From: an uncultured Chitinophagaceae bacterium
Lineage (GTDB): Bacteria > Bacteroidota > Bacteroidia > Chitinophagales > Chitinophagaceae
Assembly (NCBI GenBank): GCA_903883945.1
Contig: CAISCV010000281.1
Coordinates: 1 to 51,175, forward strand
Length of the DNA stretch: 51,175 bases
Direction of reading: 5' to 3'
The notes under the pieces are model-generated. The model saw nothing but the letters and a program-made list of their open reading frames with translations. It did not search any database and had not been told where the DNA came from. The position numbers and the translations under genes were made by a program. Position 1 is the stretch's first letter. Every line of letters starts with the position of its first letter. Below, in pieces: positions 1 to 51,175 of the stretch.

Positions 1-137
1 ATCATCCAGAAATGTCTGATAAAATTTTATTGAATTCACACCAACAAACTTTGAATTTATAATCATTTGGCTAAAATAGCCCATTGGTAGATAATGTGCG
101 ACCTAAGCGTATATACCTAAAACGTTAATCATTATTA

Positions 138-989
138 CTAATAACTGTACTCATACACCACCTTTCCTTGCAGTTCATTCTTGCGAGTATAACAAGATTC
201 GGTTGATTTAAGATTTTTGTCATTATACGTATATTTCCAGATAAAGTAGTCGGTACCGCCCTTTATCGTTTGTGTCATCTTAATAATGTTTGCATTTTCA
301 TCATACTCATATACAAAGTCGGGAAGAAGTTTTCTTACCCTGTTATTATAACGAACAACATCAGTGAGTAATCCATCTTCGTCATAGTAATAGTAATAGT
401 TTTCAATAACGGCTCCGCCCCTATTCCATTTCTCTTCTGCAACATTTCCTTTCTCATCGTAAGAAAATGACACCTTTAAAGTATCCTTATTGTTTTTGAT
501 ATTCAACATTTGTGTGGGCTTATTCTTTTCATTGTATTGCCAGAGATGCTTTTCGGAGAAGCCGCTTATCGATGCAATCGTATCCAATGAGTTTGAAATA
601 ATTGATAATATGGCACCTTGTTCACTATAAGTATAACTGGTTTTTGTGGTAATAGTAGACAAAGGTTGTACGATACTGTTAAGCGATGTAACAAGCTGGT
701 TGTTGCTATAGTTATTTTCGATAATAGTGGTACCACTGTTTGCAAGCGTTGTTTTGGCAATCACTTTTTTGCCACCATCCATTATATTTTGTTCTAAGCT
801 AAATGTTTTCGAAATCGTCGTACTATCCTTGCCATAACTCACCGCTTTCATGTGGGTTACTTTGGCAGTAACCAGTTGTTTGTACTGGTAATCGCTTTGC
901 CGGTGCGAAACAATATCCGTAAAATAGTATTGACTCTTTGCAGTAGTAATTGACACAATCAAACCGAAGACAAACAAAACGACTTTCAT
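138..989 (-). CDS. Secreted protein with YD/RHS-like repeats
   Basis: This 283-residue protein begins with an ATG and a signal peptide of about 19 residues ending in AKSQ, so it is probably exported to the periplasm or cell surface. The rest is polar and Tyr-rich. The second half (about residues 170-275) has several strands of the type 'SYDEKGN', 'YYDEDG', 'YEYDENAN' and 'YTYNDKN', spaced about 30-40 residues apart. These resemble degenerate YD (RHS-type) repeats, which form beta-strand shells, but there are too few for an Rhs toxin and no toxin tail is visible. It stands alone, with non-coding sequence on both sides. The true function is unknown; a small beta-rich surface or periplasmic protein is the most I can infer. 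Confidence 0.75.
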   Translation of the reverse strand: MKVVLFVFGLIVSITTAKSQYYFTDIVSHRQSDYQYKQLVTAKVTHMKAVSYGKDSTTISKTFSLEQNIMDGGKKVIAKTTLANSGTTIIENNYSNNQLVTSLNSIVQPLSTITTKTSYTYSEQGAILSIISNSLDTIASISGFSEKHLWQYNEKNKPTQMLNIKNNKDTLKVSFSYDEKGNVAEEKWNRGGAVIENYYYYYDEDGLLTDVVRYNNRVRKLLPDFVYEYDENANIIKMTQTIKGGTDYFIWKYTYNDKNLKSTESCYTRKNELQGKVVYEYSY

Positions 990-1128
990 ATCCTAATAAA
1001 TATATTGCTCAAAAGTAGCAGTTCCTGTTGTAATGAAGAGGAGATTAAATATAGAGGGGTAGAAAAACAAGGACAGCAGGTGGCTGTTTGGTTGTTACCT
1101 TTCTTAAGTAAGCAATAATAAAGCACAA

Positions 1129-2496
1129 CTATTTGCTTATGAATAACTTCTCTATAAAGTTACCCATACTACTTTTTACGGTTACTATATAAAGCCCGTT
1201 TGCCAAAGACTGTGTATTGAGGACACACCTATTCGCACTACCTTTTAAGGACTGCTGTAAGACTGTCTTGCCATTCGGGGTAGCTACCGCAATATTTGCA
1301 TCGTTCAATGACTGATTAAAGTTAATTGTAACAGAACTCTTTGCTGGATTGGGCCATATTGTGAGGGTATTGATCCCCCCTTTTACACTCACGACCTTGC
1401 TATAAAACGCAGCTCCACTTTTGTCTACCATTTTGAGGCGATAGTACGTGTTAGTGGCCTGCAGTTTTATATCCGAGTAGCTATAATTACTTTTAAGCGC
1501 TTCAACATTTACTTTACCAATGGTTGTAAAGCATCGTCCATCGGCACTACTTTGCACGTCGAAATAAGCGCCATAGGTGTCGGTACCACAAGCCCATTCT
1601 ATATCATTCGTACTACCAAGGCTCGTAACCTTTATATATTTCAGGTTGATTGGCAAAAGCGTTTTCCAGATGCCGACAATAGCAGCAGAGTCTTTGCTTG
1701 CACCAGCATAAGGAAGGCCATAAAGATCTTCTAGTGTACGCAAGAAATTATAATGCGTGATAGGTTGTGCATAGGTTCCACCTTTGATATCTTGCCCTAG
1801 AATGATGGAATAAATTTGATTTCCGTCTGTTTTATCATCTTCGTCTACTGTAAGAATAAAAAGACTATTATTGGTCTTACACCATTGTACATATTTGCTC
1901 AAATTGTTTTTGATCCAGGTGTCTGCTGCGCCAACAGTACCATCGTGCATATCATCTAAGAGGTTGGGGATAACAAAAGAAAGGGTTGGCAACTTTGAAA
2001 AATCGGTTGGGAAAGCGGTAAACGGTTGGTTTAGGTTACTTGGAATACCATTTGTGGCAGTGCCCTGCCAGTTAATCCAAGGGCAATGTTTTCTGGCATA
2101 CGACCCCGAAGTGGCACCGGTGTACCCTACGGAAGGTAAGTCTTCTGCATAGCCACAAAAGGTAAAGCCCTTTTGTAAAAGAGAGCTACCTAAATTAGGT
2201 GCTGTAAAAGGAAGGGTGGTGGGGACATTATCATTGGTTATCCCCTGATTTGAACCAGAAAAAAACATGATATAATTGGGCTGACTAGGATGCGTAAGTG
2301 CGAAAGACTGCGTGAAAGCGGCTCCCAAAGGATCTACGAGTAGAGAATTGATATAGGGTGCCTTGATACTGTCTTTAATTTCGAGGTAAGAATGATTTTC
2401 AAGAAGTAATATCACCACATGATCGGGGCGTTTTTGTGCTTTCGATACCACATTTATTAAAAGAAAACAAAAGAATAGTGTAAAAGAATACCTCAT
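1129..2496 (-). CDS. Secreted phosphoesterase (PF04185-like) with T9SS sorting domain
   Basis: The 455-residue product has a signal peptide (residues 1-20, ending SKAQ), a catalytic domain (about 25-290) and a C-terminal Por/T9SS sorting domain (about 375-455). The catalytic part carries ENHSY (33-37), THPSQPNY (68-75), NLLDDMHDG (178-186), the acidic DEDD (218-221) and HYNFLRTLED (248-257). These are the metal-ligand and nucleophile motifs of the phosphoesterase family that includes acid phosphatase AcpA and phospholipase C. The tail opens with 'IWPNPAKSSV' and ends 'GLYIVTVKSSMGNFIEKLFISK' in two blocks, as in type A sorting signals. It would hydrolyse phosphate esters outside the cell or on its surface; the substrate cannot be read. 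It is monocistronic and in the same orientation as the gene at 138-989. Confidence 0.88.
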   Translation of the reverse strand: MRYSFTLFFCFLLINVVSKAQKRPDHVVILLLENHSYLEIKDSIKAPYINSLLVDPLGAAFTQSFALTHPSQPNYIMFFSGSNQGITNDNVPTTLPFTAPNLGSSLLQKGFTFCGYAEDLPSVGYTGATSGSYARKHCPWINWQGTATNGIPSNLNQPFTAFPTDFSKLPTLSFVIPNLLDDMHDGTVGAADTWIKNNLSKYVQWCKTNNSLFILTVDEDDKTDGNQIYSIILGQDIKGGTYAQPITHYNFLRTLEDLYGLPYAGASKDSAAIVGIWKTLLPINLKYIKVTSLGSTNDIEWACGTDTYGAYFDVQSSADGRCFTTIGKVNVEALKSNYSYSDIKLQATNTYYRLKMVDKSGAAFYSKVVSVKGGINTLTIWPNPAKSSVTINFNQSLNDANIAVATPNGKTVLQQSLKGSANRCVLNTQSLANGLYIVTVKSSMGNFIEKLFISK

Positions 2497-2772
2497 TAAT
2501 GTAGTGTTTGACTGTCTGATAATTTTTTTTTTTTGCGTGATGCAAAGTACACAAAAGAAATGTTTTTTATAATGAATTTACAATTTGTATACATTAATTT
2601 CTATTCTACAAGGTGTATTCAGCACATTTTAAAACAAGAATCCTATATTTGCCGACTATAATTTGTTATTTATGGGTGATAAAGCACAACCTATCTACCC
2701 GATAATAATAAATCAATGCATTTAAATAGGAATTGAACGAATTATTCTCTAGTTAATACCCGAAATTAAAAT

Positions 2773-3063
2773 ATGTTCGACTTTTTGGTAGTATCCTTCT
2801 ATAGATACGGATTAATACTCCTCACCTTTCTATTATTGGTTAAGTTGATAATACTATATATATACAAACCCAAAGATTTTGAATACATCATTAAACGCCT
2901 ATTTATATATCACCATGCCTATAAAGTAAGAAGGGAAGATTTCTTACGTTGGCGAAAGTTCAGGATTATCCTCAACACGGTAACAGTGATTATCCATTTA
3001 TCTTTTCTTTTGTTTGTTCTGTCTCATTTTTTTTACGATTCTTTGTCTGGTTTAATCAGGTAG
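2773..3063 (+). CDS. Small two-helix membrane protein
   Basis: A 96-residue protein, not recognised. Two hydrophobic helices (about residues 8-29 and 70-90) flank a strongly basic central loop with Lys/Arg and Tyr-His pairs (about 30-68), predicting a cytoplasmic loop. The ATG start is clear, and there is an AT-rich leader upstream with a possible -7 box TATATTTG at 2644-2651, although no good -33 TTG was found. It is isolated between a minus-strand phosphoesterase and tRNA-Ala. Codon use is AT-rich but not obviously foreign. A role in the inner membrane is all that can be inferred. Confidence 0.6.
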   Translation: MFDFLVVSFYRYGLILLTFLLLVKLIILYIYKPKDFEYIIKRLFIYHHAYKVRREDFLRWRKFRIILNTVTVIIHLSFLLFVLSHFFYDSLSGLIR

Positions 3064-3150
3064 TATCCTCCTCTACTGCTACTTTAAAGCCTAATTACAA
3101 TGATGAATAGGTGATCGTAATATTTATATAGACAAACAAAGACAAGTATT

Positions 3151-3183
3151 TTTGAATATATTAAGTGTATACCACTATTTTTG
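3151..3183 (+). promoter_or_regulatory. Bacteroidota-type promoter of tRNA-Ala
   Basis: TTTG at 3151-3154 is followed after 21 bases by TATTTTTG at 3176-3183, matching the phylum's TTG-N19-21-TAnnTTTG primary sigma consensus. The tRNA gene begins 22 bases downstream, a sensible leader length. Confidence 0.65.
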
Positions 3184-3204
3184 TCGCCCAGTTATAGAAA
3201 TAGC

Positions 3205-3277
<73 letters not shown>

Positions 3278-3303
3278 CATTTATCTTTAAAATTAAGCAG
3301 ATT

Positions 3304-3339
3304 AAAAGGCTGTGAATCGTGAGGTTTATAGCCTTTTTT
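3304..3339 (+). terminator. Rho-independent terminator after tRNA-Ala
   Basis: An 8-bp stem AAAAGGCT/AGCCTTTT (3304-3311 with 3330-3337), an 18-nt loop and a run of T directly after the stem lie 27 bases past the tRNA. Confidence 0.6.
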
Positions 3340-3578
3340 GGTTCTATAAATTGGCAATGTATTACTTAGAATTGCATGGATTAGGGCTTACACACGAAAT
3401 ACCGTCCAGCCCCTAAGGAATAAAGCAAAAGACTTAAATTGGAGTAGTGCGTAATTAGAAAGGTAGTAGGCGAAGGAAGCAGGGAGTTAAATGATTGATG
3501 GTTTTTGACCGTTTAATTTTATTACAAATGAATAATTTCTTTTTTTTACAGAAAACTATTTTATAATAAATAACCCCA

Positions 3579-4337
3579 CTAGGCTTTCCCAGTTAATTTA
3601 TACATGGCTACTCCTACAAATTCCTTTATCAGTCCCCCCCAACTAACCAATACCTCAAGCGAAGGCCAAAAATAATCATCCCAATTATACACTTTCTCTG
3701 TTGCATTAAAAGCGCAAGGATAAGGAACTACTTTTAAACCAGCTTTTTCAAATACCTGCATCGCCCTATGTAAGTGAAAAGCAGAGGAAATTAAAACATA
3801 AGGTCCTTTTAATTGCATAGAATCCAATATATGCTTAGAAAAAGTAGCATTTTCAAAGGTATTTCTCGATTTATTATCTATTAATATATCCTTTGGTGGA
3901 ATTCCTGATTCCAACAACTTTTCATTCAAAAAATTAGCTTCTCCTGGTACTTTTATAAATAAATTGGCAGAACCACTACTGACTACAATCTTTTGAATAA
4001 CCCCTTGCTTGTATAAAATAACTGTTTCTATAAACCGATCGCAAGCACCACTAAAATGCCCAACAAGGTGCTTATCATACCCCGATAAACCACCTAGAAG
4101 TATACCTGCCTCATATTTTTTACCCGGCTCAACCCCACTTTTATTTATTTGCCAAGAAAGTTCTGCTTCATTACGTAGATAGCCATTAGAGAATATAATC
4201 GCTATTGTTGCAGTAACCAAAAGCAGCCGCTTTTTTATTTTAATGTTTTTAGTGAAATACCAAATCAACATCAAAAGCAATATCCAATTGAATGGCTGCA
4301 GAAAGAATAAAGAAATTTTTGACAGAACGAAAAACAT
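3579..4337 (-). CDS. DUF218 (YdcF/SanA/ElyC-like) membrane protein
   Basis: The 252-residue protein has two N-terminal hydrophobic helices (about 8-27 and 37-52) followed by a DUF218 domain facing the periplasm. The visible family landmarks are AGILLGG near residue 80, 'FIETVILYKQG' near 100, 'VVSSGSA' near 118, 'NTFENA' near 160 and 'VLISSAFHLHRAMQVFEKAG' near 180-200. Members of this family (SanA, ElyC, YdcF) affect envelope integrity and lipid-linked peptidoglycan precursors, but their biochemistry is uncertain. It starts 32 bases after ppx on the same strand, so it is probably the last gene of the ppk1-ppx operon. The ATG start is supported by the hydrophobic N-terminus. Confidence 0.83.
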   Translation of the reverse strand: MFFVLSKISLFFLQPFNWILLLMLIWYFTKNIKIKKRLLLVTATIAIIFSNGYLRNEAELSWQINKSGVEPGKKYEAGILLGGLSGYDKHLVGHFSGACDRFIETVILYKQGVIQKIVVSSGSANLFIKVPGEANFLNEKLLESGIPPKDILIDNKSRNTFENATFSKHILDSMQLKGPYVLISSAFHLHRAMQVFEKAGLKVVPYPCAFNATEKVYNWDDYFWPSLEVLVSWGGLIKEFVGVAMYKLTGKA

Positions 4338-4369
4338 AAAGACGACATTTTAATGGGACGAATATTAAA

Positions 4370-5251
4370 TCACTTTTTTAAGTCCTCATAGAGTGTTTGA
4401 ATTAATCCATCGGCAACACCAATTTTGGGGACATATATTTCGGATATTTCAGCCCATCGCATTATGTTTATATAAATTAATAATGCTGGTACAATTACGT
4501 CGGCACGGTCTTCTTTTAGCTTGTATACTTGTATCAACTCATCTACACTATGGCTGCTCAATTCTTTGTGAAAGTCTCTCAATAATTGCAGACTCAGTGG
4601 TTTTCCTTCTTTCTTTTTACTAATAGAAAATATTTTATTTATGTTGCCTCCACTACCGATTGCAGTGATAGGCAAGGCAGATTTTGTGTTTTGCTTTAGA
4701 TGCTCACGCATCAAATCCCAATTCTTTTCTTCTACCTGTTCTTTTAGAAGACGTATGGTACCAATGTTGAAACTCTCTCGATATTTCATTTTACCTTCAT
4801 CAAAAAAGGTAAGTTCGGTACTACCTCCGCCTACATCAATGTATAAATAGGAGTGGTTTTTATCTAATTTTTCCGCAATATGTGTCTGATTTATCATAGA
4901 GGCTTCTTTATCGCCAGATAAGATTTCTATGTTTATACCTGTTTCTTCCTTAACTTTTTTAATGATTGCTTTACTGTTTTTTGCATCACGCATAGCACTG
5001 GTAGCACAAGCCCTGAAATCGGCAACTTCATATACTTTCATCAAATGTCTGTAAGCCTTGATGGTTTGAATCAGCATTTCTATTTTATAATTGCTGATCT
5101 CCCCTGTTTCAAATACATCAAAGCCAAGCCGAAGGGGAACCCGTACAAAATTTGTCTTGTTAAATTCGGGTTTACCATTTGCATTCTCAATCACTCGGGA
5201 AATCAGCAATCTTGCAGCGTTACTACCTATGTCTATTGCAGCTAATGTCAA
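4370..5251 (-). CDS. ppx: Exopolyphosphatase / guanosine pentaphosphatase family (Ppx/GppA)
   Basis: The 293-residue protein belongs to the ASKHA-fold Ppx/GppA family. It has the P-loop-like 'AAIDIGSNAARLLI' at the N-terminus, 'ATSAMRDAKNS' near 85-95, 'DVGGGSTEL' near 138-147 and 'IGSGGNI' near 200. It removes terminal phosphate from polyphosphate or converts pppGpp to ppGpp. It is about 300 residues long, so it is the short single-module form rather than the 500-residue E. coli Ppx. It starts one base after the stop of ppk1. The only in-frame start compatible with the conserved N-terminus is TTG (5251-5249), because an in-frame stop lies seven codon-lengths or less upstream. Tight coupling to ppk1 suggests the two opposing activities are expressed together. 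Confidence 0.92.
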   Translation of the reverse strand: MTLAAIDIGSNAARLLISRVIENANGKPEFNKTNFVRVPLRLGFDVFETGEISNYKIEMLIQTIKAYRHLMKVYEVADFRACATSAMRDAKNSKAIIKKVKEETGINIEILSGDKEASMINQTHIAEKLDKNHSYLYIDVGGGSTELTFFDEGKMKYRESFNIGTIRLLKEQVEEKNWDLMREHLKQNTKSALPITAIGSGGNINKIFSISKKKEGKPLSLQLLRDFHKELSSHSVDELIQVYKLKEDRADVIVPALLIYINIMRWAEISEIYVPKIGVADGLIQTLYEDLKK

Positions 5252-5252
5252 T

Positions 5253-7325
5253 TTATTTTACTGTTTTTTGATGAAGATAATGATACGTTTCAATTTGGGA
5301 GCGTACCTTCTTTTTGTCGCTAATCGCCATATAGTCGTTACTTAGTTCTTTGTCTAGTACCCGTGCTTTTATATTATCACTCAACTGAATATTTATGATT
5401 TCTTTTAGCTCTTTCCTGATGCCTTTATCCATTATTGGAATAGCAGCCTCTAGTCTATGATCTAAGTTTCTTACCATCCAATCGGCAGAACTAATATATA
5501 TTTTCTCTTTGCCTCCATTTTTAAAGATAATAACCCTTGCATGTTCCAGATATTCATCTACAATACTAATGGCTCTTACTTGATGCTTCAATTTCTTTTT
5601 ATCTATAAAAGGGCAATAAATACCCCTTATTATTAACTGCAACTTTACACCTGCGGAAGCAGCTTCATATAATCGGTCAATTAATTTTGCATCACTGAGG
5701 GAATTTGCTTTAAGTGTAATACATGCATCTTTTCCCGCCTTTGCTAGCTTTATCTCTCTAATTATCTGTGCTTCAAATGATGAGCGCATGTTGGTGGGGC
5801 ATATCAAAAGTGTTTTGCAGAGATGAAGCTGTCCTGTACCACTTTTCCAGTTCTCTAAATAATTAAATATTCGGTTTATATCAGCCATTACCGAACGCTT
5901 TGCAGTGAGCAAACAGTGGTCCCCATAAACTCTTGCTGTGTTTTCATTCAGATTACCTGTACTCACAAATCCATATTGAACAGTTCGGGTAGCTACTCTC
6001 TTTTTTATCACACACAATTTGGCATGTATCTTCATTTTTGGCACTCCTAACAAAACTTTTACACCCTCTTGCTCTAAGACTTCTTTCCAGGCTAGGTTAG
6101 CTTCTTCATCAAAACGTGCTTTTAGTTCCAACAATACAACTACTTCCTTTCCATTACGGGAGGCATTCACCAAAGCATTAATTACCTTAGAATTGGAAGC
6201 TAACCTATATGCAGTAATCTTAATACTCACAACCAATGGATCCATGGCCGCTTCACGCAACAAATCTATCACACTATCATAAGAATGATACGGAAAGTGA
6301 AGCATTATATCTTTCTTCAGTATAATATCCGTAACCCTCAAAGCTCCCTTTAGTTCGGGATGTGTAAAGGGTTTATTACGTTGGCTTTTAGCAGGGAATA
6401 CATCAGGAAAATCCATAAAATGCCGATAGTTATGTATTCTTCCTCCTGGGATAATATTACTTTTATTGCCTAGATTCAGACGCCGGATTAAGTATTCCAA
6501 AAGGCCCGCATCCATTTCTTTGTCATAGACAAAACGGACAGGTTTTCCTTTTCTACGGTTTTTAAGTCCTTTCTCTATCTTTTCAACGAAACTAGTAATC
6601 ACATCCTGGTCTAGATCTATCTCTGCATCTTTAGTAAGTTTAAAAACATGTGCTTCGAAATAATCATACTCAAAATAAGAAAATATGTTTGGAAGATTAA
6701 ATCGAATTACATCTTCTAGCAATATAATATTATGTACACCTTCCTCAGACGGTAATAAAACAAACCGTCCTAAAGCCGTCACAGGAATTTCTATTAATGA
6801 GTATTTTTGTTGATATGCGCTGTCCTTCTTACGCATAGCCACACCTAGATAGATACTTTTATCCCGCAGATAAGGCATCTGTGGAAGGTTTTCGATTATC
6901 AGAGGTATCACATTGCTTCGTACTTGTTCATCGAAGAATTTTCGCACAAAGGCTTGTTGTTCTATATTCAAATGCTTTTCATCCAACAAAAAAGTTTGCT
7001 CTTCATTCAACTCTTTTAGTATCCCCTCCCAAATTCTATTAAATTCAGTTTGTTGTCGCAACACCACTGAATGTATTTGCTCTAAAATATTTTGTGGATT
7101 ATCTTCCATGTGCATATTCAGCCGGTTCCGCTTCTCTGCAAACTCAATCATCCGCTTTAATGTTGCGACCCTTACCCTAAAAAACTCGTCGGTATTGTTG
7201 GAGAATATTCCTAAAAAACGAATCCTTTCACGCAGTGGAACAGTAGGGTCGTTGGCTTCTTGCAACACGCGGGCATTAAAACTAAGCCAGCTTATATCCC
7301 TTTGTATCAACTTATTTTTTTCCAT
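5253..7325 (-). CDS. ppk1: Polyphosphate kinase 1
   Basis: The 690-residue protein has the standard PPK1 length and domain order (N, H, C1, C2). It starts 'MEKNKLIQRDISWLSFNARV', the family's N-terminal signature. The phospho-acceptor histidine lies in 'KIHAKLCV' (His434, equivalent to E. coli His435) and the second conserved histidine in 'YLEHARVI' (His595). 'FVSTGNLNENTARVYGDH' and 'ISSADWMVRNLDHRLE' are further C-domain motifs. It reversibly polymerises ATP gamma-phosphate into polyphosphate at the inner membrane. It is the first gene of a three-gene operon with ppx and a DUF218 gene. Confidence 0.97.
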   Translation of the reverse strand: MEKNKLIQRDISWLSFNARVLQEANDPTVPLRERIRFLGIFSNNTDEFFRVRVATLKRMIEFAEKRNRLNMHMEDNPQNILEQIHSVVLRQQTEFNRIWEGILKELNEEQTFLLDEKHLNIEQQAFVRKFFDEQVRSNVIPLIIENLPQMPYLRDKSIYLGVAMRKKDSAYQQKYSLIEIPVTALGRFVLLPSEEGVHNIILLEDVIRFNLPNIFSYFEYDYFEAHVFKLTKDAEIDLDQDVITSFVEKIEKGLKNRRKGKPVRFVYDKEMDAGLLEYLIRRLNLGNKSNIIPGGRIHNYRHFMDFPDVFPAKSQRNKPFTHPELKGALRVTDIILKKDIMLHFPYHSYDSVIDLLREAAMDPLVVSIKITAYRLASNSKVINALVNASRNGKEVVVLLELKARFDEEANLAWKEVLEQEGVKVLLGVPKMKIHAKLCVIKKRVATRTVQYGFVSTGNLNENTARVYGDHCLLTAKRSVMADINRIFNYLENWKSGTGQLHLCKTLLICPTNMRSSFEAQIIREIKLAKAGKDACITLKANSLSDAKLIDRLYEAASAGVKLQLIIRGIYCPFIDKKKLKHQVRAISIVDEYLEHARVIIFKNGGKEKIYISSADWMVRNLDHRLEAAIPIMDKGIRKELKEIINIQLSDNIKARVLDKELSNDYMAISDKKKVRSQIETYHYLHQKTVK

Positions 7326-7350
7326 AAAAAGACCACACTGATTGACGCCT

Positions 7351-7358
7351 CAAATATA
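7351..7358 (-). promoter_or_regulatory. Possible -7 box for the ppk1 operon
   Basis: On the minus strand the sequence reads TATATTTG, a perfect TAnnTTTG box about 25 bases before the ppk1 ATG. The nearest upstream TTG is about 25 bases away, longer than usual, so the -33 element is uncertain. Confidence 0.4.
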
Positions 7359-7529
7359 GGTGCATTCATTGATGGTTGTAAAGCAAGACGCTAAATGGTG
7401 GAGTAGATTTTTATGAACTTGATGTAATGATTTCAGATTAGCTATCCGATCAAATAACAATGGCAAATTTCTGATTTCCCCCTGATTATACTCCCACCTT
7501 GTTCATAAACAAGATCTTTTTTAAAAAAG

Positions 7530-8642
7530 TTATCCGATAATATCAATTATTTGTTGAGAAGCATTTCCATCACCATAAGGATTTTGTTTATGTGTCATAC
7601 TTCTATAAAACTTAGGCATCTCAAATAATCTTTTCAAATAATTAAAGATTAATACCTTATCGCTGTTTACCAATACCCCCGCTCCAACTTCCAATACTTC
7701 CTGCCTTTCTGTAGTGTCTCTCAATATCAATATTGGCTTGTTGCACGAAATAGCTTCTTCTTGTATCCCTCCACTATCCGTAAGAATTACAAAACAATTA
7801 TTCATCAAATACACCAGGTTATCGTATGCAAGCGGTGGAAGTAGCAATGCTTCTTTACAGTCGGCTAATTGCTGACGTATCATTACCCCATTCCTGTTGG
7901 GATGAACGGGAATTACAAATTGGGCATCAGGGCAATAAGCAGAAAATTCCTTAATTGCCGCACAGATATCTAGCAAGGGGGCACCAAAATTTTCCCGTCG
8001 ATGCATGGTTGTCAATATAATTCTGTTGTTGAAATTAACCCCCAATTGCTGAAAGTAAGTCTGGTAATTCAGTTCGTTTTTCTGTGTAATTTTAACTGTA
8101 TTTAGTAGTGTATCGATGACAGTATTACCAACAACATAAACGTTCTCTGTAAAATTCTCCTTATATAAATTGATTCGGGCGTACTCTGTTGGGCAGAAAT
8201 GATAATAAGCTACTTGTGAAATCATTTTCCGATTACCTTCTTCAGGAAAAGGTGACGTAAGGCTCCCACTTCGTAAACCTGCTTCTACGTGCGCTACTTT
8301 TATATTATTGTAAAATCCAAATAATGCACCCGCAAACGCCGAAGTAGTATCTCCTTGCACAAATATCACATCTGCCTTAAACACTTGATGATACCTATCC
8401 AATCCTTCCATTATATCTATGAAGGAACTTACTAATGTTTGATTGGGTTTCATCACAAACAAATCTACATCGTAGGTAAAAGAGAAAAACTCAAAGAGAT
8501 CGTGCAATAGTTCTTTGTGTTGTGAGGTTATGCAAACACTCACTTCATGCTGCGCACTTTTTTTAAATACTTCAATTACTGGATGTAACTTTATTAGCTC
8601 TGGTCTTGTTCCAAAAACGAAAAGTACTTTCTTTTTTATCAT
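7530..8642 (-). CDS. wecB: UDP-N-acetylglucosamine 2-epimerase
   Basis: This 370-residue, non-hydrolysing GT-B-fold epimerase interconverts UDP-GlcNAc and UDP-ManNAc. Family motifs are 'FVFGTRPELIKLHPV' at the start, 'FVQGDTTSAFAGAL' near 94-107, 'HVEAGLRSG' near 118-126, 'PFPEEGNRKMI' near 131-141, 'TMHRRENFG' near 212-220 and 'LTDSGGIQEEA' near 288-298. All active-site Asp, Glu and His positions look intact. It follows the GT2 gene by 11 bases, so the two are co-transcribed. The epimerase probably supplies ManNAc-type donor sugar for the glycan made by that glycosyltransferase, or for its derivatives. Confidence 0.95.
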   Translation of the reverse strand: MIKKKVLFVFGTRPELIKLHPVIEVFKKSAQHEVSVCITSQHKELLHDLFEFFSFTYDVDLFVMKPNQTLVSSFIDIMEGLDRYHQVFKADVIFVQGDTTSAFAGALFGFYNNIKVAHVEAGLRSGSLTSPFPEEGNRKMISQVAYYHFCPTEYARINLYKENFTENVYVVGNTVIDTLLNTVKITQKNELNYQTYFQQLGVNFNNRIILTTMHRRENFGAPLLDICAAIKEFSAYCPDAQFVIPVHPNRNGVMIRQQLADCKEALLLPPLAYDNLVYLMNNCFVILTDSGGIQEEAISCNKPILILRDTTERQEVLEVGAGVLVNSDKVLIFNYLKRLFEMPKFYRSMTHKQNPYGDGNASQQIIDIIG

Positions 8643-8653
8643 AGTCTTAAGGT

Positions 8654-10054
8654 TTAATCTTTTTTTGCTAAGCCATGTTCCGTTTTACTCCACGCCATAT
8701 TAGGCTTTGTAATTAACTGATATAATGCCTTGTAACAGGCAATTGTAAGTAGTATATTGGAAAAAAGAAGAAAAAATGGCGTTAACAGGGCATCTTTATA
8801 TCGTTTATATTTTAGCGAAGCAACAACAAAAATTGAGATACTGATGAAGGTACCAATTACCATTAACCCATAAAAGCCAATTATAGACAACCAGAATGGG
8901 AAAAATGAATTGAATATTTTCGATTGAAGAATCAACCATAAAATAGTTAGTATAAAAAACATAGGTGATATGAGTGCTATTACAGAACCCAATGTCCACA
9001 GATTGAAAGATAGCCACCTAAAGAACCCAATCTGACGCCAGGTTGCAATGATGTTTCTGTTCATTACACAAGTAGAGATAATAAACCCTTTTACCCAACG
9101 GGTACGCTGGTTTAACAGTTGGGTCACCAAAACAGGGGCTTCACCCCTGGTCATACTAGGCAGATGACCAATCTTTCCTCCATTTTTGTAAACAGTAGAA
9201 CTAAATATGAGGTCCTCTGTAGGATTGAACATATCAAAATGCCCAATTTTTTTCATAATTGGTTTCTTTACATAAAAAGAAGTGCCCCCAAGTGGCAAAT
9301 AAAGCCCAGGCATATTCCATTTTTCTGTTCTATCAATTCCACTTAACAGGTATTCAAAGAAACACCTGAATTCGGCCGAAAAAAACCGACTGATAAAATT
9401 CTGATTAGAATTGTATATTCCAATGCTACATTGAACCACATCATAATCGGTTGTTTCAAAAATATAGGCCACTTTTAAAAACTGGTTTACATCTGGCTCA
9501 TCCTCACTATCAAAGATGGTTACTATATCATTATGGCAATGTTTCAACGCACAATTTAAAGCCCTGGATTTCGATTGTACTTCCCCTTTTCTTACCGGAT
9601 GAATTTTCAACAACTCTACAAATTCTGGCAGGTGTAGCGCTGCTATAGCATCCAACGTTGTTACATCATCTTCTTGGATAATAAGGAATGCTTTTATGTG
9701 CGTTTTAGGGTAGTTTATTTTACCAATATTCCCAACTAACTGTTCTATTGTTTCCCCTTTTTCTTTGTAATTGGCTAGTAAAATATTGAAGGTCGGGTAA
9801 TGCGAAACATTTGTAAAGTCTAATTCTTTTTCCTTCTTAGGAGAAAGAAAAAAAAGGAATCCCTTGTAGAAAGTAACCAACAAGAAAAACAACTGAAAAG
9901 TAGCAAGGAGGGTGAGAAAAGCAAAAAGAGGCTTCCAAATCAATGATACAGCCAACAAAATTAATAAATAAGCAAAGGCAACCTTTTTTATGTCCCCAAG
10001 ATTCTTCCAAAACTCAAAAGAATCAGACACAACTGCTTCAGTCTCTTTTACCAT
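8654..10054 (-). CDS. Membrane family-2 glycosyltransferase (processive, QxxRW type)
   Basis: The 466-residue protein has N-terminal transmembrane helices (about 26-70), a cytoplasmic GT2 domain (about 85-330) and C-terminal helices (about 345-450). This is the layout of cellulose, chitin and hyaluronan synthase relatives. The catalytic landmarks are the DxD-like 'FDSEDEPD' (181-188), 'PTED' (278-281) and Q316-x-x-R319-W320, all intact. There is no PilZ domain, so it is not a full BcsA. It overlaps the preceding small gene by 7 bases and is 11 bases before wecB, a strong sign of a single operon. It likely polymerises or adds sugars from UDP-HexNAc at the inner membrane; the exact product is unknown. 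Confidence 0.9.
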   Translation of the reverse strand: MVKETEAVVSDSFEFWKNLGDIKKVAFAYLLILLAVSLIWKPLFAFLTLLATFQLFFLLVTFYKGFLFFLSPKKEKELDFTNVSHYPTFNILLANYKEKGETIEQLVGNIGKINYPKTHIKAFLIIQEDDVTTLDAIAALHLPEFVELLKIHPVRKGEVQSKSRALNCALKHCHNDIVTIFDSEDEPDVNQFLKVAYIFETTDYDVVQCSIGIYNSNQNFISRFFSAEFRCFFEYLLSGIDRTEKWNMPGLYLPLGGTSFYVKKPIMKKIGHFDMFNPTEDLIFSSTVYKNGGKIGHLPSMTRGEAPVLVTQLLNQRTRWVKGFIISTCVMNRNIIATWRQIGFFRWLSFNLWTLGSVIALISPMFFILTILWLILQSKIFNSFFPFWLSIIGFYGLMVIGTFISISIFVVASLKYKRYKDALLTPFFLLFSNILLTIACYKALYQLITKPNMAWSKTEHGLAKKD

Positions 10055-10467
10055 GTGAAGGTTTTTTCAACCTTGAATTGAATAAAGTTCTGCTTTTGAT
10101 CACTCACAAAATTATTGTTATACTTATACCCCAAACCCATTATGAATAGGGGTTGAACTTTGTAACTTACAAATAATTGAGCCGTTAAATAGTGACTTAA
10201 GAAGTAATTATTTTCATCCTTATAATACTCCGAATAAGAAGTGGTATAAACCCTATCTGAGATAGCAATCTGATTGAAGTTGTAAAATACATAGCTTTTA
10301 GCAGTGCTCGAAACACTACTTCCCAATTGCGAACCTAGTGTAACAGCATTATACCGAGAAAATACGGGCGGTGTATAGGGCTTTATTTCATCATTTGGAT
10401 ATTGAGCTTTGGTTACAAGGCTAAGTGTTAATAGGAACACAATTACCAATATGGGTTTAGAGAACAT
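10048..10467 (-). CDS. Small outer-membrane-like beta protein
   Basis: The 139-residue protein has a signal peptide (about 1-21, ending TKAQ) and a mature part rich in alternating aromatic residues. It ends 'QFKVEKTFTW', where a terminal aromatic residue is typical of outer-membrane barrel strands recognised by BamA. The length allows at most a small barrel, or half of one. Its last 7 bases overlap the start of the GT2 gene, so it is the first gene of this glycan operon. Glycan secretion or anchoring is a reasonable inference from context only; no named family was recognised. Confidence 0.72.
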   Translation of the reverse strand: MFSKPILVIVFLLTLSLVTKAQYPNDEIKPYTPPVFSRYNAVTLGSQLGSSVSSTAKSYVFYNFNQIAISDRVYTTSYSEYYKDENNYFLSHYLTAQLFVSYKVQPLFIMGLGYKYNNNFVSDQKQNFIQFKVEKTFTW

Positions 10468-10849
10468 AAAATATAATTTTAGGAATAAATTTATTAGTAA
10501 AACAACACTACATTATTAAACGAAGTAAGTTCCATTTTATTGTCATATAGTATAACTAAATCTTACGCTCCTTCCTATTCTTTCAGACCTGAAGAACACA
10601 GAAATTATAGAAAACAACTTCGTATACATTTTGATAACCCGAATAAAAAAGCAGTAATATATCAGCACTTTTTGGATTAAGTATAATGGCTTTATCGTTC
10701 CAATATAGAGAAAACAGGTTTACCTGTAGCAAGTTACTTAATGACTGTATAAAATGCGCTTACAAACAGGTAGGATAAACAAAAACAGTTATTTAATAAA
10801 GCTAGTTAGGAAAGATTTAGATGCAAACAAAGGCGATGTAGCAATAAAA
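10468..10849. other. Non-coding stretch between glycan operon and tRNA-Lys
   Basis: I see no convincing gene here. The only open frame (10754-11035) runs into the antisense of tRNA-Lys and begins with an unsupported start. AT-rich leader sequence for the 10467 operon occupies the left end. Confidence 0.5.
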
Positions 10850-10876
10850 AAGCTGCAAACCAATAATTTGCAGCTT
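10844..10876 (-). terminator. Terminator of tRNA-Lys
   Basis: A perfect 10-bp stem AAGCTGCAAA/TTTGCAGCTT (10850-10859 with 10867-10876) surrounds a 7-nt loop. Read on the minus strand it is followed by six T, about 27 bases past the tRNA end. Confidence 0.75.
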
Positions 10877-10902
10877 AACGAAGATACTCGAAACGATAAG
10901 TG

Positions 10903-10975
<73 letters not shown>

Positions 10976-10989
10976 TTTTTGTTGGGGTG

Positions 10990-11022
10990 CAAATATAGCG
11001 TTCCAACATCAAATACCCCAAT
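10990..11022 (-). promoter_or_regulatory. Promoter of tRNA-Lys
   Basis: On the minus strand TTG (11021-11019) is followed after 21 bases by TATATTTG (10997-10990), an excellent match to the Bacteroidota consensus, about 14 bases before the tRNA. Confidence 0.65.
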
Positions 11023-11077
11023 CATTTTTATATAAAATACAATTATCTCCGTTAGTTTGCATCCTTATCATAAAACG

Positions 11078-11770
11078 ATGAATAAAATAGCAGTCATAGT
11101 AGCCGGTGGTTCGGGGCAAAGAATGGGCGTTTCTACGCCTAAACAATTTTTATTATTGAAAGGAAAGCCCCTGCTTTGGCACACAATTCATGCTTTCATA
11201 GAAGCATTTTCCGATATACAATTGGTAATCGTGTTACCCAAAGACCACTATACGATTGGCCAAGAAATAGTGGACTCCTTCCCTACTGCAAAAATCCATC
11301 TGACAACAGGCGGTGCCACCCGCTTTCAATCTGTAAAAAATGGATTACAACTATTAGATACAACCAATGCAATTGTTTTTGTGCATGATGGCGTACGATG
11401 CCTACTCACAACCGACCTAATAAAAAGATGCTTCGAACAAGCATCTACCAAAGGCTCCGCTATTCCTGCAGTGGCAGCGACAGACAGTATCCGAATTGCT
11501 GTAAGCGATGAGGAAAGCTTGGTAGCCGATCGTACACAAATTCGTATCATTCAAACGCCTCAAACATTTAAAGCAGAACTATTACTTCCTGCTTTTGATG
11601 TAGAATACCAAAACGTTTTTACAGATGAAGCAACCGTAGTAGAAGCATCTGGCAAAAAAATCTGTTTAATTGAAGGGGAATATAATAACCTGAAAATTAC
11701 CCGCCCCATCGACTTAATGGTGGCAGATATGATTCTTACCGAGCGAGGGGTGGTAACCCATAAATATTAA
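11078..11770 (+). CDS. ispD: 2-C-methyl-D-erythritol 4-phosphate cytidylyltransferase
   Basis: The 230-residue protein transfers CMP from CTP to methylerythritol phosphate, the third step of the MEP isoprenoid pathway. It starts 'MNKIAVIVAGGSGQRMG', the nucleotide-binding loop, and contains 'TPKQFLLLKGKPLLWHT', 'VHDGVRCL' near 105, 'TQTPQTF'-like 'IIQTPQTFKAELL' near 155-167 and 'FTDEATVVEASG' near 183-194. I chose ATG at 11078 because it gives the standard N-terminus; an in-frame TTG seven codons upstream adds an unlikely leader. It converges with the permease gene, and only 7 bases separate the two stop codons. Confidence 0.95.
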   Translation: MNKIAVIVAGGSGQRMGVSTPKQFLLLKGKPLLWHTIHAFIEAFSDIQLVIVLPKDHYTIGQEIVDSFPTAKIHLTTGGATRFQSVKNGLQLLDTTNAIVFVHDGVRCLLTTDLIKRCFEQASTKGSAIPAVAATDSIRIAVSDEESLVADRTQIRIIQTPQTFKAELLLPAFDVEYQNVFTDEATVVEASGKKICLIEGEYNNLKITRPIDLMVADMILTERGVVTHKY

Positions 11771-11777
11771 AGCCAGC

Positions 11778-13025
11778 CTATTTGGTTCTGATGGCTACCA
11801 CAGGATCCATTTTGGCAGCAATAGACGCAGGGATAATGCCCGAGAGAATTCCTAAAGCCACACAAATACTCAAGGCTAGTGCAACAATACTAGGCGCAAT
11901 GAAAATAGGAAAAGGCAATACCCCACTTAACACGGTTGCCAATATCCATACGAAGAACAAACCGATGAGACCGCCGATGATGCAAAGGAAAGCACTCTCA
12001 ATAAGGAACTCTGTGAGGATAGTCCGGCTTTTGGCACCAATCGCTTTTTTTAGACCAATCTGGCTTGTACGCTCCCTCACGGTTACAAACATAATGTTGG
12101 CTACCCCAAAGGCTCCCACTATCAAGCTGAGACCCGCTATTGCCCATCCGCCTAAATTAATTTTACTGAATAGCCCCTCCAAGTTATCGGAAAATGAACT
12201 GATATCATTCAAGCTGAAGTTATCATCTTGTAGGGGACTAAGCCTTCTTATCTGTCTTACCACCCCCTTTAGCTCATCTTGCAAGGCTTTTGTTGCAACA
12301 CCTTCCCTTCCCTGAATCAATATGGAGGGATTTGTTTTATTTGGCTGAAAGAGACTTGCAAAATAATTATATGGGGTGACAATGGCATTATCGAAATCGA
12401 ATATATTGGCAAAAGACTGACCTTGCTTTTTAATAACGCCTGTAATCTCTAGTTTATGTCCATTAAAGGTTATTTCTTTTCCTACCGCATAAAGCGCACC
12501 CCCATAAAGTTGTATCGCAACTTCGTTACCAATAACGGCAGAAGGGGTACCCCTGGTAAATTCACCGTCAGACAGGTAGCGACCCGTCTGTGTTTCTAAC
12601 GATTGTATTTTGCTGAAATCTTCGGTAGTACCAAAGATGTTGATGTTGGATAAAATATTGTCCAGATAACTCACGTTACCTGATTGTCTGCACAAAAAAG
12701 CAATATTCCCTGTTAGTTGTGATTTCTCTTTTATAAACTTCATCTCTTCTATCTTTGGAACAGGTCTGTTTATATATTTCCACCACGGATAATTTTCGCC
12801 ACCGCCATATTCCCACTTATCTAAATAGATGCTATTGCTACCTACTTGTTTTATGTCTCCTTGTACTTTTCGTTTTAAGCTATCAACAGTTGCCAAAACG
12901 CCAATGATGCAGAAAATACCAAAGGTTACACCAAGCAAAGACAGAAAAGTTCGAAGCTTATTGGCCCTCAACTCACCAAATGCTAGCTTAAAACTGTTCC
13001 ACAATATGTTGAGTAACTTTATCAT
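11778..13025 (-). CDS. MacB/FtsX-type ABC transporter permease
   Basis: The 415-residue protein has one N-terminal helix (about 22-44), a periplasmic MacB-core domain (about 45-285) and three C-terminal helices (about 290-312, 335-365 and 378-402). This is the mechanotransmission topology of MacB and LolCDE-like permeases. The cytoplasmic N-terminus 'FGELRANKLRTFLSLLGVTFGIF' and 'RTSQIGLKKAIGAKSRTILTEFLIESAFL' are family signatures. The ATPase partner and the membrane-fusion protein are not adjacent, so it works with a subunit encoded elsewhere, possibly exporting a lipid, peptide or drug. No neighbour on the same strand is close enough for an obvious operon. Confidence 0.92.
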   Translation of the reverse strand: MIKLLNILWNSFKLAFGELRANKLRTFLSLLGVTFGIFCIIGVLATVDSLKRKVQGDIKQVGSNSIYLDKWEYGGGENYPWWKYINRPVPKIEEMKFIKEKSQLTGNIAFLCRQSGNVSYLDNILSNINIFGTTEDFSKIQSLETQTGRYLSDGEFTRGTPSAVIGNEVAIQLYGGALYAVGKEITFNGHKLEITGVIKKQGQSFANIFDFDNAIVTPYNYFASLFQPNKTNPSILIQGREGVATKALQDELKGVVRQIRRLSPLQDDNFSLNDISSFSDNLEGLFSKINLGGWAIAGLSLIVGAFGVANIMFVTVRERTSQIGLKKAIGAKSRTILTEFLIESAFLCIIGGLIGLFFVWILATVLSGVLPFPIFIAPSIVALALSICVALGILSGIIPASIAAKMDPVVAIRTK

Positions 13026-13165
13026 CAGGTAAAAATAAGGTTTTCTTTTAATTGAAAGGACGACTTAATAGTTGTTAGTGGTTAGTGGTTAGCTATTAAA
13101 GTTTTCTATTTTCACTCACCCACTCCACAACGCTTAATGTTTTATCTGACTCAACCTACAAACGA

Positions 13166-13375
13166 GAATAACTTGTTATTTGTTCAAACGACTCCAAACC
13201 CTGGTAGCGTCTTATCGAATTAGTATGACATGTTATTAGTTAAAGCCCTCTAGAAACCTATGAACGTCATATCGACCTTAGGAGATATCTCTCCGAAACA
13301 AGTCCACGTCACTGTAAAATAGGAATGACTTATTATTTGTTCAACCGACTCCAAACCCTGTGAACGTCACTGCGA
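13166..13375. repeat. Three diverged copies of a ~55-bp intergenic repeat
   Basis: The 500-bp gap between the permease and the NamZ-like gene has no gene. Two 33-bp blocks (13171-13203 and 13328-13360) are identical at 31 positions, both ending in 'GACTCCAAACCCTG'. A third, more diverged copy lies at about 13226-13280. Each is followed by an 'ACGTCA..CGA' segment. The last copy runs into 'GCGAGGCACGAA', which resembles a dispersed repeat often seen between bacterial genes. Short 'GTTAGTGGTTAG' repeats occur at about 13072-13093. Confidence 0.6.
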
Positions 13376-13523
13376 GGCACGAATCAATTTTAGACGGATT
13401 AACATTCGTCTCTACAGCGAAACAGGTTAAAAAATTTCACATACGGGTAATGATAGGTGCAATTTCCCCAATACTAGTACCTCTACTCAACAGCATTTAT
13501 CAAAACCCCTCTCCCCCATTCCC

Positions 13524-14816
13524 TTAATAAAAATCGGGATACAGCAAGTACTTTTTACGAATCAACTTAAACGCAGTAAGCTTGGGTTGCCAGCTTTTTC
13601 TTATCTCCTCCATCGTTTTCCCGGCTATTATTTGCACCATCAACATATTATTGCCTGCCAACTTATTAAAGAAATAGTCTTTTTCATTGCCATTGGTGGG
13701 TGCTATAAAAAAACTATCCTTGGCAGGAAACAATTGATAGGAACGCAACAAGTAGTCTAGTTGCAATTGATTGTTCAGTCGTTGCAATACTTGATTATTA
13801 GGTGCAAAAAAATTCCAGCCATGGCATAATACCCCTTTATACTTGGGTTCTTTTGCACCCTCTTTGGAAACAGGCATAAAAGCATACAACGAATCGGGCA
13901 ATGCCGGATGACCAACCACGCAAAAAGGATGCTCGGTACCACGCCCCTCACTAAGGGTAGTACCTTCGAAAAAGCATGTGGACGGATACCAGTAAACAGC
14001 CGCCATATCGGGAAGATTGGGAGAGGGCTTTATGGGTAAACTATACTTGCTTTTGTGCGTATAATTTTTGCACGGGATAACAACCAATTTAAAATTGGTG
14101 TGCTTTTCTTCGAAGCCAAGAATTTGAGATAAGGTCTTCTCTTTATCCTCCTTGCGCACATATTTCCAGTCCAGCCACTGCTCGCCAATAAGCATTCTGG
14201 CATATTCGCCCATCGTCATCCCATAAACAACAGGCACTTGTTGCTTGCCAACAAAACTGGTGTAGCTAGGTTCCAAAACAGGGCCATCAATATAAAAGCC
14301 ATTAGGGTTGGGTCGATCGAGTACAACGAGGGGTTTGTTATATTGGATAGCACTCTCCATAAATCCTTGCAGCGAAGAGATAAAAGTATAGAAGCGCACC
14401 CCCACATCCTGTATATCGAACAACAAAATATCTACGTCTTTAAGGTCTACCAAATTGGGTTTGGTTTTATTGCCATACAACGATATAACGGGTATTCCGG
14501 TGGTTTTATCTATATAGTTACCTACGGTTTCGCCCGCATCGGCAGTACCTCTGAAGCCATGCTCGGGGGCAAAAATCCTGGTAATGGTTATGCCACGGTG
14601 GTGGAGGCTATCTACCAGATGAACATTGCCAATGGTAGACGTCTGGTTGGCGAACACCCCTACCCTTTTTCCTTGCAGCAACGGCAGATATTGCAACGTT
14701 TGATAGGCACCTGGGTAAATGGGCGCTGCATAACTAATACTAGTAGACATTTGAGAAAAAAGCCTAGCCGTACAAAAGCAACAGATAACTAGAAACGTAT
14801 ATTTCATTGGGTGCAT
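13524..14816 (-). CDS. namZ: Secreted DUF1343 protein (NamZ-type exo-beta-N-acetylmuramidase)
   Basis: The 430-residue protein is exported by an N-terminal signal (hydrophobic stretch to about residue 22). The body matches DUF1343, whose characterised member NamZ of Tannerella releases terminal MurNAc from peptidoglycan fragments. Motifs include 'GVFANQTSTI' near 53-62, 'IFAPEHGFRGTADAGE' near 80-95, 'DVDILLFDIQDVGVRFYTFISSL' near 128-150, 'VVLDRPNPN' near 163-171 and 'EGRGTEHPF' near 292-300. It would act in cell-wall recycling or scavenging in the periplasm. Two ATGs are available, 14816 and 14807; the second gives a more typical signal peptide. The gene is monocistronic. Confidence 0.88.
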   Translation of the reverse strand: MHPMKYTFLVICCFCTARLFSQMSTSISYAAPIYPGAYQTLQYLPLLQGKRVGVFANQTSTIGNVHLVDSLHHRGITITRIFAPEHGFRGTADAGETVGNYIDKTTGIPVISLYGNKTKPNLVDLKDVDILLFDIQDVGVRFYTFISSLQGFMESAIQYNKPLVVLDRPNPNGFYIDGPVLEPSYTSFVGKQQVPVVYGMTMGEYARMLIGEQWLDWKYVRKEDKEKTLSQILGFEEKHTNFKLVVIPCKNYTHKSKYSLPIKPSPNLPDMAAVYWYPSTCFFEGTTLSEGRGTEHPFCVVGHPALPDSLYAFMPVSKEGAKEPKYKGVLCHGWNFFAPNNQVLQRLNNQLQLDYLLRSYQLFPAKDSFFIAPTNGNEKDYFFNKLAGNNMLMVQIIAGKTMEEIRKSWQPKLTAFKLIRKKYLLYPDFY

Positions 14817-14915
14817 TACTAAAACGCCACTAAAATAAATAAAATAATAGCACTATATACTGTAGAACTGTACTTTCGTTGCTTAACGTAAATTATTTAC
14901 ACAAAAAAACAAGTA

Positions 14916-15368
14916 ATGGCACAAGTAAAAAAGGGTGATACGATAAAAGTACACTACCACGGAACCTTGACAGACGGAACAATCTTTGATTCATCTACCG
15001 GGCGTGAACCACTAGAGTTTGAAGTAGGCAGCGGAATGGTAATTGAAGGTTTTGACAATGGCGTTTTGGAAATGGCTGTTGGCGATAAAAGAACCGTTCA
15101 AATACCAGCAGAACAAGCGTATGGTCCAAAAAACGAGGATATGATAATGGAATTTCCTATCGATCGTTTCCCCGAAGATTTAGTGCCTGAAGTAGGACTA
15201 CAATTGAACATGAGTAACAACCAAGGCGAACAATTTCCGGTGATAATAGTAGAAGTAGCAGAAGAATATGTGCTGCTAGATGCCAACCACCCTTTGGCAG
15301 GAAAAGATTTGATATTCGAATTGGAATTGGTAGAGATACAGCCCAAATCATTGATTATTACAATGTAA
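14916..15368 (+). CDS. FKBP-type peptidyl-prolyl isomerase (SlyD-like)
   Basis: A 150-residue cytoplasmic protein with an FKBP domain carrying an inserted flap, the SlyD arrangement. The start '[22 protein letters not shown]', '[39 protein letters not shown]' and the closing '[20 protein letters not shown]' are diagnostic. The isomerase-site aromatic and Asp residues are kept. The metal-binding His-rich tail of E. coli SlyD is absent; the protein stops at 'SLIITM'. It catalyses cis-trans proline isomerisation and chaperones folding. It is transcribed divergently from the NamZ-like gene and followed by a clear terminator. Confidence 0.94.
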
Positions 15369-15391
15369 TTGATCCTTATTTTTATACTGAT

Positions 15392-15425
15392 AAAAGAGCC
15401 TAGGTTGATAGCCCTGGCTTTTTTT
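15392..15425 (+). terminator. Terminator after the FKBP gene
   Basis: AAAGAGCC pairs with GGCTTTTT (one G-T pair) across a 15-nt loop, followed by a T tract, 24 bases past the stop codon. Confidence 0.6.
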
Positions 15426-15558
15426 ATGCGCTTTTTGACCACTGAAGCACTAACTGAGAGGAATAAAAGACGGTTTGAAGTTTTTGATTTAAGATAAATA
15501 GCTATGCAATAGAAATTAATGGGACCTAAAAGAAAATAGCGGTAAAGGCCAAAAAAAA

Positions 15559-15590
15559 TTTGTTACAACACGGCCTCTCCCCTATTTTTG
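15559..15590 (+). promoter_or_regulatory. Promoter of tRNA-Gln
   Basis: TTTG (15559-15562), 20 bases, then TATTTTTG (15583-15590), a clean phylum-type promoter 34 bases before the tRNA. Confidence 0.65.
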
Positions 15591-15623
15591 CACTCCGCTT
15601 TTAGAAACGGAAGCGAACAGGAT

Positions 15624-15697
15624 TGGGTTATTGTGTAATGGTAGCACCACAGTTTTTGGTTCTGTCTGTCTAGGTTCGAATCCTGGTAACCCAACCA
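15624..15697 (+). tRNA. tRNA-Gln (anticodon TTG)
   Basis: The acceptor TGGGTTA pairs with TAACCCA. The anticodon stem ACAGT/TCTGT-type helix carries loop TTTTGGT with anticodon TTG. The T arm CTAGG/CCTGG encloses TTCGAAT. Unlike the other three tRNAs here, the 3' CCA (15695-15697) is encoded. The short D arm GTGT/GCAC region is typical of glutamine tRNAs. Confidence 0.94.
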
Positions 15698-15700
15698 ACA

Positions 15701-15732
15701 AAAAGCCGTGATTTAATTATCACGGCTTTTTT
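15701..15732 (+). terminator. Terminator of tRNA-Gln
   Basis: A perfect 12-bp stem AAAAGCCGTGAT/ATCACGGCTTTT with loop TTAATT and trailing T run, directly after the CCA end. Confidence 0.85.
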
Positions 15733-15768
15733 ATTTGTATCAATCCACTGCTCACTGAAGCAAAACGT

Positions 15769-16989
15769 TTATCTTTCTGCAATTGCTTTGGCAGCAATCC
15801 ATCCTGTTGTCCAGGCATTCTGAAAGTTGAAGCCCCCTGTTACCCCATCAATATCCAATACCTCACCCGCAAAGAACAGGTTCTTTACCTTTTTACTTTC
15901 CATCGTATTAGGATCTACTTCAATTAATTTAATGCCCCCACAGGTTACAAATTCCTCCTTAAAGGTAGTTTTGCCACTTACGGCAAAGTGTTGCGCCGTA
16001 AGGGTTGTAATGAGTTTGTTTTGATTGGCAGCAGGTAACTCTGCCCACCTCCACTCCTCTTTAATGCCACAGATAGCCAGAAAATAGAGCCATAACCGGC
16101 TTGGCAACCCAAACGGATTTTTATTACCCATTTTTACGGCGGCATTTTCATTTCTTCGTTGCAGCCACTCCCCTCTCAATTCACTTTCGGTAATAGTACC
16201 TAGCCAGTTTACCAATATTTCGAAGGTATATTGCTTGTTGGCCAGTTCCCTTGCCGCCCAGGCAGACAACTTTAAGATGGCAGGACCACTCAAACCCCAA
16301 TGGGTAATTAAAAGTGGCCCGTTCGATTGCAACTTGCTCCCTATCAATTTTACGTTTGCAAACGGAACACTTAATCCCATCAACTGTGTAATGGAACTTT
16401 TGGGCATATTAAAGGTAAACAACGATGGAACAGGCGCTTCGATGGTATGACCAAGTTGTTGCAGCCAGTTGAACTTTTCGATGGTATTGTATCCACCTGC
16501 CGCAATACTTATATAGTTGGCCGTATAGGTTTTATTATCCACCAACACCTCCCAAAAATCGTTGTTTTGGGTAATGTTTTTTACGGCTACCCCTGTTATT
16601 ACCTGTACTTTATATTTAGTAGCTTCCTTCAGTAAACAATCTATAATGGTTTGAGAGTCATCCGAGACAGGAAACATCCGGCCATCGGCTTCTGTTTTGA
16701 GGGTAACGCCCCTTTCCTCAAACCAACTTATGGTATGATTGGTATTAAACCAATGGAAAGCTTTTTTAAGAAATTGTTGTCCGCGCGGATAAAACTTCAC
16801 TAGCTCCCCTCTATCAAAACAAGCGTGGGTAACATTGCAACGACCACCGCCACTCACTTTTACTTTACTCAGTAGTTTTTGCTGCTTCTCTAGTATAATC
16901 ACCGTTAAAGCAGGATCCATCCTTGCCGCATTGATGGCACAAAAGAACCCTGCCGCTCCGCCACCTATTACTATTAATGTTTTTGCCAT
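15769..16989 (-). CDS. HI0933-family FAD-dependent flavoprotein (BaiN/YhiN type)
   Basis: A 406-residue cytoplasmic flavoprotein. The dinucleotide-binding fold is at the N-terminus (GGGAAGFFCAINAA). 'KVKVSGGGRCNVTH' near residues 43-56 and the C-terminal 'LFFAGEVLDIDGVTGGFNFQNAWTTGW' (about 370-396) are signatures of the HI0933 group, which includes the BaiN enzyme of bile-acid metabolism. The physiological substrate of most members is unknown. Here it is a lone gene, with degenerate 7-bp repeats immediately upstream (about 17000-17090). An oxidoreductase role is secure, the reaction is not. Confidence 0.9.
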   Translation of the reverse strand: MAKTLIVIGGGAAGFFCAINAARMDPALTVIILEKQQKLLSKVKVSGGGRCNVTHACFDRGELVKFYPRGQQFLKKAFHWFNTNHTISWFEERGVTLKTEADGRMFPVSDDSQTIIDCLLKEATKYKVQVITGVAVKNITQNNDFWEVLVDNKTYTANYISIAAGGYNTIEKFNWLQQLGHTIEAPVPSLFTFNMPKSSITQLMGLSVPFANVKLIGSKLQSNGPLLITHWGLSGPAILKLSAWAARELANKQYTFEILVNWLGTITESELRGEWLQRRNENAAVKMGNKNPFGLPSRLWLYFLAICGIKEEWRWAELPAANQNKLITTLTAQHFAVSGKTTFKEEFVTCGGIKLIEVDPNTMESKKVKNLFFAGEVLDIDGVTGGFNFQNAWTTGWIAAKAIAER

Positions 16990-16999
16990 ACAATCAATT

Positions 17000-17090
17000 T
17001 ATTAGTCATCAGTCGTAAGTCATCCATCATAAGTTATAAGGTATTAGTTTGAGTGCTTACATATTACTTACAACTTACTACTTATAACTT
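17000..17090. repeat. Degenerate 7-bp repeat tract (ACTTATA/AAGTCAT type)
   Basis: The gap between two minus-strand genes consists largely of imperfect repeats such as 'AAGTCAT', 'AAGTTAT' and 'ACTTATA/ACTTACA' with a period near 7-10. Related tracts occur at about 19379-19420 and 36058-36100, so this is a dispersed low-complexity sequence of this genome. Confidence 0.5.
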
Positions 17091-18044
17091 AATCCCCTCT
17101 GCTTCACAATACTTTTCACTACAGGCAACCGTCTCCATTTCGAAGGTAGAATGATGAATATTGAGATGTTCTAACGTATGTTTTATGCGGTGTTTAGACT
17201 TCTCAAAAATAGTCAGGTCACTATTCTCCACCACAACATGGGCAGTAAGTGCATTTTCGCTGCTACTTAACGCCCATATATGAATATGATGAATACTTCT
17301 CACTTCATCAAATTTCAACATAGCGTCCTCCACCTTTTTTATATCTACGTTTCTCGGCACACCATCCAATGCAAGCCGGATACTATCTGTAAGCAACTGC
17401 CAAGTACTGGTGAGAATCATAACAGCTATTACAAAACTTACGACAGTATCTATCCAGAACCATTTAGTGAAATAGATAATTACGCCCGTTACAACTACGC
17501 CAAAAGAAACAAGGGTATCACTCAACAAATGCAGATAGGCACCTTTTACATTGATGTCTTTTTCTTTGTCTTTAAAGAAGAAAAAAGCAGATACCCCATT
17601 AACAAATATGCCCATGAAAGCCACTTCAGATACCAATACCCCCGGAATTTGCACCGGATTGCCCAACCTTATTATTCCTTCCCATACAATTGCCCCGGTA
17701 ACCACTAATAGTAGTATCGCATTTATTAACGAATTGAGTATAGTGGCACGCTTATATCCGTAGGTGTACTTATTGGTGGCTTTTGCTTTAGAGGCTTTAA
17801 AAGCAAACATAGACAGCAAGAGGCTAAAAACATCGGTAGCATTGTGTCCGGCATCAGACAACAGCGCCAATGAAGAAGTAGAAAAGCCTACAACAACCTC
17901 CGCAGCAACAAATAGGGTATTCAAAATAATTCCCACCACAAAAGCCGTATTCAAATTGGTTATTTCGTGATGGTGATGATGATGCCCACCTACGTCTTCG
18001 GCATGTTCGATACTTTCCTGATGATGATGATGATGATGCCCCAT
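17082..18044 (-). CDS. Cation diffusion facilitator metal exporter (CzcD/ZitB-like)
   Basis: The 320-residue inner-membrane protein has six helices and a cytoplasmic C-terminal domain. The metal sites are visible: D64, H67 and D71 in 'LLSDAGHNATD' (helix 2), and H171/D175 in 'LHLLSDTLVS' (helix 5), the D/H-H/D pattern of Zn(II)/H+ antiporters. The N-terminus carries two blocks of six histidines (residues 3-8 and 21-26) encoded by runs of CAT/CAC codons, likely a metal buffer. The C-terminal domain contains 'HIHIWALSSSENALTAHVVVE'. It should export zinc, possibly also cobalt or cadmium. A 423-bp gap separates it from the divergent ccmC. Confidence 0.93.
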   Translation of the reverse strand: MGHHHHHHQESIEHAEDVGGHHHHHHEITNLNTAFVVGIILNTLFVAAEVVVGFSTSSLALLSDAGHNATDVFSLLLSMFAFKASKAKATNKYTYGYKRATILNSLINAILLLVVTGAIVWEGIIRLGNPVQIPGVLVSEVAFMGIFVNGVSAFFFFKDKEKDINVKGAYLHLLSDTLVSFGVVVTGVIIYFTKWFWIDTVVSFVIAVMILTSTWQLLTDSIRLALDGVPRNVDIKKVEDAMLKFDEVRSIHHIHIWALSSSENALTAHVVVENSDLTIFEKSKHRIKHTLEHLNIHHSTFEMETVACSEKYCEAEGIKL

Positions 18045-18467
18045 TGTGAAGTTATTTTAGATACCCGAAATGCACTTGCTTAATCAAATATAGAGGTCTC
18101 CTTACTTCCAAGACACAAAATGTATAAAAGAACCGATCTGGCAAGCAAAGTAGCTGTTATTTTGTTGATAAACAGCGCAATCAGGGGCGCTTCAGGCGAA
18201 TAGGAATACCATTCTTAAGACTAATCTAAGGATTCAAATCCTTTTTCGACAATGCATCTGATTGATTGATACAGGACTATCAAATGAGGGTATCTCATTC
18301 ATAAATTCTTACGCTTTAAAAGTTTGTAATACCTGTTAACAAGTCAATTAGCAACTATTTTTCCGCTGTCAATAAGGGTGTCAACATTAATAAACACCTT
18401 TACGCTACTTTTGCCCCTCATAAATTAGAACGATTGTTATTTTTTTTAAATGATAAACTGATATAGC
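18045..18467. other. Intergenic region between metal exporter and ccmC
   Basis: No gene was found. A possible -7 box TACTTTTG at 18406-18413 lies 54 bases before ccmC, but no matching -33 TTG was seen. A short 'GATTCAAATCC' at about 18230-18241 resembles a tRNA T-arm but does not extend to a cloverleaf. Confidence 0.4.
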
Positions 18468-19139
18468 ATGTTGCGAGCTTACTGGTGGAAAATACTTTGT
18501 TTTGTTTTAATAATGTATATAAGTATTTATGGTTTTTATGTAGAAGTGCCAAGGCTAGACGATAGAATGCAACAAACCATCCGTAACTTCTTCTTCCACG
18601 TGCCTATGTGGTTCGGAATGATGATCTTGTTGATGGTCTCCTTGGTTTATGCCATCAAATATTTGGGAAACCCCACAGCTAAGAACGATTTCTACGCCTC
18701 CGCCTATGCTGCAACCGGTACTGTATTTGGTTTTATGGGCATCACCACCGGTGCACTTTGGGCTAATTACCAATGGGGACAACCCTGGAGTGGCGATCCC
18801 AAACAAAACGGTGCAGCCATTGCCTTGCTTATTTATCTTGCCTATTTTGTTTTGCGTGGCAGCATGAATGACGATGAAAAGAGAGCTAGAATAAGTGCCG
18901 TGTACAACATTTTCGCTTTCTTTATGCTATTCCCTACCCTTTGGATATTACCTAGGCTAACACAATCCCTACATCCGGGCGGACAAGGAAGTGCGGGCAA
19001 CCCCGGCATTAATGGTAAAGACCTCGACTGGAGAATGAGACTTGTCTTTTATCCGGCTGTAATAGGATGGACTTTACTTGGTGTGTGGATAACAACTTTA
19101 AAAATTAGGTTACAAATTTTAATTGAAAAGCACTCTTAA
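18468..19139 (+). CDS. ccmC: Cytochrome c maturation protein CcmC (heme handling)
   Basis: A 223-residue inner-membrane protein with about six helices from the CcmC/CcmF/CcsA heme-handling superfamily. The tryptophan-rich periplasmic signature reads 'GALWANYQWGQPWSGDPKQNG' in two parts near residues 87-107, the form seen in Bacteroidota. Conserved histidines lie in 'FFHVPMWFG' (about 42-50) and 'SLHPGG' (about 165-170) on either side. It presents heme to the CcmE/CcsBA-type apparatus for c-type cytochromes. It is followed after 12 bases by a ccmD-like gene. Other ccm genes are not nearby. Confidence 0.9.
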   Translation: MLRAYWWKILCFVLIMYISIYGFYVEVPRLDDRMQQTIRNFFFHVPMWFGMMILLMVSLVYAIKYLGNPTAKNDFYASAYAATGTVFGFMGITTGALWANYQWGQPWSGDPKQNGAAIALLIYLAYFVLRGSMNDDEKRARISAVYNIFAFFMLFPTLWILPRLTQSLHPGGQGSAGNPGINGKDLDWRMRLVFYPAVIGWTLLGVWITTLKIRLQILIEKHS

Positions 19140-19151
19140 TACATATATACA

Positions 19152-19373
19152 ATGAAAAAGATTTTAGCAGCGATTGTTTTTGCACTTTTAAGCGTTTACG
19201 TAAACGCCCAGACCTCTATTGGTACACAACCTGTTACAACCGACCTGATGCGCAGTGATGGAAAAATATTAGTAGTGGTAGCTGTAATTGTTATTATCAT
19301 GACAGGATTTTTTATCTATCTGATAAGTGTAGACAAAAAAATAACTAAACTAGAGAAAGAAGGACTTAAATAG
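19152..19373 (+). CDS. CcmD-like small membrane protein
   Basis: A 73-residue protein with a cleavable-looking N-terminal signal (to about residue 20, VNAQ) and one transmembrane helix (about 42-62) followed by a short basic cytoplasmic tail 'VDKKITKLEKEGLK'. Size, topology and position directly after ccmC match the poorly conserved CcmD subunits of Bacteroidota, which stabilise the CcmC-CcmE complex. The assignment rests mainly on context. Confidence 0.75.
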   Translation: MKKILAAIVFALLSVYVNAQTSIGTQPVTTDLMRSDGKILVVVAVIVIIMTGFFIYLISVDKKITKLEKEGLK

Positions 19374-19422
19374 TTAAATAACAATTCACAACTCATCATT
19401 CATAACTCATAACTAAAGAAGT

Positions 19423-20829
19423 ATGTATAGTTTTTTTGAAAGTGTAGAAAAGAGTTTTGACAAAGCTTCTGCCTACACCAAGTGGGACAAAGGTTTATTA
19501 GAACAGATTAAAGCCTGCAATAGCATCTATAGTATGCGTTTCCCTGTAAAGATGGACGACGGCAGTATTGAAGTGATTGAAGCTTACCGGATACAGCATT
19601 CTCAACATAAAACCCCTTGTAAAGGAGGTATCAGGTTTAGTGAAGAAGTAAACCAAGATGAAGTGATGGCATTGGCTAGTTTAATGACCTACAAATGTGC
19701 CATTGTAAACGTACCCTTTGGGGGTGCTAAAGGAGGAATTAAGATTAATCCTAGAAAACATAGCACCTACGAACTAGAAAAGATTACAAGAAGATATACG
19801 GCCGAACTGGTTAAAAAGAACTTTATTGGCCCCGGCATTGATGTGCCTGCACCTGATTACGGTACCGGTGAAAGAGAAATGGCATGGATTGTAGACACCT
19901 ATTCTTCACTAAAACCCGGAGAAATAGATGCTGCAGGTTGCGTAACAGGGAAACCAATCTCACAAGGTGGTGTTCATGGACGTAAAGAAGCAACCGGCCT
20001 GGGTGTTTTCTTTGGAGTGCGTGAAGTATGTAATATGCCCGAAGTAATGTCTAAACTTGGACTAGCAACCGGCATTGCAGGCAAGAAAGTGGTGGTGCAA
20101 GGGTTAGGAAATGTGGGATATCATTGTGCAAAGTTTTTTAGAGAAAATGGAGCCATTGTTATTGCCATTGCTGAATATGAGGGCGCTGTCTATAGTGAAA
20201 ACGGCATTAATGAAGAAGAACTATTTAAGCACCGTAAAGCAACTGGTTCTGTTAAAGACTTCCCAGGATGTACGTTCATCGCTAAAAGTACAGAAGCATT
20301 AGAACTGGATTGCGACATTTTAATACCTGCCGCACTAGAAAACGTGATTGATGGCAACAATGCACCACGCATAAAAGCGAAGATTATTGGAGAAGCCGCC
20401 AATGGACCTTTAACGCCTGAAGCAGATGAAGTATTTATCGCTAAAGGGGTGTTGGTAATTCCTGATATGTATTTGAATGCAGGCGGGGTAACCGTTTCTT
20501 ACTTCGAATGGTTAAAAAACTTAAGTCATGTCAGATATGGTCGTTTAGAAAAACGTTTCACCGAAAGCATGAACCACCATATTCTTACTGAAATTGAAAG
20601 CCTAACAGGAAAGAAAGCAAGTGTTAAAGCAAGAAATCTGATTGAACATGGCGCCGATGAAATTGATCTCGTACACAGTGGCTTAGAAGAAACCATGATC
20701 AGTGCCACGCAGGAGATTATGGAAATATGGCTACAGAATCCTGCCATTCCCGATATGCGTACAGCCGCTTATGTTTGTGCCATTGATAAAGTTGGCATCA
20801 GTTATACCGAATTGGGTATATTCCCATAA
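19423..20829 (+). CDS. Glu/Leu/Phe/Val dehydrogenase family (glutamate dehydrogenase)
   Basis: The 468-residue enzyme has the catalytic domain first and the Rossmann NAD(P) domain second. The substrate-binding region reads 'KGGIRFSEEVNQDEVMALASLMTYKCAIVNVPFGGAKGGI' in segments (about 66-108), including the active-site lysine in 'GGAKGGI'. 'GPGIDVPAPDYGTGEREMAWIVDTY' follows, and 'VQGLGNVG' near 226 is the dinucleotide loop. It interconverts glutamate and 2-oxoglutarate with ammonia, or deaminates branched or aromatic amino acids; the length and the motifs favour glutamate. The ATG follows a tract of short 'AACTCAT' repeats. A strong hairpin terminator lies 27 bases past the stop. Confidence 0.93.
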   Translation: MYSFFESVEKSFDKASAYTKWDKGLLEQIKACNSIYSMRFPVKMDDGSIEVIEAYRIQHSQHKTPCKGGIRFSEEVNQDEVMALASLMTYKCAIVNVPFGGAKGGIKINPRKHSTYELEKITRRYTAELVKKNFIGPGIDVPAPDYGTGEREMAWIVDTYSSLKPGEIDAAGCVTGKPISQGGVHGRKEATGLGVFFGVREVCNMPEVMSKLGLATGIAGKKVVVQGLGNVGYHCAKFFRENGAIVIAIAEYEGAVYSENGINEEELFKHRKATGSVKDFPGCTFIAKSTEALELDCDILIPAALENVIDGNNAPRIKAKIIGEAANGPLTPEADEVFIAKGVLVIPDMYLNAGGVTVSYFEWLKNLSHVRYGRLEKRFTESMNHHILTEIESLTGKKASVKARNLIEHGADEIDLVHSGLEETMISATQEIMEIWLQNPAIPDMRTAAYVCAIDKVGISYTELGIFP

Positions 20830-20856
20830 ACCTTTTGAGAGGGTTGATTAATAGGA

Positions 20857-20887
20857 GGGATCTGAACTTTTGTTCAGTCCCTTTTTT
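20857..20887 (+). terminator. Terminator after the dehydrogenase gene
   Basis: GGGA-t-CTGAAC pairs with GTTCAG-TCCC (one bulged T), with a TTTT loop and six T after the stem. Confidence 0.8.
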
Positions 20888-20912
20888 ATTTCCCCCAACT
20901 GCCCATCTCCTG

Positions 20913-22040
20913 TTAGTCTCTTGGAATCATTTTTAAACAAACAGGACTCCCTACCTCCAAAGTAGTGGCCATCTGTGTTAATAACCCCGTATTGATATCT
21001 CTTTTAAAGAAAGTAATATTATCCGTCTTCTGATGACCAATTAATAAGTAAGCACCGGTTGGGTCAATCATAAAATTGCGGGGTTGGATACCACCGGTAG
21101 GAATCATTTGTAAAAAAGTAAGTTTCCCATCTGTTTTATTTATCCTGTAAGCAGCAATGCTATTGTAGGCACCTCTGTTGGTAGCATACAAAAAGTTCCC
21201 ATCGGGCGAAACATGAATGTCGGCACTGCCCCTTTGGGCATTTCCATTGTTGGTAGTATCAATGGGAAAGGTTTGTATCAGTTGCAGCTTGTTGTTTTTG
21301 TTGGCGAAGGCATCAATGGTGCCACTCAGTTCATTAATAAAATAAACAACCTTGCCTGTACTACCAAAAGCTATATGCCTTGGTCCATTACCCGGTGTAC
21401 TAAGCGTAACAGAATCGGTAGCAGGTGTTAAGGGTTGGGTGGCTGAAGGGTTAAATGCATAGGCATTAATTTTATCAGTACCTAAATCAGTGGTGTATAA
21501 ATATTGTTCATCGGGAGAAAGCACGGTTGTATGCACATGTGGTTCTTTCTGGCGTGCAGGATTCACACTACTACCTGAATGTTGAAAAAACTGACGAATT
21601 GTATCCACACTACCATCCTTACGGATAGGCAATACAGACAAACTTCCACTAGCATAATTGGCCATAAACAACCACTTACTTTGTTTGTCTACCGCAATGT
21701 AACAGGCTCCGATGCCCTTGTTGGGTTGTTTATTAATGAAGGTCAGGCTGCCAGTTTTTCGATCAAAACGATAGGCAGCAGCCGCACTGATGGTATTATT
21801 ACGTTCATCTTCAATGGCATACACATACTTTCCATTGTTGCTAATGGCTAGATATGAGGGATTGTTGGCTTTAATTTTACTTACAAAACTGGTATTACCA
21901 CTTTCGGCATCAAAATCATATACATAAATGCCTTCGCTTTTACTTGTGGTATAAGTACCCACAAAAAGATAATAGTGTTTATGCTGACTATACACAACCG
22001 TAACGATTAAACAGCTAACTACTAAGATTATAAAGCGCAT
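20913..22040 (-). CDS. Secreted beta-propeller lactonase (YbhE/Pgl family)
   Basis: The 375-residue protein has a signal peptide (about 1-18, VVYSQ) and a seven-bladed propeller of the 6-phosphogluconolactonase-like family. It shows 'YLFVGTYT' at the first blade, 'NPSYLAISNNGKYVYAIED', 'HVHTTVLSPDEQYLYTTDLG', 'GNGPRHIAFG', 'SADIHVSPDGNFLYATNRG' and 'GGIQPRNFMIDPTGAYLLIGHQ' with the repeating His/Asn/Glu pattern of the blades. Because it is exported, a role in sugar-lactone hydrolysis outside the cytoplasm is more likely than the pentose phosphate step. It is monocistronic and converges with the dehydrogenase gene. Confidence 0.9.
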   Translation of the reverse strand: MRFIILVVSCLIVTVVYSQHKHYYLFVGTYTTSKSEGIYVYDFDAESGNTSFVSKIKANNPSYLAISNNGKYVYAIEDERNNTISAAAAYRFDRKTGSLTFINKQPNKGIGACYIAVDKQSKWLFMANYASGSLSVLPIRKDGSVDTIRQFFQHSGSSVNPARQKEPHVHTTVLSPDEQYLYTTDLGTDKINAYAFNPSATQPLTPATDSVTLSTPGNGPRHIAFGSTGKVVYFINELSGTIDAFANKNNKLQLIQTFPIDTTNNGNAQRGSADIHVSPDGNFLYATNRGAYNSIAAYRINKTDGKLTFLQMIPTGGIQPRNFMIDPTGAYLLIGHQKTDNITFFKRDINTGLLTQMATTLEVGSPVCLKMIPRD

Positions 22041-22280
22041 ATAGCAAGTTTTAGGAGGTAAATGTAGGATTATTCGTAGGGTTTGTTTATAGTAAAACGC
22101 CTCTTGAGATATTTGCCAGATCTATTTTACATAGTTAACGACTTAATTTAAACGCTGTCACGTCAAAATATAAGCAGACAGACCTTTAACAGTAATTATT
22201 ATTAGAGAGAAAAAAGAGACACCGTTTGAGTTTTATTATCAGACCATAAAAAAACAAGCGTTAGAACAGTTAAAAACAGA

Positions 22281-22312
22281 AAAGCCCTCGAATCAAACGA
22301 CTCAAGGGCTTT
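22281..22312 (-). terminator. Terminator for the 22.4-23.1 kb gene
   Basis: AAAGCCCT/AGGGCTTT (22281-22288 with 22305-22312), an inner GA..TC helix and a small loop. On the minus strand a T-rich tract follows. Confidence 0.7.
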
Positions 22313-22384
22313 ACTATTCGCCAATTTGCGCAATTCTATTCACTCATTACGCACCTCTAACTTGTTTTAGCTATCATTTGTAAT

Positions 22385-23053
22385 TTATGGAATAATCACA
22401 CTCAAAAGGTTTGTCCAAGGACCATAGTTTCCCTTTTTGGTAACCCAACGAGCAAAGTAATACAGCCTTTTTCCTTGATAAGTACCCAAAAAAGTTAACA
22501 CCGTACCCGATTTTGGGATGTTTACTTTTAGTCTGGTATCGGCAACCTCTACCGGAACAGGCAAATCTATACTATACCAAATTTCGCAAAAGCCAACTCC
22601 GGCGGGTTTGCCCAAACGATTGTTTACCGCATTGCGCAGAACAACCACCAACTGCAAATCTTCGCCATTGCCGATTAATTTAATACTTGGGGAAGTCGTT
22701 GGATCGGGTATTGGCGTATGAATTACATTGGGTTCATGAATGCCCATCGCCAATTTATCTGCTCCAGAAATAGCTGGATTGTTGATAAGGTATTTAATAA
22801 ATAACGCTTCTAAAGCAGGATAAAAGTAATCTGTAACATAATTATCCCGATTGGTTATATTACCCGAACTTTTGGTTGTTTTACCTACACTCACCTCATA
22901 CATAGGCTTGTATTTTGTTTGATTTGCCACTATATTAGTAACTACTAACGGTAAAATGCCCCACTCTAGCGCATTGGTAACTACGAGGCTAATAACTGTT
23001 TGTTGTAAAGTGTTGAAAATAGAAGGAATGCGGGAAATACTGAAATTATCCAT
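22385..23053 (-). CDS. Uncharacterised ~220-residue protein with C-terminal Ig/FnIII-like region
   Basis: I chose the ATG at 23053 (222 residues, 'MDNFSISRIPSIFNTLQQ'); the open frame extends 25 codons upstream but that extension looks non-coding. There is no signal peptide. The N-terminal half is predicted mixed helix. The C-terminal half (about 125-220) is beta-rich and ends with 'GKRLYYFARWVTKKGNYGPWT', a pattern like the last strands of a fibronectin type III domain. No catalytic motif is visible and I do not recognise the family. It has its own terminator and lies next to a 21-bp repeat array on the opposite strand. Confidence 0.75.
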   Translation of the reverse strand: MDNFSISRIPSIFNTLQQTVISLVVTNALEWGILPLVVTNIVANQTKYKPMYEVSVGKTTKSSGNITNRDNYVTDYFYPALEALFIKYLINNPAISGADKLAMGIHEPNVIHTPIPDPTTSPSIKLIGNGEDLQLVVVLRNAVNNRLGKPAGVGFCEIWYSIDLPVPVEVADTRLKVNIPKSGTVLTFLGTYQGKRLYYFARWVTKKGNYGPWTNLLSVIIP

Positions 23054-23291
23054 GGCAAGTTGTAGAATCAATTTTGTAATTTGACTCTGATTGTAAAGTT
23101 GAACCCTTAATAGACATAAACAATACATTGTGCTAAACTATATTTTCACCTTTTTTAAAAATAAAACAATTTTTGATTGATAATCAATGAATTAAAAAGA
23201 AATCTATTTAAAACTTTAACATTTGAAACATTCAAAAGCAGCAGTAGGAGCTAAAATAATTTAAAATGTACAAAAGCTGAGGAGAATTTAA

Positions 23292-23609
23292 TTGCCATTG
23301 TTTGATGAAATAACAGCGTTACTTGATGAAATAACAGCGTTGCTTGATGAAATAACAGCGTTACTTGATGAAACAACAGCGTTACTTGATGAAATAACTG
23401 CGTTGCTTGCTGAAACAATAACTTTTTTTGATGAAATAAAGGCATTGTTTAATGAAAAAAAGGGGTTGCTTGATGAAAGAAATGTATTGTGTGTTGAGAA
23501 AATGACTTTGTTTGATGAGGTAGGGGCGTTGTTTGATGAAACAGCGTGCCTAAAAGCACATATAAGGTGCGGCCTATCGAAACTTTTAGAGGAATTAGCA
23601 ACATTTTAG
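23292..23609 (+). CDS. Possible heptad-repeat protein encoded by a 21-bp array
   Basis: A 105-residue open frame starts with TTG 7 bases after a purine-rich GAGGAGA (23279-23285), unusual here because most genes lack such a site. Residues 3-86 are twelve heptads of consensus A-L-L-D-E-I-T. The first five are almost identical and later ones diverge (for example G-L-L-D-E-R-N, A-L-F-N-E-K-K), yet every unit stays exactly 21 bases and keeps the hydrophobic pair followed by D/N-E in most copies. This would form an acidic amphipathic helix or coiled coil. Absence of stops is weak evidence because 21 is a multiple of three, so expression is uncertain. Confidence 0.4.
   Translation: MPLFDEITALLDEITALLDEITALLDETTALLDEITALLAETITFFDEIKALFNEKKGLLDERNVLCVEKMTLFDEVGALFDETACLKAHIRCGLSKLLEELATF
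23295..23546. repeat. 21-bp tandem repeat array, about 12 units
   Basis: Twelve direct units of exactly 21 bases, containing the core 'TTGATGAAATAACAGCG'. Units 1-5 differ by one or two bases; units 6-12 are diverged. There are no spacers, so this is not a CRISPR array. Confidence 0.92.
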
Positions 23610-23831
23610 CTAAACTTTTATACAATAAATACCTTACGTAAACAGATATTGTTCATCTTTGGAAAAGCGGATGAAAATAGGGTTGTAATTTTTTGATGTA
23701 ATATTGTTATAAGAGACCATTCAAACGATTTAGGGGGATTAGGAATTTAATGAATAACGGCAAAACAACCATTAACCAAAATTTTTACTAGAAGGACTTG
23801 CCAGCAAACTCGATAACCAACAATTAATAAT

Positions 23832-24017
23832 ATGAACAAAGCATTCTATTGGTGTGTGGACGTCTTAAAGTTTTATGCCAACAAATTGGGCATGACTTAC
23901 GAAGAGATTAATATCTGGATTTTCTGCATTATCGAACCCATCGTTTTCTTTATCATGTTGGGTATGATTATTCACTTTTATATCAAAATGAAAAACTTAC
24001 AAAAAAGGATTAGCTAA
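23832..24017 (+). CDS. Small single-helix membrane protein
   Basis: A 61-residue protein with ATG start. An N-terminal amphipathic part with 'YANKLGMTYEEIN' is followed by one strong transmembrane helix (about 28-50, IWIFCIIEPIVFFIMLGMIIHF) and a basic tail (YIKMKNLQKRIS). The topology suggests the tail is cytoplasmic. It is the leftmost member of the accessory small-protein cluster, but it lacks the D-(S/T) tail of its neighbours. Not recognised. Confidence 0.6.
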   Translation: MNKAFYWCVDVLKFYANKLGMTYEEINIWIFCIIEPIVFFIMLGMIIHFYIKMKNLQKRIS

Positions 24018-24278
24018 GTTTTTTGGTGACTAGATAGCCTTTGACAATTGGCTAAAAACAGGCTGAAAGGCGAACGGCATTCCGTGCATTATTGGTTTGC
24101 CTACTAATTGTTTACAACTTGTTATTGTAACATAACCACCTGAAAGGTTACCTAAAAGAAATAGACGTATTAAGACAGATTGCAAAAAAATAATCGGTTT
24201 ATGGGTACAAATAATAAAAAAATATTTGCAATACCGGCTACTAATAATGGGGGGATGGCAAAAATATTTTTCTTGCAA

Positions 24279-24632
24279 ATGATTCCTACAATTGGTTGCA
24301 AGCCCTCCCCTATTAAGACTATCAATTTTCGATTTGCCAACTTGGTCGTATTCATTTTTATAATAACTAGCATTGGTTGCCAGAACCAAATAGATAATCA
24401 ATTCCAAAAAAGGCCTATTGATTGGGAACAAAGATTGAGCGTTATTAATAAACAAATAGATTCATTGGTTGCCGATACGGCAAGAATAGATAGCATGATT
24501 CGAGTATTGAGACACAATAAAACAAAAAACAGCCATGCTATTAATCAGCTAAAAAACAATTTTGCTACAGATAGTACTATCCTTTGGGGATTGCAGGGAG
24601 AGGAACATGATATTTATGAACCAGGACATTAG
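24279..24632 (+). CDS. Putative lipoprotein with coiled-coil D-S/T repeat
   Basis: About 117 residues from ATG 24279; the frame is open upstream, with further ATGs at 24255 and 24201. A hydrophobic stretch ends in a lipobox-like 'ITSIGC' (Cys34), predicting lipidation. The mature part has 'VINKQIDSLVADTARIDSMIRVL', where I-D-S-L-V, A-D-T-A-R and I-D-S-M-I repeat every five residues, the same tail motif as the next genes. The stop codon lies inside the 10-bp target duplication of the 158-bp transposable element that begins 4 bases later, so the insertion just missed the gene. Function unknown. Confidence 0.55.
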   Translation: MIPTIGCKPSPIKTINFRFANLVVFIFIITSIGCQNQIDNQFQKRPIDWEQRLSVINKQIDSLVADTARIDSMIRVLRHNKTKNSHAINQLKNNFATDSTILWGLQGEEHDIYEPGH

Positions 24633-24804
24633 AATCCAATGTCGTTTAGTTAAGCATTTGCCACTAATTGCACTAATATGCACGAATGTGCATTATTGGT
24701 ATTCATTAGTGCAATTAGTGGCAAAAACTAGTATCTATTTGTGCATCTTTATGCCTTTGAGTCTTTTTGGCTAACGCTTAACTAAACGACATTGCATTAG
24801 AATC
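24627..24804. mobile_element. 158-bp MITE-like element with target duplication
   Basis: Perfect 19-bp terminal inverted repeats CAATGTCGTTTAGTTAAGC (24637-24655) and their complement (24776-24794) bound a 158-bp element with no coding capacity. It is flanked by a perfect 10-bp direct repeat CATTAGAATC (24627-24636 and 24795-24804). Eighteen of 19 terminal bases match the end of the IS4-like element at 51035, so that transposase family probably moved it. The interior carries a large perfect palindrome. Confidence 0.9.
24657..24725. repeat. Nested palindrome inside the MITE
   Basis: A perfect 21-bp inverted repeat (24657-24677 with 24705-24725, arms beginning TTTGCCACTAATTGC and ending GCAATTAGTGGCAAA) encloses a second hairpin ATGCAC-GAAT-GTGCAT (24678-24693). 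The transcript from either strand would form a long stem. Confidence 0.9.
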
Positions 24805-24938
24805 TATTTGAGTTTATAGATTAGAATTAGCTATATAAGCTTATTTGATTGAAACAAGATAAATTTTGCAGTAAAAAATGCAAACCAGTACTACTCGTTT
24901 TAGTTGTTTATTATACTTGTATTAAAAAAACTTGAAAC

Positions 24939-25217
24939 ATGCCCTTATCGTATTTTTTAATTTATTTACCTCCCCTTTTAATAGGTTATTTTAGTGCATC
25001 AAGCGTTTATAAGCACCTAAAGAAAGCAGCTTCCCCCAATAGCAAAATCTTTGCGATGCTTACGTTTTTGATAGTATACCTACTTTGTTTTGTTGTTATG
25101 TTTTTATTATCTGTAAAGCGTCCTGTACCCGTTAAACTAAGGCAAGGTAGCTCGGACACTTCCCGTTTTTTAAAGGATACAACGCAAATAGACTCCCCTA
25201 ATAATTTAAAAAAATAG
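24939..25217 (+). CDS. Small two-helix membrane protein with D-S/T tail (member 1)
   Basis: 92 residues: helix 1 at about 4-20, a basic loop 'SSVYKHLKKAASPNSK' (21-36), helix 2 at 37-58 and a hydrophilic tail containing 'SDTSRFLKDTTQIDSPN'. The tail shows the repeat S-D-T-S-R, K-D-T-T-Q, I-D-S-P-N. Two helices with a basic loop predict a cytoplasmic loop and both ends outside the inner membrane. It is the first of six adjacent genes on the same strand; member 2 starts 3 bases after its stop. A possible -7 box TATACTTG is at 24912-24919. Not recognised. Confidence 0.65.
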   Translation: MPLSYFLIYLPPLLIGYFSASSVYKHLKKAASPNSKIFAMLTFLIVYLLCFVVMFLLSVKRPVPVKLRQGSSDTSRFLKDTTQIDSPNNLKK

Positions 25218-25220
25218 TTT

Positions 25221-25511
25221 ATGAATAACCTTCCTACCCTTTTTACGCTTTTATTACTCGTCGCAACTGTTTTTTTTACGACGCTACTAATCAATTCGAA
25301 ATTGACTCCGCAATCAACGGCAAAAACCCTGATTAACATCGGCAGCATATTGCTTGCGTTTGATTTTTTGGTACTTTCTGTCGTCTCTGTTAGGGTTTAC
25401 ATGAGGCATCACCCGCCTCCCCCAGCAAAGATTGAGCAAGACTGTTGCGCTCACCCCGATAATACAACACAGGATACCCTACTTAAAAAGGATAGTACGA
25501 AGGCTAACTAA
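25221..25511 (+). CDS. Small two-helix membrane protein with D-S/T tail (member 2)
   Basis: 96 residues: helix 1 at about 5-24, loop 'INSKLTPQSTAKT', helix 2 at 37-57 and a tail with 'RHHPPPPAKIEQDCCAHP' then 'TQDTLLKKDSTKAN'. It lacks the Tyr-Lys motif in the loop and has a weaker D-T/D-S repeat, so it is the most diverged member. The Cys pair and His/Pro-rich segment could bind metal, but this is only a composition remark. It begins 3 bases after member 1, so translation is probably coupled. Confidence 0.63.
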   Translation: MNNLPTLFTLLLLVATVFFTTLLINSKLTPQSTAKTLINIGSILLAFDFLVLSVVSVRVYMRHHPPPPAKIEQDCCAHPDNTTQDTLLKKDSTKAN

Positions 25512-25530
25512 TTTTAGTGTATAAATAAAA

Positions 25531-25992
25531 ATGATGGCTAGTTTCTTACTTGTATTTATGTTTTTATGCTTCCTTTTTATCGTTGCTAGTGTTGGTTTAT
25601 TAGCCCTAAAATGGCATAGAAGACTGTATAAAAATAAAAATAGCAGTAAATTATTGTCGGGGGTAAGTTTGGTTTTAACAGCGTTGGCAGGCATTGTTTT
25701 TATAGTTGGTATTGGTTATCCCATCAGTGCCTATTTTTACAATGCAACCCACTGTTCCAAAATAGTAAATAAGGAAACTAATTCTTTAAAACAATTAGAT
25801 GATGAGCTGACAATAAACTTTAATGCCTACAACAGGATAAAAATGGATACGACAAGATTGGATAGTTTAAAAAAAATGAATCGAAATAAATTGAGAACAG
25901 ATAGCTTTGCAAATAAATTAAAAATAGATCGTTTGCAAATGGATAGCTTAAACAGAAGAATCTGCCATTTACAATCTATACTCAGCGATTAA
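25531..25992 (+). CDS. Two-helix membrane protein with long coiled-coil tail (member 3)
   Basis: 153 residues, the longest of the set. Helix 1 (about 3-24), basic loop 'KWHRRLYKNKNSSK' with the L-Y-K motif, helix 2 (about 42-64), then an 85-residue charged helical tail. The tail contains 'MDTTRLDSLKK', 'LRTDSF' and 'KIDRLQMDSLNRRIC', the D-(S/T) repeats of the family spread through a predicted coiled coil. It starts 19 bases after member 2. Not recognised; a membrane-anchored oligomerising protein is the inference. Confidence 0.66.
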   Translation: MMASFLLVFMFLCFLFIVASVGLLALKWHRRLYKNKNSSKLLSGVSLVLTALAGIVFIVGIGYPISAYFYNATHCSKIVNKETNSLKQLDDELTINFNAYNRIKMDTTRLDSLKKMNRNKLRTDSFANKLKIDRLQMDSLNRRICHLQSILSD

Positions 25993-26007
25993 CCTAAAAC
26001 AAAAAAA

Positions 26008-26385
26008 ATGGACGGTTTGTTTATTGGATTTCTTTTTTTGGCAGGTATACTCATCAGCTTTTTTGTGGTAATGAAACTTTATAAATCGGTAAGTGCTTCT
26101 TCGGGAAAAGTAACAGCGTTATTACTCTCTGCCTGTGTATTTGTTTTAACGATGGGACTGTTATTTATATTGATGTTAGCATATCAAAGTTCGCAAATGA
26201 GAAGAGTATATCCGTACGGCAGAGATATAGATACGTCAAAAGTAGATAGCAGCCAATTAGATACCTTTAATAAAAGTAATCGTACAGAACCTGTAACAGA
26301 TACGCCTAAGGAAACTAGTACCAAAGCCCTAAAATTTAATGCTAGTGAAAGGGCACAATTAAAGCAATCGATAGACGGACATTAG
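26008..26385 (+). CDS. Small two-helix membrane protein with D-S/T tail (member 4)
   Basis: 125 residues: helix 1 at about 5-22, loop 'MKLYKSVSASSGK' with L-Y-K, helix 2 at 36-58, and a tail with the clearest repeat, I-D-T-S-K, V-D-S-S-Q, L-D-T-F-N. After this come a Thr/Glu-rich linker and 'FNASERAQLKQSIDGH'. It starts 15 bases after member 3. Confidence 0.66.
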   Translation: MDGLFIGFLFLAGILISFFVVMKLYKSVSASSGKVTALLLSACVFVLTMGLLFILMLAYQSSQMRRVYPYGRDIDTSKVDSSQLDTFNKSNRTEPVTDTPKETSTKALKFNASERAQLKQSIDGH

Positions 26386-26482
26386 TTTCATTGGAAGAAT
26401 GAGGTTGAGTGGGTATTTTAAGCAGTAAAGGGTAACATTTAGTTTATTATAAATCATTTAAAAAAATAAAACAACCATCAAA

Positions 26483-26785
26483 ATGTTTACGGCGTATCTA
26501 CCCATATTAATTATATTGGCAATTCCCATCCTAATCGCTTATTTGAGGGCTAAGAAGGTGTATGAAAAACATAAAGCACTTGGCAGCACCAATATAGCAG
26601 CAAGGGCTTTAGGTACTTTTGTGGGCATAATAGCTGTTATTGTTATTCCCTTATTTATAGTATTGGGTTTATTAATCAGTACAATGTTTAGTCGTGGTCA
26701 TCCGGGAGGTTATGATAGGGAAAGAGTCCCGGTTGATACGCTCAGAATAGATAGTTCGAAAATGGATACAACGAAAAATAAGTAA
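26483..26785 (+). CDS. Small two-helix membrane protein with D-S/T tail (member 5)
   Basis: 100 residues: helix 1 at about 4-20, loop 'RAKKVYEKHKALGSTN' with V-Y-E, helix 2 at 45-67, then 'SRGHPGGYDRERVP' and the repeat V-D-T-L-R, I-D-S-S-K, M-D-T-T-K at the C-terminus. A 97-base gap from member 4 could hold a second promoter. Closest in layout to member 6. Confidence 0.66.
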   Translation: MFTAYLPILIILAIPILIAYLRAKKVYEKHKALGSTNIAARALGTFVGIIAVIVIPLFIVLGLLISTMFSRGHPGGYDRERVPVDTLRIDSSKMDTTKNK

Positions 26786-26806
26786 TCGTTTTAAATAGGT
26801 ATTATT

Positions 26807-27139
26807 ATGGTAGCGTTAATTGTTATTTTGTTGATAATTGGATCCATTAGTTTTTTTATTACTAAAAAGGTATATAAACGGAATATCGAAAAAAAGAAAT
26901 CTACTTTATTTTCGCTGAGCCTTGTCACTTTTGGTGGTTCTTTTATAACGATGAGTACCCCTATCGTTATTATTTTCTTTTTAGCTAATTTAAAGTGTAA
27001 CAGGGGCAATCCAAATGATAGAGAGGGCGTAAAAGCCGATTCTACCATACCCTTATCTGATAGTTCAAAATTTGATAGTAACCAAGTGGATACAAATGCT
27101 AGCACCTATTCCAACAAATATTCTAGTCATTTAAAATAG
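26807..27139 (+). CDS. Small two-helix membrane protein with D-S/T tail (member 6)
   Basis: 110 residues: helix 1 at about 2-18, loop 'TKKVYKRNIEKKKST' with V-Y-K, helix 2 at about 35-60, then 'KCNRGNPNDREGV' and the repeat S-D-S-S-K, F-D-S-N-Q, V-D-T-N-A. The segment after helix 2 (R/C-x-R-G-x-P-x-x-x-D-R-E) aligns with 'SRGHPGGYDRERVP' of member 5, which supports common descent. Its last 9 bases overlap the end of the convergent DUF2306 gene. Confidence 0.66.
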   Translation: MVALIVILLIIGSISFFITKKVYKRNIEKKKSTLFSLSLVTFGGSFITMSTPIVIIFFLANLKCNRGNPNDREGVKADSTIPLSDSSKFDSNQVDTNASTYSNKYSSHLK

Positions 27140-27763
27140 CCTTCTTCTAATAATCAGTTCAGCCATTAGAAGGTTGGGAACAAACCCCATCCACGCATCA
27201 ATCATATACAAATGCAAGGGAGAAATCACAAAAATGGCAGAAAGAATAATGCGCCACGTACGTAATGTAATAGCCGAAAAGGTAAGTGCATAGCTTCTAA
27301 TCATAAATTGCTTGTGCAATGTAAAATTCTTTTGCAACGCTGTTTGGTATGCTTTTAAAGTAAACCAAAACCATAAACTATCAAGTATCAAAAAGGCGAG
27401 TTTAGACGGCCACAAGCCACTTGCATAGATAGCCATAATAAACCCTGTGGGAAAATTGATGCACAAAACAGCCACTACATACACTTTACCCAACACTTTG
27501 TGTAGATTTTTGTAATGAAGTAACAGGAAGGAAGAAAACTGGGTGAATCCTGCTATCAGTGTAAACAAGCTGGTAAATACATGAATGTAAAAAGCATACA
27601 GCCAAACTTTTATGTGTATATAATCTTGTTTCTGACTAAGGAATTCGTATTGTAAATTGAATCCTGCATAGCCTAGAATCATCCGGAGCATCAAAAAAGT
27701 AGCGATACACATTATCAGATAAAAGACCATATCCTTTAAAGTTTCTATGACTATTCTTTTCAA
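27131..27763 (-). CDS. DUF2306-like multi-helix membrane protein
   Basis: The 210-residue protein has about six or seven hydrophobic helices and the landmarks of DUF2306: 'HVFTSLFTLIAGFTQF' near 61-76, 'HKVLGKVYVVAVL' near 88-100, 'HKQFMIRSYALTFSAITLR' near 150-168 and 'WMGFVPNLLMAE' near the end. Paired histidines on helices suggest possible heme or metal binding, which is an inference. The only plausible starts are TTG at 27763 or an ATG 11 codons in; the TTG version keeps a basic N-terminus. It converges with member 6 of the small-protein cluster and is probably unrelated to it. Confidence 0.8.
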   Translation of the reverse strand: MKRIVIETLKDMVFYLIMCIATFLMLRMILGYAGFNLQYEFLSQKQDYIHIKVWLYAFYIHVFTSLFTLIAGFTQFSSFLLLHYKNLHKVLGKVYVVAVLCINFPTGFIMAIYASGLWPSKLAFLILDSLWFWFTLKAYQTALQKNFTLHKQFMIRSYALTFSAITLRTWRIILSAIFVISPLHLYMIDAWMGFVPNLLMAELIIRRRLF

Positions 27764-28025
27764 TGTAATATTTTTTATTTTGTGAAGTTATGGGAATGAT
27801 GATATCCAAAGAGGTACCAATTTGCCCATCACCCAACCTGCAAACAGGAGTAGGGTAAGCATAGCATCTGATATATACAACCATTTTATTGGGGGTATCC
27901 TTGCCTGAAACAGCCCGAATGCCATAATTATACAATTTATTGGTTTGATTATGTATCACTTACGCAGCTTGCGATCTCCAACTTTGCGTTGTAATAATTT
28001 AATTACAAAAATAAAATATTTAATT

Positions 28026-28532
28026 ATGAAAAAGATCTATTTGGCAATTGTACTTATTGGCATTATTAGTATTACAAGGGGGCAAGGCAATGTGGTGATG
28101 GGAAAAAGTCAATTGAACCTAGGCTTGGGTTTTTCCGATTGGGGAACACCCCTATATGTAGGTATAGATTATGGTGTTTCGAGGAGTGTAACGGTTGGCG
28201 GCGAATTGTCTTTCAGGTCGTACAACGAAGATTGGGATCATTCCTATTATAGGCGCAGTATTACGGGCATCTCTGGCAATGCTAACTATCATTTTAATAC
28301 CGTTTTAGAGATTCCTAGAGACTTTGATTTTTATGCGGGACTGAATTTAGGTTTTTATCTATGGTCTACTGCTGCTAATGGATACCAAGGCAGCAATAGC
28401 TCGGGGTTGGATTTGGGTGCACAAGTAGGTGGAAGATACTTTTTTACGCACAAGTTTGGTATTAATCTCGAGTTTGGTGGCGGCAATGCTTTTTCGGGAG
28501 GTAAAGTAGGTATTACTTTGAAGTTGAATTGA
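28026..28532 (+). CDS. Outer-membrane beta-barrel protein
   Basis: 168 residues from ATG 28026. An in-frame extension upstream to 27945 lacks a signal and looks non-coding. Signal peptide about 1-19 (ITRGQ), then alternating strands rich in Gly and aromatics such as 'QLNLGLGFSDWGTPLYVGIDYGV', 'FYAGLNLGFYLW' and 'GLDLGAQVGGRYFFTHKFGINLEFGGG', ending 'VGITLKLN'. This is the pattern of an eight-stranded OmpW/OmpX-like barrel. No specific transport function can be read. A bidirectional terminator follows. Confidence 0.82.
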   Translation: MKKIYLAIVLIGIISITRGQGNVVMGKSQLNLGLGFSDWGTPLYVGIDYGVSRSVTVGGELSFRSYNEDWDHSYYRRSITGISGNANYHFNTVLEIPRDFDFYAGLNLGFYLWSTAANGYQGSNSSGLDLGAQVGGRYFFTHKFGINLEFGGGNAFSGGKVGITLKLN

Positions 28533-28605
28533 TTAATACAATTGTGTAGTAATTATCCCTCAAACAATCAGCATCTAGTTCAAGTATATTGATGAATATA
28601 ATTAT

Positions 28606-28639
28606 AAAGGCAGCATAGATTCATCTGTATGCTGCCTTT
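28606..28639. terminator. Bidirectional terminator
   Basis: A perfect 12-bp stem AAAGGCAGCATA/TATGCTGCCTTT (28606-28617 with 28628-28639) with a 10-nt loop sits between two converging genes and can serve both. Confidence 0.7.
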
Positions 28640-28667
28640 AATTGTATTAAAACATATTTTACTCGCC

Positions 28668-29099
28668 TTATGGGGCAGGTGCAGGAGGTGGTGGAGGAGG
28701 CATCATTTTTTTCATCATTGCCTTTTGGCTTTCAGCAAATAGTTTGGCTTTATCCTCGCCAAGAATTTCCTTTAGCTTGGCTTTTTGAGCTTCCATCATT
28801 TCTTTTCCCTTTGCTTTCTTATCATCCTCAGACAATGAAGCATCTTTTTTTAGTTCTTCATGCTTTTTGTGAGAATCTTCTAGGGCATCTTTTACTTTTT
28901 GAACCTGATCATCGGTTGCGCCAATATCTTTTAATGATTTTGTTAGCTGCGCTTCTCTTTCGGCTTTCTTTTTTGCTCGATCTTCTTTACCCATCGGTAG
29001 AGGGTCTTGCTTTTGTGGTACAGTTGGGGGCGCATCTTGTGCATTTGCGGCAAAGGCAAATAATCCTGTTGTTAAAAGGATTAAAATCGTTTTTTTCAT
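28668..29099 (-). CDS. Periplasmic charged helical protein (DUF4890/Spy-like)
   Basis: 143 residues: signal peptide (1-20, ANAQ), then a highly charged, Lys/Glu-rich helical region (about 35-130) and a Pro/Ala tail 'PPPPPPAPAP'. Segments such as 'LTKSLKDIGATDDQVQKVKDAL' and 'KAKLKEILGEDKAKLFAES' recur with a helical-hairpin spacing like that of CpxP/Spy-type 'LTxxQ' chaperones. It is likely periplasmic and unstructured or helical. The proposed chaperone-like role is inference from composition and pattern. Confidence 0.78.
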   Translation of the reverse strand: MKKTILILLTTGLFAFAANAQDAPPTVPQKQDPLPMGKEDRAKKKAEREAQLTKSLKDIGATDDQVQKVKDALEDSHKKHEELKKDASLSEDDKKAKGKEMMEAQKAKLKEILGEDKAKLFAESQKAMMKKMMPPPPPPAPAP

Positions 29100-29213
29100 A
29101 ATTTAATTTTTAATTTGAGTAGTAAAGAAACAAAAGATTTTGAATGCAATACTACAATTAACAGAATAGTAGGATAAAGTTGCCAAGTAATAGGCGAACC
29201 AAATAAAAGTGGG

Positions 29214-29297
29214 TGCCCGAAATCGGATTCGAACCGACACATCCTTGCGAATGCTGCGACCTGAACACAGTGCGTCTACCAATTTCGCCATTCGGGC
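29214..29297 (-). tRNA. tRNA-Leu (anticodon CAG)
   Basis: An 84-nt tRNA with a long variable arm, as expected for leucine. The acceptor GCCCGAA pairs with TTCGGGC. The anticodon stem CTGTG/CGCAG has loop TTCAGGT, giving CAG. The variable arm CATTC..GATG is about 14 nt. The T loop is TTCGAAT. CCA is not encoded. Confidence 0.94.
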
Positions 29298-29500
29298 ATA
29301 TTTGTAAAAATAAAGAGAAAGATTTAAGTAGTTCTTTAAAATAATATTAATAAAGTTCCGTTAATGATACAGAAACAAAAAACACTATAATCGTCTATTG
29401 GAAAAGAGAAGTGTTGAGAAGTATAAGTTGATTTAATTTTTGTGCATTAGATAGCATTAAATTTGCATTGTTTTCAAACTCAATAAAAAAATTTACCACC

Positions 29501-30163
29501 ATGATTTCTAGAAAGAATAAGTTCAAAACAATCTTCATGCTAGTTTTACTAGCTACGTCATTTGTTGGGTACGCTCAAAAGAATAGTCCTTGGAAAAAGT
29601 TGACCGAACAAACTACTTCTGGAGTTTTCTTTGGATTGGGCAGACATTTATATAGCTTATCTAGTGGCCAATATTTTGCTTTATATCTTAAGAACTACAA
29701 TGCTATGACTGTAAAGATAAGTGGGAAAATAGTAGCGCAAACAACCTGTGGCACAGAGATCGTTGTAAGTTTCACCAACACACTCGTACCCAATCAAGAG
29801 GCATCTGGAGATAGTATAAATGGTCAGGTAGGTGTAGTTACACCCGATGACTGTGCAGGTAAAAAACGATATGTAAACCAAAAATTTGTTGGCACAAATA
29901 GGATACAAGATATTGTTTTACGAGATGTTCAAGTTCAAACTCTCGATGGTGCTTATGTTCCAAAAGATGTACAACCTTTTTCTAGCAATGCAGCTAGCAC
30001 AGTTCCAACAGTTATCAATAAGGCAGTTAAATTCAATGATATCAGATTACCACAAGACTCTTTACTGAGTGTTATTGATGGATTAAGAAATAAAAACAGG
30101 AATCTGCAAGATTCAATTAGCAGTTTAAATTCATTGCTATCTGCAAAAGGTATAAAGCGTTAA
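29501..30163 (+). CDS. Secreted protein of unknown function with C-terminal coiled coil
   Basis: 220 residues from ATG 29501 (11 codons inside the open frame). The signal peptide runs to about residue 25 (GYAQ). The middle region has 'TTCGTEIVVSFTNTLVPNQEASGDS', 'TPDDCAGKKRY' and 'IQDIVLRDVQVQ', suggesting a beta sandwich with two cysteines that could pair. The last 30 residues form a short coiled coil 'VIDGLRNKNRNLQDSISSLNSLLS'. Not recognised. Monocistronic, with an 11-bp terminator hairpin downstream. Upstream a box TAAATTTG is present near 29456 but with imperfect -33 spacing. Confidence 0.72.
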   Translation: MISRKNKFKTIFMLVLLATSFVGYAQKNSPWKKLTEQTTSGVFFGLGRHLYSLSSGQYFALYLKNYNAMTVKISGKIVAQTTCGTEIVVSFTNTLVPNQEASGDSINGQVGVVTPDDCAGKKRYVNQKFVGTNRIQDIVLRDVQVQTLDGAYVPKDVQPFSSNAASTVPTVINKAVKFNDIRLPQDSLLSVIDGLRNKNRNLQDSISSLNSLLSAKGIKR

Positions 30164-30228
30164 CACTGTCACTGTATTTTAAGAGGATACTATTCATATA
30201 CAATATTAAGATTACTTACTTTAGCGAT

Positions 30229-30260
30229 AAATCCCTTTTAAAATATATCAAAAGGGATTT
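30229..30260 (+). terminator. Terminator after the 29.5 kb gene
   Basis: A perfect 11-bp stem AAATCCCTTTT/AAAAGGGATTT (30229-30239 with 30250-30260), 10-nt loop, T-containing tail. Confidence 0.7.
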
Positions 30261-30350
30261 ATTGTTTTGAGCGTTGAGAATTTAATAATTTGATAGTGTG
30301 ATTTTGCCATCGATTAGGATTAAAGGAATAATTAAAGTCCATTTTAATTG

Positions 30351-31223
30351 TTAAAAAGGAATCAGTATTTGAAACTTGTTGTGTTCTTTTAATTTTTCAT
30401 CCTCGTATAAATCAAATGAAAACCATCCACCATGTACAAAATTGCTATTATCCAAAACTAGGTTATCGTCTTTAGGATTTTTTATTTCAAACAATTCCGT
30501 TCCATTTCCTTCAAAGAACACGATACGATATTTATGTAATTTAGGTTGGGGCAATTTTATTGAAACAGAATTGGTAGCCTCGGTGGTAAAGACAAATTTA
30601 GAAGACTTCCATGTTATTTTTGGCAGATAAGGTTTGATTATAAAACTTATGGAATCCAATCTGTTTAGCGTATCTTTTCTCTGCGATAACGAATCCCGAA
30701 GATGTCTAAAATTCCTTAGTTCAATCCGCTCATAAAGCGAATCAGTTGTTCTTTTATAAATATTTAGATACGGGTTGGAGGCAGGACTGATACCAACAGA
30801 GGACTCGTTAAATGCATTATCGTCGTTATTGTCACTTATCAGATTTTGATTAGAAAGAGTAAGGGGTAAGCGCATTTTATTGAATGAGAACAAACCCAAT
30901 GACTTAGAAAAAAAATATTGCCCCCCCTGCAAAACATAAAAGATGCGATAAAAAACCTTTACACCTTTGGGCATTCTATCATCAAGCACACCATTATGAG
31001 GCAATTCAGGTGATTGTGCCGAATATATAGTAGAGAAGAAATGGGTACTATCAAACGAGCGTTGTAAGGCCAACTGGATACAGTTATCTCCAAATCTGCT
31101 AGTCCAAGCAATAAGTATTTTATTATCGTTGATATCCCTAATGGTAAAACTAGGAAGCGTATCTTGTGCTTTTACACTATTGAAAACCAAACAAAAAGCA
31201 ATTATTGAAGCTATCTTTCTCAT
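30351..31223 (-). CDS. Secreted protein with FnIII-like N-terminal region
   Basis: 290 residues: signal peptide (about 1-19, VKAQ), then a beta-rich region (about 25-120) with 'ILIAWTSRFGDNCIQLALQRSFDSTHFFSTIYS' in segments and 'GVKVFYRIFYV', an FnIII-like strand order. A central low-complexity linker (about 125-190) contains 'RDSLSQRKDTLNRLDSI', again a D-(S/T) repeat. The C-terminal half (about 195-290) is a second beta-rich domain ending 'FQILIPF'. Exported, function unknown. Divergent from the acyltransferase gene. Confidence 0.75.
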   Translation of the reverse strand: MRKIASIIAFCLVFNSVKAQDTLPSFTIRDINDNKILIAWTSRFGDNCIQLALQRSFDSTHFFSTIYSAQSPELPHNGVLDDRMPKGVKVFYRIFYVLQGGQYFFSKSLGLFSFNKMRLPLTLSNQNLISDNNDDNAFNESSVGISPASNPYLNIYKRTTDSLYERIELRNFRHLRDSLSQRKDTLNRLDSISFIIKPYLPKITWKSSKFVFTTEATNSVSIKLPQPKLHKYRIVFFEGNGTELFEIKNPKDDNLVLDNSNFVHGGWFSFDLYEDEKLKEHNKFQILIPF

Positions 31224-31352
31224 TGGGGCAAATATACTAATATGGGTTATTGGATGTTATAGACTAAGCTTGTAATATATTTGTTAATTATCAAAGGCTG
31301 GTCGGAGAACAAAAAACAGATGACACATCTTACAAGTTTAATCATTTCTACT

Positions 31353-32453
31353 ATGGATAAACTACTTAGTCAAAAATTCAGATTTTTCACCTTCTTATCG
31401 ATCATATTGGTAGTCTTCATTCATTGTTATAATTTACAAAATCGCTATCTACAACCTTTTACCATAGTAGAAGAACCATTGACTGTAACCACTTTTGTAG
31501 AATATTGGGTTTGCAATGGATTAGTTCGATTTATTATTCCATTGCTTTTTATTATTTCGGGTTTTCTTTTTGCATCAGGAGATGAGCAATCGTATAAGTT
31601 TAGGATATTGAAAAGATTAAGAACTTTATTGTTTCCTTACCTCATCTGGAGCGCGATAACACTAATACTAACCTATTGGTTTCAACAGTTTCCTGCTTCT
31701 TCCCAAGTTTTAAAGGATGCACGATTAGATCAATTAGGTGATAACAGACCTTATTCGCAGTTTGCCTGGAGCGACCTGTTGTTACGATGGACCTTGTTTC
31801 CAAATGCATTTCAATTATGGTTTTTACGTTGTTTGTTTGTATATAATCTAGCCTATCCCCTTCTGCTCAAAGCCTTAACCTATTATCCAAAAATTTGGTT
31901 TTCGATAGTTTCTTTTCTTTGGATAGCCTCTTTTGGCGCACACTTTATGGAAGGAGAAGGTCTGTTATTTTTTTCTTTGGGAATTTACAGTCAAAAAGGA
32001 CCATTAAATATTAAAAAAACTACTACTTTGCTTCAACCCAAAAGATGGATAGGCGTTTATTTAGTTGCAAGTATTTTAAAAACCTTTCTAGCTTTTTACT
32101 TTAAATGGGACTTAACCAGTTTTATTATCTTATCTATATTTCATAAGACAACCGTGCTTTCAGGACTAATTGTAGTTTGGTTTAGCTTAGATAGATTAAT
32201 AATTATTTGTATGAGACGACCTTGGTTTGTATCTCTTTGCTCCTACTCATTTTTCATCTATGCCATTCATGTACCCTTTGTATGTTATGCAATATGTTAT
32301 TTGTATAGGTATTATCCTTTTTTACTTCATCATCGTTTACTTTTATTCTGCTTACATCCAATAGCAACTATCCTTACAGCGCTGTTGATAGGAAAAGGGT
32401 TCAAATTGATTTCACCAAAACTATATGCCTTATTTACAGGCGGAAGAGGATAA
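31353..32453 (+). CDS. Acyltransferase family 3 membrane protein (OafA/YrhL-like)
   Basis: I chose ATG 31353 (366 residues, 'MDKLLSQKFRFFTFLSIILVVFIHCYN'), because the conserved 'F..L..I.LVVFIH' with the catalytic-type His comes in the first helix; upstream in-frame ATG 31320 and TTG 31281 are less likely. About ten transmembrane helices follow. 'RFIIPLLFIISGFLFA' and 'KRLRTLLFPYLIW' are standard acyltransferase-3 motifs. It would O-acetylate a polysaccharide or lipid-linked sugar at the inner membrane. It opens the surface-glycan cluster, 52 bases before the aminotransferase. Confidence 0.88.
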   Translation: MDKLLSQKFRFFTFLSIILVVFIHCYNLQNRYLQPFTIVEEPLTVTTFVEYWVCNGLVRFIIPLLFIISGFLFASGDEQSYKFRILKRLRTLLFPYLIWSAITLILTYWFQQFPASSQVLKDARLDQLGDNRPYSQFAWSDLLLRWTLFPNAFQLWFLRCLFVYNLAYPLLLKALTYYPKIWFSIVSFLWIASFGAHFMEGEGLLFFSLGIYSQKGPLNIKKTTTLLQPKRWIGVYLVASILKTFLAFYFKWDLTSFIILSIFHKTTVLSGLIVVWFSLDRLIIICMRRPWFVSLCSYSFFIYAIHVPFVCYAICYLYRYYPFLLHHRLLLFCLHPIATILTALLIGKGFKLISPKLYALFTGGRG

Positions 32454-32505
32454 GCAAAAAAAATTTACCTATTTTACCATAGATTTGTCGCCTATAACAT
32501 AGCTT

Positions 32506-33627
32506 ATGAAGGCATTGCAGATGGTAGATACAAAGACCCAGTATCTAAAAATTAAGAATGAGGTAGATGCAGCAATACACGAAGTTTTAGATTCAGCAGC
32601 ATATATTGGAGGAAAAGCGGTTCAGGAGTTTGGGAATGCTTTGAATGAGTATATCGGTAGCAAGTTCACCATTACTTGTGCCAACGGTACCGATGCTTTG
32701 CAAATAGCCATGATGGCTTTAGACTTGCAGCCCGGTGATGAAGTAATAACCCCTTCGTTTACGTACATTGCTACTACAGAAGTAGTTGCGTTACTCCGCT
32801 TGAAGCCCGTTTTTGTAGAGGTAGATAAAAAGACTTTTTGTATTGACCCAGAGGCTATCAGAAAAGCAATTACGCCCAAAACTAAAGCCATTGTTCCTGT
32901 TCATTTGTATGGTCATGCAGCGCCGATGGAAGAGATAATGGCCATTGCAAAAGAATACAATCTTTTTGTAATTGAAGATAATGCCCAAGCCATTGGTTGC
33001 GACTACACTTTCAGCGATGGTACCGTTAAGAAGACTGGAAGTATTGGGCACATTGGTTGTACTTCTTTTTATCCTAGCAAGAATTTGGGTGCTTACGGTG
33101 ATGGGGGCGCAATCTTTACCAATGATGCTGCATTAGCAGATAAGATTAAAATGACTGCAAATCATGGTCAGAAGGTTCGTTACCTGCATGACCTGGTTGG
33201 TTGTAATTCTAGATTAGATGCAATCCAAGCAGCCATATTGAATGTAAAATTGAAAAGGTTGGATAGTTATAATGCTGCCCGTCAGGCGGCAGCGGCTTAT
33301 TATACAAAAGCTTTTGAAGGAATAGATTGGATCACTACCCCATATACGGCACCTTATTCTACCCACGTTCACCACCAATATACGCTATTGTTAAATGGAG
33401 TTGATAGAGATGAACTAAGTGCATATCTGACCTCAAAGGGGATTCCTAACATGATTTATTACCCAGTTCCGGGACACAAGCAGAAAATGTTTTCAAACTT
33501 TGGATTGAATAACGTTGATTTGCCAATTACAGACTGGCTTACTGAAAGGGTTATTTCATTGCCCATTCATACAGAACTAGAGGTGGAGCAATTGGCTTTT
33601 ATCACTTCAGAAGTACTTAAATTTTAA
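32506..33627 (+). CDS. PLP-dependent sugar aminotransferase (DegT/DnrJ/EryC1/StrS)
   Basis: The 373-residue enzyme transfers an amino group to a keto-sugar nucleotide. Motifs: 'YIGGKAVQEFG' near 33-43, 'ANGTDALQIAMMAL' near 59-72, 'PSFTYIATTEVV', 'PVHLYGHAAPM', 'VIEDNAQAIG' and the PLP-lysine segment 'TSFYPSKNLGAYGDGG' with K192. The overall pattern resembles WbpE/WlbC-type aminotransferases that act on 3-keto-UDP-GlcNAcA, though QdtB/FdtB-type 3-amino-sugar enzymes are possible. The next genes include UDP-GlcNAc dehydrogenase, which fits the first option. A -7 box TAGATTTG lies at 32480-32487. The start could also be ATG 32521. Confidence 0.9.
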   Translation: MKALQMVDTKTQYLKIKNEVDAAIHEVLDSAAYIGGKAVQEFGNALNEYIGSKFTITCANGTDALQIAMMALDLQPGDEVITPSFTYIATTEVVALLRLKPVFVEVDKKTFCIDPEAIRKAITPKTKAIVPVHLYGHAAPMEEIMAIAKEYNLFVIEDNAQAIGCDYTFSDGTVKKTGSIGHIGCTSFYPSKNLGAYGDGGAIFTNDAALADKIKMTANHGQKVRYLHDLVGCNSRLDAIQAAILNVKLKRLDSYNAARQAAAAYYTKAFEGIDWITTPYTAPYSTHVHHQYTLLLNGVDRDELSAYLTSKGIPNMIYYPVPGHKQKMFSNFGLNNVDLPITDWLTERVISLPIHTELEVEQLAFITSEVLKF

Positions 33628-33648
33628 ATAATCAAAAGAACATAATAT

Positions 33649-34950
33649 ATGAAAATAGCCGTTGTTGGAACCGGTTACGTAGGATTAGTCTCAGGTACAT
33701 GTTTCGCTGAAACTGGTAACAAAGTTGTTTGTATCGATATCGATCAAAGAAAAGTTACTAAATTATCTAATGGTGAGATTACTATTTATGAACCTGGCTT
33801 GGAGAAGATATTCCTAAGGAATCTAAATGAAGGAAGACTAACGTTTACAACTAATCTGGAAGAAGGAATTAAAGATGCGGCTGTAATCTTCCTAGCATTA
33901 CCAACGCCTCCCGGTGCTGATGGAAGTGCTGACCTGAAATATGTTCTAGGTGTAGCAGATCATCTGGGGAAAATACTAACTGATTATAAAGTTATTGTAG
34001 ATAAGAGTACTGTTCCGGTTGGTACAGCTGCCAAAGTTCATGCTGCCATTGCTGCTAACTATAAGGGTGATTTTGATGTGGTGAGTAACCCAGAATTCTT
34101 GCGGGAGGGTGTTGCGGTAGAAGACTTTATGAAACCTGATAGGGTCGTTATAGGTGCTGGTTCCGAAAGGGCAAAGAAAGTAATGGGTGAATTATATGCA
34201 CCTTATGTACGCCAAGGAAATCCGGTAATCTTTATGGATGAGAAGAGTGCAGAACTTACTAAATATGCTGCTAATTCATTCCTTGCCACTAAGATTTCTT
34301 TCATGAATGAAATAGCTCAGCTTTGTGAAAGGCTAGGTGCTGATGTAGATATGGTTCGTCGTGGAATTGGGAGCGATGACAGAATTGGTAAACGTTTCCT
34401 TTTCCCAGGAATCGGTTATGGTGGTAGCTGTTTCCCCAAAGATGTACAGGCGTTGATTATGTCTGCAGAAGAAGTTGGATACGACTTTCAGATATTGAAG
34501 GCTGTTGAAGATGTAAATGAAAAGCAAAAGCTTCATTTGATTCCTAAGATCAAAGCCTTCTACAACAACGATTTGAAAGGAAAGCATTTTGCTTTGTGGG
34601 GATTGGCTTTCAAACCGAATACAGATGACATTCGTGAAGCACCAGCTTTATATTTGATTGATGCTTTGTTGGAAGCAGGTGCAACTGTAGCTGCATTTGA
34701 TCCTGAAGCTGCTGAAAATGTAAAGGGAGTAGTGGGCGACAAAATCACTTATGGCAAAAGCCAATACAGTGTATTGGACAAAGCAGACGCATTGATTATT
34801 GCCACAGAATGGTCAGAGTTCAGAACACCTGATTTTGAATTCATGGAGAAACTATTAAAAGCGAAAGTGTTGTTTGATGGTCGTAACCTGTTTGATTCAA
34901 AACAAATGAAGGAACAAGGATATCATTATGAAAGTATTGGCAGACCATGA
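33649..34950 (+). CDS. ugd: UDP-glucose 6-dehydrogenase
   Basis: 433 residues: NAD domain with 'VVGTGYVGLVSGTCFAETG', then 'STVPVGTA', 'NPEFLREGVAVEDFMKPDR', and the catalytic cysteine C261 in 'GIGYGGSCFPKDVQAL', then the C-terminal domain with 'LWGLAFKPNTDDIREAP'. It oxidises UDP-glucose to UDP-glucuronate with two NAD+. It begins 21 bases after the aminotransferase and 34 bases before the decarboxylase, so they are probably one operon. The product feeds the next gene. Confidence 0.97.
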   Translation: MKIAVVGTGYVGLVSGTCFAETGNKVVCIDIDQRKVTKLSNGEITIYEPGLEKIFLRNLNEGRLTFTTNLEEGIKDAAVIFLALPTPPGADGSADLKYVLGVADHLGKILTDYKVIVDKSTVPVGTAAKVHAAIAANYKGDFDVVSNPEFLREGVAVEDFMKPDRVVIGAGSERAKKVMGELYAPYVRQGNPVIFMDEKSAELTKYAANSFLATKISFMNEIAQLCERLGADVDMVRRGIGSDDRIGKRFLFPGIGYGGSCFPKDVQALIMSAEEVGYDFQILKAVEDVNEKQKLHLIPKIKAFYNNDLKGKHFALWGLAFKPNTDDIREAPALYLIDALLEAGATVAAFDPEAAENVKGVVGDKITYGKSQYSVLDKADALIIATEWSEFRTPDFEFMEKLLKAKVLFDGRNLFDSKQMKEQGYHYESIGRP

Positions 34951-34984
34951 TAATAAAATAATTTACAATTGATAAATAAGACAA

Positions 34985-35962
34985 ATGAAAAGAGTATTAA
35001 TAACTGGTGCAGCAGGATTCCTTGGGTCTCACCTGTGTGATAGATTTATTAAAGAAGGATACCACGTAATTGGAATGGATAACCTGATTACAGGTGACTT
35101 AAAGAACATTGAGCATCTTTTCCCACTACAGCATTTTGAATTTTATAATCACGACGTTTCTAAGTTCATACACGTTCCGGGTAATTTAGATTATATCCTT
35201 CATTTTGCCTCTCCTGCTAGTCCGATAGATTATCTAAAGATACCTATTCAGACGCTTAAAGTGGGTTCTTTAGGAACACATAACTGTTTGGGATTGGCGA
35301 AAGCAAAAGGCGCAAGAATGTTGATTGCTTCTACCAGTGAGGTCTATGGCGATCCTTTAGTGCATCCTCAAACTGAAGAATATTGGGGTAATGTAAATCC
35401 TATTGGCCCTCGTGGAGTATATGATGAAGCAAAGCGTTTCCAAGAGGCTATTACGATGGCTTACCATACATTCCATGGAGTGGAAACCAGAATCGTTCGG
35501 ATCTTCAATACCTACGGGCCAAAGATGCGTCTGAATGATGGTCGTGCATTACCTGCATTTATTGGTCAGGCATTACGTGGAGAGGATTTAACCGTATTTG
35601 GTGATGGTTCTCAAACCCGTAGCTTCTGCTTTGTAGATGATTTAGTTGAAGGTATTTATAGACTATTATTGAGCGACTATGCTTACCCAGTAAACATTGG
35701 AAATCCTAATGAGATATCGTTGAAGGACTTTGCAGAAGAAGTATTAAAACTCACAGGTTCTGATGTGAAGATTGTATATAAGGACTTGCCTAAGGATGAT
35801 CCAAAGCAACGTCAACCAGATATTACAAAGGCGAAGGAACTATTAGGTTGGGAGCCTAAGGTTGGTCGTGCAGAAGGATTGAGGATTACGTATGAATACT
35901 TCAAATCACTTCCTCCTTCCGAGTGGATGAAACTTCCAAAAGAGTTTATAAGTAATAAATAA
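34985..35962 (+). CDS. uxs: UDP-glucuronate decarboxylase (UDP-xylose synthase)
   Basis: 325-residue SDR: '[16 protein letters not shown]' is the NAD loop, '[26 protein letters not shown]' is the UXS signature, '[14 protein letters not shown]' carries the catalytic Thr/Ser-type residue and Y146-x-x-x-K150 is in 'VYDEAKR'. '[21 protein letters not shown]' is typical of UXS. It turns UDP-GlcA, made by the preceding Ugd, into UDP-xylose. The gene order ugd-uxs therefore defines a UDP-Glc to UDP-Xyl route. Confidence 0.95.
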
Positions 35963-36057
35963 AGAATTGACACAAGGGATAAGTCATAAGTCTTCAGGCA
36001 TAAGGAATGTGTAATGAAAAGTGTAAATAACAAATTAACTATTAAATTTTACTGCTT

Positions 36058-36102
36058 ATGACTTACGACTTACCACTTACGACTTACGACTCACTTATAA
36101 CT
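36058..36102. repeat. ACTTACG heptanucleotide repeat at a gene start
   Basis: About five imperfect copies of ACTTACG (ACTTACG, ACTTACC, ACTTACG, ACTTACG, ACTCACT) run from the ATG of the TviB-like gene into its coding region. Similar tracts occur near 17000-17090. Confidence 0.8.
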
Positions 36103-37371
36103 AAACAAAGTAAAATTGCAATAATAGGTTTGGGCTATGTTGGACTCCCCATAGCCCTTTCTTTTGCCCGTCATCTGTCAGTAATCGGATTCGACATCAA
36201 CGAGCAAAGGATTGCATTGATGCAGCAAGGTATTGACCCAAGTAATGAATTGACGGCTGCTGAATTTAACGACCGCGATATTCTTTTCACTTCTTCAATA
36301 GAAGATTTAAAACAAGCTTCTTTCTACATTGTCGCAGTGCCCACTGCTGTTGATGCCCATAATATTCCGAATCTTACCTATTTAAAAAGGGCGTCTGAAA
36401 CGATTGGGAAGGTAATTACCAAAGGGGACTATGTTGTTTTTGAATCCACTGTTTATCCCGGCTGCACAGAGGAAGATTGTCTGCCAATTATTGAAAAGAT
36501 AAGTGGATTAAAAGTGGGCGCCGATTTTAAGTTGGGCTATTCTCCCGAAAGAATTAATCCAGGTGATAAAATACACACGATAGAAAATATTATAAAAGTA
36601 GTAGCTAGCAGTGATAAAGAATCATTGGAAGCAATTGCAGCTGTCTATTCTATCGTTGTAAAAGTAGGAATTCATAAAGCCTCGAGTATCAAAGTGGCAG
36701 AGGCTGCTAAGATAATCGAGAATACACAGCGCGATCTAAACATTGCATTGATGAATGAGCTCTCTATTATCTTCGATAAAATGGGTATTAATACTTTCGA
36801 GGTCTTAGAGGCTGCTGCCACTAAATGGAACTTCCTTAAGTTTACCCCGGGCTTGGTTGGCGGACATTGCATTGGCGTAGACCCTTATTATCTTACCTAT
36901 AAGGCGGCTAAACTGGGGTACTCCTCCAAAATTATTGCTGCAGGGCGTTACATCAATGATGGAATGGGAAGTTATGTTGCCAAGAAAGTTATTCAGCATA
37001 TCATCAAGTATAGTTCAGATGTGAAGGCTGCAAAAGTGTTAGTGATGGGAGCCACTTTTAAAGAAAATGTTACTGATATCCGAAACAGCAAAGTGGCAGA
37101 TGTGGTAAAAGCGCTGAAAGACTATCACCTTAATGTAGAAGTTACGGATGCCTTTGCTAGTAGTGACGCACTAAAAGCGGAGTACGGATTTCCTCTAACC
37201 AGTAAAATTGCTTCGGATTATGATGCAGTCATTGTTATTGTGCCTCATAGCCTCTATAAAGATTTTGATAACAGTTATTTTACTTCCATCACAAAGAAAG
37301 ATGCGTTGATAGCGGATATAAAAGGAATTTATCGAGGTAAAATAAGCAGTAGAAAGTATTGGAGTTTGTAG
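36058..37371 (+). CDS. UDP-N-acetylglucosamine 6-dehydrogenase (TviB/WbpA type)
   Basis: 437 residues: 'IAIIGLGYVGLPIALSFAR' NAD loop, 'FESTVYPGCTEEDCLP', 'SPERINPGDKIHTIENI', 'IENTQRDLNIALMNELSIIF' and the catalytic C271 in 'GLVGGHCIGVDPYYL'. The pattern follows TviB of Vi antigen more closely than Ugd, so UDP-GlcNAc (or GalNAc) to its uronate is expected. The first 14 residues 'MTYDLPLTTYDSLI' are encoded by an ACTTACG-type 7-bp repeat tract that supplies the only ATG near the conserved start; the native start may have been lost or lie at a rare codon. Confidence 0.93.
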   Translation: MTYDLPLTTYDSLITKQSKIAIIGLGYVGLPIALSFARHLSVIGFDINEQRIALMQQGIDPSNELTAAEFNDRDILFTSSIEDLKQASFYIVAVPTAVDAHNIPNLTYLKRASETIGKVITKGDYVVFESTVYPGCTEEDCLPIIEKISGLKVGADFKLGYSPERINPGDKIHTIENIIKVVASSDKESLEAIAAVYSIVVKVGIHKASSIKVAEAAKIIENTQRDLNIALMNELSIIFDKMGINTFEVLEAAATKWNFLKFTPGLVGGHCIGVDPYYLTYKAAKLGYSSKIIAAGRYINDGMGSYVAKKVIQHIIKYSSDVKAAKVLVMGATFKENVTDIRNSKVADVVKALKDYHLNVEVTDAFASSDALKAEYGFPLTSKIASDYDAVIVIVPHSLYKDFDNSYFTSITKKDALIADIKGIYRGKISSRKYWSL

Positions 37372-37454
37372 CAGTTAACCGAATTAACGTTAACCGTCAA
37401 CCAATGTGTCGTTTCCCTTTACGGTTAACAAAATAAAAATAAACAGCAAATTAT

Positions 37455-38327
37455 ATGTACAAGCCTTTAGTAGTTATCACAGGAAAGAATGGACAGTTGG
37501 GTTGGGAATTAGCCCAGCTAAAATCGTTGAATACTTTTCAGTTCGACTTCCTTTTTATAGATAAGGAAGAGTTAGATTTATCCAATCCCGAGTCTATCCC
37601 TGCTTTCTTTAAGCAGCATAAACCGCAATATTTTGTCAATTGTGGCGCCTATACCCTTGTAGATAAGGCAGAAACAGAAAAGGAACTCACTCGTGCCATC
37701 AATGCAACTAGTGTAGGTGTGATTGCTGCCGAATGTGCTGCCATTGGTTGTACCTTAATTACCATCTCTACCGATTATGTTTTTGATGGCAATGGCACAT
37801 CCCCTTATCTTCCGAATCAAGTAACTGACCCATTAAATCACTATGGCCTCACCAAACAGGAAGGCGAGCAATTGGCGCTGCAAAATAATCCCAAAACAAT
37901 TATCATCCGTACATCATGGGTATATAGTACGCATGCAAACAATTTTGTAAAAACCATGCTTCGTCTGATGAAGGAGCGTGAAGAATTGAAGGTAGTTTCC
38001 GATCAGGTCGGATCACCTACTTATGCGGCTGATTTTGCAGAGGCCATCATTCAAATGATCGAGCAGTTAGAAAGTGGATCTACACATTATGGCATCTATC
38101 ACTACAGCAATAGTGGGGTTATTTCCTGGTACGATTTCGCAGTTGCCATAAAAAATATTGCAGGTCTTTCTTGCAATGTTTTGCCTATTCCTACCACTGC
38201 TTTTCCTACTCCTGCAAAGCGCCCGGCTTATTCTGTTTTAGATAAAGAATCTATCATTAAGGACTATGAAATAAAACTGATTGACTGGAAAGTGAGTTTA
38301 AAAAAGTGTATACACGAGTTGAAGTAG
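37455..38327 (+). CDS. rfbD: dTDP-4-dehydrorhamnose reductase family
   Basis: 290 residues of the RmlD family: 'VVITGKNGQLGWELAQL' NAD loop, 'FVNCGAYTLVDKAETE', 'ISTDYVFDGNGTSPY' and Y130-x-x-x-K134 in 'NHYGLTKQEGE', then 'IIIRTSWVYS' and 'VSDQVGSPTYAADFA'. It makes dTDP-L-rhamnose from the 4-keto sugar. The usual partners rfbA, rfbB and rfbC are not in the window, so it either works with a cluster elsewhere or acts on another 4-keto sugar. It ends with a strong terminator. Confidence 0.93.
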   Translation: MYKPLVVITGKNGQLGWELAQLKSLNTFQFDFLFIDKEELDLSNPESIPAFFKQHKPQYFVNCGAYTLVDKAETEKELTRAINATSVGVIAAECAAIGCTLITISTDYVFDGNGTSPYLPNQVTDPLNHYGLTKQEGEQLALQNNPKTIIIRTSWVYSTHANNFVKTMLRLMKEREELKVVSDQVGSPTYAADFAEAIIQMIEQLESGSTHYGIYHYSNSGVISWYDFAVAIKNIAGLSCNVLPIPTTAFPTPAKRPAYSVLDKESIIKDYEIKLIDWKVSLKKCIHELK

Positions 38328-38344
38328 TTTAAATAAATGAATTA

Positions 38345-38380
38345 GAAAAGAGCTTAAATCTTGTGATTTAAGCTCTTTTC
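38345..38380 (+). terminator. Terminator of the glycan cluster
   Basis: A perfect 16-bp stem (38345-38360 with 38365-38380; core AAGAGCTTAAATC) and TTGT loop, the longest perfect stem of any terminator in the window. Only a weak T tail. Confidence 0.75.
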
Positions 38381-38521
38381 ATTTAATATACTTGCAACAA
38401 TGAAACGTTTCTGATTGCAACAAAAGGGTAAGTAATAAAATTACTGTAGATAGTTACTTAAAAAATGCCCTCTCTTATTCATTAATTAAAAAAAATCATT
38501 CTCACTCCTTACCTTAGCCCG

Positions 38522-41461
38522 ATGCAAAAGAAACTGTTTCTCCTTGATGCCTTCGCACTCATATTCCGTGCTTATTATGCCCTCATCCGTAGCCCTCGTA
38601 TTACCAGTAAGGGTAAAAACACGAATGCACAATTTGGTTTTACCAATGCTTTGGTAGACCTGATGACGCGTGAGAAACCAACGCATCTTGCCGTATGTTT
38701 TGATATGGAAGGACCCACAGAACGTCATATAGACTTTGCCGACTATAAAGCCAACCGTCAAGAGGCACCCGAAGATTTAATTCTTGCAATACCCGACATC
38801 AAACGATTAGTTGAAGCTTTCAACATACCCGTTATTGGCGTAAAAGGTTATGAAGCCGACGATGTAATTGGTACCCTCGCTTGGGAAGCACACGATGCGG
38901 GTTACGAAGTATTTATGGTGACGCCCGATAAAGATTATGGTCAGTTGGTACGTGATGGAATCAGCATATACAAGCCCGGATATAGTGGAGGAGATATTGA
39001 GATAATGGGTCCTAAAGAAGTGTGTGAAAAGTGGAACATTGAACGGGTAGACCAAGTAATAGATATCTTAGGGTTGATGGGGGATGCAGTGGATAACATA
39101 CCAGGCATTGCAGGCGTAGGAGAAAAGACGGCCGCCAAACTGTTGAAAGAATTCGATACCCTTGAAGGCGTATTGGCAAATGCAGAAAGTATAAAAGGGG
39201 CATTAGGCGAAAAAGTTCGTGCGGGAAAAAAGAATGCAATACTCAGTAAGAAACTTGCAACCATCATTACCAATGTACCAGTTGAGTTTCATGAAGAGAA
39301 TTTCAGACAGAAAGAATGGAATAAGGAAGCATTACATGAAATTTTTACTGAGCTGGAATTCAGAACAATGGCAGTGCGGATTTTGGGTCAATCATTACCC
39401 TTACCAACTCCGTCTTCTAACTCTTCAAAAAAAGCTTCGGCTAGTGCACCCACCAATCAAGGGAATCTGTTCGAGCCTATTACAACTTCTCCAATGGCTC
39501 CTCCCCCACCGCCTAAAGCAGATTTACCCATTGTAGGTTTATTTGGAAGTGTATTCGACCAGCCCATTCCAATCACAAGCGCCCCATCTTCTAATCCTTT
39601 AGGCGATGGGGATATTGCTTCCTCCCCATCAGGAGTTGGCGTGAGGAATATAAACAATACTCATCATGAATATGAACTTGTAGATACAACCGATAAGATT
39701 GAAGCATTAATCAACAAGCTTTCTTCTTATACCGAGATATGCTTCGATACCGAAACTACTCATATAGATGCCAATCAGGCAGACTTGGTAGGATTGAGTT
39801 TTTCGGTACAAAAAGGCGAAGGCTATTATATTCCTTGCCCTTTTGATAGAGAAGGTACTGTGGCTATCCTAAATCAATTAAAGCCTTTGTTTGATGAGGA
39901 CAAGATAGTTTGGGTTGGTCAGAACATTAAATATGACCTCTTGATGTTGAAATGGTATGGCTTCGAATTGAAGGAAAACGTTTATGATACCATGCTTGCC
40001 CATTACGTAATAGAACCAGAAGGAAGGCGCAGTATGGATTTATTAAGTATTCAGTACCTTAACTACGAACCTGTACACATTGCTGAATTGATTGGTAAAA
40101 AAGGAGCAGGGCAAGGGACTATGCGTGATGTAGAAATTGAGAAAGTAAAAGAATATGCAGCTGAAGACGCCGACATCACGCTACAGTTAAAGAAGGTATT
40201 TGAACCTTTAGTAAAATCTAAGGAAGTAGAAAGGGTTTTAGAATCTGCAGAGAACCCATTGGTAAAAGTATTGACTGATATGGAGTTTGAAGGGGTAAGG
40301 ATAGATATGAACTTCTTAAAAGAATACAGTGTAGAACTAGAGAAAGACGCTAAGATTTTCGAGAACAATGTATACGACCAAGCAGGAGTACGTTTCAATT
40401 TGGCATCACCAAAGCAACTAGGGGAAGTATTGTTTGATAAACTAAAACTAGACCCTAAAGCCAAGAAAACAAAAACCGGGCAGTATGCAACAGGGGAAGA
40501 TGTTTTACAGAAGTTAGCTCACCAAAATAAAATAGTGGCAGATATACTAGGTTTCAGGCAACTAACAAAACTAAAAAGTACCTATGTAGATGCCTTTCCG
40601 TTAATGGTGAATCAAAAAACAGGTCGGGTACACACTAGCTATGCACAAGCAGTGGCAGTAACAGGAAGACTGAGTAGCAATAACCCAAATCTACAAAACA
40701 TACCAATCCGCTCCGAAAAAGGAAGAGAAATAAGAAAAGCATTTATTCCTAGGGATGAAAAACATATACTGGTAAGTGCCGATTACTCTCAGATAGAACT
40801 ACGTATTGTAGCTGCAATGAGTGGCGACCCCAATATGTGTGAAGCTTTCAGACAAGGTAAGGATATCCATACTGCCACTGCTGCAAAAGTTTATGGAATA
40901 GATGAAAGTAAAGTAACTAAAGAGCAACGGTATAAAGCTAAGAGTGTAAACTTCGGGATTATCTATGGACAAGGGGCTTTTGGCTTAGCAGATAACTTAG
41001 GCATTGCCCGTTCGGAAGCAAAAGAAATCATAGACAATTATAAGAAAGAGTTCGTGGGCATCACCACCTACATGACCGACATTGTAAACTTTGCGCAAGA
41101 GAATGGATATGTTGAGACTTTATTAGGCAGAAAGCGTTGGTTGCGGGATATTTCTTCCAGCAACTTTACGGTAAGGGGATTTGCAGAACGAAATGCAGTA
41201 AATAGTCCCATACAAGGCACGGCTGCAGATATGATAAAATTAGCGATGATTAACATTCACCAAGCAATAAAAGAACAGAAGCTACAATCAAAAATGATTT
41301 TACAAGTACACGATGAATTAGTATTCGATGTACTCAAAGATGAGATAGATATATTGAAACCACTTATACTAGAGGGGATGAAATCTGCCTTAAAACTTCC
41401 TAATAATGTTCCAGTAGAAGCTGAAGTGGGTATAGGGGAAAATTGGTTAGAAGCGCACTAA
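38522..41461 (+). CDS. polA: DNA polymerase I
   Basis: 979 residues with three domains: 5' nuclease (about 1-288), 3'-5' exonuclease (about 385-570) and family A polymerase (about 575-979). The exonuclease keeps D409 and E411 in 'FDTETTH', 'QNIKYDLLML' and 'YAAEDADITLQL', so proofreading should be active. Polymerase motifs are 'SADYSQIELRIVAAMSGD', 'KSVNFGIIYGQGAFGL' and 'LQVHDELVFDV'. An unusual Pro/Ser/Ala-rich linker of about 90 residues (about 289-380) with 'PMAPPPPPK' joins the first two domains. It replicates gaps and processes Okazaki fragments. Monocistronic. Confidence 0.97.
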   Translation: MQKKLFLLDAFALIFRAYYALIRSPRITSKGKNTNAQFGFTNALVDLMTREKPTHLAVCFDMEGPTERHIDFADYKANRQEAPEDLILAIPDIKRLVEAFNIPVIGVKGYEADDVIGTLAWEAHDAGYEVFMVTPDKDYGQLVRDGISIYKPGYSGGDIEIMGPKEVCEKWNIERVDQVIDILGLMGDAVDNIPGIAGVGEKTAAKLLKEFDTLEGVLANAESIKGALGEKVRAGKKNAILSKKLATIITNVPVEFHEENFRQKEWNKEALHEIFTELEFRTMAVRILGQSLPLPTPSSNSSKKASASAPTNQGNLFEPITTSPMAPPPPPKADLPIVGLFGSVFDQPIPITSAPSSNPLGDGDIASSPSGVGVRNINNTHHEYELVDTTDKIEALINKLSSYTEICFDTETTHIDANQADLVGLSFSVQKGEGYYIPCPFDREGTVAILNQLKPLFDEDKIVWVGQNIKYDLLMLKWYGFELKENVYDTMLAHYVIEPEGRRSMDLLSIQYLNYEPVHIAELIGKKGAGQGTMRDVEIEKVKEYAAEDADITLQLKKVFEPLVKSKEVERVLESAENPLVKVLTDMEFEGVRIDMNFLKEYSVELEKDAKIFENNVYDQAGVRFNLASPKQLGEVLFDKLKLDPKAKKTKTGQYATGEDVLQKLAHQNKIVADILGFRQLTKLKSTYVDAFPLMVNQKTGRVHTSYAQAVAVTGRLSSNNPNLQNIPIRSEKGREIRKAFIPRDEKHILVSADYSQIELRIVAAMSGDPNMCEAFRQGKDIHTATAAKVYGIDESKVTKEQRYKAKSVNFGIIYGQGAFGLADNLGIARSEAKEIIDNYKKEFVGITTYMTDIVNFAQENGYVETLLGRKRWLRDISSSNFTVRGFAERNAVNSPIQGTAADMIKLAMINIHQAIKEQKLQSKMILQVHDELVFDVLKDEIDILKPLILEGMKSALKLPNNVPVEAEVGIGENWLEAH

Positions 41462-41870
41462 TGTAGTAGCAACGCAACATCAAATTAAGCAAATTAATAT
41501 TAAGTTAAAAGGCAGGGAATATAAGATTAACTCTAACTAACCATCGAGATGACGCATACAACATCAAATAAAACTCTCCCTACGACAATGGATCTACTAT
41601 TCTATGTACACAATCAAAGGAGGCTGTTCCAGTCCTTATAACATATTAATCTTGTAACTTAACCAACTTGCCCCCTTATATATTCAACCTTTAGTAACGA
41701 CCAATCCATTACAGCGTCTTGAACTTCATTTCGAGATTCATTAAATAGATGGTGATGTAGACTTGCTGGGTAAGACCCTTAGCAAATAAATAGATAATTA
41801 TGAGTTTATATTATCAACAATCCGCAGCCCAATTCACAGGATAAGTCAGGAAGTAGATCTTCATATTAGT
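41462..41870. other. Non-coding gap after polA
   Basis: No gene or RNA found. The sequence contains scraps of dispersed intergenic repeat, such as 'CGAGATGACG' near 41555 and 'ATTTCGAGATTCATT' near 41730. Confidence 0.45.
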
Positions 41871-41907
41871 ACCAATAGCAAAAAGTATTTTCCTTTTTGC
41901 TATTGGT
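41871..41907. terminator. 15-bp hairpin after the DUF3494 gene
   Basis: Perfect stem ACCAATAGCAAAAAG/CTTTTTGCTATTGGT with a 7-nt loop, 27 bases past the stop of the minus-strand gene. No T tract follows on either strand, so it is a weak intrinsic terminator or an mRNA-stabilising hairpin. Confidence 0.5.
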
Positions 41908-41933
41908 TACGACCTGATATTAATTAAAAAAAA

Positions 41934-43859
41934 TTATGGCACCAGCACTTTGCCAATATACAATTTAGTTCCATTAGATTGTATTGATAGAATATAAAGC
42001 CCTGTTGTAAACGGTTTGCTTACGGTATAAACACTAGTCTCGGCAGTTAATGCCACATTCTTGCTAGTAATCATTTTACCATCTATTCCGTATACAGAGA
42101 TAATCCCTTTGCTAAAATTAGCCCCAGGAACTTTTAAGAAAATGACGTTTCCTACTACATAGGTTTTAACTTGAAGTTCACTTGACAAATGAGTCCTTAC
42201 TTGTATAGTTCTGGAATAAGTTTTCTTCCCATTGTCATTTGTTTGAGCAATACGATAATAGTTTAAAGTGAGAGGCGATTTGTCAGTGAAAGTATAATTT
42301 GAAAGCCCAATGCTCGTTTTGTTATCCGAAGCTATGGTAGTGATCGCACTAAAGTCGACACCATTGTTACTTTTTTCGATAGTAAAAAAGCTATTATTAA
42401 ATTCATTTTTTGCGCCCCATTGTAGCAGTATACTTTTGTCTAAGAGCGTACTATTAAAATAAACCCAGTCTATTGGCAGCGAAGTACAAGTGCCCGCTGT
42501 AATTGCGACCATTCCGTCAGCTATACTCAATGCGCCACTTGTAGTAAACACCCGTCCATTGATGGAGTCACCTGTATTTAAAACTACTTGTCCATTATTA
42601 CAGATAATTGTTCCGTTAAAGACTGAGTTGTTATTAATATTAACGGCCCCTTCTACCTTCCAAAATACATTTTTTGCTTGAGCTCCATTCTGTAATACCA
42701 CTTTAGAAAAGGTACTTGTGGAGAGTGCTCCATTTATTTTGATGATAAAAACCGCATCGGCATTGCCTTGTGCATTTAAAAACACCGTACCTGTTAATGC
42801 AGTTGCTGCATTTAACAAATAGGTATGAGGTGTAAGAACCAAATTGTTCCCGAATTGTGCAGGGAACAATAACTCGATATCTGGTGTGAGGATATCAATG
42901 TAGTTGTATACTTTCAGTAAATCTGAGGCACAAGCTGCTGTAGAAAAATCTGGCTTAGGGTGTATAGTTCCTGTTACAAAAAGAGCATTAAAGCCTTCTG
43001 TTAGCCCAACATCAGTACCCACATCGCCTACAATATGGCTAACCCCACTGTTGGTAACAGCCCCATTACCAGAGAAGACAGCATAACAGCCAGCAGAACC
43101 TAGAACGGGGGATGTTGGCCCAGTAAGTATTGGCGCATTACAACCTGTAGGTATGGAAGTTGTCGAGCCAACTACCGTAATCGCACCGGTTGTGGATAGA
43201 AACCGTCCTTCGAGCGAATCGCTTGTGTTTATATTGATGGCAGCATTGTTGGCAATCACCGTTCCCCGCATAAATGTTCCTGATGCCATACTTACCAAGC
43301 CTTCTACTTTCCAGAAAACATTACAAGCCTGACTGCCATTAATCAATCGTATCTTAGAAGAAGCGAATGTGGAAAAAGCACCTTGTAGTTGAAAGATAAA
43401 CACGGCATTGGGATTGCCCTTGGCATCTAGAAACAAGTTGCCATTTAATGTGGACGTACTAAATATTTTATATACTCCTGCTATTAGTGTATCACCATTT
43501 CCGAGTAATGACGAGGGAAACAAGGTGGGAATTGCACTATTTAATTGATTATAAGCAATCAGCAAATCTGTCGCACTCGCCGCACTAGCCCCATCCTGAT
43601 TGTGCATTACACCATTAACATTACCAAAACCAGTGATAGGACCATTGTTGGTACCTATGTTGCCCGTGTAGTTTGAGGGACCACTATTGGTAACAGCTCC
43701 GTTAGTAGAGAAAAGGACAAAATCGGCGACAGTACCTAATGTTGGTGCTTGTGCAGAATTTATAATAGGCAATGCTAGTATCAAAATGATGGTAAGAATA
43801 GACTGAAACAGGGTGTTTGTAACTTTAATCTTCGATGTGTTAGATATATTTTTTTTCAT
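41934..43859 (-). CDS. Secreted protein with two DUF3494 (ice-binding-like) domains and T9SS tail
   Basis: 641 residues from ATG 43859; 14 extra in-frame codons upstream were judged non-coding. Signal peptide about 1-37 (NSAQA). Two related domains follow: about 41-240 and about 248-450. Both show the DUF3494 pattern 'LGTVADFVLFSTNGAVTNSG', 'GNIGTNNGPI', 'NPNAVFIFQLQGAFSTF', 'CNVFWKVEG' and 'FMRGTVIANNAAI', repeated with variants in domain 2. The C-terminus (about 560-641) is a T9SS sorting-like domain with 'SVYGIDGKMITSKNVAL' and 'GLYILSIQSN'. DUF3494 domains are beta-solenoids that bind ice or act as adhesins. Monocistronic. Confidence 0.9.
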   Translation of the reverse strand: MKKNISNTSKIKVTNTLFQSILTIILILALPIINSAQAPTLGTVADFVLFSTNGAVTNSGPSNYTGNIGTNNGPITGFGNVNGVMHNQDGASAASATDLLIAYNQLNSAIPTLFPSSLLGNGDTLIAGVYKIFSTSTLNGNLFLDAKGNPNAVFIFQLQGAFSTFASSKIRLINGSQACNVFWKVEGLVSMASGTFMRGTVIANNAAININTSDSLEGRFLSTTGAITVVGSTTSIPTGCNAPILTGPTSPVLGSAGCYAVFSGNGAVTNSGVSHIVGDVGTDVGLTEGFNALFVTGTIHPKPDFSTAACASDLLKVYNYIDILTPDIELLFPAQFGNNLVLTPHTYLLNAATALTGTVFLNAQGNADAVFIIKINGALSTSTFSKVVLQNGAQAKNVFWKVEGAVNINNNSVFNGTIICNNGQVVLNTGDSINGRVFTTSGALSIADGMVAITAGTCTSLPIDWVYFNSTLLDKSILLQWGAKNEFNNSFFTIEKSNNGVDFSAITTIASDNKTSIGLSNYTFTDKSPLTLNYYRIAQTNDNGKKTYSRTIQVRTHLSSELQVKTYVVGNVIFLKVPGANFSKGIISVYGIDGKMITSKNVALTAETSVYTVSKPFTTGLYILSIQSNGTKLYIGKVLVP

Positions 43860-44066
43860 TCTACAAAGGTGGATGTGGCGATGTGTTTGCCAATTACACA
43901 ATTGCAGATAAAATTTACATAATTAATTAGGTTTGATAAAGTGTAAGATATGAATGATGGTACGAATAGTATTGTATTCTTATATGATAGGCCAGAAACT
44001 TTACCCTAATCTTGTTAATGTTTGCTACCTACTTATAAAACCCTCCTACATACCTGAAAAAATTTG

Positions 44067-44192
44067 CGCAATACCTCAATAAGTCTACCAAATACTTTGC
44101 AAACTTTTCCCAATACTTTGCAAAGTATACGCCATGCTTTGCAAAGTTTCCCCAATACTTTGCAAGGTTTTCGCCCTAGTTTGCAAGATTTA
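44067..44192. repeat. 21-bp tandem repeat array with palindromic cores, 6 units
   Basis: Six units of exactly 21 bases (the first diverged), core 'CCAATACTTTGCAAAGT'. In the best units ACTTTGCAAAGT is a perfect 12-bp palindrome. In one plus-strand frame (TTG 44064 to 44282) it reads as repeats of P-N-T-L-Q-S-F, but this frame overlaps the end of mqnA and has no support as a gene. It ends 20 bases from the mqnA stop. Confidence 0.9.
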
Positions 44193-44211
44193 CAACTAGA
44201 ATATACCGATT

Positions 44212-44952
44212 TTACACCCCTTTTAGCTTTTGTAGAAACAAAGCGAGCCCTTTTTTCTTATCCTCTGTTAATTGATAGCTGATATCTTGGGTATAATACC
44301 TCTTTAAATCATAGAATGGATAAGGATTTTCAGCAATTACTTCCGCAAGATTTGAAAGTCCGTATTGATTGGCGGCATTAAACTCTGCAATAAAATCATC
44401 AGGAAGCGGTTTGTTGGCAACCCAGGCAGCAAACACAAATGGCAAGCCCGTATAAGCCTTCCAAGCAGCAGCCAAGTCGTAGCTATAAGGCGAGATAGCT
44501 CTTTGTTCAAACGCTCTATCTCCAATTACAACCCCCGCAGTCGTTCCTTTTATCTCTTTTTGATAACCGGGTTTTGCATCTTCAATGAGTACTTCTTTTT
44601 TCCAATATTCCTTCATCAAAATTTTAAAAAGATTAATAGACGTTTTACTCTGATAATCCAATAAAACCTTTTCAACCTGTTCTATCGGCACTTCACTAAA
44701 CAAACAAACCGACGCCACTGCATCATTGGCACCAATACAAATGTCGGTAACAATATACGCCTCCTTTAATTGGGGAATAATAGCCACAGGCACCAAACCA
44801 ACATCAATTTTGTCGGCTAGTAACATCGTTGCTATCGAAGAAGGATATTGCTCAATCAAATCAATCTTATCTAGAATGCCGCTTCTTTTAACCCCGTACA
44901 ACAAGGGTTTAGTATTTAAATAACTTACCGCCCCTACCTTTATTTTCTCCAC
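44212..44952 (-). CDS. mqnA: Chorismate dehydratase MqnA (futalosine menaquinone pathway)
   Basis: 246 residues, periplasmic-binding-protein-like fold. It starts 'KIKVGAVSYLNTKPLLYG', the family's opening motif, with 'LADKIDVGLVPVAIIP' near 45-60 and 'YIVTDICIGANDAVASVCLFS' near 66-86. It dehydrates chorismate to 3-enolpyruvylbenzoate, first step of the futalosine route to menaquinone. The start is GTG (44952), the only codon that matches the family N-terminus. Other mqn genes are not adjacent. Confidence 0.92.
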   Translation of the reverse strand: MEKIKVGAVSYLNTKPLLYGVKRSGILDKIDLIEQYPSSIATMLLADKIDVGLVPVAIIPQLKEAYIVTDICIGANDAVASVCLFSEVPIEQVEKVLLDYQSKTSINLFKILMKEYWKKEVLIEDAKPGYQKEIKGTTAGVVIGDRAFEQRAISPYSYDLAAAWKAYTGLPFVFAAWVANKPLPDDFIAEFNAANQYGLSNLAEVIAENPYPFYDLKRYYTQDISYQLTEDKKKGLALFLQKLKGV

Positions 44953-45256
44953 TAAATTTCTTTTTTCGCCCCAAAGAAAACATATTTATGGTGGCAAACT
45001 ATATTTTCTTACCACATAGCCACAACAGGCACATAGAATTGAAAAAACAATGCAAAAAGCTTTTCACTTTTAAGGTCACATAGACCGAAATACAGTAACC
45101 AATTAATTCTTTTTCAATATTTACCTGTGTAAACTAATCCAAAATGCTTTGTGTCTATGGTATCTATCTGGTAAATTTGGATAACTTCAGTCACTCATTG
45201 TACATTCGCAACCTTTCAAACGAATATTCTTCTTATTTAACAACTATTTTTTCAGC
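44953..45256. other. Intergenic region upstream of purB
   Basis: A 304-bp gap with degenerate 'CACATAG' repeats (about 45010-45095) and the purB promoter at its right end. No gene seen. Confidence 0.5.
45176..45208 (+). promoter_or_regulatory. Likely purB promoter
   Basis: TTTG (45176-45179), 21 bases, TACATTCG (45201-45208), one mismatch to TAnnTTTG; 48 bases before the ATG. Confidence 0.5.
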
Positions 45257-46603
45257 ATGGAACTGAACAATTTAACAGCTATTTCACCTATCGACGGACG
45301 GTATCGCAAACAAGTAAATAACCTGGCAAACTACTTCTCGGAGTTTGCACTCATAAAGTATCGGGTATTGGTAGAAATAAACTATTTTTTGTTCTTGTCC
45401 GATAAACAATTCTTCAAATTAACGGCTAAACAAAAGCAAGAACTAAAAGGGATTGCCGAGGATTTTAGTTTGGAAGATGCACAGAAAATAAAAGACATAG
45501 AAGCGATTACCAATCACGATGTAAAGGCAGTTGAATACTTTATTAAGGAACAATTTGAACGGATTGGTATTGTGCCCTTGAAAGAGTGGGTGCATTTTGG
45601 ATTGACGTCTCAGGACATCAACAATACAGCTATCCCCCTAAGCTGGAAACATTGCATGGAGTTGGATTATTTGCCTGCAATTGCCAACCTTCAACACGAT
45701 TTACACCTGCTAGCTACCACCTGGAAGGCTATTCCTATCCTGGCAAGAACACATGGCCAGCCCGCTTCCCCCACCATTCTCGGAAAGGAGGTAATGGTAT
45801 ATGTAGAACGTATTGCCAATCAGATACAACTGTTTTCTTATATTCCTTATGCTGCCAAATTTGGCGGTGCTACCGGTAATTTTAATGCCCATCACATTGC
45901 TTTTCCAGATAAAAACTGGGTGAAGCTAGGGAATGAGTTTGTAGATAAAAAGCTTGGTTTACAACGGATGCAGTTTACCACACAAATAGAACATTATGAT
46001 AATTTAGCGGCACATTGCGATGCCATCAAACGCATAAATACCATTCTTATTGACCTTTGTAGAGACATCTGGACGTATATAAGCATGGATTATTTCAAGC
46101 AAAAGACCAAAGAAGGAGAAGTAGGATCTTCGGCAATGCCTCATAAGGTAAACCCGATAGATTTTGAGAATGCAGAAGGAAATTTAGGTATTGCCAATGC
46201 TTTACTAGAACACTTTTCTGCCAAACTGCCTATCAGTCGTTTGCAAAGAGACCTTACAGATAGCACTGTTTTACGCAATTTGGGCGTACCTATTGCACAT
46301 ACCCTTTTAGCCATCAAAAGTTTGAATAAGGGCTTAGGAAAATTGTTATTGAATGAATCTAAAATGCACGACGACCTAGAGAATAACTGGGCGGTGGTGG
46401 CAGAAGCCATTCAAACTGTACTACGCAAAGAAAATTATCCCAACCCCTATGAAGCTTTAAAAGGACTTACGCGAGGAAAAAATTCAATAGATAAAGAAGC
46501 AATACACAGCTTTATTGATACGCTATCTGTAAGTGAAAAACTAAAAACAAGTTTAAAGGAAATTACGCCTTCTAACTATGTGGGTATTATGGCGGAGTAT
46601 TAA
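45257..46603 (+). CDS. purB: Adenylosuccinate lyase
   Basis: 448 residues of the fumarase/aspartase superfamily. 'ISPIDGRYRKQVNNLANYFSEFALIKYRV' opens the protein, 'HDVKAVEYFIKEQF' and 'HFGLTSQDINNTA' lie in the first third, 'ARTHGQPASPT' near 170 and the signature loop 'GSSAMPHKVNPIDFENAEGN' near 290-310. It splits adenylosuccinate and SAICAR in purine synthesis. The longer E. coli-like subfamily fits. Monocistronic, own promoter. Confidence 0.97.
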   Translation: MELNNLTAISPIDGRYRKQVNNLANYFSEFALIKYRVLVEINYFLFLSDKQFFKLTAKQKQELKGIAEDFSLEDAQKIKDIEAITNHDVKAVEYFIKEQFERIGIVPLKEWVHFGLTSQDINNTAIPLSWKHCMELDYLPAIANLQHDLHLLATTWKAIPILARTHGQPASPTILGKEVMVYVERIANQIQLFSYIPYAAKFGGATGNFNAHHIAFPDKNWVKLGNEFVDKKLGLQRMQFTTQIEHYDNLAAHCDAIKRINTILIDLCRDIWTYISMDYFKQKTKEGEVGSSAMPHKVNPIDFENAEGNLGIANALLEHFSAKLPISRLQRDLTDSTVLRNLGVPIAHTLLAIKSLNKGLGKLLLNESKMHDDLENNWAVVAEAIQTVLRKENYPNPYEALKGLTRGKNSIDKEAIHSFIDTLSVSEKLKTSLKEITPSNYVGIMAEY

Positions 46604-46827
46604 GATAGGGTAAGTAAATACCACTTTATGGATAGCCCCAATTTTAGGACAGTACCTAATATAGATTACCTCCTTTATGGTCAACTATACCTATAAATAG
46701 GTGCTATGGGTAGGATTGAGTAATAATATGCAACTCGAAATTGTATGTATATCAGACAATCCTCTGCTATCAAACTGTAGAAATTATTTAAATTGCCTTA
46801 GCTACCTTACTTTTAAATAAGTAACAT

Positions 46828-48087
46828 TTAGCTAAGCGTTATTACGGTTATTTCTGGCATAATACCTACACGACCCGGATAACCAATAAAACCAAAACCA
46901 CGGTTTACATACAATTTCTGGTTGCCCTCTTCATATAGTCCTGCCCATTGCTTGTACATCCACTGAACGGGGCTCCATTTAAAATAAGGATTTTCCAATC
47001 CAAATTGCATTCCATGGGTATGTCCGCTCAACATCAGGTCGATGTCTTTGTATTCTTTTTTTACTTGATAATCCCAATGACTTGGATCGTGGCTCATCAG
47101 CAACTTAAAGGGTATATTTTCTGTTCCAGGATAAGCATCCTGCATACGACCATATTTAGGAAACCGTCCTTTAGCCCCAAAATTCTCGATACCTAATAAA
47201 GCTATCTTCTCCCCCGACTTTTCAAATACGATGTGTTCATTCATCAACAATTTCCATCCCATTTCCTGCTGCAAATTCTTCAGGCTATCGAGGTTTTGTT
47301 TCTTAGCAGTTTCACTTGGCCAACTAGTATAATCACCATAATCATGGTTTCCTAAGGTACTATAAACCCCCATTGGCGCCCGAAGCCTGCTAAATATATC
47401 TTTGTACTCCAACATCTCCTGATGACGGTCATTTACCAGATCACCGGTGAATAAGATAAGGTCAGCCTTTTCATTCAGTATCAAGTCTATTCCTCGATTA
47501 ACGGCTGCTTTATCATTAAAACTACCACTATGAATATCGCTGATATGTACTATCCGCAGCCCTTTGAAAGCCCGAGGCAGATTGGGGAATGCAAGGGCAA
47601 TTCTTTTGATAGTATAGTTATATTTATTACTAAACCCATTTAACAAGGTACCAAACAGGAGACTTCCCATTCCGATACCTGCCCAACTAAGAAAAGTAGA
47701 GCGAGAGATATGCGTACTATCTGTAACAGTATGGGTAGCGGACATAACCGCTTTGGGTGCAGTAAATTGCTGGATAATCAACGTAACAAGTCTTCGGATA
47801 TCATCCAACAAAAAGAAGACAGAACCTATCAGTTTGGCGAAAAATAAGCCCAACAAGATAGCAAAAACATAATTTCTGAATATTTTATTGGTTTGTAAAA
47901 AAGGCATATACGGGAGTGAAACCAAACTTGCCAAGGTGAGTACAGAAATGCCCCAATAAGTAAATTGTATGATTGTTTTTGATAATGGACTCGCATACTG
48001 GCTCACATTTTTCACTGCCTGAAACACATATATATCCAACAACAGCATTATAAAAGCTATTATCCACCAGGTTATTCCACTTCGCAT
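46828..48087 (-). CDS. Membrane-anchored metallophosphoesterase (YaeI/YkuE-like)
   Basis: 419 residues: four N-terminal helices (about 6-150) then a calcineurin-like domain (about 165-415). Metal-binding motifs are 'VHISDIHSGSFND', 'FTGDLVNDRH', 'LGNHDYGDY', 'LMSHDPSHWD' and 'LSGHTHGMQFG', all intact. Members of this group hydrolyse phosphoesters of lipids (for example UDP-diacylglucosamine) or other substrates at the membrane; the substrate here is not known. Converges with purB and is divergent from the UPF0173 gene. Confidence 0.92.
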   Translation of the reverse strand: MRSGITWWIIAFIMLLLDIYVFQAVKNVSQYASPLSKTIIQFTYWGISVLTLASLVSLPYMPFLQTNKIFRNYVFAILLGLFFAKLIGSVFFLLDDIRRLVTLIIQQFTAPKAVMSATHTVTDSTHISRSTFLSWAGIGMGSLLFGTLLNGFSNKYNYTIKRIALAFPNLPRAFKGLRIVHISDIHSGSFNDKAAVNRGIDLILNEKADLILFTGDLVNDRHQEMLEYKDIFSRLRAPMGVYSTLGNHDYGDYTSWPSETAKKQNLDSLKNLQQEMGWKLLMNEHIVFEKSGEKIALLGIENFGAKGRFPKYGRMQDAYPGTENIPFKLLMSHDPSHWDYQVKKEYKDIDLMLSGHTHGMQFGLENPYFKWSPVQWMYKQWAGLYEEGNQKLYVNRGFGFIGYPGRVGIMPEITVITLS

Positions 48088-48198
48088 CTTATTGTTTTAA
48101 TAAATATTTTTAAAAATCTAGCACATTCTTTAACATTGCTTTCCAAACATTGTTGTTGGCAACAGTACAACCTATTTCGTTAACTAATTTACAAAAAT

Positions 48199-48879
48199 AT
48201 GAAACTCACATTTTACGGTCATGCTACCTTTAGTATAGACGTTCAGGGAAAGAAAATATTGTTCGACCCTTTTTTTACAGGAAATCCTGCTGCCAATGGG
48301 GTAAGTGCCGATACGATTGAAGCAGACTTCATCTTTGTTTCGCACGGTCATGGCGACCATACCTCCGACTTGGTAAGTATTGCAAAACGTACAGGGGCAA
48401 CTTGTATTGCTTCCGCTGAAATTGCAAGTTGGTTACACCAACAAGGCGTAGAGAATGCCCTTCCAATGAATCATGGGGGATATATTAATTTCCCTTTTGG
48501 CAAGGCACGCGGTGTAAATGCGGTTCACTCTTCTTCCTTTCATGATGGCACGTATGCAGGCAATCCATTAGGCTTTGTTTTCTCTACACCCGAAGGTGAT
48601 TTTTATTACTCGGGCGATACAGGCCTTACGATGGATATGCAATTGATTCCGCTGTGGGCAAATCTTTCGTTTGCTATCATGCCTGTCGGTGGGCATTTTA
48701 CAATGGATGTCACCGACGCCCTACATGCTAGTGATTTTGTAAAGACAAGCAAAGTAATAGGGGTACATTACGATACGTTTGGTTATATCAAGATAGATAA
48801 GGAAGCTGCAGTAAAGACTTTTGCAGATGCAGGCAAAACACTTTTACTACCGGCAGTTGGTGAAACCATTGAATTATAA
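48199..48879 (+). CDS. UPF0173 metal-dependent hydrolase (metallo-beta-lactamase fold)
   Basis: 226 residues, cytoplasmic. 'LTFYGHATFSIDVQGKKILFDPFFTGNP' at the start and the zinc motif 'VSHGHGDHTSD' (about 49-59) are typical. Later 'MNHGGYINF', 'YYSGDTGLTMDM', 'PVGGHFTMDVTDAL' and 'VIGVHYDTFGYI' complete the family. The reaction is unknown. Monocistronic, ended by a two-part hairpin. Confidence 0.94.
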   Translation: MKLTFYGHATFSIDVQGKKILFDPFFTGNPAANGVSADTIEADFIFVSHGHGDHTSDLVSIAKRTGATCIASAEIASWLHQQGVENALPMNHGGYINFPFGKARGVNAVHSSSFHDGTYAGNPLGFVFSTPEGDFYYSGDTGLTMDMQLIPLWANLSFAIMPVGGHFTMDVTDALHASDFVKTSKVIGVHYDTFGYIKIDKEAAVKTFADAGKTLLLPAVGETIEL

Positions 48880-48943
48880 ATATACACCTTTTGGCTAAAC
48901 TGGTTATTCATTAAATGATTGGATCTAGCAAGTTCTGAAATCG

Positions 48944-48998
48944 GGAGCTTAGTTGAGATAACCGTCTTTTGAGTTATCTAACCTAAGCTCCTTTCTTT
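48944..48998 (+). terminator. Terminator after the UPF0173 gene
   Basis: Outer stem GGAGCTTAG/CTAAGCTCC (48944-48952 with 48983-48991), inner stem AGATAAC/GTTATCT (48956-48962 with 48973-48979), then TTTCTTT. Confidence 0.7.
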
Positions 48999-49122
48999 AG
49001 ACGTCGTACCTGTATTGGGATAAGAAACTATGATAAAACGAAGATGACAGAGGCTTTATTACCCCAATAATAAAAAAATAACAAGGATAAAAAACACCAG
49101 AATTCTTCAAAAATAATGGTGT

Positions 49123-49518
49123 CTACACTTCCACCTCTCCTATTTTAACTTTGGGCAAGAACGACATAAGCATGGTAATAAAACTAAATAACACCAATGC
49201 AAATAAAGCGGGTTGTTTTTGTGGACATTCGCCAAAGTAGCAGGTAGTAACCAATATATAATTACGAATGCTCCAGGCAAAAGCAATAGCCGCAATGAAA
49301 AGGTTGGTACGTTTCGCCCATATTTGCGGTAAGACAAATAAGATAATCATTACGAGAGACAAAATTATATTCAATAACCCAGGCCTGCCAAAGTCGGTAC
49401 CTTTCGTATTCATTCCATAAATGATGATGTTTCGTTCTACAACAATACTCCATGGCAGAAAACAAAGTGATATCACTACTAATGCGGTAAAGATGCCTGT
49501 AACCTGTGAGTACTTCAA
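49123..49518 (-). CDS. Small four-helix membrane protein
   Basis: 131 residues, four hydrophobic helices (about 8-25, 48-66, 71-90 and 103-120). 'NTKGTDFGRPGLLNIILS' and a conserved-looking Cys pair in 'TTCYFGECPQKQPA' lie on the loops. The start is TTG at 49518; there is no nearer ATG that keeps helix 1. This type of small membrane protein is frequent in Bacteroidota, but its function is not known to me. Confidence 0.72.
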   Translation of the reverse strand: MKYSQVTGIFTALVVISLCFLPWSIVVERNIIIYGMNTKGTDFGRPGLLNIILSLVMIILFVLPQIWAKRTNLFIAAIAFAWSIRNYILVTTCYFGECPQKQPALFALVLFSFITMLMSFLPKVKIGEVEV

Positions 49519-49680
49519 TTTTAAGTGTATTAATGTTATCTTATAGAACTTTATCTACAAAATAGTTATGAAAAAGCAGCAAATATTTCATTTTTTGCAG
49601 CCACAATACCCGCATTCGTTTGTTAATCCAAACTTTTCTCTATATTCACCCCATTCATTTAATAAAACAATTAATTGTTT

Positions 49681-50952
49681 ATGGAGCGTTTTCAAGGTTT
49701 GTTTGGTGTTATTCTCATTTTAGGAATTGCTTTTCTTTGTTCAAACAATAAGAAAAGAATCAATTACCGTCTTGTTGCAAGTGGTGTAGCCTTGCAAATT
49801 ACGATTGCAATATTAGTATTAAAAGTGCCTATCGTAACCAACTTTTTTAAATGGATTGGACATCAGATTGGTCATATCGAAGAATTTGCAAAAGAAGGGG
49901 CTGCTTTTGTATATGGCGGTGTTTATGTTCAAAGCAATACAGGTGCGATGACGACCTACAGATCACCCCAGACTTTCATTTTTGCTTTTAGTGTTACCGC
50001 TACTATTATATTGGTATGTGCGTTGGTAGCCATTTTTTACCACTGGGGCATTATGCAACGTATTGTTTCTGTAATTGCCAAAGCCATGAACTTTATAATG
50101 AGGGTAAGTGGTGCAGAGGCTTTAAGTAATGTGGCTAGTGCATTCGTAGGACAGGTAGAAGCACAAGTAATGATCAGACCATATTTGAAAGGGATGACCA
50201 TGAGCGAATTGCTGGCAAGTATGAGTGGTAGTTTGGCTTGTATTGCAGGCGGCATTTTGATTGTTTATGTAAACTTTGGGGCAAAAGCAGAATACCTGTT
50301 AACCGCAAGTTTAATGGCTGCACCGGCAGCCTTGGTTATATCAAAGATTGTTTGGCCCGAAACAGAAGAAAGCGAAACTATGGGCAATGTTAAACTAGAG
50401 GTTAAGACCCCTTATCGTAATATTATTGATGCCATTTCTCATGGTGCCGGTGATGGTTTTAAGATTGCAATGAATGTAATTGCTATGTTGATTGGTTTTA
50501 TAGCTTTAATTACGATGGTCAACTTTTTATTGGGTAAAGTAGGTGGTTTGTTTCACTTAGATTTTCAACTATCATTAGATTATATCTTCAGTAAAATATT
50601 TTATCCGATGGCTTGGGCAATGGGTGTACCTGCAGCTGATGTAAATAATGTAGCTGCTTTGTTAGGCCAAAAAATAACGATTAATGAGTTTGTTGCATTC
50701 TCAAACCTTACAGCAAAAGATCCTGTCACCCATCAGTTAATGATGAAACTGAGTGAAAAAGCTACATTGATAGCCAGTTTTGCCATCTGTGGTTTCGCCA
50801 ATTTCAGTAGTGTAGGTATGCAGATTGGTGGCATTGGTGAAATTGCGCCGGAGCGTCGTGGAGATTTGGCTAAACTAGGAATGCGCGCTTTGTTATGTGG
50901 TACATTGGCTTCTTACCTTTCTGCAACGATTGCAGGCATTTTGATTGGATAA
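49681..50952 (+). CDS. Concentrative nucleoside transporter (NupC/CNT family)
   Basis: 423 residues from ATG 49681 (an in-frame TTG two codons upstream is unnecessary). Ten or more helices. It starts 'RFQGLFGVILILGIAFLCSNNKKRINYRL', then 'FKWIGHQIGHIEEFAKEGAAFVYG', 'FIFAFSVTATIIL', 'AEALSNVASAFVGQVEAQVMIRPYL', 'ASMSGSLACIAGGILIVYVNFG' and 'FANFSSVGMQIGGIGEIAPERRGDLAKLG', all diagnostic of CNT. It imports nucleosides with H+ or Na+ symport. Monocistronic. Confidence 0.95.
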   Translation: MERFQGLFGVILILGIAFLCSNNKKRINYRLVASGVALQITIAILVLKVPIVTNFFKWIGHQIGHIEEFAKEGAAFVYGGVYVQSNTGAMTTYRSPQTFIFAFSVTATIILVCALVAIFYHWGIMQRIVSVIAKAMNFIMRVSGAEALSNVASAFVGQVEAQVMIRPYLKGMTMSELLASMSGSLACIAGGILIVYVNFGAKAEYLLTASLMAAPAALVISKIVWPETEESETMGNVKLEVKTPYRNIIDAISHGAGDGFKIAMNVIAMLIGFIALITMVNFLLGKVGGLFHLDFQLSLDYIFSKIFYPMAWAMGVPAADVNNVAALLGQKITINEFVAFSNLTAKDPVTHQLMMKLSEKATLIASFAICGFANFSSVGMQIGGIGEIAPERRGDLAKLGMRALLCGTLASYLSATIAGILIG

Positions 50953-51034
50953 TATAAGATATGCGTAAAGTAACCAATACGATAAATACTTGAAACATAT
51001 AGTTCTATTTAATAAATAAAGGGAGGTAAATATG

Positions 51035-51175
51035 CAATGTCGTTTAGTTAAGGATTTTGTCATAGTGGTTTGTAATTCATGTGAAAAGGTCTTTTTTGTC
51101 TGTTGCTTCTTTTCTCTATTCTGTTGGGTCTTATTATTTCCCTTGTCTTTTCGACTATGAGGTCAAAAGCCTTCA
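51035..51175. mobile_element. Left end of an IS4-like insertion sequence, cut by the window edge
   Basis: The terminal sequence CAATGTCGTTTAGTTAAGG (51035-51053) matches the MITE end in 18 of 19 bases. The 10 bases before it, GGTAAATATG (51025-51034), are the predicted target duplication. The rest of the element lies outside the window. Confidence 0.75.
51060..51175 (-). CDS. C-terminal end of an IS4-type transposase (partial)
   Basis: The minus strand reads 37 codons ending in TGA at 51060-51062: 'KAFDLIVEKTREIIRPNR' then 'IEKRSNRQKRPFHMNYKPL'. A basic tail with 'RPNR.EKR..RQKRPF' is like the C-termini of IS4-family DDE transposases. The catalytic residues lie beyond the window, so activity cannot be judged. 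Confidence 0.7.
   Translation of the reverse strand, partial: KAFDLIVEKTREIIRPNRIEKRSNRQKRPFHMNYKPL

Follow-up and report, generated by a model that had tools for sequence, protein, structure and literature searches.

A family of two-helix membrane proteins encoded convergently at the 3′ end of one DUF2306 clade in Bacteroidota

KdpF is a small accessory subunit of a membrane protein, and CydX, KdpF and AcrZ are all single-helix proteins. CtaM/YozB we take to be a DUF420 protein. CydX is reported as a component of cytochrome bd needed for its function and AcrZ as a protein that binds AcrB (PMC4325964, PMC6005532, PMC7267776), and CtaM is described as required for aa3 oxidase function (PMC4958251). 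DUF2306 proteins, by the account of a 2026 paper, are common in fungi and bacteria and had been functionally uncharacterised until then; the paper presents the fungal DUF2306 protein PraC as membrane-integrated, with five predicted helices and required for an epoxidation, leaving open whether it serves as catalyst or scaffold (PMC12895699).

Here we describe a locus in a contig of an uncultured Chitinophagaceae bacterium (the window, that is, the whole stretch of 51,175 nucleotides analysed) where four small genes, m1, m4, m5 and m6, encode one family of two-helix membrane proteins. Members of this family are encoded next to the 3′ ends of DUF2306 genes from a single clade, in convergent orientation. 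That such a family exists and pairs with DUF2306 we regard as nearly certain. As with CydX, KdpF and AcrZ, a tiny hydrophobic protein is tied to one membrane protein, with no sequence kinship claimed; unlike them, it is a two-helix protein, is encoded convergently and comes in one to five or more copies. The partner is a clear member of the family of PraC (Pfam PF10067; 119.7 bits against a gathering cut-off of 31.6), and belongs to a Bacteroidota clade marked by the small convergent gene and by invariant N103 and D128, features that the comparison set of 17 other DUF2306 proteins lacks. DUF420 (PF04238) was also matched by two divergent partner DUF2306 proteins, over 54 and 72 residues, at 20.4 and 22.6 bits against a cut-off of 30.5, which does not amount to membership. 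The presence of the small gene in 36 of 36 clade members compared indicates which DUF2306 proteins to study, with which partner and at which two residues, and illustrates that a conserved partner may be encoded convergently and so escape searches guided by operons.

Small two-helix genes of the window

A preliminary description of this DNA had claimed six adjacent plus-strand genes, and six ORFs of 92–153 aa with intergenic gaps of 3–97 bases bore this out: m1 (24939–25217; 92 aa), m2 (25221–25511; 96 aa, with a tail), m3 (25531–25992; 153 aa, with a long D-S/T tail), m4 (26008–26385; 125 aa), m5 (26483–26785; 100 aa) and m6 (26807–27139; 110 aa), all on the plus strand and all two-helix proteins. 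The (V/L)-Y-(K/E) motif said to follow helix 1 is likewise present in five of the six translations (as LYK in m3) and missing from m2. Kinship was assessed with a profile from which window and G004 sequences were excluded, using 200 hydropathy-preserving shuffles of each protein as the control. Among 194 window ORFs, m1 (34.9 bits), m6 (29.6), m5 (23.7) and m4 (15.0) took ranks one to four, each with 0/200 shuffles, whereas membership was unproven for m2 (8.7 bits; 2/200) and weak for m3 (7.2 bits; 34/200). Pairwise shuffling gave a weak m3–m4 relationship (6/1000), and the best pair involving m2, m2–m5, stood at 28/1000. The proposed tandem paralogy thus stands for m1, m4, m5 and m6 but not for m2 and m3; the cores of the four are 24–37% identical, and their sequences support a reading as tandem duplicates with deep divergence.

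One profile used on other genomes (A2) combined the four window members and the only copy found in genome G004, of which m6 is the positional counterpart (cores 43% identical); m2 and m3 were excluded from A2 and from the later profiles A3 and A5, and L038 9432–9608, L054, L058 9729–9935 and L082 were left out of the latter two. In the m5 structure model, a helix hairpin (residues 6–33 and 38–68) reaches a pLDDT mostly of at least 95 and is followed by a probably disordered tail at about 60. After helix 2, a loose (hydrophobic)-x-R pattern occurs in 38 of 38 profile rows from outside the window's genus; the same position reads FSR in m5, MRR in m4 and CNR in m6 and is not clear in m1, and a Cytophaga copy (L038 9432–9608, not among the 38 rows) stops before F-x-R. 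A small-family tree, built from 69 columns, left 24 of 40 forks open. It united m5 with m6 (support 95) and the members of two collinear Mucilaginibacter pairs (95 and 96), and it grouped the G004 copy with L049 (84) rather than with m6, despite their 43% identity. We drew no duplication history from this tree.

The small proteins had been put forward as candidates for an undescribed system, and no Pfam or NCBIfam family was found for them in the libraries searched. None of the six window proteins scored above the Pfam cut-offs. Among the matches listed for 40 members of profile A3 against Pfam and NCBIfam (25 of the 66 and 25 of the 43 families, with curated cut-offs for the first member), the best value was E 0.0015 and no family was common to more than four members; five further members matched no family in these libraries at E ≤ 0.001. 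A sequence search of solved structures returned eight rows at E 0.036–0.92, which we took as noise. Between orthologues, the small proteins had a dN 1.6–4.8 times that of the linked gene, and dN/dS was 0.18–0.39 in 7 of 11 pairs and saturated in the other four; among the measured pairs, m5 and the G004 copy are not positional orthologues. The small genes are therefore real genes, under purifying selection in the orthologue pairs where it is measurable, and positive selection was not seen in the 11 pairs, four of them saturated for the small gene. The earlier impression of diversification holds for the faster dN but not for dN/dS between orthologues. Small two-helix genes outside the family libraries searched can thus be real and conserved.

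Pairing with DUF2306 across Bacteroidota

The DUF2306 gene of the window (27131–27763, minus strand) encodes a membrane protein of 210 aa and meets m6 tail to tail: its stop ends at 27131 and m6 ends at 27139, an overlap of 9 bases. This convergent neighbour was absent from the preliminary description. The protein model has a pLDDT of 90.3, and the family carries invariant histidines at H61, H88 and H150. Neither Foldseek (at E ≤ 0.001) nor a sequence search of solved structures gave a match. VIA structure comparison returned cytochrome b561 (4o7g; Z 8.0, 152 aligned residues, rmsd 4.8) and other heme b proteins, with unrelated helical proteins scoring equally high; the list was headed by talin, FAK and TRPV rows, a helix-bundle similarity.

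Applied to every ORF of 45 more loci chosen by DUF2306 similarity alone, profile A2 gave 19 matches at E ≤ 0.001 in 15 loci, each of them a gene converging on the 3′ end of DUF2306. At a relaxed cut-off (E ≤ 0.25 at 25 loci and E 0.35 at L050), a small two-helix relative occupied this position in 26 of 26 loci whose DUF2306 exceeded 200 bits. A later 38-row profile recovered all 26 at E ≤ 1e-3; most of these loci contribute rows to it, and L034 and L054 do not. With the same profile, the small gene was found at 0 of 42 loci with a lower-scoring DUF2306 (L012–L033 and L059–L078; best E 0.56), a count in which L032 is a fragment of a DUF2306 gene and some loci may repeat, since loci may share a genome (L007/L040 and L008/L043 give equal sequences or scores). 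Across the 26 linked loci, there is a tail-to-tail overlap of the frames in 19 and a gap of at most 8 bases in five more; at L043 and L058 a small gene was found no nearer than about 170 and 220 bases. The D-S/T tail is missing from the small relatives at all but one of these loci.

Wider samples gave the same picture. A blind profile search of 395 genomes of the phylum (13 profile candidates scored per genome; the listed genomes nearly all 99–100% complete) found two other genomes matching at E ≤ 1e-4, both with the small gene convergent to a DUF2306 gene. In a second set of eight new loci, the small gene was present at 4/4 inside the clade, once in three copies, and at 0/4 outside. Among 117 family genomes, the six with a small-family match at E < 1e-10 were the six with a DUF2306 above 200 bits, both searches being treated as covering the same 117 genomes and five of the six not being blind, their copies sitting in the profile. 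Ten more weak small-family matches were seen among the 117 genomes.

In a tree of 53 DUF2306 proteins, from which the long branches L022, L024 and L025 were left out (an earlier tree lacked L149), the 36 linked and 17 unlinked proteins were divided by one branch, with support of 100/99 and recovery in all 200 bootstrap trees. N103 and D128 were present in 36/36 linked and 0/17 unlinked proteins. The linkage marks one clade, and linkage and the N103/D128 change therefore represent one evolutionary event rather than repeated co-occurrence. The outer neighbours (10 proteins a side) differ at most loci examined, which marks the pair as a unit, and it was found on contigs labelled Chitinophagaceae, Sphingobacteriaceae (Mucilaginibacter and Pedobacter), Cytophaga and Flavobacteriales. 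Arrays of the small gene occur in several lineages; in two Mucilaginibacter species, three array members keep the same order, and the genome of the window has one DUF2306 (E ≤ 1e-20) against four to six small genes. The preliminary description had named helix plan, tail repeat and synteny as the traits to look for in homologues: helix plan and synteny are kept elsewhere, but the tail repeat is not shared.

Several other matches were set aside. In G007, a genome of the same genus with no DUF2306 at E ≤ 1e-20, an unlinked two-helix look-alike of 69 aa (L082/L124; E 2.5e-5) has no recognised DUF2306 neighbour, lacks the F-x-R end, and is chance or very distant kin. The match in G013 (L003) is part of a larger ORF, of sterol-desaturase type by the look of its sequence; that in G009 (L083) is driven by a (KVDSV)n tail; and those in G010 (L084) and G006 (L085) are weak and different.

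A proposed accessory subunit and its alternatives

Taken as a whole, we find the observations best explained, by a modest preference, if the small protein serves the clade DUF2306 membrane enzyme as an accessory subunit, a partnership and an activity that we infer. A physical complex between the two seems to us an even call. The small protein would form an inner-membrane hairpin whose basic loop faces the cytoplasm and whose two termini lie in the periplasm, the conserved F-x-R at its C-terminal end standing immediately beyond the membrane. For DUF2306 we envisage a protein of six helices with the three invariant histidines, in which the clade-only polar pair N103 and D128, in helices 3 and 4, may form a site completed or guarded by the partner. 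Most likely it would act in membrane redox chemistry or modify lipophilic substrates, since an epoxidation depends on PraC, the only DUF2306 protein characterised so far; redox or oxygenation chemistry in particular is a tentative assignment, which we hold somewhat less probable than its contrary. With the small gene multiplied in several lineages, the diverged paralogues are possible alternative subunits, and those of the window's genus also acquired tails, which probably lie in the periplasm and are O-glycosylated. A convergent pair does not make up an operon, and joint expression is therefore not implied. In its fullest form, which we hold somewhat less likely than not, the clade DUF2306 would be an obligate two-part enzyme: a six-helix core with a new polar site and a fast-evolving two-helix subunit encoded on the opposite strand, which some lineages (with the longest tails here) would have multiplied into a panel of alternatives, here with sugar-coated periplasmic tails, so that one core could be tuned for several tasks.

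The overlap or near-abutment of the genes at 24 of 26 loci, although the outer neighbours change, would also be expected of a regulatory pair, in which 3′-antisense transcripts let one gene damp the other in an excludon-like manner while the proteins act separately or oppositely; antisense control by overlapping bacterial genes is an idea already described (PMC7154746). We consider this unlikely, given the wider spacing at L043 and L058 and the retention of the protein signature by the majority of array members distant from DUF2306 (L038, L053 and L058). The pair could instead have stayed together passively, as unrelated genes adjacent in one clade, and linkage on a single branch may indeed reflect inherited history; persistence of the pair amid differing outer neighbours and across the four groups of contig labels makes this improbable.

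A toxin–antitoxin or immunity-like set, with the small proteins as membrane-active toxins or immunity proteins that DUF2306 counteracts or matches, is a further reading that we judge to have little chance. Small hydrophobic proteins in rapidly diverging tandem arrays, the patchy distribution (6/117 family genomes) and a match of m5 to the PADLOC 2TM effector model (E 8e-5) speak for it. That model, however, matches 1/43 members, as does each of five other listed models (best E 8e-5 to 0.095), a pattern that generic two-helix similarity could produce; the invariant residues of DUF2306 look enzyme-like, and DUF2306 has no match on plasmids at E ≤ 1e-20 and, in viral contigs, 30 stretches that fit a pattern, none of them confirmed; and the three collinear Mucilaginibacter array members are unlike what is expected of fast-turnover arrays. 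The suggestion that the cluster is an immunity array, a surface sensor or an envelope-stress set found no support, as no toxin, effector, sensor or known defence gene was recognised among 10 neighbouring window ORFs (four without a Pfam match).

D-S/T tails and the O-glycosylation motif

Bacteroidota are reported to O-glycosylate D-(S/T)-x sites on lipoproteins and on periplasmic parts of inner-membrane proteins (PMC8729774, PMC12871550). The tails of the window carry the same type of site on candidate periplasmic segments; they differ in forming dense arrays on short tails, often at a spacing of five. Upstream of m1, a lipoprotein-like orphan ORF (24279–24632, plus strand), which is no member of the two-helix family, has sites of the same kind, as had been claimed: four D[ST], all four fitting the motif, with two pairs at spacing 5. 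Its kinship with the six small proteins is unsupported (it scores 1.7 bits against the family profile), a search of 13 genomes from the genus gave one other match only (E 0.084), and its link to the cluster is uncertain.

Together, the seven tails, that of the lipoprotein-like ORF included, hold 24 D[ST] against 6.6 in shuffles and 10 pairs at spacing 5 against 0.09, neither count being reached in 20000 shuffles. The tail repeat attributed to all six small proteins is thus real in its enrichment and spacing, but the m2 tail fits loosely. An example is the m5 tail, from SRGHPGG to the stop (26690–26785, plus strand), with three O-glycosylation-type sites. The tails were seen only in the window's genus, and since the relatives examined outside it have no repeat, the tail is an add-on rather than a family signature.

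From their motif, we judge it likely that the tails are O-glycosylated. The pattern D-(S/T)-(A/I/L/V/M/T/S/G/C/F) fits 20 of 24 tail sites against 46% expected (p 2e-4), and a charge-based topology, in which the basic loop carries the largest net charge in 42/43 members, predicts the tails to be periplasmic. In this genome the motif is 2.12-fold enriched in exported ORFs and at 1.07 in cytoplasmic ones, with E and N control motifs at 0.97–1.00 in both, 'exported' being a crude hydrophobicity rule that left 28 of 225 ORFs unclassified. This fit, enrichment and predicted location make it rather unlikely that the tails serve simply as disordered spacers or as coiled-coil-like linkers, without sugars, a reading favoured by the low model confidence of the m5 tail, the spacing of five, the four sites off motif and the same kind of repeat in the 56-aa lipoprotein of G009 (L083), which means that the repeat is not special to the small-protein family. 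The tails are dense natural candidates for O-glycosylation. Among the 225 ORFs with at least 80 aa in 271 kb of this genome (m1 and m2 presumably missing through an overlap filter), two spacing-5 pairs occur in four proteins only, all of them in the cluster.

Six small genes and a convergent DUF2306 gene

The window corresponds to contig 281 in a genome of 4.09 Mb and 314 contigs. ORF translation confirmed the six plus-strand genes of the preliminary description at 24939-27139, and none of the encoded small membrane proteins, m1 to m6, reached the cut-off in a Pfam search. Directly after m6 lies a gene absent from that description, a minus-strand DUF2306 gene (PF10067; 27131-27763) that overlaps the end of m6 by nine bases.

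With m5 as a single query against 39 genomes, we recovered m6 (E 5e-5) and m1 (E 1.7e-3) in the window genome and one copy (E 1e-3) in G004, a genome of the same genus; a match in G013 was false. All-against-all comparison tied m1, m4, m5 and m6 together. As a more stringent test, an independent profile of 38 relatives, with window and G004 sequences left out, ranked m1, m6, m5 and m4 at the top of 194 window ORFs, with scores equalled by 0 of 200 shuffles preserving the hydrophobic pattern, while the scores of m2 and m3 were not distinguishable from such shuffles (200). Pairwise shuffling agreed with the profile test and gave a weak m3-m4 link (6 of 1000 shuffles). The paralogy earlier proposed for all six genes thus narrows to m1, m4, m5 and m6, which are kin; m3, which also carries LYK after helix 1, is a possible member, and membership of m2 is unproven.

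Upstream of the six lies a lipoprotein-like ORF (24279-24632, plus strand), whose sole other match in 13 genomes of the genus had an E-value of 0.084. Between this ORF and m1 is a MITE-like palindromic element (24633-24798) with 19-base inverted ends and, as read from the sequence, a 9-base direct repeat ATTAGAATC on both flanks; about ten near-full copies (89-95% identity) occur in the window genome, and further copies in genome G001. An ORF of 21-base tandem repeats at 23292-23609 (8.6 copies) encodes a coiled-coil-like heptad, (LLDEITA)n, and a second 21-base array with partly palindromic units (44069-44186) lies beyond the start of the minus-strand ORF 41934-43901. The ORF at 23832-24017 encodes 61 aa with a hydrophobic helix and had no Pfam match, and the intergenic stretch 22144-22289 recurs many times elsewhere in the genus (genomes G003 and G011), frequently close to contig ends.

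Pairing of the small gene with DUF2306

We collected 46 loci solely by DUF2306 protein similarity and searched every ORF of at least 45 residues in the fetched loci with a first profile, which combined four members from the window with the copy from G004. With the locus of that copy (L034) excluded, since its copy is in the profile, 15 of 45 loci gave a total of 19 matches (E up to 0.001), every one on the strand opposite DUF2306 and at its 3′ end. Where DUF2306 exceeded 200 bits (26 loci), a small copy was present at E ≤ 0.25 in 25 loci and at E 0.35 in the remaining one (L050). A 38-row profile detected a copy at E ≤ 1e-3 in all 26, including L034 (6e-7) and L054 (9e-8), which lie outside that profile, and in 0 of 42 lower-scoring loci (22 and 20 from two separate DUF2306 locus sets; best E 0.56).

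The coding frames, as called, overlapped tail to tail in 19 of the 26 loci and lay at most 8 bases apart in five more; in L043 and L058 the distance was about 170 and 220 bases. As called, the small ORFs are 58-106 residues long (98 in L034), with the start of some set too far upstream. They encode two hydrophobic helices around a basic loop that frequently contains V-Y-K, and nearly all terminate in a form of F-E-R. Short extensions occur on a few (L053, L054, L057), and a D-S/T tail, with its repeated D-(S/T), only on the G004 copy. Two contigs labelled Verrucomicrobiaceae (L049, L054) bear the pair, which could reflect transfer or wrong binning.

Ten proteins from each side of the pair, drawn from 17 of the 26 loci in total, were surveyed, and these outer neighbours mostly differed. 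One side held an EamA transporter, an erythromycin esterase, a TonB receptor, DNA polymerase I, an ATP-grasp-like protein, a hydrolase, a MacB-like permease twice (in two Mucilaginibacter arrays) and two proteins without a family; the other held YchF, an ABM monooxygenase, an NAD-binding protein, DUF2652, OmpA, MarC and four without a family. The conserved unit is therefore the pair of small gene and DUF2306 gene.

Copy number varies, with four to six in the window, five in Cytophaga aurantiaca (L038; one short and without F-x-R, the C-terminal motif after helix 2), four and three in two Mucilaginibacter (L058, L053), three in genome G569 (L196) and two each in L048 and genome G400; in most other loci one was found. 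Because three members of the two Mucilaginibacter arrays are collinear best matches (48, 57 and 49% identity vs 24-40% for other pairs), these arrays are older than the two species. Across nine non-window pairs, identity was 40-63% for the small proteins vs 75-84% for DUF2306. In the pairs where it could be measured, dN/dS was 0.18-0.39 vs 0.05-0.09, with synonymous sites near saturation. By these comparisons the small proteins evolve faster than DUF2306, yet under purifying selection.

In a blind test, a 40-row profile run against 395 genomes of the phylum matched three at E ≤ 1e-4: the window genome, G346 and G400. In the latter two the match (two tandem copies in G400) adjoins a DUF2306 gene and converges with it; these DUF2306 genes score 101.7 and 108.3 bits, respectively, against Pfam and are missing from the E ≤ 1e-30 DUF2306 list of the sample. 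In the family sample of 117 genomes, a small-gene match below 1e-10 occurred in six, the same six that have DUF2306 above 200 bits; because the profile already included copies from five of these six, what the result shows is that strong copies unlinked to DUF2306 are absent. Matches in 11 other genomes were weaker (2.5e-5 to 0.0096), of which only that of G007 was inspected. A wider family sample of 394 genomes yielded 12 new loci, four repeating sequences already used; the small gene was present in four of the remaining eight (one with three copies) and absent from four, and locus L026 also had none.

A DUF2306 clade and a candidate accessory subunit

In a tree of 53 DUF2306 proteins, one branch separated the 36 linked to a convergent small gene from the 17 unlinked (support 100/99; 200 of 200 bootstrap trees), and an earlier 48-row tree was concordant (SH-aLRT 95). 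The five unlinked proteins from the four new loci and L026 fell outside the linked clade. N103 and D128 (window numbering) were present in 36/36 linked and 0/17 unlinked proteins; H61, H88, H150, R168 and others were common to both. The predicted model places N103 within helix 85-112 and D128 within helix 118-143, and a cytoplasmic C-terminal RRR would put the two residues in the half of the membrane facing the periplasm, roughly level with H61. L203-L206 and L026 represent a second subgroup of DUF2306 that lacks the small gene; genome G091 encodes a member of it plus a linked DUF2306 copy elsewhere.

The small gene accompanies every clade DUF2306 compared, even as the surrounding genes change, an argument for a common function. 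The small protein, hydrophobic and linked by its gene to a single membrane protein, most resembles an accessory subunit, of the kind that CydX is described to be for cytochrome bd (PMC4325964, PMC6005532). The chemistry of DUF2306 is a guess based on the fungal DUF2306 protein PraC, reported to be needed for terminal epoxidation (PMC12895699), on three invariant histidines, and on resemblances to heme b proteins, which scored no higher than unrelated helical proteins, and to DUF420, below its cut-off. Pfam and NCBIfam searches yielded no model for the small proteins, and in the literature searched for DUF2306 and PF10067, judged mostly from titles and abstracts, we found no treatment of a small convergent partner.

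Topology and candidate glycosylation of the tails

The inter-helix loop averages 4.6 K+R, and in 42 of 43 members its net charge is larger than that of either end; by the positive-inside rule both ends are predicted to be periplasmic. The m5 model shows a confident helix hairpin and a tail of low confidence.

The tails contain 24 D-(S/T), of which 20 match the published Bacteroidota O-glycosylation motif, reported as D-(S/T)-(A/I/L/V/M/T/S/G/C/F) (PMC8729774, PMC12871550). We counted a stricter motif (third residue A/I/L/V/M/T) over 271 kb of the window genome: it occurred at 2.12 times expectation in exported ORFs (128 vs 60.3) and 1.07 times in cytoplasmic ORFs, with E and N control motifs at 0.97-1.00 in both classes. 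For small membrane ORFs, the ratio was 1.35 (E and N controls, 0.89 and 0.48). Since the motif is enriched in exported and not in cytoplasmic ORFs, the organism probably uses the O-glycosylation system, and the tails are dense in candidate sites. In genome G009, a 56 aa lipoprotein (L083, 493-663) has a C-terminal half of (KVDSV)n, in which motifs of the O-glycosylation type are arrayed.
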